Made by a program: the position numbers and the translations under genes. Shown here piece by piece: positions 1-51,921 of a stretch of DNA of 51,921 nucleotides (position 1 is its first letter; each line of letters begins with the position of its first letter). This DNA is from Actinomycetes bacterium (GTDB taxonomy: Bacteria; Actinomycetota; Acidimicrobiia; Acidimicrobiales; JAJZXF01), in NCBI GenBank assembly GCA_021802485.1, contig JAJZXF010000007.1:1-51921 (forward strand). The letters are read 5' to 3'. Below the pieces are notes generated by a model. It worked only from the letters and a program-made list of their open reading frames with translations, was not told where the DNA came from and did not search any database.

Positions 1-74
1 ACATCGCTCGCCAGAAGATCCCGCAGTGAGCAAGTGAGGTTTGTCGCCACACCACCGCCTACCATCCGAGTCCG

Positions 75-116
75 GTGAGCGCTATCCCGGCCCTGGGTGG
101 CCGGGATAGCGCTCAC
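75..116. terminator. Perfect 18-bp inverted repeat (hairpin)
   Basis: The arms at 75-92 and 99-116 are perfectly complementary over 18 bp (GTGAGCGCTATCCCGGCC and its reverse complement) around a 6-nt loop CTGGGT. No T-run follows on either strand. It could be an actinobacterial U-less terminator of a gene lying left of the window, or an extragenic palindrome. The rest of positions 1-239 shows no gene that I can support. Confidence 0.5.
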
Positions 117-239
117 AAACAACGAGATCAAGAACGCTAACCGGTTAAGTTCGCTGTGTTATCATCGAGTCGTCGCTGCAATCACCGGTCAAACGGTGCG
201 ACATTTCAAGTGACCTCATTGCGGGAGTGGAGTTGCCTC

Positions 240-1493
240 ATGGCGGGAACAGGCAAAGGGAGAGGGTCGGAAGATGACCGGTCAACCCAGGCTCCTTTCT
301 CTAGCGATGTGAACCGGAACCAGTTCGTCGCAGGTTACGGGTCATCGAACGCATTCCTACGAACCACGGGTAGAGGCCAGCGCCATCATGTTACGGTAGT
401 CATTCTCGTGATTGCTGCCGTGCTGAGCGTGGTCGGCGGCAGCATCGCATGGTTTGTGACCCTCGGTGGAACACACGAGGCGACCCGTGTGCATGAACGA
501 GCGACCTTGCCGCCAAAGCAACCCGGTTCTCAACCCGCCGGGGGAACTGTTTCTGCAGCTCCGTCGCCACCTCCAGCAGCCTTTTCCACTCCCTCGACAC
601 CGGGCATAGTTATTGACCAGGCAACAGCCGAAAAGATCTTCTCTGCAGAGTGGCCAGTGCGCGCCACCGCGCTTAGCCTTGGCAACCAAGCCATGCTGGC
701 TCGCGTCGAGCGGGGAAGCGCCCTATTGGGGGACGTCGCGTGGATAGATTGCGGATGCGCGTCCCCGGTAGCGATGCCGGCCAATCCCCCACACAGCTTC
801 ACTGCAACCCAGCAAAGCGCATATCCTGCATCATTCCTTGCCGAGGTACAGACAACGACCACACAAGGCCCGGCACTCAGCGACCTTGTGTTCCAGCGCG
901 CAAGTGCCACAGCGCCCTGGTTAATCGTCTTCACAACAACGTATGGCTGGGCGGGCGGATCTATCATTGCGCCGACAACTCCATCCAGCTTCTCTACACC
1001 AGCACCACAGAGCGGATTCACGACGGACCCGCAACAGTTCCCAGCCGACCTTGCAGCCTACTGGCGGTCCTGGGAATATACCGGTGCACCCCCACCATCA
1101 ACGCCATTCACGACCGCCGGCTTTCTCTTGGAACATGGAATTGCAGATAGCAAGACCCAAGCAACATGGCATGCGCTGGGCGATTCGGAGACAATTCACT
1201 TCACCTCGAGCGCCCCTTTCGACAAGAGATACGACTTCGCCTCCATCATGGGGGGCAACCTTCTGTGCTCTTCGATAAGCTGGTCATCGGTCATACGAGC
1301 CATGTCTCCTGGCGCTAGAGTCACCCAACCACAAGACCGAAGCGCCCTTGCCCCCGAGGTCCCACCGGGCCAGTACCGATTGGTGAAGCAACAGGGACTT
1401 CGCGAGAGCTGCTTCCTGATTCTTCCGGCCGGCACACCTGATGTTCTTGGGGAGTGGGGCGGCTTCACTTCTGCATCTACCTCCGCCAACTAG
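240..1493 (+). CDS. Membrane-anchored protein of unknown function
   Basis: This predicted protein of 417 aa has one hydrophobic segment near residues 51-75 (VTVVILVIAAVLSVVGG and following). A Ser/Pro/Thr-rich linker follows (about residues 95-125), then an extracytoplasmic domain of roughly 290 residues. The layout suggests a signal-anchor protein with its C-terminal domain outside the membrane. I chose ATG 240 because GGAG at 229-232 sits 7 nt upstream; an in-frame start at 156 lacks such a site. Two cysteine-containing patches (CGC near residue 170, LLCSS near residue 342) are visible, but I recognise no catalytic motif. It converges on the ABC transporter operon and shares with it a hairpin at 1547-1570. 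I do not recognise the family. Confidence 0.65.
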   Translation: MAGTGKGRGSEDDRSTQAPFSSDVNRNQFVAGYGSSNAFLRTTGRGQRHHVTVVILVIAAVLSVVGGSIAWFVTLGGTHEATRVHERATLPPKQPGSQPAGGTVSAAPSPPPAAFSTPSTPGIVIDQATAEKIFSAEWPVRATALSLGNQAMLARVERGSALLGDVAWIDCGCASPVAMPANPPHSFTATQQSAYPASFLAEVQTTTTQGPALSDLVFQRASATAPWLIVFTTTYGWAGGSIIAPTTPSSFSTPAPQSGFTTDPQQFPADLAAYWRSWEYTGAPPPSTPFTTAGFLLEHGIADSKTQATWHALGDSETIHFTSSAPFDKRYDFASIMGGNLLCSSISWSSVIRAMSPGARVTQPQDRSALAPEVPPGQYRLVKQQGLRESCFLILPAGTPDVLGEWGGFTSASTSAN

Positions 1494-1546
1494 ATCCAGC
1501 TAAACGGCATTTCCTCACGTCTCTTGGTGCCCGCGAGGTGACCCGC

Positions 1547-1570
1547 GGATGATCACTAACGTGATCATCC
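1547..1570. terminator. Bidirectional terminator hairpin between convergent genes
   Basis: GGATGATCAC at 1547-1556 and GTGATCATCC at 1561-1570 form a perfect 10-bp stem with the loop TAAC, followed by TTTC on the plus strand. It lies between the stop at 1493 and the minus-strand permease gene, and it overlaps that gene's stop codon (1565-1567). It is suited to end transcription from both sides. Confidence 0.6.
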
Positions 1571-2422
1571 TTTCAAGGCACCGGCAGTTAACCCACGGAC
1601 AAGCTGGCGCTGGAATATCAAGAGCAACACGAAGATCGGCAGAGCCGCGAGAAGCGTTCCTGCAAAGATGACGTTGGTCTGGTCCACATTCAGCGCCTGT
1701 AGCTGGCGCAACCCAATCTGGACGGTACGAACTCCGTTAGTCTCCGTCACAATGAGGGGCCAGAGATATTGGTTCCACGCGCTCAGGAATGCATACAGAG
1801 CAAACGCTCCGATCAACGGGCGATTAAGAGGTACGGCAATCCTCGTTAGGAAGCGGAAATGTCCATACCCATCAAGGCGAGCCGCGTCATGTAGGTCGCG
1901 TGGAACCCCGAGAAACGCCTGGCGAAATAGAAATATCCCGACGCCGCTTGCAAGGAACGGAACTATGAGCGCAGGAAAGGAATTAAACCATCCCAATTCC
2001 ACAATTGTCTGCCTATTTGGCACTATTGTTGCCTCCATTGGCACCATTAGCGTGGCAATGCACAGCATAAAGATGGTTCGCCTGAATGGGAACCGTACGC
2101 AAGCAAACGCATAGCCCGCCAGAATCGAGGTGAGTAGCTCCGCGACCATTATCAATACAGTTACGATCATACTGTTTCGAAGGTAAATACCCAGGTGTGC
2201 CTGGTTGAATGCAGTGGCAAATGACCCCCACATCGGGTGGAGAGGAAAGAGGGTAGGCGGCCGAGCTGCTATTTGGGGAGCAGAGAGCAGCGAATTAACC
2301 ACGGTGATGTATATCGGAAATCCGATAATCACCGCCATGATCCCGAGCAGCACGTAGCGGAACGTGACCGAGACCGCCCTGCGGGTGCGGGGCCTGGCGG
2401 TGACTGACGGATCAGCTTTCAC
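1565..2422 (-). CDS. Carbohydrate ABC transporter permease, MalG/UgpE type
   Basis: This inner-membrane permease subunit would pair with the adjacent MalF/UgpA-type permease. It is 285 aa from GTG 2422, which lies inside the last codons of the upstream permease gene (11-nt overlap), so the two are translationally coupled. Hydrophobic segments start near residue 15 (YVLLGIMAVIIGFPIYI) and recur through the protein. The cytoplasmic coupling (EAA) loop reads DAARLDGYGHFRFLTRIAVP, the stretch that docks on the ATPase in this family. The run MVPMEATIVPNRQTIVELGW is typical of UgpE-like proteins. The last gene of the operon, it ends at the bidirectional hairpin. Substrate assignment to sugars or glycerol-3-phosphate rests on family resemblance only. 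Confidence 0.85.
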   Translation of the reverse strand: MKADPSVTARPRTRRAVSVTFRYVLLGIMAVIIGFPIYITVVNSLLSAPQIAARPPTLFPLHPMWGSFATAFNQAHLGIYLRNSMIVTVLIMVAELLTSILAGYAFACVRFPFRRTIFMLCIATLMVPMEATIVPNRQTIVELGWFNSFPALIVPFLASGVGIFLFRQAFLGVPRDLHDAARLDGYGHFRFLTRIAVPLNRPLIGAFALYAFLSAWNQYLWPLIVTETNGVRTVQIGLRQLQALNVDQTNVIFAGTLLAALPIFVLLLIFQRQLVRGLTAGALKG

Positions 2423-3314
2423 GGCCGTAGAACACTCTCCGCTCCAAGAACCAGAACTGCCCAAGTGTCAATATGAGCAGGATCAGAAACAGCGCCACCG
2501 AAAGTACGGCCGCCAACCCATAGTTATTGTTCGTGAACGCGGCCTGGTAAATGTAATAGATGAGGACAAGCGTGTGATTATTCGGTCCTCCTTGAGTAAG
2601 CAGGTCGATCTGACCGAACGCCTGGAATGAGCCTATGATCCCCACCACTCCGGCAAAGAACACGGTTGGGGACAGCAGCGGCAGCGTCACGCTGCGAAAG
2701 CGGAACCACGAAGCCGCTCCATCGATGCGCGCCGCATCCAAGAGCTCATCCGGGATCGACTGGAGCGCGGCGCTCATAAGGATGAAAGTGAAGCCTATGT
2801 TCTGCCACAGTGTGACCACGGAGACCGCCGGCAGCGCAAGTGTCGGGTTCTGCAAGATGCCAGTCCCACCACGCTTGCCGAGCCAGTAGCTGAAGAGGCC
2901 CACCTGGGGATCGAGGAGGGTGAAGAAGATCACGGATGCCACTGCGGTCGATGTCGCAACGGTAGAGGAGAAGACGGTCCTGAACACCCTAATACCTGCC
3001 AGACGCTGGTTGGCAAGCGCGGCAAGGGCTATGCCGAGCACTATCCCCGCGGGTACCGTAAAGATCACGAAGAGCACGGTCCGCTCCAGGCTGTGAAGGA
3101 ACGGTGCAGACGATAGGACCGACCCATACTGAGACGCTCCGACATACTTCGACGCCAGGTTCGGGAATGGTGGGGTACGGTATAGGCCGAGCCACACCGC
3201 TTTGCCAAGGGGATAGAAGACGAAGACGGCGAACACACCTAGCGCCGGAAGAACCCACAGATAGCCGAGCAGTGCTTCGCGCCATTTCCGGGAACGGTTT
3301 CGATCAGGAATCAA
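2412..3314 (-). CDS. Carbohydrate ABC transporter permease, MalF/UgpA type
   Basis: This is the partner permease of the importer. The protein is 300 aa from TTG 3314. The TTG overlaps the TGA of the upstream ATPase gene (TTGA), and GAGG lies 8 nt upstream, which together decide this unusual start; the reading frame is open further upstream but that part lies inside the ATPase gene. Hydrophobic helices begin near residue 17 (YLWVLPALGVFAVFVFYPLG). The EAA-type loop is DAARIDGAASWFRFRSVTLP. The segment FGQIDLLTQGGPNNHT is a hallmark of this permease class. It sits between the ATPase and the second permease, with overlaps on both sides. Confidence 0.85.
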   Translation of the reverse strand: MIPDRNRSRKWREALLGYLWVLPALGVFAVFVFYPLGKAVWLGLYRTPPFPNLASKYVGASQYGSVLSSAPFLHSLERTVLFVIFTVPAGIVLGIALAALANQRLAGIRVFRTVFSSTVATSTAVASVIFFTLLDPQVGLFSYWLGKRGGTGILQNPTLALPAVSVVTLWQNIGFTFILMSAALQSIPDELLDAARIDGAASWFRFRSVTLPLLSPTVFFAGVVGIIGSFQAFGQIDLLTQGGPNNHTLVLIYYIYQAAFTNNNYGLAAVLSVALFLILLILTLGQFWFLERRVFYGRES

Positions 3315-4435
3315 GAGCCGATCCTCTGAGATGTCACGGGATCGAATAGGTGAACCTCGCCCACCACTGCAAGTGCGATCGCGTCCCCGGTTGCAAACGT
3401 CCCAGCTCCCGATCTGGCGCGCGCCGTCACTAGCTGGCCGGTGCCAAGCCGGCACGCGAGCTGCTGGTAGTCACCGAGTTCCTCCACGAGGCTGACGGTC
3501 GCGTGAATCGTCCCCTCAGGATCCGGGCTGAGATGCTCAGCCCGGACACCGGCTAGCACCTCGTCGGAACTAAAGCCGCGCAACGCTACAGAGTGTTCAG
3601 CCCCCAAAGCGATCTCGCCTCCGAGAAAGTTGGCTGAGACCACCCCTGCGGCACCTCCCGAGTTGGCGGTTCCGGAGGTGATATGCGCTGGCAGGATGTT
3701 CATCGGGGGATTGCCAACGAAACCCGCGACAAAGGCGTTGGCCGGCTGCTCGTACACCGCACGCGGCGTACCAACCTGCTGGAGGCGCCCGTCGTGCATG
3801 ACAGCAATGCGATGGCCCATCGTAATCGCCTCGGTCTGATCGTGAGTCACGTAGATTGATGTGGTGCGCAGGCGCGCGTGCATCTCCACTAGCTCAGCTC
3901 GCATCTCTATGCGCAGCTGTGCATCGAGATTGGACAACGGCTCGTCCAGAAGGAACACCGCAGGCCTGCGGACTACTGCCCTCGCAAGAGCAACACGCTG
4001 GCGCTGGCCGCCCGAGAGCTGGGCTGGCTTGCGATCAAGCAGGTGCTCGATCTGCAAACTTTTTGCAACGCGGAGTACGAGCTCACCACGCTCGTTTGAC
4101 GGAAAATGCCTGGAGCGTAGCGGGAATTCAATGTTTCGCCGCACACTCAGATGCGGATAAAGAGCGTAGCTCTGGAACACCATCGCGACGTCGCGATCCT
4201 TCGGGTCCACATCATTGACGACCTGGGTGCCAATGCGCACGGTCCCCTCAGACGGGCTCTCGAGGCCAGCAATCAGGCGGAGCACCGTCGACTTGCCACA
4301 GCCCGACGGGCCGAGGAGCACTAGGAGTTCCCCGGGTTCAGCCTGGAGCGTGAGGTCGCACACAGCCTCCACGTCCCCGTAGCGCTTGCTCACCCGATCG
4401 AGCGCAACTGCTGAGATCTTCCCCTGGTCCGTCAT
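3311..4435 (-). CDS. ABC transporter ATP-binding protein, MalK/UgpC/MsmK type
   Basis: This cytoplasmic ATPase of the importer is 374 aa from ATG 4435, with a GGTGAAG-like site just upstream. An in-frame start at 4522 would add about 29 residues with no family resemblance. Walker A is GPSGCGKST (about residue 40), the Q-loop FQSYALYPHL, the signature LSGGQRQR, Walker B VFLLDEP, and the H-loop YVTHDQTEA. The C-terminal 120 residues form the MOP/TOBE-like regulatory domain of the MalK family, ending LFDPVTSQRIGS. An operon-encoded dedicated ATPase fits the Ugp layout better than a shared MsmK. Confidence 0.9.
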   Translation of the reverse strand: MTDQGKISAVALDRVSKRYGDVEAVCDLTLQAEPGELLVLLGPSGCGKSTVLRLIAGLESPSEGTVRIGTQVVNDVDPKDRDVAMVFQSYALYPHLSVRRNIEFPLRSRHFPSNERGELVLRVAKSLQIEHLLDRKPAQLSGGQRQRVALARAVVRRPAVFLLDEPLSNLDAQLRIEMRAELVEMHARLRTTSIYVTHDQTEAITMGHRIAVMHDGRLQQVGTPRAVYEQPANAFVAGFVGNPPMNILPAHITSGTANSGGAAGVVSANFLGGEIALGAEHSVALRGFSSDEVLAGVRAEHLSPDPEGTIHATVSLVEELGDYQQLACRLGTGQLVTARARSGAGTFATGDAIALAVVGEVHLFDPVTSQRIGS

Positions 4436-4536
4436 GACTTCACCGGCCTCCCCAGTCAAGTCGGGGAACTCGCGGGCTACACCGGCCACCTTCGAGGCTC
4501 CCTCATCGGCACTCGGGCGCAAGGAACGGTTCAGCC

Positions 4537-5985
4537 TCAGAGGCGCGCGTTGTACGACGCGATTGCAGAGTTCGCGCTTCGAACAGCCTCAGCGAGAGCA
4601 ACATCAGGATTCGTCCCCGATGAAATCGACGTCAAGCCGGCTTGGACCGCGTTGTCCACCTGCGTAGACGCCCCAACGACCGCACCCGCTGTAGCGGGGT
4701 CAGCAGGGCTCGCAAGTATCTGGTCATAAGCCACCCTGAAGCCGGGAACCTCTTTCCAGCGGGTCGTGATCGCTGGCATCTTCACCGAAGACTTTCGCAC
4801 CGGCACGTAACCGGTGGCAGCAGCCCACGTAGCCTGCTGCGCAGGAGCCACCAGGTACTTGATGTACTGCCACGCTGCGTCCTGGCGCTCAGGGGGGGAC
4901 CGCTTCACCATGTAAAGACCAGCGCCCCCAACGAAAACCCCACCGCCTTGCGCTGCGGGCCCTGGCATAGGACCGATGCCCAGCTTGACGCGAGAGTACT
5001 GGCCAGCGTTCAGCAAGTACACAACGGTGCCAAGTGCCGCTGAGGTCTCCATGGTCATGGGCGAGATGCGGTTCGCCACAGCAAGCAGGTCATCGTAGCT
5101 GGTCGCTGGCGTCGCCTGTGCAAGCTTGTCATCGATCATGCCCGCCCACCACGAGAACAGCGAACGGCCAAGCGGGCCGTCAAAAACCGCAGCTGTCGCC
5201 CGGCCGGTGCGCCCATTGTCGTGATTGACAAGCGTCCCGTCACCCATTGCAATCCACTCCTCGAAGGTAGACGGCGTGAGCTTCAAACTCATCCCATACT
5301 TCTCCGTTCCCGTGCTTACAATGCGCTTGGAAGCTGCTCGAAGCTCCTGGAGAGTGACCGGGGGCTTCTCGGGATCGAGCCCAGCGCGGCTAAACGCCGC
5401 CTTGTCGTAGTAAAGCACCTGGCTGGAGATGTTGAACGGCATTGCCCACAACGTCCCATCGACGCGGAAGTAATCCACAATTGACGGCACGAAGTCCGAA
5501 AGCGGATACCGTTCGGCATTCACCGCTGCCTGGGCAGGAACGATACTCTGGCTGTCAATCATCAGAGCCAGATCAGACGACTCGATCTGCACGACGTCCG
5601 GAAGGTTCCCGCCACTCAGCGCAGCGGTGTACAAAGTGAGGGTGTCCGGGTAATCGTTCTGGTTCACGAGGCTCACGCGGACATCATGTTGCGATGCGTT
5701 GAACGCTTTCGTGAGCCCGGAAAGCGCGGTGAGATTCGCACTGGTCATCGAGTGCCAGAACGTAACGGGCACCGGTTTCGACCTCGCTCTAGCAGAAGCG
5801 CCAAGCGGGAAACTAGGCAGCGCGCCTGGTGCACGGCCAGAACCGTTCGGTGCACTCGATGACGAGCAGGCACCTAGAACAAGTCCCGCGGCGCCGACCG
5901 AGATCGCGCCCGCAAGAAACTGGCGCCGATCGAAGGGCCGCTCACCTCGACCAGCCTGGGCTCCGCCTTCGTTAACATTAGGCAT
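4537..5985 (-). CDS. Extracellular solute-binding lipoprotein, UgpB-like, Tat-type signal
   Basis: This periplasmic or cell-surface binding protein captures the substrate for the importer. It is 482 aa from ATG 5985 with an excellent AAGGAGG site. The N-terminus has twin arginines (DRRQFLAGAISVG) and a lipobox LGAC near residue 40, so export by Tat and lipid anchoring are likely. The mature protein begins VTFWHSMTSANLTALSGL; FWHSM followed by a helix is typical of UgpB and its relatives. Later segments (LPDVVQIESSDLALM, GTLWAMPFNIS, QDAAWQYIKYL) also fit family 1 binding proteins. It is the first gene of the four-gene operon. The true substrate (glycerol-3-phosphate, glycerophosphodiesters or sugars) cannot be read from sequence. 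Confidence 0.87.
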   Translation of the reverse strand: MPNVNEGGAQAGRGERPFDRRQFLAGAISVGAAGLVLGACSSSSAPNGSGRAPGALPSFPLGASARARSKPVPVTFWHSMTSANLTALSGLTKAFNASQHDVRVSLVNQNDYPDTLTLYTAALSGGNLPDVVQIESSDLALMIDSQSIVPAQAAVNAERYPLSDFVPSIVDYFRVDGTLWAMPFNISSQVLYYDKAAFSRAGLDPEKPPVTLQELRAASKRIVSTGTEKYGMSLKLTPSTFEEWIAMGDGTLVNHDNGRTGRATAAVFDGPLGRSLFSWWAGMIDDKLAQATPATSYDDLLAVANRISPMTMETSAALGTVVYLLNAGQYSRVKLGIGPMPGPAAQGGGVFVGGAGLYMVKRSPPERQDAAWQYIKYLVAPAQQATWAAATGYVPVRKSSVKMPAITTRWKEVPGFRVAYDQILASPADPATAGAVVGASTQVDNAVQAGLTSISSGTNPDVALAEAVRSANSAIASYNARL

Positions 5986-6052
5986 GCCAACCTCCTTCGG
6001 GAACTCCCGCAAACCAGTAGCCGCATCGGGGTTGTCGAGCCCGCAAGCTTCT

Positions 6053-6068
6053 GGTTGGCTGTACAACC
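6053..6068. promoter_or_regulatory. Possible operator upstream of ABC importer operon
   Basis: GGTTG-N6-CAACC forms a 5-bp-arm inverted repeat about 70 bp upstream of the binding-protein gene. A TATAAC-like hexamer (minus strand) lies immediately beyond it, near 6070-6075. The arrangement resembles an operator next to a -10 box, but arms this short can arise by chance. Confidence 0.2.
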
Positions 6069-6217
6069 TAGTTATACTCCAAGCAACCGATCAGAGCACA
6101 GGTTTTCTTCCGACCACGCACCTTCCTTAGCGCAACCAAGGGAGATGCTCGGGATCCCTCACGAGCTTGGGGCCCACAGCCCCGAGCCTCTCGGGCACGA
6201 GAGGCCCGCGCAAACGT

Positions 6218-6820
6218 TCACCGGGGCTGGTGCTTTGTGGAGTTGAAGCGAGTCATAGCGGCTGCCAGCCCCTCGGACATGACAACCTCTACAGCGTCCG
6301 CTGCATCCTGCTTCGCGAGCTCCAAGGCCTCCCTTTCCCTCCCAGGAGGCCGAGCCAGAACGTAGCTCGCTCCACGTGCTGGGTTGGGCGGCTTTCCTAC
6401 GCCCACCCTAACCCGGGCAAACTCCGAGCTGTGCAGGTGAGACCTGATCGACTTGAGACCGTTATGGCCAGCGGTGCCACCAGCCACCTTCACCTTCACC
6501 TGGCCAGGAGGCAGATCGAGCTCGTCATGAACAACAACTAGCCGGTGTAGCAGCGTATCGTCATCGTCCTCGCGGGCGCTGAGATGCCGGTCCACGAGTG
6601 CGCGCACTGCGATCCCACACTCGTTCATCCACGTCTGCGGTATCGCGACAACCATCACGCAAGCATCCAGTGGCAACTTCGTGACGATGGAGGTCGTGCC
6701 CCGCTCGCGCTTCAGTGAAAGTCCGCGACGCGCAGCAAGAAGAAGAACCGCCTCCGCTCCCACGTTGTGGCGGGTCCCTTCGTAACTTCGCCCCGGGTTC
6801 CCCAGACCCACCACCAGCAA
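6218..6820 (-). CDS. pth: Peptidyl-tRNA hydrolase
   Basis: This enzyme hydrolyses the ester bond of peptidyl-tRNAs released from stalled ribosomes, in the cytoplasm. It is 200 aa, the usual Pth length. The N-terminus LVVGLGNPG and the motif TRHNVG carry the conserved Asn8 and catalytic His18. VVHDELDLPPG supplies the catalytic Asp, and GGTAGHNGLKSI is the tRNA-binding signature. The start is TTG at 6820, directly before LVVGLGNPG; no ATG or GTG fits the family N-terminus. It is the third gene of prs-rplY-pth, 36 nt after rplY, a conserved actinobacterial order. Confidence 0.95.
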   Translation of the reverse strand: MLVVGLGNPGRSYEGTRHNVGAEAVLLLAARRGLSLKRERGTTSIVTKLPLDACVMVVAIPQTWMNECGIAVRALVDRHLSAREDDDDTLLHRLVVVHDELDLPPGQVKVKVAGGTAGHNGLKSIRSHLHSSEFARVRVGVGKPPNPARGASYVLARPPGREREALELAKQDAADAVEVVMSEGLAAAMTRFNSTKHQPR

Positions 6821-6856
6821 ATCGCCAGCGCCGTTCGATCGGCGAAGGCGCAGGAG

Positions 6857-7552
6857 TTAGCTCCTCTCGCCAGCGTGCGAGCCCCCGCCTTCGCCACCCG
6901 AAGGACCCGACGACGTACTCGCAGCTTCCACTCCAGGTGCTGAAGCCCCCTCCGGCGTTTCCGCCGCCCCCTCGGGCGCCTCCGAAGCCACCGCCACAAC
7001 AGGCGGTTGCGCAACGACAAGCACCACATCCGCATCGGCTTCCAGAGACACACCTTCAGGCACCACGACGTCGCCTACCCTGATCGAGTCCCCAATGGCC
7101 ATCGCGCTTACATCGGCCTCTATTGCACGGGGAATACGATCGGGCACTGCCTTCACAGAGAGTGCAAACAGTTGCTGCTCGATCAGACCACCCGCCCTGT
7201 GGACCTCAAGCGACTCGCCCACAAGTACCACCGGCACCTCCGAGACGACCTCTTCGTCGCGCCTTACAATTTGGAAGTCCACGTGAAGCAAGATGCCACG
7301 CGTAGGGTGCCTCTGCAGCTCTCGCGCCAGGGCAAGGTGCCGGTCCTTGCCCATCTCCAGCGTGAGAAGAGCGTTCAGACCGGCCTCGGTGGAAAGAGCA
7401 TGTTGGAGCTCGCGCGCGTCCACGACAATCGCCAGGGCATCTGCCCCATGGCCGTAGATGATCGCGGGCACCTTGCCCTCAGAGCGCATACGGCGACTCG
7501 AACGCGACCCCAGGTCAGGACGCGGCTCAACATTAAGAGTGATCTCGGGCAT
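6857..7552 (-). CDS. rplY: 50S ribosomal protein bL25 (CTC form)
   Basis: bL25 binds 5S rRNA in the large ribosomal subunit. The 231-aa protein has the L25 domain at residues 1-92 (LNVEPRPDLGSRSSRRMR, VPAIIYGHGADALAI) and the C-terminal TL5/CTC beta domain to about residue 185 (VVSEVPVVLVGESLEV, LADADVSAMAIGDSIRV-like). A low-complexity tail rich in Ala, Glu, Gly and Ser follows. Such tails are common in actinobacterial CTC proteins. ATG 7552 gives the canonical N-terminus. It lies 65 nt after prs. Confidence 0.94.
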   Translation of the reverse strand: MPEITLNVEPRPDLGSRSSRRMRSEGKVPAIIYGHGADALAIVVDARELQHALSTEAGLNALLTLEMGKDRHLALARELQRHPTRGILLHVDFQIVRRDEEVVSEVPVVLVGESLEVHRAGGLIEQQLFALSVKAVPDRIPRAIEADVSAMAIGDSIRVGDVVVPEGVSLEADADVVLVVAQPPVVAVASEAPEGAAETPEGASAPGVEAASTSSGPSGGEGGGSHAGERS

Positions 7553-7617
7553 GCAAAGCTACACTAGTCGAACAAACCCAGGCCTAGCGAGACGACCGGC
7601 CAAGAGGACAGAAGGCT

Positions 7618-8589
7618 TCATGCGAGGTTCTCCCCACCGAAGATCTCTGACACCGAGGTATCCTCGAAGACGGCATCTATCGCGTCGGCAATGATGCTCG
7701 CAACGGATAGGACCTCGAGCTTGTCCATCTGCCTATGCTCTGGTATCGGCAGGGTGTTGGTCACCACCACCCGCGAGACCGCCGAAGCCTTTAGGCGATC
7801 CGTCGCAGGCTCGGAAAGGATGCCGTGCGTAGCCATTGCCCACACCTCCGTAGCGCCTCTCTCCAGCAAGAGATCGGCCGCAGCGCAGATGGTGCCCGCT
7901 GTGTCGATCATGTCGTCGATGATCACGCATCGGCGCCCCTCGACGTCACCGACGACCTCACGAGCCTCGACGGTGTTCGCCTTCCCCCTCGGACGGCGCT
8001 TGTGAACGAGTGCGAGGTCCGTACCGAGATTCTGGCTGAAGCGCTCCGCCACCTTAACCCGTCCCGCGTCCGGCGCCACGACCACCATGCCCTTGGGATC
8101 GTTCGCACGAAGGTAGTCGACAAGCACAGGCATAGCGGTTAGATGGTCTACAGGTACATCAAAAAATCCCTGTATCTGGCCAGAGTGCAGATCCACGCTC
8201 ACCACCCGGTCCACGCCTGCGACCGATAACATGTCGGCAACCAGCTTGGATGTGATCGGCTCCCTCCCCGTAGCCTTGCGATCCTGGCGCGAGTAGCCAT
8301 AGTACGGACATACTGCTGTGATTCTCTTCGCTGAAGCCCTCTTCGCGGCGTCGATCATGATTAAGTGCTCCAAGATCGAGTCATTGACCGGACCACAATG
8401 GGTCTGAATGATGAAAACATCAGAGCCCCGTATGGACTGGCCGTACCTGCAGTGGATCTCTCCATCGGCAAACTCTTTCAGGAACACCTCGCCGAGCGAG
8501 ATGTTGAGATGTGAGGCTATCTCCTCCGCAAGCTCAGGGTGCGACCTTCCGCTGAACAACTCCAGGCGACGCCTGGATACCAGCTCCAT
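7618..8589 (-). CDS. prs: Ribose-phosphate pyrophosphokinase
   Basis: This enzyme makes PRPP from ribose-5-phosphate and ATP for nucleotide, His and Trp synthesis. The 323-aa protein has the class I Prs signatures: FADGEIHCRYGQSIRGSDVF, the ATP-site segment YYGYSRQDRKATGREPIT, the divalent-metal motif DLHSGQIQGFFDVPVDHL, the flexible KRR loop VHKRRPRG, and the PRPP-binding loop CVIIDDMIDTAGT. ATG 8589 is preferred; an in-frame TTG at 8598 lies only 3 nt after the AAGGAG site. It is the first gene of prs-rplY-pth. No glmU precedes it here; instead a divergent carboxylase operon lies upstream. Confidence 0.96.
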   Translation of the reverse strand: MELVSRRRLELFSGRSHPELAEEIASHLNISLGEVFLKEFADGEIHCRYGQSIRGSDVFIIQTHCGPVNDSILEHLIMIDAAKRASAKRITAVCPYYGYSRQDRKATGREPITSKLVADMLSVAGVDRVVSVDLHSGQIQGFFDVPVDHLTAMPVLVDYLRANDPKGMVVVAPDAGRVKVAERFSQNLGTDLALVHKRRPRGKANTVEAREVVGDVEGRRCVIIDDMIDTAGTICAAADLLLERGATEVWAMATHGILSEPATDRLKASAVSRVVVTNTLPIPEHRQMDKLEVLSVASIIADAIDAVFEDTSVSEIFGGENLA

Positions 8590-8658
8590 TACCAGCAACT
8601 GCTCCTTCCATTGTTGTTACCGGCCTGCACGGTCGCGATTTACGTTCCGTGGTGTTCA

Positions 8659-8683
8659 ATGTCACTGGCCTTGCCAGTGACAT
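8659..8683. promoter_or_regulatory. Perfect 11-bp-arm palindrome, probable operator
   Basis: ATGTCACTGGC, then CTT, then GCCAGTGACAT form a perfect dyad between the divergent prs and carboxylase genes. A terminator makes no sense here because both genes start away from it. The symmetry is typical of TetR- or GntR-family operators, which often control acyl-CoA catabolism. The regulator is not encoded nearby. Confidence 0.5.
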
Positions 8684-8761
8684 GCCGGCTCACGACCCGA
8701 GGTTCACACGTCGAGCACAGACCACAAGTCAACCACAACCAGAATAGGCACTGCGTCCAAC

Positions 8762-8793
8762 CAGTGCCCTATTGTTCTCCATCATGGGCACTG
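8762..8793. promoter_or_regulatory. Second CACTG inverted repeat
   Basis: CAGTGCCC at 8762-8769 and GGGCACTG at 8786-8793 are inverted copies, with further GCACTG sequences at 8748-8753 and 8795-8800. They share the CACTG core with the palindrome at 8659-8683, which suggests several binding half-sites in one control region. Confidence 0.35.
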
Positions 8794-8831
8794 CAGCACT
8801 GATCGAGAAGTTGGGACAGCGTCCCTAGCGA

Positions 8832-10433
8832 ATGAGCAACGTTCTCACCAGCAACGTCGACACGTGCTCGTCCGAGTTCGCAGCCAGGCGGGATGCGATG
8901 CTCAAAGCCCTCTCGGAGATCGACTCCCAGCTCGCTCTCGCCTGTGCGGGTGGAGGTGAGCGCTACCTGGCCCGTCATCGCTCCCGCGGCAAGTTGACGG
9001 CCAGGGAGCGCATCGAACTGCTCCTCGACCAGGATGCCCCGTTCCTCGAGCTCTCGCCCCTCGCTGCGTGGGGCACCGGATACACGGTAGGGGCAAGCGT
9101 CGTAGCCGGAATCGGCGTCATAGAAGGAACCGAATGCCTGATCACCGCGAACGACCCCACAGTGCGCGGAGGCGCATCCAACCCCTACACCGTAAGAAAG
9201 GTCTGGCGGGCCTCTGACATCGCCCGCGAAAACCGACTGCCACTCGTAAGCCTCGTAGAGTCCGGCGGCATTGACCTGCCAACCCAAGGCGAGATATTCG
9301 TCCCCGGGGGCCGCATGTTCCGAGATCTCACCCAGCTCTCGGCCGCCGCGATACCCACCGTCGCCCTCGTGTTCGGCAACTCAACTGCCGGTGGGGCCTA
9401 TATTCCCGGCATGTGCGACTACGTTGTGATGGTGGACAAGCGAGCCAAGGTCTTCCTTGGAGGCCCCCCGCTGGTGAAGATGGCCACGGGGGAGGAGGCT
9501 GACGACGAGGAGCTCGGCGGTGCTGAAATGCACGCGAAGGTGAGCGGTCTCGCCGACTACCTGGCAGTCGACGAGCTCGACTGCATCCGCCTCGGCCGCC
9601 AGATCGTGTCGAGGCTGAACCACAAGAAGCTGGGGCCAAGCCCCACCTCGGCAGCTATCCCTCCCCTGTACGACCCCGAGGAGCTGCTCGGGATCGTGTC
9701 GGAATCCGTCCGGGTGCCGTTCGACCCGAGGGATGTCCTGGCCCGCGTCGTCGACGCTTCGCTCTTCGACGAGTTCAAGCCTCTTTACGGCTCCAACCTG
9801 GTCACAGGCTGGGCGGCGGTGCACGGGTACCCCGTGGGGCTTCTTGCGAACCACCGGGGTGTGCTATTCAGTGAGGAGGCCGAGAAGGCCGCTCAGTTCA
9901 TCCAGCTGGCAAACCAGATCGACGTTCCCCTCATCTTCTTGCAGAACACGACCGGGTACATGGTAGGAAAACGCTATGAGCAGGGCGGGATCATCAAGGA
10001 CGGGGCAAAGATGATCAACGCTGTGTCGAACAGCGGCGTGCCGCATATCACAATCAACATGGGAGCTTCTTACGGCGCGGGTAACTACGGCATGTGTGGC
10101 AGAGCATACAATCCGCGCTTTTTGTTCTCCTGGCCAACCTCTCGCACAGCGGTTATGGGGCCCCAACAACTCGCCGGAGTGCTCTCAATCGTCGCTCGCT
10201 CCTCAGCTGCATCGAAGGGCGAACCATTCGACGAGGCCGCGGATGCCAAGATGCGTGAAACCGTGGAGGCCCAGGTGGAGCAGGAGTCCATGCCACTTCA
10301 CGTGACCGCCAGGCTCTTCGATGACGGCATCATCGACCCACGCGACACCCGAGACATTCTCGGCATATGCCTTTCGGCCATCTCCAACAACGAGATCAAG
10401 GGGCGCCGCGGGTACGGCGTCTTCCGGATGTGA
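8832..10433 (+). CDS. Acyl-CoA carboxylase beta (carboxyltransferase) subunit, MCC/geranyl-CoA type
   Basis: This subunit transfers the carboxyl group from carboxybiotin to an acyl-CoA. The 533-aa protein has two crotonase-fold halves. The N-half has RGKLTARERIELLLD, VESGGIDLPTQGEIF, TAGGAYIPGM and FLGGPPLVKMATGE. The C-half has GYPVGLLANHRGVLFSEEAEKA, FLQNTTGYMVGKRYEQGG and SYGAGNYGMCGRAYNPRFLF. FLQNxTGxMVGxxYE and GAGNYGMCGRA are typical of 3-methylcrotonyl-CoA and geranyl-CoA carboxylases rather than propionyl-CoA enzymes. It is the first gene of a plus-strand operon with the alpha subunit, an AtuA-family gene and an acyl-CoA dehydrogenase. A small GGGAC-AGC-GTCCC hairpin ends 6 nt before ATG 8832, and no strong ribosome site is visible. 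The exact substrate is unresolved. Confidence 0.9.
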   Translation: MSNVLTSNVDTCSSEFAARRDAMLKALSEIDSQLALACAGGGERYLARHRSRGKLTARERIELLLDQDAPFLELSPLAAWGTGYTVGASVVAGIGVIEGTECLITANDPTVRGGASNPYTVRKVWRASDIARENRLPLVSLVESGGIDLPTQGEIFVPGGRMFRDLTQLSAAAIPTVALVFGNSTAGGAYIPGMCDYVVMVDKRAKVFLGGPPLVKMATGEEADDEELGGAEMHAKVSGLADYLAVDELDCIRLGRQIVSRLNHKKLGPSPTSAAIPPLYDPEELLGIVSESVRVPFDPRDVLARVVDASLFDEFKPLYGSNLVTGWAAVHGYPVGLLANHRGVLFSEEAEKAAQFIQLANQIDVPLIFLQNTTGYMVGKRYEQGGIIKDGAKMINAVSNSGVPHITINMGASYGAGNYGMCGRAYNPRFLFSWPTSRTAVMGPQQLAGVLSIVARSSAASKGEPFDEAADAKMRETVEAQVEQESMPLHVTARLFDDGIIDPRDTRDILGICLSAISNNEIKGRRGYGVFRM

Positions 10434-10458
10434 GCGGATCGATGGCTGTGGTGAAAGC

Positions 10459-12573
10459 GTGACCGTGATCCACAAACTCCTGGTAGCGAACCGTGGCGAG
10501 ATTGCCCGGCGAATCATGAGAACAACACACTCGATGGGTATCGAGTGTGTTGCGGTTTTCTCCGATCCCGACGCTGGAGCGCCGTACGTAAACGAGGCAG
10601 ATGAAAGCGTTCACTTACCCGGCGCTTCCGCCACGGAGACATACCTGCGGAGCGATCTCCTGATCGACGCGGCAAAGAGGACCGGCGCGAACGCTATCCA
10701 CCCTGGCTACGGTTTCCTGGCCGAAAACGCGGCCTTCGCGCGTGCATGCGCAGATGCGGGCCTCGTCTTCATCGGACCCCCACCTGAGGCCATCGAAGCC
10801 ATGGGGTCGAAGACGAGGGCGAAAGAACTCATGGCCGCAGCAGGCGTGCCGGTGCTCAGGAGCCTGATGGTGCCAACCAGCTTACTGGACGAGGTGACAA
10901 GCAGCTCGGACACCAAGAGCCGTAAAGATCTTCTCGACGACGCAGGAAAACTCGGGTGGCCACTCCTAGTTAAGGCTACCCATGGGGGCGGCGGTCGCGG
11001 GATGCGACTGGTGGCGTCTGAGACAGAGCTCATCGAGGCACTCGCGTCAGCTGCCAGGGAGGCTTCGTCAGCGTTCGGCGATCCAAGCGTATTCCTCGAG
11101 CGATACCTGGAACCGGCTCGCCACGTGGAGGTCCAGATCCTCGCCGATGAACACCAGAACGTCGTTCATTTGTTCGAACGTGAGTGCTCTATACAGCGAA
11201 GGCACCAGAAGATCATCGAAGAGTCGCCCTCGCCCGCGGTCAGCGATGACCTCAGGAACCACATGGGCGAGGTCGCGATCGCGGCAGCGAGGGCGGTTGG
11301 CTACGTTGGCGCTGGAACGGTCGAGCTGTTGCTCGCCAATTCGGGGGAGTTCTTCTTCCTCGAGATGAACACGCGCCTACAGGTGGAGCACCCTGTAACG
11401 GAACTCGTGACCGGACTCGACATCGTGCGTCTTCAGCTACTCGTAGCGGAGGGCCTGCCGCTCCCGCAAGAGGCGACGAACGCGTCGATATCCGGACATG
11501 CTATCGAGGCCCGCCTCTACGCAGAAGATCCTCACTCCGGATGGTCCGCAAGCTCCGGAGTCCTACATCGCTTTCGCTTCAAGGACCTTGCTTCAAAGGA
11601 CCTGTCGTCATCGCGGGCCGCCAGCTCAACGCTGCGCATCGACTCGGGGGTCGAGGACGGAAGCGAAGTCTCAGCCTGGTACGACCCCATGCTCGCGAAG
11701 GTAGTCATGCATGCCCCAACCCGTTCTGAGGCTGCACGAGCACTTGCACTCGCGCTGCGGCGCGCAGAGATCCATGGCGTGTCAACCAATAGGGACGTCC
11801 TCGCTGGCATCCTCACCCATCCCGAGTTCCTTTCGGGCGACTTCGACACCGGGTTCTTGGATCGCCACGATCCAGCAGAGCTCGCATGCAGCCCAGGTGG
11901 CGAGCGAACGAGCGAGTTGCACGCTCTTGCTGTGGCACTTGCAATGCAAGCAGATCGCCGCCAGCATGCTCGGGTTCTCGCTGGCATCTCCTCGGGCTGG
12001 AGGAACAACCCTTCCCAACTCCAGCAGACCTCCTTACAGGAAGCCAGCGGCGCTGGCAAGACCCTCGAGGTCGGCTACCGGATCACTCGCAACGCTCGTG
12101 TCATAGCGAAGGTGAACGGCACGGAGTTCCCTGACGTAACGGTATCGTCTTCATCAGCCGAGCAGGTCGAGATGATCATCGACGGCGTGCAACATCGTTT
12201 TCGGATCCATATTGTCGCTCCGAAGGTGTTCGTGGACAGCCCGCTCGGATCGTCGAGCTTTACCCAGATCGCACGGTTCCCAAAGCCGGAGTCTGAGGAG
12301 GCGCCAGGAACACTGACCTCGCCTATGCCCGCCTCGGTCACCAAAGTCCTCATCGCTGAAGGTGACATCGTCGAGCAGGGCCAGCTACTCATGACGATCG
12401 AGGCCATGAAGGTAGAGCACAGTATCGTCGCGCCGGCATCTGGTCTAGTTTCCCGCGTACCGGTGCATGAAGGCCGCCAAGTCGCAGGCGGAGAGGTACT
12501 TGTGGTCCTTGATGAGCACCGAGAGGACGTGGACGCTAGTGACGCAGTCAGCCCCCCGCTGGCAACGCAGTGA
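10459..12573 (+). CDS. Acyl-CoA carboxylase alpha subunit (biotin carboxylase + biotin carrier)
   Basis: This subunit carboxylates its own biotin using ATP and bicarbonate. From GTG 10459 it is 704 aa. The biotin carboxylase N-domain starts KLLVANRGEIARRI. The ATP-grasp has KATHGGGGRGMRLV and the metal/bicarbonate motif EMNTRLQVEHPVTE. The C-terminal biotinyl domain carries EAMKVEHS, with the modified lysine near residue 651. The frame is open upstream to 10321, but that part overlaps the beta gene and does not resemble the family. GTG 10465 is an equally possible start. It follows the beta gene by 25 nt and precedes the AtuA gene by 28 nt. Confidence 0.92.
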   Translation: MTVIHKLLVANRGEIARRIMRTTHSMGIECVAVFSDPDAGAPYVNEADESVHLPGASATETYLRSDLLIDAAKRTGANAIHPGYGFLAENAAFARACADAGLVFIGPPPEAIEAMGSKTRAKELMAAAGVPVLRSLMVPTSLLDEVTSSSDTKSRKDLLDDAGKLGWPLLVKATHGGGGRGMRLVASETELIEALASAAREASSAFGDPSVFLERYLEPARHVEVQILADEHQNVVHLFERECSIQRRHQKIIEESPSPAVSDDLRNHMGEVAIAAARAVGYVGAGTVELLLANSGEFFFLEMNTRLQVEHPVTELVTGLDIVRLQLLVAEGLPLPQEATNASISGHAIEARLYAEDPHSGWSASSGVLHRFRFKDLASKDLSSSRAASSTLRIDSGVEDGSEVSAWYDPMLAKVVMHAPTRSEAARALALALRRAEIHGVSTNRDVLAGILTHPEFLSGDFDTGFLDRHDPAELACSPGGERTSELHALAVALAMQADRRQHARVLAGISSGWRNNPSQLQQTSLQEASGAGKTLEVGYRITRNARVIAKVNGTEFPDVTVSSSSAEQVEMIIDGVQHRFRIHIVAPKVFVDSPLGSSSFTQIARFPKPESEEAPGTLTSPMPASVTKVLIAEGDIVEQGQLLMTIEAMKVEHSIVAPASGLVSRVPVHEGRQVAGGEVLVVLDEHREDVDASDAVSPPLATQ

Positions 12574-12601
12574 GCCCAGGCAGCACGGAGGAGGTAGGAA
12601 G

Positions 12602-14431
12602 ATGAAGCCAGCGGATCCACTCCGGATAGCCAACTGCTCCGGCTTCTACGGTGACCGGCTCTCAGCAGCAAAGGAGATGATCACGGGTGGTGCCATAGAC
12701 TTTCTCACGGGCGACTACCTAGCAGAACTCACCATGCTCATACTGTGGAAGCAACGCCAACGCGACCCAGGACTCGGGTACGCGACCACCTTCTACTCTC
12801 AAATGGAAGATGTGCTCTCGACAGTCGCTGAGCGTGGTATCAAGATCGTCACCAACGCAGGAGGCCTTAACCCCGCAGGCCTCGCTCAGCGCCTGAAAGA
12901 GCTGGCTGCAAACCTCGGAGTGAACCTCAAGATCGCCTATATCGAAGGCGACGACATCACAGACCGGATCGGCCAACTCCAGGAACAGGGCCACGCTCTC
13001 GCGAACATAGATACCGGCCAGCCGCTCAGCGCAACCTCTTCTGATGTGGTCACCGCCAACGCCTATCTCGGAGCATGGGGCATCGTGGAGGCACTGGCCA
13101 GCGGCGCTGACATCGTCCTCTGCGGGAGGGTAACCGACGCCTCGCTCGTCGTCGGCCCCGCTGCATGGCACTTCGGCTGGCAGCCTGACAACTTCGACGA
13201 GCTGGCCGGAGCAGTGGTCGCAGGGCACGTTCTCGAATGCGGCGCCCAGGCAACCGGGGGCAACTACGCCTTCTTCCGTGAAGTGAAGGGTCTCGAGCAC
13301 CCCGGATTCCCCCTGGCGGAGATCTCTGCAGACGGGAGCTCTGTCATAACAAAGCATCCCGGTACCGGGGGGCTCGTCTCGGTAGGAACTGTTACCGCGC
13401 AGCTACTCTATGAGATCGCGAGCCCCAACTACGCGAACCCGGACGTGATCGCCCGTTTCGACACGATCAACCTCGAAGACGACGGAACCGATCGCGTGAG
13501 GATCTCCGGCGTGAAAGGCCTGCCCGCGCCTGCAACAACCAAGGTCTGCATCAACCTGCTCGGGGGCTACCGCAACACCATGTCTTTCATGCTCACAGGA
13601 CTCGACATCGAGGCAAAGGCCGACCTCGCGCAGCGCAGCCTCCTCGACAGCCTCCGAGGCAGCGCTGTCGAAGCCGCTGACCTCGAATTCCAACTCATCC
13701 GCTCGGACCACCCAGACGCGCCATCCAACGCGGAGGCCTCAGCTGAGCTTCGGATCACTGCGAAGTCCCCCAACCCAGCCAATGTCAGCCGTTCTTTTTC
13801 CAGCAAAGCCGTCGAGATAGCGCTTTCCAGCTACCCCGGCCTATACATGACCTCTCCACCCGGGAAGGAGGTTGCCTACGGGGTGTATTGGCCGGCACTC
13901 GTGCCGTCGGAGCTCATCCGCCAAACCGTTGTGCGTGCTGACGGCTCGAAGGCACTCATTGAGACGTCTCCACCCGGTCCTGCTGGACCGTCAACATCCA
14001 CGGTGCCCGCTGCTGTGGCGTCTGGCAAACCTGAGTTTGCAGCGGCTCGACCTCAGCAGGACTCGAACAGCCGCCGTGTGCCGCTTGGCACGCTGCTCGG
14101 AGCTCGCTCCGGCGACAAGGGCGGGAACGCAAACGTCGGGGTCTGGGCTCGATGCGAGGCCTCCTACGAGTGGATGCAAGACTTCCTAACCGTCGAAAAG
14201 CTTCGCGAGTTGATCGCAGAAGCCCAAGAGCTTCCGGTGCAGCGCTACGAGCTGCCCAACCTCCTGGCATTGAACTTCGTGATCGTCGGCCTTCTCGGCG
14301 AGGGGGTTGCGTCCTCCACCCGGCCGGACGCCCAGGCGAAGAGCCTAGGTGAGTACCTGCGCTCGAAGGTGGTCGAAGTCCCCGAAGTACTACTCCAAGC
14401 GCTGACAGAGACGCTGACCGAACTCGTATAG
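12602..14431 (+). CDS. Acyclic terpene utilization AtuA-family protein (DUF1446)
   Basis: AtuA proteins are needed for growth on citronellol or geraniol in Pseudomonas, but their reaction is unknown. The 609-aa protein starts at ATG 12602 after GGAGGAGGT. The first ~450 residues are the DUF1446 domain (IANCSGFYGDRLSAAKEMI, TNAGGLNPAGLAQRLKELA, LCGRVTDASLVVGPAAWHFGW, VLECGAQATGGNYAFF). The last ~110 residues (LGTLLGARSGDKGGNANVGV to the end) form the AtuA C-terminal ferredoxin-like domain seen in full-length members. The linker near residue 470-500 is Pro/Ser-rich. Being between the carboxylase and a dehydrogenase suggests a role in the same acyl-CoA route. Similar clusters occur widely in actinomycetes, so a terpene substrate is not assured. 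Confidence 0.88.
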   Translation: MKPADPLRIANCSGFYGDRLSAAKEMITGGAIDFLTGDYLAELTMLILWKQRQRDPGLGYATTFYSQMEDVLSTVAERGIKIVTNAGGLNPAGLAQRLKELAANLGVNLKIAYIEGDDITDRIGQLQEQGHALANIDTGQPLSATSSDVVTANAYLGAWGIVEALASGADIVLCGRVTDASLVVGPAAWHFGWQPDNFDELAGAVVAGHVLECGAQATGGNYAFFREVKGLEHPGFPLAEISADGSSVITKHPGTGGLVSVGTVTAQLLYEIASPNYANPDVIARFDTINLEDDGTDRVRISGVKGLPAPATTKVCINLLGGYRNTMSFMLTGLDIEAKADLAQRSLLDSLRGSAVEAADLEFQLIRSDHPDAPSNAEASAELRITAKSPNPANVSRSFSSKAVEIALSSYPGLYMTSPPGKEVAYGVYWPALVPSELIRQTVVRADGSKALIETSPPGPAGPSTSTVPAAVASGKPEFAAARPQQDSNSRRVPLGTLLGARSGDKGGNANVGVWARCEASYEWMQDFLTVEKLRELIAEAQELPVQRYELPNLLALNFVIVGLLGEGVASSTRPDAQAKSLGEYLRSKVVEVPEVLLQALTETLTELV

Positions 14432-14506
14432 CAGCCCCCGGCTTTATCGGCATCACGATCACCCACGAACCGCTATGCAGCGGAGATCGCGACAAGGCGC
14501 GACAAC

Positions 14507-14551
14507 AACAGGACAACAGTAACCAGGACAACGGAAATCAGGACAATAGGA
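14507..14551 (+). repeat. Three tandem 15-bp repeats before the dehydrogenase
   Basis: Three units of exactly 15 bp (14507-14521, 14522-14536, 14537-14551) each carry CAGGACAA at the same position, starting at 14509, 14524 and 14539. The third runs into the AGGAGG ribosome site (14548-14553). They fill the leader between the AtuA stop and ATG 14563. Their role is unknown; slippage or binding of a leader-specific factor are both possible. Confidence 0.75.
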
Positions 14552-14562
14552 GGCAACAACAG

Positions 14563-15723
14563 ATGGACTTCCTCGAAACAGACGAGCAGACGATGCTGCG
14601 TGAAGCCGTTGCGGGCATCGCGGCAAACTACGGCCACGGCTACTACGTTGAGCGAGCAAAGGCCGACGGCAAGACAACAGAGCTCTGGGACGAGCTGGGC
14701 AAGGCCGGGTACCTCGGCGTAAACGTCCCCGAAGCCTACGGCGGAGGGGGGATGGGAATCTATGAACTCGGGATCGTGGCCGAGGAGCTTGCGGCGAAAG
14801 GCTGTCCGCTCCTGCTTATCATCGTCTCCCCCGCGATCTGCGCCACCATCATCGCTCGCTTCGGGACGCAAGAACAGTGCACCCGCTGGCTGCCCAAGTT
14901 CGCCTCAGGTGAGCGGAAGATGGCTTTTGCGATCACCGAGCCAGACGCGGGCTCCAACTCCCACAACATCTCCACCACCGCAACGCGTGACGGTGACATC
15001 TACCGCCTCAACGGCACCAAGTACTACATCTCGGGGGCAGACGAAGCTTCCAGCGTGCTCGTCGTGACGAGGACCGGAACGGACGAGGCGACCGGATATG
15101 GCCGGCTTTCGCTCTTCATCGTAGATCTCGACGCTCCAGGACTTTCAAAGACGCTCATCCCGGTGGAGATCACAGCACCGGAGAAGCAGTTCACGCTCTT
15201 CTTCGACAATGTAGAAGTTCCATCTGACCGGCTGCTCGGTGCGGAAGGCGAAGGGCTCCGCCAAGTCTTCTTCGGACTAAACCCGGAGCGCATCCTGACA
15301 GCCGCCACTGCCACGGGAATCGGGCGTTACACACTCGAGAAAGCGTCTGCGTACGCGCGTGACAGGCGGGTATGGGGTGTGCCGATCGGTGCACATCAAG
15401 GCCTCGCCCATCCTCTCGCCAAGATCAAGGTGGAACTGGAGATGGCCCGCTTGATGTTCCAAAAGGCCGCCTGGCTGTACGACGTCGGACGTTCCCAAGA
15501 AGCTGGCGAGGCGGCCAACATGGCAAAATATGCCTCTGCAGAGGCTGCGCTCGCCGCGCTCGATCAGTCCATACAGGTCCACGGTGGCAACGGGCTGTCG
15601 AGTGAGTTCGGCCTGGCAGACATGTGGGGAATGACACGGCTCCTTCGCACAGCCCCTGTGAGCCGCGAGATGATCCTCAACTTCGTGGCCCAGCACTCTC
15701 TTGGCCTCCCGAAGTCGTATTGA
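14563..15723 (+). CDS. Acyl-CoA dehydrogenase
   Basis: This FAD flavoenzyme introduces the alpha-beta double bond in an acyl-CoA. The 386-aa protein has the full fold. The N-terminal helical domain contains ELGKAGYLGVNVPEAYGGGG. The FAD/substrate segment is MAFAITEPDAGSNSHNIST, and the middle beta domain contains GTKYYISGADEASSVLVVTR. The C-terminal domain has the motifs QVHGGNGLSSEFGLADMWG and R..RTAPVS.EM. ATG 14563 has AGGAGG 9 nt upstream. As the last gene of the carboxylase operon it parallels AtuD (citronellyl-CoA) or LiuA (isovaleryl-CoA) dehydrogenases, enzymes that generate the carboxylase substrate. No enoyl-CoA hydratase or lyase follows, so the pathway is incomplete at this locus. 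Confidence 0.9.
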   Translation: MDFLETDEQTMLREAVAGIAANYGHGYYVERAKADGKTTELWDELGKAGYLGVNVPEAYGGGGMGIYELGIVAEELAAKGCPLLLIIVSPAICATIIARFGTQEQCTRWLPKFASGERKMAFAITEPDAGSNSHNISTTATRDGDIYRLNGTKYYISGADEASSVLVVTRTGTDEATGYGRLSLFIVDLDAPGLSKTLIPVEITAPEKQFTLFFDNVEVPSDRLLGAEGEGLRQVFFGLNPERILTAATATGIGRYTLEKASAYARDRRVWGVPIGAHQGLAHPLAKIKVELEMARLMFQKAAWLYDVGRSQEAGEAANMAKYASAEAALAALDQSIQVHGGNGLSSEFGLADMWGMTRLLRTAPVSREMILNFVAQHSLGLPKSY

Positions 15724-15864
15724 TGCCAGCGGGCCAATAATCCTCCAGCTCAACACCTGGTTAGCGTCGGCACTCGATGTCCGCAACACGGTTGTCAAGT
15801 AGCAAGTGAGAGATTTCCTTGCGCGCACGGAGAGGGTGTCCCGGGTCTTCCTGACAAACAGGGG

Positions 15865-15898
15865 CCGTATGGCAGTTGGGGTTGAAGCTTCCCAGGTG
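15865..15898 (+). repeat. Partial head of dispersed repeat family (left flank of RHS cassette)
   Basis: CCGTATGGCAGTTGGGGTTG and the adjoining AGCTT..CCAGGTG match the head of the unit at 46704-46932 almost base for base over about 34 nt. It lies 19 bp from the stop of the small gene at 15917 and faces a minus-oriented copy at 17400-17545. The surrounding 15724-15916 holds no gene that I can support. Confidence 0.75.
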
Positions 15899-15916
15899 AC
15901 CCCTCGGGATCGAGGC

Positions 15917-16282
15917 TCAGATCTTCAGCCAGGTCGCCCGCACCACTGGGCCGGTCGGATGAATTCCACATGCTTCTAGCCGTCGCAGAAACCGACGTGG
16001 GAAAAGCCCCCTAGCAACGGTCCAAGGGCTTTCGAATCCAGTCGCGTAAAAACGCACGCCATAATGTTGGGTTGGTTCAATCTTAGTTATGCATTCACGG
16101 CGTACGCTCCATTTTGCCCTAGCAAATACAAGGAGTGGCCCGGTATCAAAGAATAACTCATCTGCGGTTATCGTCATCTTGGCTGACGGCCAACCGACAA
16201 ACACTGCAGCCACCCCATGCGGCACATACCTCAAGTCGCAGCGAAGCGTTACCCGGTCGGTCACTTTATCTGCTGCTACCAT
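15917..16282 (-). CDS. Small PH-like/unknown protein overlapping the RHS fragment
   Basis: This is a 121-aa protein from ATG 16282; the start overlaps the end of the RHS gene (stop TAG 16276-16278) by 7 nt. It reads VPHGVAAVFVGWPSAKMTIT, then an FFDTGPLLVFARAKWSVRR segment and IEPTQHYGVRFYATG, a strand-rich pattern that resembles small bacterial PH-like domains. No signal peptide is seen. A small gene coupled to the 3' end of an RHS gene is the classic position of an immunity gene, but I do not recognise a known immunity family. The frame extends upstream to 16501, which would overlap the RHS coding region heavily. Confidence 0.5.
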   Translation of the reverse strand: MVAADKVTDRVTLRCDLRYVPHGVAAVFVGWPSAKMTITADELFFDTGPLLVFARAKWSVRRECITKIEPTQHYGVRFYATGFESPWTVARGLFPRRFLRRLEACGIHPTGPVVRATWLKI

Positions 16283-17394
16283 AGCTGCTGCGTCCACGAA
16301 TAGCTGAGCCCGCCGCCTGCTGAAGCCGGTATCATCGGGAACTCGGCAGCCACGCCAGCTTCTATCACTGCGCCGGTGATCGTTGAGTTGTGCTTTCCGT
16401 TCCCGATGAATCCAGAACCCTCGACAGTCGGACTGGCATCTGGTCCTATTGTGGCACCTCCATTGACGTAGCCAAACGCACCGCCAAGCTCCTTCACACA
16501 AGTTGCGTTGCTGAAGAGCAGGCCGCCGGAGATCGATGCAGTCGGGCTCTCGCCGCCACCACCGAGCGTTTCAACAAGGCCACCACTACGAAAGCCATTA
16601 CTCTCCACAAGGCATACCTGCGCGGTACCGAAGCTCTGGCCGGTGTTCCAGTCCATCGCATAGAGCATCTGCGAGGAGTTGTACATGTCGGTCACCGAGG
16701 AGTTGCCTGCTTTAGAGAGCACAGAGGTTGTAGTCATCACACCAGCTGGGTTGTAGCCATAGCTCGTTGACGTCGAGCTGGACTGAGGGTAGGTGATCTC
16801 ATCGAGGTGGGAGTTCGCACCGTAGGCAAAGCTCGTCGTGTCACCGAGGCCGTCGTTGACTGAGACCATGAGCCCATCAAGATACGTATAGCTCACCTCG
16901 GTTCCCCCCGCATAGGAGATGTGTGTGAGTTCTCCTATCGGATCATAGGAGTAGCTGATCGGCTGTTCTTGGAATGCAGTCTCGGTTGAGTCCGAGGTGG
17001 TGGACTCTGTCGACTCTGTGAGGCCTGCTGCGGTATCTGCGCTCGCATCGGCATCGAGGACCTTCGAGGTGAGCTGGCCTGCGTTGTCGTAGTAGTACGT
17101 CGTGGTCCCTGAGGCATCTGTGACGGTCTTTTTCTCACCGATAGCGTTGTAGGTATGCGACACAGATGGAGTCGAGTCCGAGTAGCTCACACTTTCGAGC
17201 TGTCTTAGGTCGTTGTACACGTACGTGGTCGTCACCCCGAGTGGATCGGTCCTTTTCACCTTGTCACTCAGCACCTCGTCGTAGCTGTCTGCTCCTTTGG
17301 ACCCCCGATCCACCAGCTTTGATCCCCCGTAGCTGCGATACGCCGCTACGGGTGGATAAAAGGGGACCACGAGTACTGGCCAAGGGGGGTGAAG
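16276..17394 (-). pseudogene. 3' fragment of an RHS/YD-repeat protein
   Basis: The open frame (about 370 codons) contains typical YD repeats: TTTYVYNDLRQLESVSYSD, SHTYNAIGEKKTVTDASGTT, YYYDNAGQLTSKVLDADASA and ISYSYDPIGELTHISYAGGT. RHS proteins are usually well over 1000 residues with an N-terminal export region. Here everything upstream is missing, and the frame ends at a stop at 17395-17397, next to a copy of the dispersed repeat. The last ~110 residues (GGLVETLGGGGESPTASIS, LFSNATCVKELGGAFGYVNG) form a Gly-rich C-terminal domain seen at the end of many actinobacterial RHS proteins; I recognise no nuclease or other toxin motif in it. It could still be expressed from GTG 17370. Confidence 0.75.
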
Positions 17395-17399
17395 CTATT

Positions 17400-17545
17400 G
17401 GCGCTATGCCAACCTGGAAAGCCTCAAAGCTCGACTGCTATACAGCGGGTCAGTCACCCACCTCGTGTTCTCGCTCAAAACCGTCCCGTTGCTCTGTTTG
17501 ATCTGGCGAGCCGCCGTCGTGCAAAGTCGCGGGTTCGCGGTGCCT
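17400..17545 (-). repeat. Dispersed repeat copy, minus orientation (right flank of RHS cassette)
   Basis: Read on the minus strand, the segment GAGGTGGGTGAC..CCCGCTGTATAGCAGT..GAGGCTTTCCAGGTTGGC at 17466-17405 aligns with the head of the 46704 unit. The preceding bases (near 17495-17515, GATCAAACAGAGCAACGGGACG) align with the tail of the 46461 unit. It therefore spans a unit-unit junction. It sits directly where the RHS reading frame breaks off. Confidence 0.75.
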
Positions 17546-17549
17546 TGCA

Positions 17550-17613
17550 GCCTCATCCACGAGTGCCAAATCGCGGTTTGAACTGGAGGCACTTGGTTCT
17601 CGGCACCCACAGG
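17550..17613 (+). repeat. 64-bp repeat R, copy 1
   Basis: This segment matches the reverse complement of 48311-48374 at 55 of 64 positions. Its conserved core is TTGAACTGGAGG and GGTTCTCGGCACCCACAGG. In both places it lies just upstream of the large dispersed repeat, in the same relative orientation, so it may be an outer part of the same element. The remaining 17614-17876 holds nothing I can support. Confidence 0.7.
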
Positions 17614-17876
17614 GCGCCGATGTCCGTGCTTCCCGGCTTGCGCACCTGTACCGGCGATCGGCCACGGCCCTCCCACTCGGGTTGGCGCACCTCGGACGGA
17701 TGAATCGCCGCGCCGGCGTAACCACTTGAGATGGTCGAGGCAGTCAGTTCACTCGCGAACCGAAACTGGACCTCGCCAGCTGACCTCGGGCATTGAGCGC
17801 CAGCACGGAAACCCCGTCACACCTCCGTCAAGTGCGATTAAATGAATATCCTCATTACAACTAACGTGGTGGCAAA

Positions 17877-18692
17877 CTAGCGAGCAGTCCAGCCGCAGTC
17901 AACGAGCACGTCCGTGCCCGTCATGAATGTCGACCCGTTGCCAGCAAGGAAGACGATCACCTCTGCGATCTCCTCCGGGCTTGCCCAGCGGCCGAACGCC
18001 TGCTCTTGCTCGCGCTCGGCTCGAACCTCGGAAACCGGCCTGTGCTGTCTCACTGCCTCGCCCTCGACATCGCTCCTAAGCATCGGGGTATCCACCGACC
18101 CCGGGCTCAGAGAGTTCACTCTAATACCTGCGGGAGCCAGCTCCCATGCAAGTGCACGGGTGAATGATATGATCGCGCCCTTCGTTGCGCCATAGACCGC
18201 ATGGTTTACCTGGCCAACATGACCTGATACCGACGCGACGTTCACGATGGACGCCCCTGCAGGTACAGCCGATAGAAGTGGCAGGAATTCCCTGCACATC
18301 AGCATCGTGCCCCCCAGATTTACATCGACCACGTGGCGGTAGTCATCCCACGTCGTCTCCGCGAGCGGCTTGACAAGAACGACGCCAGCGTTGTTCACCA
18401 GCACATCTACTTTTTCATAGTCATCGTGAACCGCCGAGGCAAGAGCCTTGACGTTATCCTCCGACGTCACGTCGCAACGTCTCGCATCAATAGATCCAGC
18501 AACAGCGCCACTTTCACCAACTGGAATATCGCCAAAATCGGGCAACGACAGGCTGTCCACTGCGATCACTCGCGCCTGATCCCTGCGTGCAAACATCTTT
18601 GCCGCCGCGTAGCCAATCCCCTGCGCCCCACCTGTCACGACCACCACCAGGGGGCGCGACCCCGCCAGCACATCCGATCTTGTGTCGCTCAT
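17877..18692 (-). CDS. Short-chain dehydrogenase/reductase
   Basis: This is a classical SDR of 271 aa that probably oxidises a hydroxy group or reduces a keto group with NAD(P). The Rossmann motif is TGGAQGIG, the structural motif NNAG, and the active site S..(12)..YGATK with SVSGHVGQVNHAVYGATKGA. After it come the family's PGSVDTPM and the C-terminal GTDVLVDCGW. The start ATG overlaps the stop of the BKACE gene (ATGA), so the two are coupled. As last gene of the minus-strand cluster it may supply the keto acid that the BKACE cleaves; this is inference. Confidence 0.9.
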   Translation of the reverse strand: MSDTRSDVLAGSRPLVVVVTGGAQGIGYAAAKMFARRDQARVIAVDSLSLPDFGDIPVGESGAVAGSIDARRCDVTSEDNVKALASAVHDDYEKVDVLVNNAGVVLVKPLAETTWDDYRHVVDVNLGGTMLMCREFLPLLSAVPAGASIVNVASVSGHVGQVNHAVYGATKGAIISFTRALAWELAPAGIRVNSLSPGSVDTPMLRSDVEGEAVRQHRPVSEVRAEREQEQAFGRWASPEEIAEVIVFLAGNGSTFMTGTDVLVDCGWTAR

Positions 18693-19489
18693 AGCCCCAT
18701 CATCTCCCTAGCCTCGGCCACGGTCGCGACCCTGCGACCGAGCAGTTCAATCAGCTCTGCAGCCTCCGCCACGAGCTCAGAGGTGGTCGCCCGCTCACCC
18801 TTGCGATTAAATGGCCAATCCTCCGTGCCAACCCTTAAGTGATCGCCCATCTGGACTGCGATCGTATGCACTTCGCGCTGGTGCTCACCCATCACGCTCA
18901 CGCTCGACACGCACCCTGGCGGCATAAGCTTTCGCCGGTACAGATACTCTTCCACGGTCGGAGGCGACCATGTGCCTCCTGGCCACCCAAAAAACAATGT
19001 CGTGATAACCGGCTCGTCCAGGTGACCGCCGTGCTTCAGGTAGTTGAGATTCCAGATAGACCCGCTGTGCCAGATCTCGCACTCAGGCTTCACACCGTAC
19101 TCCCTACACACCTTCGCGTAGTCAACAAGCTCCTCGCGCGGGTGCAGCTCATGGTTTTGCACGTTCGCAAACGCTTCGTCGTGGTGGGCAAGCATGATAG
19201 AGATCATCTCCGACTTGTTCTCGAAGACCGCCATGCGTGGACCCTTCGCCAGCGTCGACATCCCGCACTGGATGAGAACGTCGCTCTTGGAGCGGATACC
19301 CTCGATGGACTCCGCCCAGAGTCCTTCCGTGTGGATGTGCATCACAGCGGCCCCAGCATCCTTGCAACGCACGCTCTCCTCGATGAGAGCGTGCAGATCC
19401 AGGCCACCCTGCTCGCCGCCTGCTGCGGGAGAATCGCTTGGCCAAAGCCAGCTCTCGTTTGCACATGCCGTGATGATCACGGGGTTCAT
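18689..19489 (-). CDS. Beta-keto acid cleavage enzyme (BKACE, DUF849)
   Basis: BKACE enzymes split a 3-keto acid with acetyl-CoA, giving acetoacetate and a new acyl-CoA. The 266-aa protein has the Zn-binding motif MHIHTEGL (two His) near residue 48, a Gly-rich TLFFGWPGG segment, and VGTEDWPFNRKGE near the C-terminus, supplying the acidic ligand. ATG 19489 has GGAGG 9 nt upstream; the frame upstream runs into the preceding gene. It is 4 nt after the Gfo/Idh gene and overlaps the SDR gene. The substrate class (for example 3-keto-5-aminohexanoate or dehydrocarnitine in characterised members) is not evident. Confidence 0.85.
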   Translation of the reverse strand: MNPVIITACANESWLWPSDSPAAGGEQGGLDLHALIEESVRCKDAGAAVMHIHTEGLWAESIEGIRSKSDVLIQCGMSTLAKGPRMAVFENKSEMISIMLAHHDEAFANVQNHELHPREELVDYAKVCREYGVKPECEIWHSGSIWNLNYLKHGGHLDEPVITTLFFGWPGGTWSPPTVEEYLYRRKLMPPGCVSSVSVMGEHQREVHTIAVQMGDHLRVGTEDWPFNRKGERATTSELVAEAAELIELLGRRVATVAEAREMMGL

Positions 19490-19493
19490 CGAA

Positions 19494-20510
19494 CTATACC
19501 TCCAGCTCTTTGCCATCCTGAGCAACGGACTCGTACGCTCTCTCGATCACCCGTAGAGCAAAGACTCCAACCTCCGCCTCGACGAGCGGTGGCCTCTTCT
19601 CTGCAATTGCCCTTGCAAAGTCCCGCACGCCATCCGCAATCGAGTGCAGCTTCCAACCGAACACGTCCGAGCCCACTCCCTCAAGTGGGGTGCCTTTCGC
19701 GTCCCATTCGTCCCGATACCAGACAGCCGGTGGATCAGCCAGCTGATCGATAATCACGCTTCCCGTGCTCCCGTAGACCTCCAGGCGCTCCGTCCAGGGA
19801 ATCTCTGCTGTGAAAGTGAACTCCGAACTGAAAATCGCGCCGGTGTCCAGGGTCCCCGAAACTATCGCGTGGTCTTCCACCTCGCTCTCAGGCACCAGCT
19901 TGTACTGGATCGCCCGAACCTTCTTGATGTCACCAAAAAGCCAGCGTAGGAGGTAGAAGGAGTGAGCACCGGCGTCCATGATGGTGCCGCCGCCAGCACC
20001 GGTCCGGCTGCCTTTCCACAGAGTCGGATCCGACAAGCGAACCACCTCGCTGCCGGCGATGAAGGTCCTTATCAGCCTGACGTCACCAATGCGGCCATCT
20101 TCGAGAATCTTCTGAAGCGCTAGATAGGCGGCCACAAAGCGGGTGTTCTCCGCTACGCTGATCACCAGCCCCTTCGACTTCGCCAGCTCTAACAGATCAC
20201 TGGCCTCTGCGGAGCTGTTCGCCAAAGGCTTCTCGACAAGGACGTGCTTGCCTGCTTCAAGAGCCGCCCGCGCCATTTCATAATGCAGGTGGTGCGGCAC
20301 CATCAGGTCGACTACGTCAACGGTCGGGTCCGCAAGAAACGCGTCATAGTCCACATAGGCCTTACACCCGATGACCTTCGCCCGGACCTCCGCAAGATCA
20401 TCGGCCTTGTCGCAAACAGCAGCCACTTCGACCGCGTCCTTCTCCAGCTCGTACCCATGACCATGGGCCGCCGATATGAGGCCCAGCCCAACCATCCCTA
20501 CTCGTATCAT
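19494..20510 (-). CDS. Gfo/Idh/MocA family oxidoreductase
   Basis: This is a 338-aa NAD(P)-dependent oxidoreductase, usually acting on sugars, inositols or related hydroxy compounds. The Rossmann fold opens MIRVGMVGLGLISAAHGHGY. The motif EKPLA carries the conserved Lys. GGGTIMDAGAHSFYLLRWLFG contains the catalytic His region of the C-terminal domain. The protein ends close to the BKACE start (4-nt gap), so co-transcription is very likely. It lies 139 nt after the M24 gene. Confidence 0.88.
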   Translation of the reverse strand: MIRVGMVGLGLISAAHGHGYELEKDAVEVAAVCDKADDLAEVRAKVIGCKAYVDYDAFLADPTVDVVDLMVPHHLHYEMARAALEAGKHVLVEKPLANSSAEASDLLELAKSKGLVISVAENTRFVAAYLALQKILEDGRIGDVRLIRTFIAGSEVVRLSDPTLWKGSRTGAGGGTIMDAGAHSFYLLRWLFGDIKKVRAIQYKLVPESEVEDHAIVSGTLDTGAIFSSEFTFTAEIPWTERLEVYGSTGSVIIDQLADPPAVWYRDEWDAKGTPLEGVGSDVFGWKLHSIADGVRDFARAIAEKRPPLVEAEVGVFALRVIERAYESVAQDGKELEV

Positions 20511-20649
20511 CTTCGTATCATCCTCTCACGCTCATAGTGCATACCTCGCCCCTGAGTACAGAGCTGGGGCCTCGGACCTAAAGCCACCCGGATCTACCAC
20601 CCCGCCAGCTGTTCCAAGATCAATCGAAGAGCCCAGCGCCTGGGTCAGC

Positions 20650-21798
20650 TCAAGCCACTCTGTGGAGTTCACGTGGGAGCATCGACAGCCTCTTCGCCCC
20701 ATCGGGCGTGATGTGGTAAGTCTCTTCATTCCCGATAGGAACCAGCTCATCGGTTATGGTGTAAAGCTCGATCGCAACCACCATGTCCTCCTCGATACAT
20801 GGGCCCGCCCGATCGTCGATCCAGTCCTCTTCGATCTCGAGCCCGATGGAGTGCCCGACATGGTTCAGCCACTCGTGCCCTGTGATGTTCCCGTCAATCA
20901 AGAGCTTCTTCCCGTGCTCGAACAGCTCCGAATACGGTGTCCCGGGCTTCATAACAGCACCTATCGAGTCCACCACAGCAACCATCGACTTGTACAGATG
21001 CGTGATCTGCTCGGGTATCTCTCCAGAAAACCCGTAGCGGCGGTTGTCGGAGCAGTAGCCGTCGACCATCGCCCCGACATCCAACGTAATCAGCTTGTTC
21101 TCTGCAAGTTTCTCATCGATCGCGATCTCGGGGTTCTCCGTTCCAAAGGAGATGGTGATGTGACTGATCCCGTCGACCCCACGAGCGAAGAGATATCGCT
21201 TGGCCTCGTTTATCAGCGCCAGCCGGGACGAGCCGATCGTTAGAGAGGAGAAGATCTCGTCAACACAGGACTCGGCTATCTCCAGGCTCTTCTCGAGGAC
21301 CTCGAGTTCACGAGGAGACTTGACAAGCCGTAGGGCTCTGAGAAGCGAGTCGACCACAACCAGCCTCTCGTTATCGATTCCAGCCTCGGCCAAGGCTGCA
21401 AGAACGTACTGTGGGCAGGTGGACTCGATGCCGAGCTTCTCCGCTGGACCGAGCTGCTCGGCCACCACCTGGCGCACGGAACTGACAGCAGCTCCGAGAT
21501 CTTCGTAGCCGACCACCTTTTCCGCGCCAAAGGTCACGCCATATGTGGAAAATGCCCAGCAGAGCAGGGTCGGCTCACCGTTCGCGCCAATACAGCTGAA
21601 GGCAGGCAGACGGTTTTTCAGGTTGAACAAGATCGGATTGCCAGTGCCGGTGATGCAGGGGTAGCCGGTCGTATAGTAAACGTTCTCCGGCAGGCTCACG
21701 AGCACTGCCCCCACACCATGCTCCTCCATCAGCCGGGCTGCCCTCGCAGGGTCAAATCCCAGTGATCGGAACTCGGTCGACGGTTTTGTATCAGCCAC
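20650..21798 (-). CDS. M24 family metallopeptidase / creatinase-like protein
   Basis: This is a 382-aa pita-bread-fold protein. The creatinase N-domain contains LPENVYYTTGYPCIT. The catalytic domain keeps all expected metal ligands: LDVGAMVDGYCSDNRR (two Asp), VGHSIGLEIEE (His), VAIELYTI (Glu) and IGNEETYHIT (Glu). Members act as Xaa-Pro peptidases, creatinases or DMSP lyases. Placement in a catabolic cluster favours a hydrolase of a small amide or betaine-like compound over general peptide turnover, but that is inference. ATG 21798 follows the FAH-family gene by 172 nt. Confidence 0.85.
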   Translation of the reverse strand: MADTKPSTEFRSLGFDPARAARLMEEHGVGAVLVSLPENVYYTTGYPCITGTGNPILFNLKNRLPAFSCIGANGEPTLLCWAFSTYGVTFGAEKVVGYEDLGAAVSSVRQVVAEQLGPAEKLGIESTCPQYVLAALAEAGIDNERLVVVDSLLRALRLVKSPRELEVLEKSLEIAESCVDEIFSSLTIGSSRLALINEAKRYLFARGVDGISHITISFGTENPEIAIDEKLAENKLITLDVGAMVDGYCSDNRRYGFSGEIPEQITHLYKSMVAVVDSIGAVMKPGTPYSELFEHGKKLLIDGNITGHEWLNHVGHSIGLEIEEDWIDDRAGPCIEEDMVVAIELYTITDELVPIGNEETYHITPDGAKRLSMLPRELHRVA

Positions 21799-21970
21799 GC
21801 CTCTTGCCTCCTGGATAGCCCGAACAGCTCACGATTTCCCCATCCCTACACAACGCATTATGCGCCAATGTAGCCCACCTTTGTTCAAGCCCGAAACCAG
21901 GGCCTTCGATTCCCAGCCACCGCAGCCACGCCTGCAAGCCGTCACAATGCCCATTCTTCCCGACGCTGCG

Positions 21971-22870
21971 CTACTTCTCACTCCAGACCGACACCGGGTT
22001 TGAAAGCACTCCAATGCCATCGACGTCCACCTCGACGAGGTCGCCATCACTCAGGTACACAGGGGGCTTGCGAGTATACCCGACCCCCTCGGGAGTACCG
22101 GTACTGATGACATCCCCCGGCTCGAGAGTCATGAAGCGCGACGCATACGAGACAAGGTCCCTCACCCCAAAGATAAGGCGCGACGTCCTGCTCGTCTGCA
22201 TAATTGTGCCGTTCACCCTGCACGAGATCGCGAGATCCGACGCCTCGCCGAGCTCATCCACGGTCACTATCCACGGACCGAGTGGTGCAAAAGTGTCAAA
22301 GGACTTTCCCCTCATCCACTGGCCGTCTCCGAACTGGGCGTCCCGGGCCGAAACGTCATCGCATAGGGTGTAGCCCAGCACGTGCGAGAGTGCGTCGTCA
22401 CGGCTGATGTCACGACCCTTGCGACCGATCACCAGCGCGAGCTCGGCCTCGTAGTCGACTTCGACGGAGTCCGAATGCCGGAAGCGGATCGGGTCGCCGG
22501 GACCCACAATCGCGCTGGGCGCTTTCAGGAAGAGCAACGGGGCCTTCGGACGCTCGTCTCCTGTCTCCTCCGCATGGTCCGCGTAATTGAAACCAACCCC
22601 AAGGAGCTTGGATGGGTTGACTACCGGGCTCAGTATCTCTAGGTCTGCCATTTCCACCCGCTCTCCGGGACCGGAAAGGTCCTGTGACGACCCCAACGTC
22701 TCCCGCAGAACGTCAGCAGCTGCATGATCCGACTCGCGAGCAAGTATCACGCCCGTTACGCGACTGGATGCATCAGCTGAATCAGTCGAACGATCATTAA
22801 CGCCCTCCTTCTCGATCTCGATGCGAACCAGCACTACGTCTGATCTCCACCGTGCCCGCGCCAACTTCAT
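21971..22870 (-). CDS. Fumarylacetoacetate hydrolase family protein
   Basis: Enzymes of this family hydrolyse or decarboxylate 2,4-diketo or acylpyruvate-like acids with Mg or Ca. The 299-aa protein has LLGVGFNYADHAEE, VDYEAELALVIG (metal Glu residues), CDDVSARDAQF, GKSFDTFAPLGPW and TGTPEGVGYTRKPP. ATG 22870 has AAGGAGGG 11 nt upstream. The first ~50 residues are less conserved and acidic. It is the first gene of the five-gene minus-strand cluster (FAH, M24, Gfo/Idh, BKACE, SDR), and the enzyme set implies breakdown of an oxidised small carbon compound. Confidence 0.88.
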   Translation of the reverse strand: MKLARARWRSDVVLVRIEIEKEGVNDRSTDSADASSRVTGVILARESDHAAADVLRETLGSSQDLSGPGERVEMADLEILSPVVNPSKLLGVGFNYADHAEETGDERPKAPLLFLKAPSAIVGPGDPIRFRHSDSVEVDYEAELALVIGRKGRDISRDDALSHVLGYTLCDDVSARDAQFGDGQWMRGKSFDTFAPLGPWIVTVDELGEASDLAISCRVNGTIMQTSRTSRLIFGVRDLVSYASRFMTLEPGDVISTGTPEGVGYTRKPPVYLSDGDLVEVDVDGIGVLSNPVSVWSEK

Positions 22871-23374
22871 TCGGCTTCCAACCCTCCTTGTTTGTCAGGT
22901 CTCCTGAACCCGCCAAGCACCACCGGGTTCACCTTCGTCGTCCTCATCTTTCGAGCTAGGTCACACAGTACCGGCAAGACTCCAGCTGTCCAGGCAAGAT
23001 CACCGTGACCCCCGTCTTCTACGCCAAGCACCATGCAGCGGCATCAACCAAAGCCCCCACAACACGTTCTTGTCTACTCCTGGCACTTGCTTCATAGCAA
23101 GCGGCCGTCATGCACATCTTCAATACAAACTGGTCTCCTTCTCAGCCGCGACAGACATTTAGGCGTCATCGTGGTTTCGATCAAGCCTGGTCCTCGTCAT
23201 CGACTAGGAGTGACGTCCTCGTGCGCCTCCCTACGGGCAGCATCGCCCGCACGCTCCCTCTCGATCGACTGATCTAGCAAGTGTGCAAGCGCGCGCCTTC
23301 CAAGCAGCCGCGCACGTGAAGCGATTACCATCTCTTTCCAACACATCGCCTGATAAGAGCACAGGAGGGACGAC
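22871..23374. other. Intergenic region between divergent genes
   Basis: About 500 nt separate the FAH-family gene from the divergent membrane protein at 23375. I see no RNA gene, repeat or clear promoter hexamers. A short minus-strand frame at 23197-23331 is listed separately. Confidence 0.5.
23197..23331 (-). CDS. Possible small basic/acidic peptide
   Basis: This is a 44-aa frame from ATG 23331 with GGAAAGAG immediately upstream. It reads MVIASRARLLGRRALAHLLD, then a charged helix (QSIERERAGDAARREAHED). The composition is plausible for a folded helix, but no family is recognised. It may be the remnant of a larger gene. Confidence 0.22.
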   Translation of the reverse strand: MVIASRARLLGRRALAHLLDQSIERERAGDAARREAHEDVTPSR

Positions 23375-23920
23375 ATGGATAGCGACGGGAGTATAGAGGC
23401 CGGGAACTCCGGATGGTGGCAAACACCCGATGGAAAACGGTACCCGCCACCGGCAAACGATGCGGAAGCAGCGCGCATGTATAACTCAATGTGGCAAGGA
23501 ACAGACGGCAAGTGGTACGCAGCGCTTGAGCCCACACCTGCCGGAAGTACCCCGACCGGGACCCCTGCCGGCAGAGCATCTCCTGGAACTCCACGAGGAA
23601 CGGTGCCGTCCGAAATCGGCACTCAGCCCCCGCTCGGTTATTGGCCGCAAGGTCAGCACCAACCCACCAATGGCTTTGCCATTGCGGCACTTGTCTGCTC
23701 GCTTCTGTTCCTCCTCGTGGTGCCTGCGCTGCTTGGAATCATCTTCGGATTCGTGGCGCTCTCTCAGATCCACAGGTCACGCGCAAACCCGCAGCTTATG
23801 CCAGCCCAGAAAGGGGACGGACTTGCGATTTCGGGAATCCTAATCGGCTTTATCGGCCTCTCCCTAATGCTGGTGGCGGTGGCAATCCCTACATTCATCG
23901 GAGTCCGCCACACCGGCTAA
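23375..23920 (+). CDS. Small membrane protein with tryptophan-rich header and DUF4190-like domain
   Basis: This is a 181-aa protein from ATG 23375, with AGGAGG 7 nt upstream. The N-terminus holds two short aromatic motifs, GWWQTPDGKRYPPP and MWQGTDGKWYAA, which resemble the DUF2510 header of actinobacterial envelope proteins. A Pro/Thr/Gly-rich linker follows. Two membrane helices then flank a short loop (FAIAALVCSLLFLLVVPALL, then GLAISGILIGFIGLSLMLVA), the arrangement of DUF4190 proteins. Orientation and function are unknown. It stands alone, divergent from the catabolic cluster and next to a transposase remnant. Confidence 0.75.
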   Translation: MDSDGSIEAGNSGWWQTPDGKRYPPPANDAEAARMYNSMWQGTDGKWYAALEPTPAGSTPTGTPAGRASPGTPRGTVPSEIGTQPPLGYWPQGQHQPTNGFAIAALVCSLLFLLVVPALLGIIFGFVALSQIHRSRANPQLMPAQKGDGLAISGILIGFIGLSLMLVAVAIPTFIGVRHTG

Positions 23921-24021
23921 GTTGGAGGCTCGCCGAGTTCCACCAATCGTTTCAACGCTCTGGCCACGATCGCCGGGGCAATCCGACACAACGACCAGTG
24001 GAGGGCCCAGTATGTACACGG

Positions 24022-25925
24022 TCATTTGCAAAGTCCCCGAGGGATCCCGAGTATGTCCAGAGCGACATCCGGTTGGCGGGCCAGTTGGCGGGTTGAAGCT
24101 GCGATGTTGACCGAGCGGTAGGTGGTGTGGCGGATCATGCCGATTGCCAGGTTGCGTAGGGTCGCGAGGATGCGAGAGAGAGTTCCCGTGCGGACCTGGG
24201 ACAAGTCTTCGCCAAAGGTCACGCCTCGAACCCAGTGGAGGCCGTTCTCTATGGACCAGTGTCCATGCACGAGCCGGAACAGGTGCTCGATGCCTGCGTC
24301 GTCGGTCGTAAGGTCTGTGACGTAGAAGCGGACCCTCGATGCTGGCCCGGACGTCATCGAGGGTCGACGACTCTCGCTCGACGATGATGAAGGTCTTCGC
24401 ATGGGGGAAGGTGATCGTAGGCGGGACCTGCGTTGACCAGACCCGGTGGCGGTCGATACGGCCATGGGCACGTTCACAGGTCTCGTACTCGGGATGCTCA
24501 AGGTCGATCCCCTCCCCTGCGTCGAGCGCTGCGTTCCACAGCTGGGGCTGATTCCTTGACGCTGAAGATGTAGTGGCCTCCCTTGCCGACGACAAGCCTG
24601 GCCGCTCTCTTCTGGGCGTGCATCGCATCTGCGGTGACGACCCGACCTGCAAGGTTGATCGGCTCGAGCAGTGGAGCGAAGGCGAGTATCTCGTTTGTCT
24701 TGTCGTTCTCGACGTTGCGCTGAGCGATCACCATCCCGGTGTCGTGGCGAAGCGCTGCGAGCAACTGGACCTGGGTGCCGTCAGCTCGCTTCGCTCCCCG
24801 AACCGCCTTGCCGTCAACAGCTACTCCGACCAGGTCCGCTCCTGGGATGACACCGCTCGCGCTGTCATCCGCGTCCGAGTCTGCATCGCGATCAGCTTCG
24901 TCGGATCCGTCCTCGATCTCGGAGCCGGGCGCATCGGATCGCACAGGGGTCCGCGATCTCCGATCTGCTTGTTCTGCAGTCCAGGTGTTCACGATGAGGT
25001 CGAGCTCCTCAGCATCGACCGACATTGCCACCCGCCGGATCGTCGCATAGCTCGGCGGGACTCGTAGCCCTGAGGATGGGGAGATTCGAGCGCCGAGGCG
25101 GGCGAGGACCTCCTGGGACGAGCTCTCACACCATTCACTCAGCGTGACCAGGCTCTTGTGGCCAGCCAGGGTCGCGCACGCGATAAGCACCAGTGTCGAG
25201 ACGAAGTCGTGGCGGACCCCTCTCGGATCCCTGGGATCGGTGATCGCCTCGAGGCGCTCGATCAGACTGGAGAGGTCTGCGGTGTTGAAATCGATCTGTG
25301 CCACCTGGATCCTTTGGTCTGGGAACAACAACGGATGGTCGAAGGACCCTGCTGCGAGCACCTCGGTACTGCGCCGGTGCAGCGAACGGACGTAGACGTG
25401 CTTGATCTGGCCGTGGGCGACGTAGCTACCGGAGCGACGTCCAAAGCCCCCGGTCTCACCGAGGCGGAGAAACGACGACGCGCCGTAACAGGTGCCGATA
25501 TGGCGGGAGGGGTCGACGAAACTCTCGACCAGTGGGACTGGATGGCCCCAGGCCTCCACCCAGTTGTCGGAGAGCCTCTTCAGCGTCCTGGACATCACCG
25601 CAGACGCTGCGTTATGGCGACGACCAGCCGGCAGCACGCAGAACCTCTGGTTCGACGCGATGAAGCGGAGCCTTCGCTTCTGGATCTCCTGGCTCCAGCC
25701 GATGAAGCGATCCCGAGGCCCACATGACAGCGCAAGCGATGCCAAGCCGACCAACGCTACCCACTCACCATTCGCGTCGACAGCCACGTAGCGCATCGTC
25801 TCGCCGACCATCCGATGGCCAAGCCAGTGGTGCTCGTCAAGCTCCGCGTCGAAGCGACTACCGTCCCCAGCACCGATCGGGGCGACGCTCAGCCCTGCGA
25901 ACCACGCATCTCGCACCCACCACAC
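24022..25925 (-). pseudogene. DUF4338 (DruA-like)-ISAs1 transposase fusion, frameshifted
   Basis: The first part (residues about 30-180) is a DUF4338 domain: DEHHWLGHRMVGETMRYVAV, GPRDRFIGWS, LVESFVDPSRHIGTCYGAS. It is followed in the same frame by a DDE_Tnp_1-associated domain (LERLEAITDPRDPRGVRHDF) and the ISAs1 catalytic region (VGVAVDGKAVRGAKRADG, VVTADAMHAQKRAA). At about 24556 the frame breaks: VKESAP should read VKENQPQLW, consistent with loss of two bases. The next frame carries RNQPQLWNAALDAGEGID and CERAHGRIDRHRV. A second break near 24340-24350 leads to the final frame VRFYVTDLTTDDAG, HGHWSIENGLHWVRGVTFGE, ending at 24022. The extreme N-terminus of DUF4338 appears shortened. I could not define terminal inverted repeats. 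Confidence 0.82.
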
Positions 25926-25998
25926 GTAGTATCGCGGCAGTAGGCCGCGTCAATCGACTCCCAATACCGCAGGTCACAGCCTCGTGCTCCCGACTATG

Positions 25999-26567
25999 AA
26001 AAGGCCGACCAGTATGCGAGGCAAGCCGTTCAGCGCGAAAGAGCGCGACAAGATCCGCGCCAAGATCGAACGGGCCAAACCGCTGAGCAAAGTTGCCCGC
26101 CAGCTCGGGCGGGCAACTTCGAGCGTCTGCCGGGAGGTCGCGCGAAACGGCGGGCACGATCGCTACCAGGCGACAACGGCGGAGCGCTGCCGGGCGCGGC
26201 TAAAGCAGACCAGGTTCCAGACGGACCTTCTCTTTGCGCGACGCGTGGAGAAGCGTCCGGCGACGAAGGACTCGCCGATGACGATCGCACCCGCCCTTGG
26301 TTCTGAAGGCTCCCCCGTGAGTGAAGAGACGATCTGCCGAGCTATCTGCGTGACAAGCGCCGGGGGCTTCGAACGGAGCTCTATGTGCACCTGAAGCGTT
26401 TGCGTCACAGCCACAAACCAAGACTCGCTAACCGCGGGCGAACAAGGCCAGCTGGCTCAGTGCATTCAGCCCAATCTGCATCCAGGCGGAGATCGCCGGT
26501 CGCAGAGTCCAGGACACCTGACATAGTAGCCAGGTCCACCGCTGACATTCGGCCCCGAGCAGGGTGA
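25999..26567 (+). pseudogene. IS30-family transposase, N-terminal remnant
   Basis: The frame contains the IS30 helix-turn-helix region (FSAKERDKIRAKIERAKPLS, KVARQLGRATSSVCREVARN) and VSEETICRAI, the counterpart of VSHETIYRAIY. A frameshift near 26340-26380 moves the reading to RRGLRTELYVHLKRLRHSHK and on to TPDIVARSTADIRPRAG, matching the IPDMVSISERPAEV stretch of IS30 enzymes. The catalytic domain does not follow directly; it resumes at 26925. Confidence 0.78.
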
Positions 26568-26924
26568 AATCCCCCGAGGGGCGGGGCTTTCGATTATAGA
26601 CATGATCATCTAAGTGTCTGGGAATCAAGGCAAGTGGCCACCAGCATGCGGGCCTGATTGGCGGTCGGGCCGTGCCCGTGACAACTGCGGTGCGAAACGT
26701 ACGCGCTTCACGGGGAACACTCCTCGTTGAGATGACCGGTAGTGCGCTCCAGATCTGCATCGACCCACTCTCCCCACCACGGCACACTCGGGCGATTGGA
26801 GCTCTTTGTGAGAGGCTCACTGACGCGGAAACCACCTATCCCTGGACGAGCCTCGTGCTGCACTATTCGGTCAAGGACGCCTCTGGCATCACATGAACTT
26901 GATCACCATGTCCGGTGTCCTGGC
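26568..26924 (+). other. Segment splitting the IS30 transposase
   Basis: About 357 bp intervene between two parts of IS30 transposase that should be adjacent (TPDIVARS..RPRAG and VGHFGGDLII). It contains a short frame at 26672-26896 ending RAIGALCERLTDAETTYPW and SLVLHYSVKD, which reads like the tail of another protein, perhaps a transposase; I cannot name it. GC-rich inverted bases (CCCCGAGGGG) occur near 26570-26580. No clear target duplication is seen. Confidence 0.5.
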
Positions 26925-27370
26925 GTCGAGGTCGGTCACTTCGGAGGTGATCTGATTATCGCTGCAATGGTCCGCTCTGCAGAGCTCACCTTGGTCAACC
27001 AAGCGAGCAGGTGCAACCTTTTGGGCTACCTGGCGGAGGACCACGGCGCCGACAGCATACTTGCCTGTGCCGCCAACCTGTTCGAGCAGGTACCCTAGGA
27101 GCCTCGTTGGACCCTCACCTAGGACCAGGGTCGCGAGATCACGAGATAGCGAGATCTCCCAGAGCACTTAGGGACCAGCGTCTACTTCTCCGAGGTGCAC
27201 AGCCCTTGGCAGCGAGGCCTTGAACGGCCTTGCTCTCCGGTGGATGCCGAAGTCGAACAACCTGTCGGTCTAACTAACCGAGGCGACTTCGACGAGATCA
27301 GCTCCCATATCAACACGACACCCCGGCGCTCACTCAACTGGGAGAGTGCGTACGTGCGCTACCGTCATGC
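26925..27370 (+). pseudogene. IS30-family transposase, catalytic-domain remnant
   Basis: VEVGHFGGDLIIAAMVRSAE matches the DWEGDLIIG catalytic start of IS30 enzymes, followed by TLVNQASRCNLLGYLAEDHG. Near 27105 the frame shifts, and TLT-stop-DQGREITR corresponds to LTWDQG with Trp (TGG) turned to TAG. VYFSEVHSPWQRG, then the segment with FDEISSHINTTPRRSLNW, complete the C-terminus. Several stops and shifts show it is inactive. Positions 27371-27635 downstream hold nothing that I can support. Confidence 0.78.
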
Positions 27371-27635
27371 TCTTGTTGCAAAGACCGGCGGAACTGGCCC
27401 CCTGTTTGCTCTACGTTCACGCGACCTCTTGCGATGCGCGAGCAGGCGCTCCTTTGCGGGCCTTCACATCTCAGATCCCGTGATCGAGGTGATACCTCGC
27501 GTGTGTTACGGCCGGGACTACCGAGAACTCCACACCCGCCAGGCACTGCTCAGTAGGGTCTCTTGCCCAAATGCAAGTCCACCCCTGCAGTTGCGCACTG
27601 GGTACGACCGCACACTTCGATAGACTTGGCGCCCG

Positions 27636-28847
27636 GTGGAGTTTGATCTCTCTGATGACCAGGTTGCGCTCGCTGAAGCGGCAAGGACGTTTCTTGCTTC
27701 GTCGTGGGATCACGCTCGCCTACGGGAGTTCGTTGGCACGCCTGGCGAGCCCATAGCTGCGAGTACTGCCCCGACCAGCGAGTTGTGGCACGAGATGTGC
27801 GATCAGGGATGGCTGGCCGTGGAGGTGCCTGAGGCGGCGGGAGGGCTGGGTCTTGGACTGGTGGAAGTGGCGGTACTGTGCGAGGAGATTGGCAAGAGCC
27901 TTGCACCGACGCCGGTGCTTGCGGGAATCACAGCACTGGATGCACTGCGTATTGCGCGTAGCCGCGATAACGAGTACTGCGACGAATGGCTCGATCGCCT
28001 AGCTTCCGGCGATGCAACCGCGTGCGTTTCACTCAGCCGCAAGCGTGGAGCACTCACGGGTGCGTTGGACAACAAGGGCGGATGGGTTCTCCTTGGGCGA
28101 TCAGATCCCGTAGTGCACGGGCCATCGAGTGATCTTGCGATCGTGGTGGCCGGCATAGACAGCACGGACCAGGATGCATGCAGGCGCGTCGCTGAAGCAG
28201 ACGAGACCGCACCTGGCATAGTTTCCAGTGACCCGCTCTGCGCAGGCAGGGCAGTCTTCCTCATTCGCTTGGATAACCACGTTCGCCCGAGTGCGCACGC
28301 CGCAATGGACCGCACCAGGCTCGTCGGTCGCCTGGAGACTGATGGGGCAAGTTGCCTGTTGATCGGCGGGCCGCGGGCGGCTTCAAGGCTGGTAAATCGG
28401 TACGTGACGGGTATTTGCGCAGAGATGCTAGGGGCGTCAGAGCGAGTCCTCGAGATGACAGTTGCGTACGCTAAGGAGCGGGTCCAGTTTGGAAGGCCGA
28501 TTGGCAGCTTCCAGGCAGTGAAACATCGCTGCGCGGACATGCTGGTGGATGTAGAGGGGATGCGCTCGGTTGCCTATTACGCTGCGTGGTGCGTCGGCCA
28601 CGACACTCAGGACTCATCCGAGGCGGCCTCTGCTGCAAAGACCTGGTGCTCCGAGGCTGCGGCCAGGGTGATGTCCTCGGGGTTGCAGGTACATGGCGGC
28701 ATCGGCTTTACGTGGGAGCATGACCTTCACCTATACCTGAAGCGCTCCCAGCTCGACCAGGTGAGCTTCGGCGATGCGCAGGTGCACCGGGAGCGCCTTT
28801 CTCACCTGCTGCGTGCGAAACTGGAGCGAGGCGAGCCCATCCTTTGA
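27636..28847 (+). CDS. Acyl-CoA dehydrogenase family protein
   Basis: This is a 403-aa protein from GTG 27636 (MEFDLSDDQVALAEAARTFL). The N-terminal helices include CDQGWLAVEVPEAAGGLGLG and CEEIGKSLAPTPVLAG. The middle domain is divergent (SGDATACVSLSRKRGAL). The C-terminal domain has YAKERVQFGRPIGSFQAVKH, the classic FadE motif, and LQVHGGIGFTWEHDLHLYLK. The usual TEP substrate-loop motif is not obvious, so catalytic competence or a non-dehydrogenase role (heterodimer partner of a FadE pair) remains open. No strong ribosome site is visible. It stands alone after IS remnants. Confidence 0.82.
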   Translation: MEFDLSDDQVALAEAARTFLASSWDHARLREFVGTPGEPIAASTAPTSELWHEMCDQGWLAVEVPEAAGGLGLGLVEVAVLCEEIGKSLAPTPVLAGITALDALRIARSRDNEYCDEWLDRLASGDATACVSLSRKRGALTGALDNKGGWVLLGRSDPVVHGPSSDLAIVVAGIDSTDQDACRRVAEADETAPGIVSSDPLCAGRAVFLIRLDNHVRPSAHAAMDRTRLVGRLETDGASCLLIGGPRAASRLVNRYVTGICAEMLGASERVLEMTVAYAKERVQFGRPIGSFQAVKHRCADMLVDVEGMRSVAYYAAWCVGHDTQDSSEAASAAKTWCSEAAARVMSSGLQVHGGIGFTWEHDLHLYLKRSQLDQVSFGDAQVHRERLSHLLRAKLERGEPIL

Positions 28848-29033
28848 ACGCTCCGGGCGGACGCTCTCCGTCGAGATAAACCACACGGAGATCTCCCACC
28901 GCGACTTTCATGGTAAGCGCCCCGGCGCCTCACGCAGCCATTTCGAAACCGGCACGGTCTCCAGGGCGACCCCTGCACACCTGAAAGAGCTGCAGGATCT
29001 TGGACCGAAGGTAAAGCGTCGCTTGAGCGCCTA

Positions 29034-29711
29034 TCAACCGTTCGTCGTATAGAACGAAGTCGCCCACAGCTGGTTCTCCACTCCGTTTGGATACGGCGTC
29101 AGTGTTACTACCAGTGAGTGCGAGTACGGCAGCGGCTGTTGCGGGAAGTAGTGCATCGAATACCATGGACCATTTCCCTGGCAAGGATCTGTACCACCAA
29201 TTACGCCTGCATTTGAAGCGGCTGAACCTCCACCCGATGACCAGTAATTGCCGATCCAGGTCAGCCACGAACCAAAGGCTTGGTTCCCGTCGATAGTGAC
29301 CTGAATCCAGACATCGCCTATGTAGCCGCAGGATCCGCCCGGCGCTGAATCCGCGAGCTGCATCCCCTCAAAGGTGCCGGAGCCGCTCACGTTCGTCATG
29401 GTCAGGACCTGACCAGCTTGACTCGGAGAGACGTTCATCCACGGTCCCCAAGCTGTCTCATGCGAACTTCCGGATCCGTTCTCCACCTTCAGCCGCCCGG
29501 TGCCATTCGTCGGTAGGTTACCCACGTTCACCGTCGGCGTGTTGCCCACGCTTACGTTCACTGGCGGCAGCGAGGAATGCGCTGTGGCGGCACCGGCTGC
29601 CGAGGTGCTCAGCGCTGCAGCTACACCGACCCCTCCGCCTACCATGAAAATCGTTGCAGCGAGCAACGTAGTCATTCCCGAGCGGTTGACCAGCTTATTC
29701 ATCCATCGCAT
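29034..29711 (-). CDS. Secreted protein of unknown function
   Basis: This is a 225-aa protein from ATG 29711; TAAGGAGG lies about 10 nt upstream, which favours this start over the ATG three codons later. A basic N-terminus (RWMNKLVNRSG) and a hydrophobic core (TLLAATIFMVGGGVGVAAAL) end at a likely cleavage site around AGAATA. The mature part is Gly/Ser/Asn-rich and strand-like (PPVNVSVGNTPTVNVGNLPT). A Trp-containing region follows (ETAWGPWMNVSPS, GSWLTWIGNYWSSGG). Two cysteine pairs could form disulfides. I recognise no family. A TATACT hexamer 57 nt upstream is a plausible -10 element. Confidence 0.65.
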   Translation of the reverse strand: MRWMNKLVNRSGMTTLLAATIFMVGGGVGVAAALSTSAAGAATAHSSLPPVNVSVGNTPTVNVGNLPTNGTGRLKVENGSGSSHETAWGPWMNVSPSQAGQVLTMTNVSGSGTFEGMQLADSAPGGSCGYIGDVWIQVTIDGNQAFGSWLTWIGNYWSSGGGSAASNAGVIGGTDPCQGNGPWYSMHYFPQQPLPYSHSLVVTLTPYPNGVENQLWATSFYTTNG

Positions 29712-29767
29712 ATCGCCTCAGCCTCCTTACCGTGAACATCCCCAGGGGTCATTTCGAGCAGCTGTAA

Positions 29768-29773
29768 AGTATA
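29768..29773 (-). promoter_or_regulatory. Likely -10 box of the secreted-protein gene
   Basis: On the minus strand TATACT lies 57 nt before ATG 29711. No good -35 hexamer is seen 16-18 nt further upstream, as is common for actinobacterial promoters. Confidence 0.35.
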
Positions 29774-30097
29774 CTACGCGGGTATCGGTGTACAGGTTCC
29801 GCAGAGGTCCAGGGGGTCGTCCAGCTGGTTGAAGCGAACTCCGTGGAGATTGCGAGAGTTCTTCTTGACTACCTTCAGACCCTTGCAGACAGTCACGAAA
29901 CCCATGTGCGGCCTGTCGAGGCGCTCGCTCGCGAGCATGGTGCGCGCCGCGCAGAAGCCGCCCTGAAAAAGCTCGCGGTAGCCTCCCTTCCGCGAGCACT
30001 CACGCGCTCCACCGCATGGCTGATCTCGCCAACTTCAAGCACCTCGCTACTCCACTGGCCTTGCTCCACCCAGCGATGATTAATATCGACTCCCTGC
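29774..30097. other. Intergenic region with a doubtful small frame
   Basis: This gap lies between the secreted protein and the gene at 30098. A plus-strand frame at 29843-30079 begins with a helix-like stretch (MEIARVLLDYLQTLADSHET) but ends in unlikely sequence. I do not call it a gene. Confidence 0.4.
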
Positions 30098-30736
30098 TTA
30101 GCGGTCTCCGTCTTCATCCTCGGGTTCGGGCGGAAGGAACGTGAGGTCAAGGTCCCCTAAGCGCACAAGAATGGACGCTACCCAGCGCGCTAACTCGCCG
30201 AAGTGATCGTTGAGTACGGAAGTGTCCTCGAGAACGGCCTCGTCCAACTGGTAAGTCCCCTGGTACGTCGCTTCGACCGCGAACTGGCTTGTGGGTTGTG
30301 CCTCCGGTGAACTCGCGTCGTAATCACCGTAGTCCTGCTCGACCGTAGGCCCTGATCGGGTAAGAGACGCTGTCCCAATAGTCGCGCCGTGTGGGGGCAG
30401 AGCACGAAGGAGGAAGTCGATGTCAGGGGCGCTCGCGAGCCGTTGAAGCCTCAATGCGACCTCAATGACGACCTCCGGTGCGTCCTCGTGGGGCTCTCCA
30501 ATGGACCAAGATCGGTAGGCACTCTGACTCCACGTCGGCCAGTCGAGACTGATGTCAGCGGTCACGCGGGGTGGTGTGTCTTCCCCTGGGAGACTGTAGG
30601 AAGTCTCCCAGGAAACGTCCCCGAGAAACACGTCTACCTGGAACCGCTCCTCGACCGCTTGGCGCTGTAGGAGTGCTGACTCGAAAGCGCGGCGAATGGA
30701 GGAGATCACGTCTACAAGGATGTGATCGAGCATTGT
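30098..30736 (-). CDS. Protein of unknown function, acidic C-terminus
   Basis: I placed the start at ATG 30736 (MLDHILVDVISSIRRAFESA), giving 212 aa. The frame is open to 31033, but the extra part overlaps the divergent phosphodiesterase gene and reads as low-quality Arg/Pro-rich sequence; ATG 30832 is another possibility. Visible features are an amphipathic N-terminal helix, a strand-rich centre (VTADISLDWPTWSQSAYRSW, EVVIEVALRLQRLASAPDID), and a conserved-looking C-terminus (DHFGELARWVASILVRLGDL) ending EPEDEDGDR. No membrane segments or known motif. Confidence 0.55.
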   Translation of the reverse strand, partial: TMLDHILVDVISSIRRAFESALLQRQAVEERFQVDVFLGDVSWETSYSLPGEDTPPRVTADISLDWPTWSQSAYRSWSIGEPHEDAPEVVIEVALRLQRLASAPDIDFLLRALPPHGATIGTASLTRSGPTVEQDYGDYDASSPEAQPTSQFAVEATYQGTYQLDEAVLEDTSVLNDHFGELARWVASILVRLGDLDLTFLPPEPEDEDGDR

Positions 30737-30834
30737 CGCGAGGCTATCAACACTGGACCTAGTGGGGTGGCGATTCCAGCCGAGGCGATCCGGGAGGACC
30801 AGCGGATGGCCTTCGGGCCGATGTAGCATCTTAC

Positions 30835-31716
30835 GTGGTGTTTGACGCGACGGTTCACGATAATCCCTGGCTCTCACGGCGCATAACGGCCTTTGCTCAT
30901 CAAGGAGGGGCATGGGAAGGCCCCTCCAGCACGCTCTGGGCGATGCGCCGGGCGGTTGCGGCTGGAGCGACAGCGCTTGAGCTGGACGTGCATGCGACCG
31001 CGGACGGCCAACTAGTCGTCTGTCACGACGCAAGGGTCGACCGGACCACCAATGGCTCGGGAGCTATCTGCGAGATGACCCTCGACGAACTCATCAGCCT
31101 TGACAATGCCTACTGGTTCATCCCAGGAAGCGACGTGAGCCCTGGCAAAGCCGAGGACGAGTACCCGCTGCGTGGGCGCGCCCCACAGGACCGTGAACTG
31201 GCAATCGCTACGCTCGAAGAGGTGCTGGAGGCTTTCCCTGGTGTAGTGCTGAACCTCGACATAAAAGCGACCTCACCTGACGTCGCTCCCTATGAGGCTG
31301 CCTTGGCAGACCTGCTGCGGCGCTATCACAGAGCAGACGATGTAATCGTCGCGTCTTTTCACGACGCGGCGACAGATCTTTTTGCCTCGCTTGCGCCTGA
31401 AGTGGGGATCTCAGCGGGGACAAGGACTGTCGCGGAGATCGTGCGGGCGGTTCGCTCTGGAACGCAGATCCCCTCGACGCGACACGTCGCCATTCAGGTC
31501 CCCGTCTCCATAGCAGGGGTGGTGATCGTGGATCGCGCGCTTGTAGAGGCTGTCCATGATCACGGGATGGCCGTACATGTCTGGACGGTTAACGCTGTCG
31601 AGGAGATGGCGCGCCTTGTCGATCTCGGTATAGACGGCATCATCTCGGACCTGCCGTCTGTTCTCGCTGGGGTGCTCAAGGCGAAGCACGCGGCCTGGGG
31701 CGGCTTGACCGCTTGA
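30835..31716 (+). CDS. Glycerophosphodiester phosphodiesterase (UgpQ-like, HQGG subtype)
   Basis: This is a 293-aa TIM-barrel protein with no signal peptide, so a cytosolic enzyme like UgpQ. It would cleave glycerophosphodiesters to glycerol-3-phosphate and an alcohol. It has the GDPD signatures ELDVHATADGQLVVCHD (metal Glu/Asp and catalytic His) and VLNLDIKAT, with a C-terminal VHVWTVNAVEEM. The first motif reads AFAHQGGAWEGPSSTL where most members have HRGG..ENT. The catalytic Arg is therefore replaced by Gln, a variant I recall in other actinomycetes. Its start is GTG 30835, without a clear ribosome site. A UgpBCAE-like importer lies 25 kb away in this window, but the genes are not linked. 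Confidence 0.85.
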   Translation: MVFDATVHDNPWLSRRITAFAHQGGAWEGPSSTLWAMRRAVAAGATALELDVHATADGQLVVCHDARVDRTTNGSGAICEMTLDELISLDNAYWFIPGSDVSPGKAEDEYPLRGRAPQDRELAIATLEEVLEAFPGVVLNLDIKATSPDVAPYEAALADLLRRYHRADDVIVASFHDAATDLFASLAPEVGISAGTRTVAEIVRAVRSGTQIPSTRHVAIQVPVSIAGVVIVDRALVEAVHDHGMAVHVWTVNAVEEMARLVDLGIDGIISDLPSVLAGVLKAKHAAWGGLTA

Positions 31717-31808
31717 CGGGCGCGCACGCCGACCAAAAGGCCTCCGAGCTTGCTCGTGGGCTTCGGCTTCGCCGTTCAACCTGTTCCAGGCCCCTGGCTG
31801 ATCCGTAG

Positions 31809-31886
31809 TCAGCCGCAGTTAGGCCGCTTGCCGTGGTTGGCCTTTTTCTTGCTGCGAATCTTTCGCTTTTGGGTTCTCTTGGACAC
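31809..31886 (-). CDS. 50S ribosomal protein bL37
   Basis: This is a 25-aa very basic peptide from GTG 31886: it begins VSKRTQKRKIRSKKK and ends with the ANHGKRPN signature of actinobacterial bL37, a tiny large-subunit protein found in mycobacterial ribosomes. GAGGTGA lies 8 nt upstream. GTG 31892, two codons earlier, is too close to that site. It is divergent from ychF; the 150-nt gap between them must hold both promoters. Confidence 0.75.
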   Translation of the reverse strand: MSKRTQKRKIRSKKKANHGKRPNCG

Positions 31887-32039
31887 GTTCACATCACCTC
31901 GCTGAGTAACAATAGCGCCGGTCGCCGGGTAGGTGCGAACGTGAGCAGCCGACCTAGCGATGCGGACTCTGCCAGGGCAGTAGCCTCGTAGCATGACATC
32001 CCCGGCGGTTGGAGCAGATAGCGAACTCGGAGCAGGCTT

Positions 32040-33140
32040 GTGGAACGCGTAGGTCTTATCGGCCTGCCCAATTCAGGCAAGACGTCTCTGTTCAACGCAC
32101 TCACCAGGGGTTCGGCTTTGGTCGCTCCCCACATGTTCTCTACAACTGAGACAACGGTTGGCATTGCCCAGGTCCCCGATGCGCGCCTCCAAGCGCTCGG
32201 CCGTATGAGCGCTAGCCGGAAGGTGGTTCCCGCGAGCGTAGAGGTAGTGGACATAGCCGGCTTGGTGGAGGGCTCATCTGCGGGAGAGGGCCTTGGCAAC
32301 AGATTTCTTGCAGGGATCAGGGAGATGGATGCCCTGTGCTACGTGTTGAGGGGTTTCGAGGATCCCCAGGTGCCGGGGTATGAGGCGCCTGAAACGGCGC
32401 TGTCGGTGCTTGAGCTGGAGCTGGTGATGGCCGATATCAGCAGTCTTGAGGGCCAGATGGCAAGAAAGCGCAAGCAGGCACGGGGTGGCCAGCTTTCCGC
32501 CAGTGATCTGGAGGCAATGGAGCGAGCCCTCGATATCCTGCAGAGCGGGGTGCCACTCTACCGGGCGGGATTGGTGGAGCACGATCAGGCAGTCCTGAAG
32601 GACCTCTTCCTCTTGACCGTCAAACCAATCTTTGTGGTGGTAAATGTGGGCGAGGACGCGGGCGCCTCGGGTGTCGAGATCGCAGACAAGCTTTCCTCGG
32701 AACTTGGCGGTGCCGCGGAAGCCCTTGCGGTCAGCGTCAAGCTGGAAGCTGAGGCGTCTTTGCTCGACCCCCAAGACGCGAGTGAACTGTTGGAAGGGCT
32801 CGGTCTCGGCGAGGGAGCACTCCCGCGCGTGGCTCACGCTGCTTACCACCTGCTTGGGAGAAGGACGTTCTTGACCACCGGCGAGAAGGAGTCGCGTGCC
32901 TGGACGTTCAAGTCGGGAGCTCACGCGCCCGAATGCGCAGGGGTGATCCACTCAGACCTCCAACGCGGGTTCATCAGAGCGGAGGTGATCCGTTGGGACG
33001 AACTACTCGAGATCGGATCCTGGTCAGCGGCCAAGGCCGGTGGAAAGCTACGGGTAGAAGGAAAGGACTACGAGGTTCAGGACGGAGATGTACTGGAGAT
33101 CCGCTTCAACGTCAGCGGAAGCCCTTCCCGGCGGGCTTAG
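32040..33140 (+). CDS. ychF: Ribosome-binding ATPase YchF (OLA1 family)
   Basis: This is a 366-aa Obg-superfamily P-loop protein that binds ribosomes and prefers ATP. G1 is GLPNSGKTS, G3 is DIAGLVEG, and the G4 position reads NVGE, the Glu-type motif that explains ATP preference in YchF. A coiled-coil insert (about residues 130-170, SSLEGQMARKRKQARGG) and a C-terminal TGS domain (AWTFKSGAHAPECAGVIHSD, VQDGDVLEIRFNV) follow the family order. GTG 32040 has GGAG 7 nt upstream. It begins the block ychF-DUF192-rsmI-metG-tatD-ksgA-ispE. Confidence 0.94.
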   Translation: MERVGLIGLPNSGKTSLFNALTRGSALVAPHMFSTTETTVGIAQVPDARLQALGRMSASRKVVPASVEVVDIAGLVEGSSAGEGLGNRFLAGIREMDALCYVLRGFEDPQVPGYEAPETALSVLELELVMADISSLEGQMARKRKQARGGQLSASDLEAMERALDILQSGVPLYRAGLVEHDQAVLKDLFLLTVKPIFVVVNVGEDAGASGVEIADKLSSELGGAAEALAVSVKLEAEASLLDPQDASELLEGLGLGEGALPRVAHAAYHLLGRRTFLTTGEKESRAWTFKSGAHAPECAGVIHSDLQRGFIRAEVIRWDELLEIGSWSAAKAGGKLRVEGKDYEVQDGDVLEIRFNVSGSPSRRA

Positions 33141-33162
33141 GCACATCTACCGGTAGACGGTG

Positions 33163-33492
33163 ATGGCCTGGCTTCTCAGAGCAGGTGAGGTTCTCGCCAC
33201 CCTCGAGGTAGCCGACTCTGTGTTCGCGCGCGGAAGGGGACTGCTTGGCCTCGCCAGTTTTGATGGAGCGCTCCTGCTCCACTCGACACGTGCGGTTCAC
33301 ACCCTCGGGATGAGGTTTCCGATCGACGTTGCCTTCTGTGACCGCGACCTGAAGGTGGTTGATGTGACCACAATGTCCCCCTGGCGCTTGGGCCTGCCCC
33401 GCCTCAAGGCAAGGTGTGTCATCGAAGCAGAGGCGGGAGCGTTCGAACGATGGTGCCTGGTTCCAGGTGACCATCTGGAGGTGAGGGAGTGA
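33163..33492 (+). CDS. DUF192 family protein
   Basis: This is a 109-aa protein from ATG 33163 (GTG 33160 is adjacent). It matches the DUF192 pattern: ARGRGLLGLASFDGALLLHS, TRAVHTLGMRFPIDVAFCDR and PGDHLEV at the end. These small beta proteins have an unknown biochemical role and are often linked to surface or type IV pilus genes; here it lies inside a translation-related block. The stop overlaps the rsmI start (GTGA). Confidence 0.85.
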   Translation: MAWLLRAGEVLATLEVADSVFARGRGLLGLASFDGALLLHSTRAVHTLGMRFPIDVAFCDRDLKVVDVTTMSPWRLGLPRLKARCVIEAEAGAFERWCLVPGDHLEVRE

Positions 33493-34451
33493 GCGCGATT
33501 AGCGAGCATGGCAAGCAAGCCCGAGATCCCAGTAGCGGCCGACTACTTGTTGTCGCGACGCCTATCGGGAACCTGGACGACATCTCGGTGCGAGCCGTGA
33601 ACAGCATTTCGGCCTCTGACGTAATCGCATGCGAGGACACCCGCCGCACGAGGAAGCTTCTCGCTCATCTTGGCGTAACGGGAAAGCGGCTGGTCTCGGT
33701 GTTTGCCGGCAACGAACGCTCCCGCGTTCCCGAGATTCTCCGCATGCTTGCCAGTGGTGATCAGATAGTACTTGTCAGCGATGCAGGCACGCCGGGGATA
33801 TCTGACCCCGGATGCGCCGTGGTGGACGCGGCGATCTCCGCTGGTTTCAGCGTAAGCGCTGTCCCGGGACCATCAGCCGTCGTCACTGCGCTTGCTGCCA
33901 GCGGGATTCCCCACGATCGGTTCTGCTTCGAGGGGTTTTTGCCACGCAAAGGATCCCAGCGCGCCCGTAGAATCAAGTCGCTCGCGTCGGACGAGCGTGC
34001 AGCTGTGATCTTCGAAGCTCCCAACAGGCTTGTAGCGACACTTGAGGATCTCTGTCAGGCCTGCGGGCCGGGCCGGCAGGTCGCTGTGGCAAGGGAACTG
34101 ACGAAGATTTTCGAAGAGGTTTGGCGAGGCGATGCAGCAGAAGTCGTCGAGCAGGCAAGAGAGCGTGCTCGAACAGGGACCTTGCGTGGCGAGTGTGTCA
34201 TAGTCATCGCAGGATGCGCACTTGACACAACCGAGCTCTCGCTTGCGCCGGCATCGCACAGCACAGACACGGGCTGTTCGGGACTATCTGCGGGTGGGAT
34301 CGACCCCGACGAAGTCGAAGCCCTGTTGCGGGAGTGCTTAGCTGCCGGCGCGACTCGCAGGGATGCCGCCTCCGAGGTCGCAGCGAAGCTTGGAGTCCCC
34401 AAACGGACGCTTTACCAGCTGGCAGCGAAACTTCAGGATCATCAGGACTAG
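33489..34451 (+). CDS. rsmI: 16S rRNA (cytidine(1402)-2'-O)-methyltransferase
   Basis: RsmI methylates the ribose of C1402 in the decoding centre using SAM. The 320-aa protein has VATPIGNLDDIS, ACEDTRRTRKLLAHLG, VSDAGTPGISDPG, VPGPSAVVTALAASG and FCFEGFLPRKG, all conserved in the tetrapyrrole-methylase-fold family. The C-terminal helix-turn-helix-like part (RRDAASEVAAKLGVPKRTLY) is also typical. GTG 33489 overlaps the DUF192 stop. Confidence 0.95.
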   Translation: MSAISEHGKQARDPSSGRLLVVATPIGNLDDISVRAVNSISASDVIACEDTRRTRKLLAHLGVTGKRLVSVFAGNERSRVPEILRMLASGDQIVLVSDAGTPGISDPGCAVVDAAISAGFSVSAVPGPSAVVTALAASGIPHDRFCFEGFLPRKGSQRARRIKSLASDERAAVIFEAPNRLVATLEDLCQACGPGRQVAVARELTKIFEEVWRGDAAEVVEQARERARTGTLRGECVIVIAGCALDTTELSLAPASHSTDTGCSGLSAGGIDPDEVEALLRECLAAGATRRDAASEVAAKLGVPKRTLYQLAAKLQDHQD

Positions 34452-34534
34452 TCCGAAGCGGCAGTCAAGTTATCACGGGAGTTGGTTAGAGCTGAACGTA
34501 GAGCCGGGCCGGTTCGGAGAGGTACCCTGTTGGA

Positions 34535-36055
34535 GTGCCCCGGTTCTACCTCACCACGCCGATCTACTACGTGAACGACATTCCCCATCTAGGCCACGCA
34601 TACACGATGGTTAACGCTGACGCGATATCGCGCTGGCATCGGCTCTTGGGCGACGATGTGCTATTTCTAACGGGAACCGATGAGCATGGCCTGAAGGTGG
34701 CTCGAGCAGCCGAGCAAAACGGCATGACTCCCCAGGAGTGGACCGACAGGACGAGCAGGCGGTTCGTGGAGGCATGGGAGCAGCTCGAAATGTCAAATGA
34801 TCGCTTCATCCGCACCACGGATCCCCGCCATCACTCCGCTGTTGCAGAGCTTCTGAGCAGGATTCACGACAATGGCTACATCCACCTCGATTCATACCGG
34901 GGGCCCTACTGCGTGGGCTGCGAGGCCTACTACGGGCCAGACGAACTCGTCGACGGTTGCTGCCCGGTCCACGGAGTCCCGGTGGACGAGGTGGAAGAGG
35001 AGAACTACTTCTTCGCTCTCAGCCGTTTCGGCGATCGGTTGCTGGAGTGGTACGAGACAAATCCGAACGCCGTGATGCCTGAGTCGAAGCGCAACGAGGC
35101 AATAGGCTTCATCAGAGGCGGGCTCAAGGACATATCCATAACTCGAACCTCCATCGACTGGGGGGTGAAAGTGCCCTGGGATCCTGCTCACGTCTTCTAC
35201 GTCTGGTACGACGCTCTGGTGAACTACGTGACCGCGATCGGCTTCGGTAGCGACGATTCGAACTTTGCCCACTGGTGGCCAGCGGTTCATCACCTCATCG
35301 GCAAGGACATCCTTCGCTTTCACTGCGTGTGGTGGCCAGCTATGTGCATGGCAGCGGGGATCGATCCACCCAAGAGCATCTTTGTTCACGGGTGGCTTCT
35401 CGTGGGAGGGGAGAAGATGGCCAAGAGCAAGCTGAACCAGGTGCACCCCGCAGAGCTGGTATCCGAAATCGGCGTCGATGCCCTGCGCTATCACTTGCTG
35501 AGAGACACACCACTCGGCCCCGACGGCGACTTCTCGTACGAGGGGATGATCGCTCGCTACAACTCGGATCTCGCCAACAATCTCGGGAACCTTGCCTCGC
35601 GCGTTGCGGCAGTGGTAGCGGGAAAGTGCGGTGGAATCGGGCCGGCTCCAAGACGTGAGAGCCGGCTGGCGCTTGAGGCGGAAGTTGCCTGCGATGCTGC
35701 CCAGAGAGCCTGGGAGAGCTTCGCCCCACACGAAGCGCTTGAGGCCACCTGGAAGCTCCTACGCGAGACGAACGCGGAGCTGGAGACCTCGGAACCATGG
35801 AAGAAGGAGCCCGGCGCAGAAGTGAACGGGGTGCTGGGCGACGCTTTGGAGGTGCTTCGAATCGTCGGCCTGCTTGCGTCTCCCGCGATGCCCAGCACCT
35901 GCACCGAGCTCTGGCGGCGCATCGGCCTGCGTGCCAGCCCCCTTGACGCTAGATTTCCCCGCGACGCGGCGTGGGGTGGATACCCTGGCGGCCTCGTGGT
36001 CGAACGCGGATCCCCACTGTTCCCGCGCAAGCAAGCAGCGTCGAGCCAAGGATGA
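34535..36055 (+). CDS. metG: Methionine--tRNA ligase
   Basis: This enzyme charges tRNA-Met in the cytoplasm. It is a 506-aa class I synthetase of the short type, without the C-terminal dimerisation domain. The HIGH motif is PHLGH within TTPIYYVNDIPHLGHAYT. The connective domain has Cys pairs (CVGCEAYY, CCPVH). GRFHCVWWPA-like DILRFHCVWWPAMCMA and a KMSKS motif reading KMAKS (GGEKMAKSKLN) are followed by the anticodon-binding helices. The Ser to Ala change in KMSKS is uncommon but leaves both lysines. Start GTG 34535. The TGA overlaps the next ATG (ATGA). Confidence 0.95.
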   Translation: MPRFYLTTPIYYVNDIPHLGHAYTMVNADAISRWHRLLGDDVLFLTGTDEHGLKVARAAEQNGMTPQEWTDRTSRRFVEAWEQLEMSNDRFIRTTDPRHHSAVAELLSRIHDNGYIHLDSYRGPYCVGCEAYYGPDELVDGCCPVHGVPVDEVEEENYFFALSRFGDRLLEWYETNPNAVMPESKRNEAIGFIRGGLKDISITRTSIDWGVKVPWDPAHVFYVWYDALVNYVTAIGFGSDDSNFAHWWPAVHHLIGKDILRFHCVWWPAMCMAAGIDPPKSIFVHGWLLVGGEKMAKSKLNQVHPAELVSEIGVDALRYHLLRDTPLGPDGDFSYEGMIARYNSDLANNLGNLASRVAAVVAGKCGGIGPAPRRESRLALEAEVACDAAQRAWESFAPHEALEATWKLLRETNAELETSEPWKKEPGAEVNGVLGDALEVLRIVGLLASPAMPSTCTELWRRIGLRASPLDARFPRDAAWGGYPGGLVVERGSPLFPRKQAASSQG

Positions 36056-37014
36056 AAGGCTTCGATGACACCGCGAATACTCAAGTGGATGCTCTCATAA
36101 GCGTGGATTCGACCACCGCGCCAGACCTGACGACACCGTGGTTCGATTCGCACTGCCATCTGCAGGACTTCGATGATCCTGAAGCCGTCGTCGCAAGGGC
36201 AAACGAATCAGGGGTCGGGGGGATGGTGTGCGTGGGAACCGATGGACCTGGCTCAGCCCGGGCTGTTGAGCTCGCGTCGTCTATTGATGGCAATGTCTGG
36301 GCAACAGTGGGCCTGCACCCCCATGGGGCGAGCGAGGGGGTTACAGCGGTGATCGAGCTTCTGGAGCGGCTAGTGGCTGGAACCCCTGACGGTCTCGTCG
36401 GACAGAGCGCTGGAACACAAGCTGGTCCGGTTGATGCACCTGCAGGGCGAGCCCACGAGCTTTTTCGAAATCGAGTCGTAGGTGTGGGTGAGTGCGGCCT
36501 CGACTACCACTACGACTACTCGCCCCGCGATGCTCAGCGAAAGGTCTTCGCCGCCCAGGTGGCGCTAGCCGCAGAGTACGGGCTTGCGCTCGTTGTCCAT
36601 ACCCGCGAGGCGTGGGACGACACGCTGGATATCCTCTCTGCGGAGGGAATGCCTGAACGCACTGTGCTCCACTGCTTCACGGGAGGCCCCCTTGAGGCGC
36701 GCCGTGGGCTAGACCTCGGCTGCTACCTGTCCTTCAGCGGCCTCGTGACCTTTAAGAACGCGGGCGAGGTTCGAGAGGCTGCCGCACTGTGCCCAGCTGA
36801 GCGCATCCTTCTCGAGACCGACTCTCCGTTCCTCGCCCCAGTTCCTCATAGAGGCAAACGCAACGAGCCGTCGTTGCTTCCCTGCGTCGCCGCTGTGGTT
36901 TCACAGGTGCGCTCGGAGTTGCCGGCCGAACTCGCAACCCAGGTATACCGGAACACAGTCGAGGCATTTGATCTGGGTGCCAGCGTCGCAGCGCACTCAG
37001 CGGGAGCGACGTGA
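36052..37014 (+). CDS. TatD family metal-dependent hydrolase (DNase)
   Basis: This is a 320-aa TIM-barrel metallohydrolase of the TatD/YcfH family, with 3'-5' nuclease activity in characterised members. The ligands are visible: DSHCHLQD (two His), GVGECGLDYH (Glu), VVHTREAWD (His), LHCFTGG (His) and LETDSPFLAPVP (Asp). The start ATG 36052 overlaps the metG stop; the longer open frame to 35971 lies inside metG. About 25 N-terminal residues and an insert near residues 110-145 (LVGQSAGTQAGPVDAPAGRA) are not common to the family. Order metG-tatD-ksgA-ispE is widely conserved. Confidence 0.92.
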   Translation: MKGFDDTANTQVDALISVDSTTAPDLTTPWFDSHCHLQDFDDPEAVVARANESGVGGMVCVGTDGPGSARAVELASSIDGNVWATVGLHPHGASEGVTAVIELLERLVAGTPDGLVGQSAGTQAGPVDAPAGRAHELFRNRVVGVGECGLDYHYDYSPRDAQRKVFAAQVALAAEYGLALVVHTREAWDDTLDILSAEGMPERTVLHCFTGGPLEARRGLDLGCYLSFSGLVTFKNAGEVREAAALCPAERILLETDSPFLAPVPHRGKRNEPSLLPCVAAVVSQVRSELPAELATQVYRNTVEAFDLGASVAAHSAGAT

Positions 37015-37850
37015 GCCCTGGGCTGGACGTTCGCCGCCAGCTCGCAGCCAGCGGACTGCGACCGCGAAAGCGCCTCGGCCAGAACTTTGTGGTAGATCAG
37101 AACACCCTTCGGCGAATGGTCCGCCTGGCCAAGGTTGGGCCGGGCGATAGGGTGGTTGAGATCGGCGCCGGCTTGGGGTCACTGACCTTGTTCTTGGTGG
37201 AACAAGGGGCGCTGGTCACCGCAGTGGAGATGGATCCCCAGCTCATTCCGATACTGCGTTCGGTCTGCGGGCCTCATGCCGTGCGGGTCGTTGAGGCAGA
37301 TGCTCTCGGTCTCGACTGGGACGGATTGCTTGGGACGGAGCCAGGCTGGATTCTCATCGGGAACCTTCCCTACAACATCGCGGCAAGGCTAGTGCTCAAG
37401 GTTCTTGAGGAGGTGAGCGCCGTTGCCCGAATCGTGGTGATGGTCCAAAAGGAGGTCGCAGAGCGGCTTGCTGCGGGCGTTGGTGACACAGCCTACGGCG
37501 CGGTGTCGGTGAAGGCCGCCTACTGGTCCACCCCAAGGCTGCTCGGAACGGTTCCCGCTACCGTGTTCTACCCGCGACCCCATGTGGACTCCGCGGTGGT
37601 TGAGCTGGAGCGCAGGGAACCTCTCGCTGTCGATCCGTCTGTTGTCCCTTATGCTTTCCTGTTCCGACTGGTGAAGGCGGGCTTCTCTCAGCGTCGCAAG
37701 ATGCTACGCAGTTCTCTTGCAGGCCTCGTCTCACCTTCGGCGTTCGATTGCTCGGGAATCTCGGAGCGCCTGCGGGCAGAAGATCTGGACTTGGATGCCT
37801 GGGGAAGGCTGGCTAGATGCGTAATCGAAAGCTCGAACAACGCGAACTAG
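37011..37850 (+). CDS. ksgA: 16S rRNA dimethyladenosine transferase
   Basis: KsgA (RsmA) dimethylates two adjacent adenines near the 3' end of 16S rRNA during small-subunit assembly. The 279-aa protein has KRLGQNFVVDQN, the SAM motif VVEIGAGLGSLT, the acidic ribose-binding VEMD, catalytic NLPYNIA, and VFYPRPHVDSAVV, all expected. GTG 37011 overlaps the TatD stop (GTGA). The 3' end overlaps ispE by 34 nt. Confidence 0.95.
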   Translation: MSPGLDVRRQLAASGLRPRKRLGQNFVVDQNTLRRMVRLAKVGPGDRVVEIGAGLGSLTLFLVEQGALVTAVEMDPQLIPILRSVCGPHAVRVVEADALGLDWDGLLGTEPGWILIGNLPYNIAARLVLKVLEEVSAVARIVVMVQKEVAERLAAGVGDTAYGAVSVKAAYWSTPRLLGTVPATVFYPRPHVDSAVVELERREPLAVDPSVVPYAFLFRLVKAGFSQRRKMLRSSLAGLVSPSAFDCSGISERLRAEDLDLDAWGRLARCVIESSNNAN

Positions 37851-38641
37851 CCTTCGCTAAGTTAACAACCACGCTCCGGGTGACTGGGGTTCGCGACGAC
37901 GGCTACCATCTTATCAAGGCCGAGATGGTGACGATCGACCTCTATGACGTGCTCACCTTCTCCGCGGGCAACGGTCTTGAGGTGCACCTAGACGCCAAGT
38001 CTCCCGCTGGGCTAATGCCACTTGACATACCCCAAGGAGAGGACAACCTTGTGTGCAAGGCCCTGCGTGCCGTTGGCCGGCCTGCACTGGTCTTGCTCCA
38101 CAAGCGCATACCGCCGGGGGCCGGGCTTGGAGGTGGCTCTGCGGACGCGGCAGCAGCGCTTCGCTGGGCCGGCTGTGGTGATCTGAACTTGGCGGCGAGC
38201 CTTGGCGCAGACGTCCCCTTCTGCCTAGCAGGCGGCCGCGCACTCGTAAGTGGCATCGGCGAGGAGGTGCTCCCGCTCGACTTCGAGGAGCGAGCCTTTG
38301 TTCTCCTGCTCCCCCCGTTCGCAGTATCCACAGTCGCGGCCTACAGCCGCTGGGATGCCCTTGGTGGACCAGCCGGTGATTGGGGAAACGACTTGGAGGA
38401 AGCAGCGGTGTCAGTTGAACCGCGGCTTGGCGCCTGGCGCGACGCATTCGCCGCGGCGGCGGGAAGGCGTCCGAGGCTAGCGGGAAGCGGAGCCACCTGG
38501 TTCCTCGAGGGCACGCCCGAAGAGTTGGGGCTGACCGGAACCAAGCACCTTGAACTAAATGGCGATGTCGCGGTCCTGGTTCCAGTGCGTACTGTCAGGT
38601 CGCCACCAGCACCGGGCGGCACGGATGACGCTTGCGGGTGA
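37817..38641 (+). CDS. ispE: 4-diphosphocytidyl-2-C-methyl-D-erythritol kinase
   Basis: IspE phosphorylates CDP-ME in the non-mevalonate (MEP) isoprenoid pathway. The 274-aa GHMP kinase has the N-terminal FAKLTTTLRVTGVRDDGYH, the ATP-binding PPGAGLGGGSADAAAALR, ASLGADVPFCLAGG and C-terminal LAGSGATWF. The N-terminal substrate motif reads LAFAKLTTTL, where most have APAKINL, a small deviation. ATG 37817 lies inside ksgA (34-nt overlap); no other in-frame start fits the family N-terminus. Confidence 0.93.
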   Translation: MRNRKLEQRELAFAKLTTTLRVTGVRDDGYHLIKAEMVTIDLYDVLTFSAGNGLEVHLDAKSPAGLMPLDIPQGEDNLVCKALRAVGRPALVLLHKRIPPGAGLGGGSADAAAALRWAGCGDLNLAASLGADVPFCLAGGRALVSGIGEEVLPLDFEERAFVLLLPPFAVSTVAAYSRWDALGGPAGDWGNDLEEAAVSVEPRLGAWRDAFAAAAGRRPRLAGSGATWFLEGTPEELGLTGTKHLELNGDVAVLVPVRTVRSPPAPGGTDDACG

Positions 38642-38702
38642 GTTGCCAGGTAAGCAACGTGGAGGAGTTTTGCGAGCCACCTTAGCCAGCCCGCCCTGCA
38701 CG

Positions 38703-38801
38703 CTACTTGCCCGCGCGTCGCCGCCAGCGGGTGGCCTTCAACATCTTCTTGTGTTTTTTCTTGCGCATTCGCTTGCGGCGCTTCTTGATTAGAGAACCCA
38801 T
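38703..38801 (-). CDS. 30S ribosomal protein bS22 / AURKAIP1-COX24 domain peptide
   Basis: This 32-aa basic peptide from ATG 38801 begins MGSLIKKRRKRMRKKKHKKM and ends RWRRRAGK. This is the hallmark of the actinobacterial AURKAIP1/COX24-domain protein, identified as bS22 in mycobacterial ribosomes. It is convergent with ispE, 61 nt away. Confidence 0.85.
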   Translation of the reverse strand: MGSLIKKRRKRMRKKKHKKMLKATRWRRRAGK

Positions 38802-39100
38802 GTCTGCCGGCAGGTTAGTACATGCAGCCGGTAGGTGTGCCAATGCGGGTCCACGCGGGGCCCATTCCGCAGGTCCGCAAGGGGTTGCTCGGCTCCTGTT
38901 TCCACGGTGATAGACACCACAACGCGACGTCGTGACAGCCTGGATCTGGGTTCTGGCAAACTGTGGATGAATGCACGGACTAGCCTCTGAGCTGTTGTGG
39001 GTTGTTCAGCGTCGTTCCGTGGAGCGCCCCCTGGAGCATTCTTGCCGAGACGGGGAAACGGGCTCTGACCGGTCAATGAACTGATCGCAACCGCAGGCTA
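38802..39100. other. Intergenic region before tRNA-Gln
   Basis: About 300 nt between the bS22 gene and the tRNA. It must contain the promoters of both, but I see no convincing hexamers, repeat or further small gene. Confidence 0.5.
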
Positions 39101-39172
39101 TGGCGGGTAGTTCAATGGTAGAACGCCTGACTTTGGATCAGGAGGTTGGAGGTTCGAGCCCTCCCCCGCCAG
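39101..39172 (+). tRNA. tRNA-Gln (anticodon UUG)
   Basis: The acceptor stem TGGCGGG (39101-39107) pairs with CCCGCCA (39165-39171), and the discriminator is G. The anticodon stem CCTGA/TCAGG encloses the loop CTTTGGA with anticodon TTG. The T arm contains GGTTCGAGCC. CCA is not encoded. It marks the boundary between the housekeeping block on the left and the accessory region on the right, a common integration point, although no second copy of its 3' end is seen in the window. Confidence 0.93.
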
Positions 39173-39276
39173 CTAGGATAAGGGCAGGTCAGCGAGGTAG
39201 GGGCTGGTCCGGGTAGCCAAGATCTCGCCTGCGTTGATCCATGCGTACGTAACAGCAGTGGCGGTGCCGATGTTGG

Positions 39277-40044
39277 CTACTGACGACTACGACCTCGGGC
39301 GCGCCAGGGAGCCCGGGCGAGCACGATCCCTTCAACCTGCTCAGCGTGGCCCTCGTCGAGCAGGAATCCTGCCACGGTGTTGAGCTGACTGCAGGTCGTG
39401 GACACATCGTCGTACACAAGGATGCGACGTCCCTCAATCAGTTCGGGTTTGGCGAGATGTAACGTACTGCGCAACTCTGTGGCAGCAGTTCGTTTGCCTT
39501 GGGCACCCTTCGCCGCCGACTTGGGCGTTGCTTCCACTTTCACCAGCGCTCGTGGGTCAGCAACGTCGAAAGACCACTCTCCGAGAACATCCTCGGTCGC
39601 TGCAACATCGAGCACTCGCTCGGTATGGCCGAACGATGCGCCCCCTTCGCCAACGTATGTCGGATTCGCAATGATGAGGTCTGGCACCTCATGCCTGGCG
39701 TTGCGGTCGAGCCACGCGACGAGAAGGCGCCCGAAGACTAGTGACCACCCTGCCTTGCCCTTGTACTTATAGCGGTGGATGGTGGTGCGCAGCTGCCCGG
39801 AGCTATACGCAATGGCTCTAACCCTCGCGATGCGCCGGTCCGGATCAGTGCAGAGCCAGTTCGGGCACTCACCGTTCTCCATGATCTGGCTGCACACTGG
39901 GCAGGCATGCGAGGCAATGACCTCGAATGATCTGCCCGCGCACGCGAGACAGAGCCCTGGTGGACCGTTGCGCAGGTAGGTGCACTGCTGGCACTTCGGG
40001 AAGCCAAGTGGCGGACCGACGGGCGGTTCGATAGTCGTGGTCAT
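39277..40044 (-). CDS. ComF-like phosphoribosyltransferase with zinc-finger region
   Basis: This is a 255-aa protein from ATG 40044. The N-terminal 70 residues carry several Cys pairs (CQQCTYL, CLACAGR, CPVCSQI, CPNWLC), probably zinc ribbons as in ComF/GntX proteins. The middle part includes YSSGQLRTTIHRYKYKGKAG, typical of the ComF type. The PRPP-binding loop reads RILVYDDVSTTCSQLN. ComF proteins assist uptake of transforming DNA. It lies 6 nt after dprA in the same operon, and the pair could act together on incoming single-stranded DNA, either in transformation or defence. Positions 39173-39276 hold no gene. Confidence 0.75.
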   Translation of the reverse strand: MTTTIEPPVGPPLGFPKCQQCTYLRNGPPGLCLACAGRSFEVIASHACPVCSQIMENGECPNWLCTDPDRRIARVRAIAYSSGQLRTTIHRYKYKGKAGWSLVFGRLLVAWLDRNARHEVPDLIIANPTYVGEGGASFGHTERVLDVAATEDVLGEWSFDVADPRALVKVEATPKSAAKGAQGKRTAATELRSTLHLAKPELIEGRRILVYDDVSTTCSQLNTVAGFLLDEGHAEQVEGIVLARAPWRARGRSRQ

Positions 40045-40050
40045 GGGTTC

Positions 40051-41001
40051 TCACAGCAACGAGAGCGTGAGTTGCTGGCGCTGCTCGCTCGCTTGGCGGA
40101 CCTTCTCCGGCGTGGCCAGGTGGCGGATGACTTCTCCGACATCGGCCACTTCGATGGCGCCGCGCTTTGCAACGTAGGTCTTCGCCCAGTTCTGGTCCGT
40201 AACGAGCGATTGGACGAGGAAGACCTTCTTGCCGTGCTCCAGGGCAAGACGGGCTTGCATCTTCGCACCCGATGTGCTCGATGCCTCGATGACGACGGTG
40301 CCCTGACTGAGGCCCGAGGTAACAACGTTGCGTCTCGGGAACGTGTCTCTCCCAGGGGACCGGGTTGGCCAGAACTGCGAGACGAGAGCACCGTGCGCCG
40401 TAATCTCCTCGGCGAGATCGCGATTCTCCGACGGATAGCACCTGGTGATGCCAGTGCCAAGAACGGCGATGGTCCGTCCGCCGGATTCGATGGCGGTACG
40501 GTGGGCGGCGGTGTCGATGCCTCGAGCCAGGCCCGAGATGACAGTCACCTCGCGCTCAACCAGGAGCTTGGACATCCGCTGTGCTCTTCGGATTCCAGGC
40601 TCCGAAGCTTGTCTCGTTCCGACGACTGCGACCGAGCGGACGTCCTCATCGCACAACCCGCCTCGAACGAAGAGAAACGGGGGCAGATTGGGGATCAGGC
40701 GAAGGTTGGCCGGGTAGTTATCGTCCAGCACGGTGACGAGCTGCGCTCCGATATCGCCAGCAACGGCAAGCTCAGCATCGACTCGCTCAAACAGTTCGTC
40801 TGGATTCCGGATGCCGCAACGAAGGACCTTCAGGGAGTCGTCAGCAGTCGCGCTGCGCTCCTGGACCTTGCCTTCCCACAGGGCGTCTAGCCCAGCGGCA
40901 CATTGAGCCTCGCGCGCGATCAGATTCCAATCGACGCAGTCCTTGTCGATCCTGATGGCACAGAGAGCAAGAAGACGGCGCTGGCCGTCGGTGATGTTCA
41001 T
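40051..41001 (-). CDS. dprA: DNA-processing protein DprA-like
   Basis: This is a 316-aa protein from ATG 41001; AAGGAG lies 9 nt upstream. The Rossmann-like DprA core is clear: VAVVGTRQASEPG, TVISGLARGIDTAAHRTAIE, GRTIAVLGTGITRCYPSENR, DTFPRRNVV and a STSGAKMQARLALEHGKKVF stretch. DprA loads RecA on incoming single-stranded DNA. The N-terminal ~85 residues are helical and distinct; the usual C-terminal winged-helix domain is missing, the protein ending about 50 residues after the core. Operon partner is a ComF-like phosphoribosyltransferase. This could be an accessory paralogue rather than the housekeeping DprA. Confidence 0.85.
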   Translation of the reverse strand: MNITDGQRRLLALCAIRIDKDCVDWNLIAREAQCAAGLDALWEGKVQERSATADDSLKVLRCGIRNPDELFERVDAELAVAGDIGAQLVTVLDDNYPANLRLIPNLPPFLFVRGGLCDEDVRSVAVVGTRQASEPGIRRAQRMSKLLVEREVTVISGLARGIDTAAHRTAIESGGRTIAVLGTGITRCYPSENRDLAEEITAHGALVSQFWPTRSPGRDTFPRRNVVTSGLSQGTVVIEASSTSGAKMQARLALEHGKKVFLVQSLVTDQNWAKTYVAKRGAIEVADVGEVIRHLATPEKVRQASEQRQQLTLSLL

Positions 41002-41312
41002 CCCATGCTGCTCCTTCTCGAACATCTGTTCGCATGGCTATCTAGCGAAACCATACCACGTCTGACCGCGTTCACGTGTCGACCGTCAAGTAACTCCCTC
41101 GTCCGGTATGTTGCTTCCGTTTACTCTATCGCGCCTCCTGTCGTTCATGACGGTGTGGTGACGCCACCCAGCTGGCGGTTTTGGGCACCTGCTGGCTTTG
41201 GCCAACGGTTGACCCAGTATGAAAGTAGCGGCTCGTCTACGCTACGCCGTTTGGCCGAACCGACGGAGGGCCAGCCGGACGGCCCGGACGACGTATCAGG
41301 TCCGCGTGTACA

Positions 41313-41375
41313 CGAGATGCATGACGACCCCGCCGGATCCACATCGACTTCAGAGCTTGTCAGGTGGGCACCAAG
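41313..41375 (+). repeat. Dispersed repeat, partial head
   Basis: CGAGATGCATGACGACCCCG and the later AGCTTGTCAGGTGGGCACC follow the head of the repeat unit but stop before the tail. The preceding 41002-41312 shows no gene. Confidence 0.6.
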
Positions 41376-41485
41376 CCGACTTGTCATACCACATCGTCAC
41401 CCTCTCACCCTGACGATCCGCGTACCGGCGGGGCGCGGATCGTTCGTCACATCGTGACTGCCCACCCGTCGTCCTGCGACAACAC

Positions 41486-41715
41486 GGGATATGTGGACAG
41501 ACCTGCTGTATGGCAGTCGCCGTTGGGCTTTCCAGGCAGACACAGGTCCGTGGATCGCACACCATATGGGCAGCAACCCTGAAACGCCTCGTCAGCCGAG
41601 CACGAGCCCAGCGCTCTCCATCGCCCCCTTCCCCCGCCCGCCGCAGCGCACCGCCGGTCCGCCGGACCGCTGGCCGGATCGCACGGAGCGAGCGGAACGC
41701 GAGGCGTGAGAGTCA
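41486..41715 (+). repeat. Dispersed repeat, full unit A (about 230 bp)
   Basis: The head (GCTGTATGGCAGTCGCCGTT, GGGCTTTCCAGG), centre (CCGTGGATCGCACACCATAT), CCTGAAACGCCTCGTCAG, and tail (GAGCCCAGCGCTCTCC; CCGCCGCAGCGCACCGCCGG) follow the same order as the units at 46.2-46.9 kb. Frames across it differ in stop positions from other copies, so it is not a protein-coding repeat. Confidence 0.78.
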
Positions 41716-41761
41716 CACGAGATGCGTGATGGGCCCGTTGTATGCGGAACACGGTTGAGCG
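41716..41761 (+). repeat. Dispersed repeat, partial head after unit A
   Basis: CACGAGATGCGTGATGGGCC followed by CGTTGTATGCGGAACACGG starts another unit directly after unit A, then the similarity stops. Confidence 0.55.
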
Positions 41762-42207
41762 AGAGCGGCCGCGCCGGGCGGATCGCCTTGCGGTCGCATG
41801 GGCGTGCTGTTGAGAACTGGCCGAGCACGACCTTCTCGAGCGCTGCGCGATGCTTGGGGGTCCGCACCATCATCCCCGCGCCCAGCGGGCCAGGCGGTGG
41901 GTGACGAGCACTACGCCAGCGGGGCTCACGACCTCGAGGCTCAGGGTCGCGAGGCGGTGACGAAACGTCATCGTCGCGCCGCTCGAGCCGGGGGTGACCG
42001 AGGCAGCGGAGGGCCGAATATGTCCTGCGCCATGCGATCTAGAGTCGTCATTATCCGCTGCCAGAACACCGGCCATCTCTGCCCGCCAACAGTGCAGATT
42101 ACTCGTTAGGGCTCAACAGCCAGTCATCCGGGCGCTGCGCGGACTACCGTAAATGCAAAGCTGTCAGCTCTAGGTTATGCGAGCCGTCGATCCAAAGGAG
42201 GTAGTCC
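41762..42207. other. Gene-free segment with possible decayed coding sequence
   Basis: Short minus-strand frames (41870-42076 and the end of 41592-41873) read MTFRHRLATLSLEVVSPAGV and VRTPKHRAALEKVVLGQFST. These look like pieces of a broken gene, but I cannot name it. Nothing else is seen before 42208. Confidence 0.35.
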
Positions 42208-42867
42208 ATGTCGAAAGTGCGAGTCCACAACTTCTCGATCTCAATCGACGGATATGCCGCTGGACCCGGACAGACTCTCGACGTCCCGCTTGGCGCAGGC
42301 GGGCGCTTGCTCCACGAGTGGGTGTTCAACACTCGCGCCGGACGTCAGATGATTGGCAAAGCCGGGGGCGAAGAAGGCATCGACGACGACTCCTTCGCCC
42401 AGTGGGAAGTTGGCGCTGGTGCCATCGTCATGGGGCGCAACATGTTTGGTCCAATCCGCGGACCGTGGGGCGACGAGCAATGGTCGGGCTGGTAGGGAGA
42501 GAACCCGCCTTTTCACTGCCCGGTCTTCGTCCTGACTCACCACCCCCGTCCGCCGATCGAGATGCAAGGGGGGACGACATTCCACTTCGTCGACGCCGGT
42601 ATCGAAATTGCGCTCGAAAGAGCGCGCGAAGCAGCGAATGGCAATGATGTAGTGATTGGAGGAGGCGCGGCCACGATTCGCCAGTACCTGGCCGCTGGAC
42701 TGATAGACGAGATGCACCTCGTGATCGTGCCAGTTCTACTTGGCAGCGGGGAGAGGCTTTTCGAGGACCTTGCCGGAATTGGCAACACCTATCACTGCGC
42801 GGAGCCCGTCAGTTCGCCCGCTGTCATTCACCTGTGCTTATCGCGGATGGAACCTTCCGCACGCTGA
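42208..42867 (+). pseudogene. Dihydrofolate reductase/RibD-C family protein with in-frame amber codon
   Basis: The frame opens at ATG 42208, six bases after a perfect AGGAGG. Residues 1-95 match the family start (VRVHNFSISIDGYAAGPGQT, GAIVMGRNMFGP). At 42493-42495 a TAG interrupts WSGW-stop-GENPPFHCPVF, where relatives read WWGE, so TGG became TAG. The same frame continues with VFVLTHHPRPPIEMQGGTTF, NDVVIGGGAATIRQYLAAGL and DEMHLVIVPVLLGSGERLFE to 42867. Apart from this codon the 219-codon frame is intact. Either it is a recent nonsense mutant, or a second start at ATG 42562 yields a half-protein, or the stop is read through. Family members are NADPH-dependent reductases of unknown substrate. 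Confidence 0.8.
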
Positions 42868-43319
42868 CAGAGCCTCATCGATCGCTACGCGAACTCCGCC
42901 GGCAGTGCTACACAGAACAACCCCTTGTCCCATGCGGTTTCAGTTCTTTGAGAAGAGACCTATTTAGCAATCTGTACCCGCTGCCATGGTGTCGGGATGC
43001 GGACGCGCCTGAGACTCAGAGGCGCTGGACGTGTCTCATGCCAGGCTAACGTGCGTAGCCAATGCGCACTGCGGATGCCCCATGCGTCCGGTTCTCAGAA
43101 CTCGTGGAGAGCCGGAGATACCGAGAACAGGATACCAGAATGGTTTGTGAGAATGCTCGGCGAACTCTGCTCGTTACATCGGCGTCGGCAGCACCTCCCC
43201 TTCTCGCAATCCCTCGTTTGTGAGAGCGCCGCAGTCGCCCTGCTGGGCAGGGGCCTTCCGGTGAATGAGGGAAGTCTTCCACCGAGAATTCATGAGCAAT
43301 TGACATTGACCCGGTGAGT
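42868..43319. other. Gene-free segment
   Basis: About 450 nt between the reductase-like gene and the toxin/immunity remnants. Small frames are present on both strands but none resembles a protein that I know. No repeat unit is seen. Confidence 0.45.
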
Positions 43320-43595
43320 TCAAGTGGTCGACGCAACAGGGGCGCGCCGTGCCGCGGCTAGCTCGGCCTCCCCTCTCCCGTACAGCGGAGTGACAACTCG
43401 GCCGGATGGCAGACGAGTTGGGTCTGCCCAGAAGAATCGCTCCCCGTCTTCATCGTCATCGGCGGAGAATTGGACACCAAGTCCCCGGTCGGCAAACCAT
43501 TGCGTGACCGACAAGATCGAGTCCTCGCTGTGGTCGACCACGTCAGCCTCCCGACGACCACAGAGTGGTCGAGGGATCGTACGTCCATCCCTCAC
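43320..43595 (-). CDS. Candidate immunity protein 2 (unknown family)
   Basis: This is a 91-aa frame from GTG 43595, 4 nt after the stop of toxin tip 2. Its middle part looks like real protein: VVDHSEDSILSVTQWFADRG, LGVQFSADDDEDGERFFWAD. An overlapping ATG at 43599 in another frame reads MREGWTYDPSTTLW before stopping, which also looks like a protein start. The intact gene may therefore have begun there and been frameshifted. Small acidic proteins directly after toxin tips are usually immunity proteins; this is inferred from position. Confidence 0.45.
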   Translation of the reverse strand: MRDGRTIPRPLCGRREADVVDHSEDSILSVTQWFADRGLGVQFSADDDEDGERFFWADPTRLPSGRVVTPLYGRGEAELAAARRAPVASTT

Positions 43596-43599
43596 GCAT

Positions 43600-43811
43600 T
43601 CAAGTGGCCCGTTCCCAGAGGAGGTAGCCGGTGTTGTTCACCGGGTTTCCAGAACTATCGACGGTGATGTCACGGATCGGATTGCCGCTCTTCATCTCTT
43701 GGAGAGGTGGCTGCTCGTTCTGGGCCCACTGCGCTTCTTCGGTCGAGAGCTTCGGAACCTGGTCCAGCAAGGTTGGTGAGTTCCTCGCAGTCGACGCAAC
43801 GGACCGGCCAT
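43600..43811 (-). pseudogene. Orphan polymorphic-toxin C-terminal tip 2
   Basis: The recognisable frame starts near VASTARNSPTLLDQVPKL and ends GNPIRDITVDSSGNPVNNTG, then YLLWERAT and stop. The GNPIRD.(x)VD..G.. ending resembles C-terminal tips of RHS/CDI-type toxins, where the toxin sits at the end of a long export protein. The export part and most of the catalytic domain are missing. The frame upstream (to 43935) is mixed and appears decayed. Confidence 0.45.
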
Positions 43812-43855
43812 GATGTCGGCTATCTTTCCGATCATGACCCGATCGGCTGCTGTTT

Positions 43856-44299
43856 CTACGCCAACTCATATCTGACATTCTGGTCCTCACCTGCTCGGCT
43901 TCGGGGGTCGGAATCCAAAACGGCGCTGAACCCAATCGTCACCGATCTCGGCAATCTCTCCCTGCGCTCCGGCTCGTTCCTGGGCTTGGTCGACGGCGGT
44001 TTCCCAGCGCTATGTGATGAAATCAACCTGCCGATCGACACCGGCCAAATCGCCGGCAAGCGGATCCCATCGAGCCATGCTTCCCATTGCTCCGGATGGA
44101 AGGTCTGGCCCCACATTCCGCCACCTTGGGACCACTCGCCCCGCGTCGCGTTGATCTCCACCAACTGGTCTCGCTTGGTGCAGATCACATTCTGGTTGTT
44201 CCGATCAGAGACGCTCTCTTCACTCAACTCGAAGCCATTGTCAAGTAGCCACGACACAAGTTTCGTTATAGCTGTCGGAGCCGAGGTTAGGTCTAGCAC
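43856..44299 (-). CDS. Candidate immunity protein 1 (unknown family)
   Basis: The frame opens at GTG 44299, 2 nt after the stop of toxin tip 1, with GGGGGA just upstream. Residues 1-80 look genuine: SAPTAITKLVSWLLDNGFEL, NNQNVICTKRDQLVEINAT, GGGMWGQTFHPEQWEAWLDG. After about residue 80 the composition turns to Arg/Ser/Pro-rich sequence. Another frame (ETAVDQAQERAGAQGEIAEI) looks better there, suggesting a frameshift near 44050-44060. Position after a toxin tip suggests immunity. Confidence 0.45.
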   Translation of the reverse strand: MLDLTSAPTAITKLVSWLLDNGFELSEESVSDRNNQNVICTKRDQLVEINATRGEWSQGGGMWGQTFHPEQWEAWLDGIRLPAIWPVSIGRLISSHSAGKPPSTKPRNEPERRERLPRSVTIGFSAVLDSDPRSRAGEDQNVRYELA

Positions 44300-44301
44300 C
44301 G

Positions 44302-44499
44302 TTATCCCCCTGGCGGCAGCATCACACTGTCATCCGCGGCGGGAGTGAATCCCTGTTTTGGTAGGTATTCAATATCTTGGCCGTAGCCTCCAGTCAGGTT
44401 CTCAGCTGTTATCGGAGAGGCCAGTCGAATCTGACTACCGCGGGCAATCGCTTGGTCCAGGAACTGCTGGTTGCGGACCCACTGTTCCTGCGCCGACAC
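44302..44499 (-). pseudogene. Orphan polymorphic-toxin C-terminal tip 1
   Basis: This 65-codon frame reads EQWVRNQQFLDQAIARGSQI, then RLASPITAENLTGGYGQDIE and YLPKQGFTP. The pattern W.RNQ.FLD.AI.RG..I.LA(T/S)P....GG....(E)L.YL...G(F/Y) is the usual last segment of certain RHS/CDI toxin domains. A stop codon lies about nine codons upstream of GTG 44499, so no leader is attached. It is followed after 2 nt by a candidate immunity gene, the arrangement of orphan toxin-immunity modules. Confidence 0.55.
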
Positions 44500-44523
44500 G
44501 GCCGGTCTACCGACGCGCAGGCC

Positions 44524-45045
44524 TTATCGGGCTACAGCATCACTGTGATGAGGCAGCAGCCAGCCTGGGCGGGGGAAGTGGCAAGTGTATCCCTCCGGGT
44601 GGCGCTCCAGATAGTCCTGGTGCTCGGGCTCTGCTTCCCAGAACTGGCCTGCGGGCGCGATCTCCGTGACGACTTTGCCAGACCACAGCCCAGACGCTTC
44701 GATGTCGGCGATAGTGTCCTCGGCGACCCGACGTTGCTGGTCGTCAAGGTAGAAGATCGCCGATCGGTAGCTCGTGCCGACATCGTTCCCTTGGCGGTTC
44801 AGCGTCGTTGGGTCATGTACCTGGAAGAAGAACTCGAGCAGCTCTCGGTAGGAAGTTCGATCCGACTCGAAGGTGATCTCGATCGCTTCGGCATGGGTTC
44901 CGTGGTTCTGGTAGGTTGCGTGCGCAACCTCGCCTCCGGTGTATCCGACCCGCGTTGAAAGGACGCCCGGGCGCTTGCGAATGAGGTCTTGCATCCCCCA
45001 GAAGCACCCTCCGGCAAGGATCGCCTTATCTGTCGTGCCGCTCAT
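44524..45045 (-). CDS. msrA: Peptide-methionine (S)-S-oxide reductase
   Basis: MsrA repairs S-epimers of oxidised methionine with thioredoxin. The 173-aa protein from ATG 45045 begins near [20 protein letters not shown], with the catalytic Cys in GGCFWG. It continues with [58 protein letters not shown] and [13 protein letters not shown]. No extra C-terminal recycling cysteines are obvious. The gene overlaps msrB by 20 nt, so the two repair enzymes are coupled. Confidence 0.94.
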
Positions 45046-45511
45046 GGTGCCGCCCTTCTGTCCATGCTCCGTCGAAAACTTTCCGGTACTTGCCATATCC
45101 CTCGACCTCGAGGTCCTCGTAGGGGACGAACCGCAGTGCGGCCGAGTTGATGCAGTACCGCAGGCCACCTTCTTCGATAGGGCCATCAGTGAAAACGTGG
45201 CCGAGGTGGCTGTCCCCATGGGTCGACCGAACCTCGGTCCTGATCATCCCGTGTCCCCGATCTTCTTTCTCCACGACGTTGCCAGACTCGAGCGCCACCG
45301 TGAAGCTCGGCCAGCCGCATCCAGCGTCGAACTTCTTCGTGGAAGAAAACAGGGGCTCACCCGACACCACATCAACGTAGATGCCTACTTCCTTAGCGTC
45401 CCAGAACTCGTTGTCGAACGCCGGCTCAGTGCCGCTCTCCTGGGTGACGTAGTACTGCCTAGCACTCAATTGAGAAATCATTCCTGGGTTCTTGCCATAA
45501 CGGTCTGTCAC
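45026..45511 (-). CDS. msrB: Peptide-methionine (R)-S-oxide reductase
   Basis: MsrB repairs R-epimers of methionine sulfoxide. The 161-aa protein from GTG 45511 has AAGGAG 5 nt upstream; a longer frame to 45553 lacks a site. Motifs are [52 protein letters not shown] and the catalytic [12 protein letters not shown]. The zinc-binding CxxC pairs of many MsrB proteins are absent, placing it in the zinc-free class. First gene of msrB-msrA. Confidence 0.93.
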
Positions 45512-46065
45512 GTCAACTCCTTCGCCACTGGTGGTGGCGTTCGTAAGTGCCACCTCGAAAACACCTAACGGCCTCCTTCATTTCCTCAGTGAGGCACCGA
45601 TTGCTTCGACACCGATTGCCGTCGCCAAACGTCACCCGCCGTTCCAGACGAGAAAGCCATTGCTCCGCTACTGCCCGGCTGGCCGATTCCGACGTCGACC
45701 TCGCCGAACTCGCCGTGTCCTCCACACCTTGAACCGGACCCGGCGCCGGTCAGGTCCCGGTGGCTCGAACGTTGGCTTGTTCGTAGCGACACCCACTTCG
45801 ACACCCCTCGGTCTCCACGGCCCCGCATTCCGCTCAGATGAGCTGGGCCCAGCAGGCGGCGTCACCTCCCTCGGAATGTTCGACGTCACCGGGGACTGCC
45901 AGATGCTCCATCACACCTCCTCATCACCGCCTTGCTCAACGCTACTCCTCCTCGGTCCCGCCGTACCCAGACCACCAATCCAGAAATCCGCCCTCGCAAG
46001 TCGGCAATCGTGCCTACCACTGAATATACTAATAACAAATAGACAATCTGAGAACATAAGGACAC
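45512..46065. other. Gene-free segment upstream of the peroxiredoxin remnant
   Basis: About 550 nt. An A/T-rich stretch at 46020-46060 precedes the peroxiredoxin start and contains TATACT. GGCA-ATCG-TGCC at 46003-46014 is a small inverted repeat at the place expected for an operator. The rest is GC-rich without a gene I can support. Confidence 0.45.
46025..46030 (+). promoter_or_regulatory. Probable -10 box of the peroxiredoxin remnant
   Basis: TATACT lies 36 nt upstream of ATG 46066 in an A/T-rich stretch. No consensus -35 is seen. Confidence 0.3.
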
Positions 46066-46231
46066 ATGGCGATCCAGTTGGGTGATACCACCCCTGACTT
46101 CGCCGCAGAGACGATCGAGGTGAAAGGTCTGCACCAGTGCCTCGGCAACAGCTGGGGCTCCCGCTCTCCCACCCGGCGGATTTCACGCCGGTGTGCAGGA
46201 GCGAGTTCGGTAACTTCGCTTATCGCAAGGG
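46066..46231 (+). pseudogene. 1-Cys peroxiredoxin, N-terminal stump truncated at the repeat array
   Basis: AAGGA lies 3 nt before ATG 46066. The frame reads MAIQLGDTTPDFAAETIEVK, the start of Prx6-type peroxiredoxins. Near 46160 a frameshift occurs, and the other frame continues with LPLSHPADFTPVCRSEFGNF, which contains the peroxidatic Cys motif (T)PVC. About 20 codons later the peroxiredoxin similarity stops at the first repeat unit (46232). About two thirds of the protein is missing. Confidence 0.75.
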
Positions 46232-46460
46232 CGAGATGCGTGACGAACCAGCTGTATGTGGCACAGGGCTGATCTTTTCAGGTGGGTATAGCGCCTTGGG
46301 TCACCCAACATATGGGACAAGCCCCCTGAAAAGCCTCGCACGCGAGCGCGAGCCCAGTGCTCTCGCGGCCCCTCCCTGCCAGCCGCCGCAGCGCACCGCC
46401 GGTCTGCGCACCGCTGGCCGAAGTGAGCGGGACGGACGGGACGTGGGCCTCCCTGCCACA
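46232..46460 (+). repeat. Dispersed repeat array, unit B (229 bp)
   Basis: The unit runs from CGAGATGCGTGACGAACCAG through GATCTTTTCAGGTGGG and CCCCCTGAAAAGCCTCG to the GCCGCCGCAGCGCACCGCCGG-like tail. Within it CTTTTCAGG (about 46274-46282) and CCTGAAAAG (about 46324-46332) are perfectly complementary, so a stem-loop with an approximately 40-nt loop is possible. Confidence 0.8.
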
Positions 46461-46703
46461 CGAGATGCTGACAAAGCCGCTGTCTGGCATTCACCGTTGA
46501 GCTTTTCAGGTGGGCTCCGTGGGGTCACACACCATATGGGGCAGCAACCCCCCTGAGAAGCCTCGTCAGCGAGCGCGAGCCCAGCACTCTCCTCAGCCCC
46601 TTCCTTCCCCCCAGCCGCTGCAACGCACCGCCGGTCCACGATCCGGATCGACGGATCGATCAACAGCGACAACGGGACGCGTGGGCGTTGCCCTCTGTGC
46701 GAG
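46461..46703 (+). repeat. Dispersed repeat array, unit C (243 bp)
   Basis: This unit follows unit B without a gap. It begins CGAGATGCTGACAAAGCCGC and carries TTGAGCTTTTCAGGTGGGC, CACACCATATGGGGCAGC, CCTGAGAAGCCTCGTCAGC, GAGCCCAGCACTCTCC and the GCAACGCACCGCCGGTCC tail. A linker GATCAACAGCGACAACGGGA recurs at the 17.5-kb copy. Confidence 0.8.
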
Positions 46704-46932
46704 CGAGGTGCGCGACAAATCCGCCGTATGGCAGTTGGGGTTGAGCTTTCCAGGTGGGCACAGCTCCGTGGATTACACACCGTATGGGGAGCAACCCCCT
46801 GAGAAGCCTCGTCAGCGAGCGCGAGCCCAGCACTCTCCGCGGCCCTTCCCCCCGCACGACGCAGCGCACCGCCGGTCCGCGAGCCGGGGGCCTGACCGCA
46901 CGGAGCGGACGGATCGGGGGCCCGCGGAGACA
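46704..46932 (+). repeat. Dispersed repeat array, unit D (229 bp)
   Basis: This unit follows unit C without a gap. It starts CGAGGTGCGCGACAAATCCG and has CCGTATGGCAGTTGGGGTTG, the same bases found at 15865. It ends near CACGG at 46932. A degenerate new head (GATGCGAGATGGACCTGGTG) follows at 46935-46960, then similarity ends. From there to 47152 I see no gene. Confidence 0.8.
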
Positions 46933-47152
46933 CGGGATGCGAGATGGACCTGGTGTATAGCTGAGGGAGAACCGAGCCAACTTGTCTACCGCGGGCTGCG
47001 TCCAGGACCCTGAACCGGCCTGCACACTGACCGGGCGCAGCCGGCATGGTGCGCGGCACGGGCGGGCTCCGACCTGGCGCAACCGGGTTCCAGCCTGACG
47101 CAACGCAGCCCGCCCTTCGATCACCCCGAGTCCGGAGCGTGCCAAGCCTGCG

Positions 47153-47187
47153 AGCCTGCGAGCCTCCGACGATCAGGCTCGCAGGCT
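47153..47187. terminator. Perfect 13-bp hairpin
   Basis: AGCCTGCGAGCCT at 47153-47165 and AGGCTCGCAGGCT at 47175-47187 are perfectly complementary around a 9-nt loop. No T-run follows. It separates the repeat array from the lipoprotein gene and may be a terminator or an insulator. Confidence 0.45.
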
Positions 47188-47365
47188 AGAACTTACCGGC
47201 CCCGAGCATCAGCGCTTGCGAATAATGCCGACCGTCCTTCAGGTCATTCGCCTACCCGCTAGCGCGGGTCTCACGCTTGCGTTACACGGGCAGTTCTGCT
47301 GGTTCCCTGGCCAACAGTGCGCTACGGTCGTGGCAGCAGGTGGAGCAAGAGCGAAGAGGTGGGCC

Positions 47366-48091
47366 ATGAGTGACGTGTCGGGTGGGTCAGGCTGGTGGCT
47401 GGCGCGTGACGGCAAGTGGTACCCGCCAGAGCTGGATCCGGGCTCGGCGTCCCCTGCTTCACCCAGCGGTACTGTCGTCCCGTCCGGCTCATATGCACCG
47501 AGCCGACCAACGGTCGACGGGCAGATGCATAGCCCTGGTCTCGGTCAGCAGTCTATTCTTCGGGCTGTTCGGCCTGTGTCCGTCCTGGGCCAGATAGCCG
47601 ACACCAGCAGGCAGCTGAAGACCGTGCCCTCGCCGCGGATGACGTGCAAGATCATCAGTTTGGTTCTGGTTGTAGGACTCTTTCTCGCGGGGTGTGGTTC
47701 CAGTTACAGCTCAGGACCTGGTGGCTCTTCGACTCCCGGGGGCAGGTCGTCGGGACCGCCATCCAATGGTGCACCGACCGGCCCGAGTGGCAACGGAGCC
47801 CAGAGCACAACACCCGGCGGCTCATGGTCCAAGGGACAGCAGATCGACACCAGCAGCAACAGCAACAACAGTGCCGGCCTCACCTCCGTCTCGTGCCCGA
47901 CGGCGAGTTTCTGCATTGCGGTGGGCGAGTCCGGCTACGAGTACACCTACTCCGGCGGCTCATGGTCCGTCGGACAGCAGATCGACAACAACAACAACGA
48001 CCTGCTCAACTCAGTCTCGTGCCCGACGGCGAGCTTCTGCGTTGCGGTGGACAACAACGGCTACGAGTTCACCTACTCCGGCGCGAAGTAG
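47366..48091 (+). CDS. DUF2510-headed lipoprotein-like protein with SVSCPTASFC repeats
   Basis: This 241-aa protein starts at ATG 47366 (GAGGTGG upstream), where the DUF2510-type header GWWLARDGKWYPPEL begins. After a Ser/Pro-rich linker comes ISLVLVVGLFLAGCGSSYSS, a perfect lipobox, but near residue 100 instead of the N-terminus. A Gly/Ser/Pro linker follows, then two ~45-residue repeats: SWSKGQQID..LTSVSCPTASFCIAVGESGYEYTYSGG, and the second with SWSVGQQID, SVSCPTASFCVAVDNNGYEF. Such repeats form multi-copy beta structures in related proteins, and two copies is short. An internal ATG 47639 would give a normal lipoprotein, so the gene may be a fusion of two envelope genes. Confidence 0.7.
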   Translation: MSDVSGGSGWWLARDGKWYPPELDPGSASPASPSGTVVPSGSYAPSRPTVDGQMHSPGLGQQSILRAVRPVSVLGQIADTSRQLKTVPSPRMTCKIISLVLVVGLFLAGCGSSYSSGPGGSSTPGGRSSGPPSNGAPTGPSGNGAQSTTPGGSWSKGQQIDTSSNSNNSAGLTSVSCPTASFCIAVGESGYEYTYSGGSWSVGQQIDNNNNDLLNSVSCPTASFCVAVDNNGYEFTYSGAK

Positions 48092-48310
48092 CGGAAGTTC
48101 CCGGGACAGGTCGTTGCGCTGACCCATGTCTGTCGGGTTGCCGAGCCTTCGAGCACCCCGACGGGGGAGCGGAGCGAGGAGTTCCCGACGATCAGCCCAC
48201 CAGGTCGCCCGTGTGGCCCCGTCGCGCCCGGCTGGTGTATCTCTGTCCCAACACCGTTGCCCTCTAGTGCTCAGGCGTGTTCTACGGGCGCTGTCGGGTA
48301 CGAGGGTGGA

Positions 48311-48374
48311 CCTGTGGGTGCCGAGAACCCCATCCCTCCAGTTCAAGCCGCGATTCAGTAGTCGTGGATGAGGC
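48311..48374 (-). repeat. 64-bp repeat R, copy 2
   Basis: This is the inverted copy of 17550-17613 (55 of 64 positions identical). On the plus strand it begins CCTGTGGGTGCCGAGAACC and ends GTGGATGAGGC. About 35 bp further on, 48405-48450 resembles the tail of the dispersed repeat (CGCGGCCCCTCCC, GCCGCAGCGCCG). No gene is seen between 48092 and 48594. Confidence 0.7.
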
Positions 48375-48594
48375 CACCGAGGACCTCGGATCGTAGGACT
48401 CCCCGCGGCCCCTCCCACCACCTGCCGCAGCGCCGTATCGCCGCGGCCACGAAAGAGCGCCGCGTTGCGCAAGCCCAATGGCATTAAGTTACGGTGGCGA
48501 TGACATCAGCCAGAATCTGATCACCACGAGCGGGGTCAGCTTGGCTGTCTGGCCGGGCTTGCGGGTCTTGTAGCGGCCGCGGGAGCGCGGGATA

Positions 48595-48769
48595 CGAGAT
48601 GCGAGACGGACATGGCGCATGCGGAACAAGCTTGGGCTTCTCAGGCAGAAACAGTGCCGTGGCCGCACCACCATATGGGGCCCTCGCCAACCCTGAAAAG
48701 CCTCGTCAGCGAGCGCGAGCCCACTGCCCTCCATCGCTCCCCTTCCCCCATCCAGCCGCCGCAGCGCCA
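48595..48769 (+). repeat. Dispersed repeat, unit E (short tail)
   Basis: ACGAGATGCGAGACGGACAT, GGGCTTCTCAGGCAG, CACCACCATATGGGG, CCCTGAAAAGCCTCGTCAGC, GAGCGCGAGCCCACTGCCC and CCAGCCGCCGCAGCG follow the unit order. The linker part of the tail is missing, giving about 175 bp. Confidence 0.75.
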
Positions 48770-48771
48770 CA

Positions 48772-48875
48772 CGAGATGCATGACACTCCCGCCGTATACC
48801 GTACGGGGTTCGGCCTTTCAGGTCGCCACGACACAGTGGATCGGACACCATGTGGCCAGCCACCCCTCGTATCGC
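48772..48875 (+). repeat. Dispersed repeat, unit F (head and centre)
   Basis: CGAGATGCATGACACTCCCG, CCGTATACCGTACGGGGTTC, GGCCTTTCAGGTCGCC and GTGGATCGGACACCATGTGG correspond to head and centre. A separate tail piece (CCAGCCGCCGCAGCGCACCC) appears at 49000-49020. Confidence 0.6.
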
Positions 48876-48984
48876 CGGACCTGCCGAACGCGGTCCGCTT
48901 GGCGAGACGGCGGAGCGCTGTGTCACCGTAGCGACGCAGAGCGCCGCGTTCCGCGAGATACGCCAGCTGGCCGGCCAACCGCGC

Positions 48985-49060
48985 CGGTCCCCCCTTCGCC
49001 CCAGCCGCCGCAGCGCACCCCAATCGGCGTATCGCCGGCTGGGGCCGACAGGGACCTGAA
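48985..49060 (+). repeat. Dispersed repeat, tail piece at methyltransferase junction
   Basis: CCCTTCGCCCCAGCCGCCGC followed by AGCGCACCCCAATCGGCG resembles the repeat tail. It runs up to about 49060, where methyltransferase-like coding sequence on the minus strand begins. Confidence 0.5.
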
Positions 49061-49245
49061 TGGTCGCCACCCGAGCCAGCTCGCGCACCATCTCCCGGGC
49101 GCGCTTCGCGGCCACCCGCAGCAGCGCAGGCTCGAAATCGACCCCAACGACCCGGCCACCCCGCTCGGCCGCCAACAGCGCCGCATTGCCCGTGCCAGCG
49201 GCAACGTCCAGCACCCGGTCCCCGGGCACAACCGAGGCCGAGCGT
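49060..49245 (-). pseudogene. SAM-dependent methyltransferase stump
   Basis: The frame reads VVPGDRVLDVAAGTGNAALL, then AAERGGRVVGVDFEPALLRV: motif I (DVAAGTG) and the acidic end of strand 2 (VGVD) of class I methyltransferases. Similarity stops after VRELARVATIQVPVG, exactly where repeat tail sequence begins. Upstream sequence (49246-49385) is unlike the family, so both ends seem lost. Confidence 0.65.
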
Positions 49246-49394
49246 GGCGAACCGAGTCCTCCGTCGCAGCGCATCTCGACTCCGACAGCGCCAAGCGTAC
49301 TGTCGACGCAAGGGCGCGCAGTCGGCGGGGAACCGGGCCTCACGTCAAGGGCACCATCGCGGTGAACGCCACTCACAGTGGCCACGAGCCCCCG

Positions 49395-49580
49395 GTGGCT
49401 GAGTAGGGCAACTGCATGGGGACCCGAGCGTCACGGCGCGGGGTCGATGCCCCGACGCTTCATGATTGCCCGGACGCTCGATGGGGCGAGACCGATGCCC
49501 ATGGTGGCGAGCTCGCCATAGATCCGCCCGTAGCCCCTGGTCGGGGGCAGCCCTGGCCCGGAGGTTGCTCCGTCCACGCC
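49395..49580 (-). pseudogene. Integrase-type transposase remnant
   Basis: GYGRIYGELATMGIGLAPSS followed by VRAIMKRRGIDPAP matches the pre-catalytic helix-turn-helix stretch of rve-type (IS3/IS481-like) transposases, in which RRI.GEL..LG...S..TV..IL...GI.PAP is usual. After PAP a stop occurs, and RSGPHAVALL continues in another frame. No DDE residues remain. Confidence 0.6.
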
Positions 49581-49599
49581 AGGCGGCCAAGATGGCGTG

Positions 49600-50419
49600 A
49601 TGCCCAATGATGTCGTCGATGTGTGGATGCAACACCCGACCCTTCGACACTCGAACCACGAGATGTTCGACTCCCTCCGCCGCTGGATGGGGATGACGGA
49701 GCTGTTCACCGAGCCACTGCCCCTGGAGCTCACGATCAGCGCCATGGACGAGGGCGGTGTCACCACGGGGCTGATCGCCGCTTGGTACGGCCCCGAAGGG
49801 TCCCCGATCGACAACGAAGAGGTCAGAAGCTTCGTCTCTCAGTACCCTGACCGCCTGCGGGGCCTGGCCGGAGCGGACCCGAGGAAGCCCATGGAGGCCG
49901 TGCGAGACCTCCGCCATCGGGTGGAGGAGGGCTTCGTGGGGCTCCGGATCGTGCCCTGGCTCTGGGAGCTGGCTCCGACCGACCGGCGGTACTACCCGCT
50001 GTTCGCGGCATGCGTTGACCTCGGCGTGCCATTCTGCACGCAGGTCGGGCATACGGGCCCACTGCGCCCCTCTGAGACCGGACGTCCGATCCCCCTACAT
50101 CGACCAGGTCGCGCTCGATTTTCCCGAGTTGGTCATCGTCTGCGGTCACATCGGGTACCCCTGGACAACCGAGATGATCGCCGTCGCCGACAAACACCCC
50201 AACGTCTACGTCGATACCAGCGCCTACGCCGCCCACCGCTACCCCACCGAGCTAGTCGAGTACATGAAGGGCCTGGGCAAGACGAAGGTGCTGTTCGGGA
50301 CCAACTACCCGATGATGACAGCCGCTCGTGCCTTGGCACGCCTCGATGAGCTCGACCTCGGCGATGAGGTGACGGGTCTTTTCCTTCGCGGGAACGCACG
50401 CCGCCTGTTCGGGCTCTGA
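49600..50419 (+). pseudogene. Amidohydrolase-2 (ACMSD/decarboxylase type), single-base frameshift
   Basis: The first frame (from ATG 49600) has FDSLRRWMGMTELFTEPLPL, FVSQYPDRLRGLAGADPRKP, GLRIVPWLWELAPTDRRYYP and FCTQVGHTGPLRPSETGRPI. At the C5 run near 50092-50096 the reading must shift by one base to continue YIDQVALDFPELVIVCGHIG, then YPWTTEMIAVADKHPNVYVD and VLFGTNYPMM, ending GNARRLFGL at 50419. Joined, the 270-odd residues form a complete TIM-barrel metal-dependent hydrolase/decarboxylase. One extra C in the homopolymer explains it, either as a real mutation or a sequencing error. Confidence 0.8.
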
Positions 50420-50610
50420 CCTAGATCGGCGAGTAACCAAACGCCTAGCTCGGTGCGGCTCCGGAGAGAGGGTCGATCGTTCCTTGTGACGGTGCTCGAC
50501 ACGCATCGCGCGAGCACGGGCGCGTTCGACCAAGCCGTCGGGTTCTTGTCATTGGAACTGTCGGTCGCCTGGGGCTTGGCCTCTCGGGGCGGCCGGTAAC
50601 GGATCGGCGA

Positions 50611-51921
50611 TTACGGGCCGGCGCCGGCGAGCAAGACGTCGAGTGCGCGCCACGCTGCGCCGAAGTGCCCGTGATGATCTTCAGGGGATGTGTGGACCTC
50701 GATCCGTCCGGCATGGCTCGTGACGCGGGCGGCGACACAGATGTGCTCACGTCGAAGGCGCTTGCCGTGGGCACGTCCATCTGCTTCGTCGTGACCGGTG
50801 AGCGCCTGGAGCCACGAGGAGATGTTGAGCCCGAGCAGCGCCGCCCACATCCACATCACGTTCACCGCCTCGTAGCCAGAGGGCATGTGGCGCATAGCGA
50901 GACCGAGCTTCGAATCCTTGATCTTCTCCTCGACGAGGGCGCGCATGCGGAACCATGCCTCGATGTCGACGATGTCGCCGGTCAAGTTGGTGATGATGAA
51001 GCTGTACGCGTAGGCGTAGGCGGCCTCACCGGAGGTGAGCAGGCTGAGCTGGTTCGGGTCGATGGTGCGGCGCCTGCGGCTCCTCGGGTCGGAGGAGAGC
51101 TCGTCGGCTGTGATCTTCACCCGCCGGCAGATGACCCGGGCTCCCTTGGGCCAGGCACGAGGCGAGTAGTCGCACTCGGAGACCTCAGCATCCATGCCCT
51201 TTGCCCTTTGCCAGTTCCCATCGGGGATCTTGCGCTCAGCGCGCCACACAGCGGCGCTCCGTTTGACCGCGATCGCGTAGTCGCATCCCAGTGCGAGAGC
51301 AGCTTCAGCGAAGTTGTGGTCGAAGAAGCCGGAGTCAACTCGCGCGATGGGGCGAAGAAGCCCTTCAGGCAGCGCGTGAAGGGCCCGCTCGAGGAGCGCT
51401 GGCGCTTGAGGACGGGGGTCGCTTCGCCCAGATCCAAAGTCCGCAGCAAGTGTCCATCCGGCCTCTGCCCACACAGCTGGGTGTGGGCGATATACCCGTT
51501 GTCCTTGGTAGTTGTATGCGGAGCCCTCCTTCATCCGTCCATATACCTCGGTGTCTGTCGGGTCCAAGTCGATGGTCGGACGTTGCGCGACAAGTGATGC
51601 GCGGCGCTTCTCGGGCAACAGTGCAAAGGCACCTTTGATGAGCTTCGCGTTCGCTCGCTCCACGTGTGTGCGGGCCTGCTCATCAAAGCGCTTGCCGAGG
51701 CCGATCACCGTCGTCGACGCAGGAACGCCCGGCACTGCCCGAAGCCGAAGCCCAGCTGTGTCTTCACGCTGGTGGTCAAGATCGCACAGGAAGTCCCCAC
51801 CAGCAAGCATCGTCTCTGCAAGGGACACCATCACGCCTCCGAGCATGAGGCCGCGTCTGCGGCTCTTGAACGCAGGTCCGCCGCCGTCGATCGCGGCTGT
51901 GATGCCGAGCAGCTTGTCGAG
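50611..51921 (-). CDS. IS1380-family transposase, cut by window end
   Basis: The frame is open through the last base of the window (436 codons visible, 5' end missing). It shows the IS1380 pattern: a DSTD-type segment (TIDLDPTDTEVYGRMKEGSA), RVDSGFFDHNFAEAALALGC, AVKRSAAVWRAERKI, and the C-terminal MRALVEEKIKDSKLGLAMRH, MPSGYEAVNVMWMWAALLGL. No internal stop or frameshift is seen, so this copy could be active, unlike the other transposase genes here. I could not define its terminal repeats; 50420-50610 holds no gene. Confidence 0.85.
   Translation of the reverse strand, partial: LDKLLGITAAIDGGGPAFKSRRRGLMLGGVMVSLAETMLAGGDFLCDLDHQREDTAGLRLRAVPGVPASTTVIGLGKRFDEQARTHVERANAKLIKGAFALLPEKRRASLVAQRPTIDLDPTDTEVYGRMKEGSAYNYQGQRVYRPHPAVWAEAGWTLAADFGSGRSDPRPQAPALLERALHALPEGLLRPIARVDSGFFDHNFAEAALALGCDYAIAVKRSAAVWRAERKIPDGNWQRAKGMDAEVSECDYSPRAWPKGARVICRRVKITADELSSDPRSRRRRTIDPNQLSLLTSGEAAYAYAYSFIITNLTGDIVDIEAWFRMRALVEEKIKDSKLGLAMRHMPSGYEAVNVMWMWAALLGLNISSWLQALTGHDEADGRAHGKRLRREHICVAARVTSHAGRIEVHTSPEDHHGHFGAAWRALDVLLAGAGP

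Follow-up and report, generated by a model that had tools for sequence, protein, structure and literature searches.

The 2153-bp interval that separates two convergent catabolic genes in the window (the whole 51,921-nucleotide stretch of DNA analysed here, which is contig C90 of G000, a genome of 2.86 Mb in 152 contigs) is probably a patch of foreign or mobile DNA carrying an orphan, decayed RHS tip-immunity module. On this reading the locus is a relic of a fairly ordinary kind, an orphaned toxin tip, and mobilisation by the repeats on its flanks is not supported. An uncultured actinobacterial lineage is thereby shown to carry an orphan RHS tip and a putative tip-immunity pair that had no name before; comparison with a sister genome also shows that the inverted repeats, conspicuous as they are, do not delimit the inserted unit.

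The RHS fragment and its partner gene

The RHS open reading frame (16276–17370, minus strand; 364 aa) begins in translated repeat DNA, which makes up its upstream end out to 17370; RHS homology sets in at residue ~36 (position ~17265). The YD-repeat region that follows (16631–17265, minus strand) is N-terminally truncated; it is recognised by Pfam RHS_repeat (1.2e-16) and by TIGR01643, and over 217 positions, covering residues 36–247, it is 47% identical to an RHS gene on contig C9 of the same-genus genome G001, located elsewhere in that genome. At residue 247 this homology stops, and from residue 251 to the end at residue 364 a different one takes over: across 114 aa, the sequence shares 54% identity with the tip at the C-terminus of a G039 RHS protein, and there is a distant match in G317; the corresponding tip domain, a probable toxin, spans 16276–16620 (minus strand). 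The fusion point between the two regions (16621–16630, minus strand) lacks the RHS-associated core: no Rhs_assc_core is found in the window protein, the G039 homologue carries TIGR03696 before its tip (E=2.6e-19), and in the G001 protein ~300 residues lie between the matching point and the end of its core. The DPxGL motif is likewise missing at the core-tip boundary, where the YD repeats join the tip directly; the G039 reading frame has DPLGL. Given the switch of homology at 247–251 and the missing Rhs_assc_core, the window RHS gene has lost its N-terminus and its core, and with them the delivery part of the protein, and an RHS protein without a core is unlikely to follow the normal delivery route.

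The small gene (15917–16282, minus strand; 121 aa), a probable immunity gene, likely starts at the ATG at 16282, which overlaps the RHS stop. One homologue (43%) lies directly downstream of the tip in G039; another (49%) is found in G420, near a contig edge and without a visible tip. Tip and small gene each occur in only three of the 395 genomes of the class, two of which, the window's genome and G039, are common to both. Because the two recur side by side in G039, where the core is present, their assignment as a putative tip-immunity pair, already proposed in the initial annotation, is well supported by sequence comparison; the tip would act as a toxin and the small gene would neutralise it. 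Pfam and solved structures give no match for the tip or for the small protein, whose single-sequence fold is unusable (pLDDT 35). Both genes are intact reading frames and may retain some function; the small gene, for one, could still yield an orphan immunity protein.

Related remains occur elsewhere. On contig C111 of G317, a membrane-protein-like reading frame comes after the distantly related tip, and its tail, judged by eye only, is reminiscent of the small gene. The RHS region of G001 (C9, 3664–9237) is interrupted too: a transposase-like reading frame (3664–4689, assigned by sequence only) stands beside a short RHS-like stretch, and this interrupted part lies upstream of the RHS reading frame at 7375–9237. 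The genome of the window itself contains two more short RHS fragments, at C125 5820–5973 and C66 3180–3410 (79% DNA identity over 89 bp; 31% aa identity over 83).

The corresponding site in a sister genome

To the left, the patch is bordered by an acyl-CoA dehydrogenase gene (14563–15723, plus strand; Pfam Acyl-CoA_dh_1/M/N), whose orthologue on contig C86 of G001 is 89% identical at the amino-acid level, and to the right by an SDR dehydrogenase gene (17877–18692, minus strand; Pfam adh_short_C2), which in G001 adjoins the acyl-CoA dehydrogenase gene. The gene order in G001 is identical (atuA, acyl-CoA dehydrogenase, SDR, BKACE and the next gene); the comparison spans contigs C86 and C15, which overlap by 156 bp at 97%, and the acyl-CoA dehydrogenase/SDR junction itself lies inside one contig. 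Since the two stop codons are only 36 bp apart in G001, the insertion corresponds to 15724–17876.

The direction of this change is inferred from the IS and repeat sequence that is present in the patch and was not found in G001; in a search for an outgroup, the acyl-CoA dehydrogenase gene was not seen beside the SDR gene in the other relatives examined. No convincing target duplication is found at the borders of 15724–17876, where words shared between the flanks are near the number expected by chance. The longest direct word common to the flanks is the 9-bp CGATGTCCG at 15775 and 17618, against ~0.3 nine-base matches expected by chance (our own estimate, 177 x 510 / 4^9).

Two facing copies of a repeat

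The initial annotation had placed the RHS fragment between inward-facing copies of a dispersed repeat, and these copies are real. The left one (15864–15898, plus strand) is a 35-bp fragment of a ~220-bp repeat, 94% identical over those 35 bp to 46723–46756 (E=1.8e-7, whole genome), with an alignment score of 58, where 300 shuffles reach at most 23. The right one faces it on the minus strand and is detected over the segment 17465–17400 (E=1.4e-5). Between them lie, as described, the RHS YD-repeat fragment and the overlapping small gene, whose stop is 18 bp away from the left copy.

On the right, the extent of the repeat had been given as 17400–17545. A copy is indeed present there, but it extends inward to 17299: with a profile built on the genome's own repeat copies, it is a decayed, near-complete unit at 17299–17465 (minus strand; nhmmer 55 bits, profile positions 1–220 with an internal gap; identity ~77%) that reaches into the RHS reading frame. 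It is joined in tandem by a weak, partial second unit at 17481–17550 (minus strand; 10 bits, E=3e-4 in a search of the insert only, profile positions 155–213). The stretch 17299–17400 was also considered as an IS21 end, a candidate dropped because the profile shows it to be the ~220-bp repeat itself. The related claim that the RHS frame breaks exactly at the right copy holds roughly for the homology, which ends at ~17265–17299, but not for the frame, which does not break at 17400 and runs on into repeat DNA as far as 17370.

It is highly improbable that the tip-immunity pair is a cassette moved, or recombining, between these two copies. The facing copies, the restriction of the intervening DNA to the RHS fragment and the small gene, and the absence of the region from G001 all speak for it. 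However, the DNA absent from G001 is not the expected 15865–17545; it overshoots both copies, by 140 bp on the left and by ~410 bp past 17465 on the right, and no matched inverted ends are found at the borders 15724 and 17876. The arms themselves are unequal: they differ in subtype, in divergence and in length, the left one being a 35-bp fragment and the right one a decayed full unit. They share just 35 alignment columns, 27 of them identical, and their closest relatives differ, so that they do not form a matched pair; each seems to be a piece of a common repeat, unrelated to the other.

Nor does the arrangement recur. In a 40-copy catalogue of the repeat, compiled from individually retrieved loci of the genome, 39 copies keep to one orientation per contig, the sole exception being the right copy at 17465–17299; no gene is flanked by inverted pairs among the other 38 copies, which are spread over 12 contigs. 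All other catalogued copies in the genome occur without such a cassette, an outcome that the initial annotation had itself named as refuting the idea. The target duplications that were to be looked for lend the model no support, none beyond chance having been found. Border position, arm matching and recurrence all being against it, the inverted-repeat cassette model fails.

An insertion-sequence end and the origin of the patch

The remainder of the right flank, at 17547–17613 (minus strand), is not repeat; it is the terminus of an insertion sequence of the HTH_21/rve_3 transposase type, with its outer tip TGTGGGTGCCGAGAA at 17613, and the right repeat units abut it. The right flank is therefore IS debris followed by repeat debris. 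This terminus matches the end of an IS copy on contig C46 of G009 (78%), a sequence at window position 48311, and copies on C25. In the more complete G009 copy, inverted ends TGTGGGTGCCGAGAA lie ~1.2 kb from each other, and the transposase reading frames carry HTH_21 and rve_3 domains; in these features the element resembles IS3/IS481-type insertion sequences, a likeness at the level of type, not of exact family. Unlike complete elements of that type, a single 67-bp end is left at this locus.

The second relic of the same terminus in the window (48311–48409, plus strand) is followed by repeat units at 48395–48866, and the same succession of IS terminus and repeat units is found on C25. As a whole, 48311–49545 is a decayed IS (end at 48311–48409, internal piece at 49420–49545), apparently interrupted by the ~220-bp units.

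A composite or solo IS insertion that carried the RHS fragment, with its right border at the IS end at 17613 and its left end lost later, would account for the outward-facing terminus, for the recurrence of IS remnants next to repeat units at the two other places just described, and for the direct repeat CGATGTCCG. We consider it unlikely: the 263 bp past 17613 are also missing from G001, the left flank shows no matching IS end, and a nine-base match in the flank comparison is not far from chance expectation. That the region is instead ancestral and was deleted in G001 is quite unlikely as well; the direction of change is not fixed by an outgroup, but the repeat and the IS terminus, both present in G000 and G009, are found nowhere in G001, and a deletion would need to have removed almost exactly the intergenic DNA. 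If, as we favour, the locus is a decayed module in a patch of foreign or mobile DNA, the DNA of the patch would have arrived by a separate event, through IS activity or illegitimate recombination, and the repeat fragments may either have been part of the mobile-DNA debris already or have joined it later.

Comparison with known orphan modules

Orphan RHS and CDI tip-immunity modules are well described, and orphan CDI tips are sometimes disrupted by IS elements (PMC3150448). The window locus resembles the orphan rhs-CT/rhsI and cdiA-CT/cdiI modules of that study in its displaced C-terminal tip with a small gene immediately downstream, in the remains of the parent gene upstream, which vary between modules, in the mobile-element DNA nearby, and in that related tips are attached to more complete RHS genes elsewhere. 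Unlike the orphan rhs-CT/rhsI modules (PMC3150448), it does not stand beside a full-length rhs gene, and it differs from them further in the direct junction of YD repeats and tip, without RHS-associated core and DPxGL; this motif is typical of the core-tip boundary, though how much of the parent gene is retained differs among orphan modules.

The ~220-bp repeat family

The repeat is patchily distributed. It is like dispersed bacterial intergenic repeats in being apparently non-coding, multicopy and intergenic, and unlike them in its unit length of ~220 bp, its tandem arrays, its single orientation per contig and its lack of RNA structure: as an RNA element it was rejected, with no Rfam match and a folding no better than that of shuffled controls (z 0.58). 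A viral origin was rejected as well, the exact core pattern being missing from viral contigs. In the window, an array without an inverted partner lies at 41313–41760 (plus strand) and three tandem units at 46232–46940 (plus strand), in addition to those at 48395–48866; many more are found on contigs C106, C23, C60 and elsewhere. Most arrays sit close to contig ends, as expected for repeats that break the assembly.

Arrays of the repeat are common to two genomes of different families and missing from the sister species: they are present in G009, which belongs to another family within the same order, and not found in G001. On the 7.2-kb contig C197 of G009 (JAJZBS010000135.1), the arrays are up to 87% identical to the consensus. 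This occurrence, next to none in G001, may reflect binning contamination or horizontal transfer. Among 84,980 species, the exact 21-base core pattern turns up four times; the G009 record is the one hit within repeat arrays recognised in this analysis, and the other three (Chloroflexi, Streptomyces, Phycisphaeraceae) may be due to chance.

It is conceivable, and in our estimate very unlikely, that the arrays are recombination substrates that gather and exchange small conflict genes; the examples that suggest it are the RHS tip pair described here, the SIR2-like, DUF433 and AAA genes on C106, and an AbiEii-like gene that adjoins the arrays in G009. On C106 (1956–10203) the arrays alternate with the SIR2-like gene, the DUF433 gene with a small reading frame, the AAA ATPase and an unnamed 461-aa gene, which looks like a small accessory island; the contig also carries a fragment of a Mutator-family transposase. 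Other array-bearing contigs have ordinary genes nearby (CHAD, acyltransferase, GNAT).
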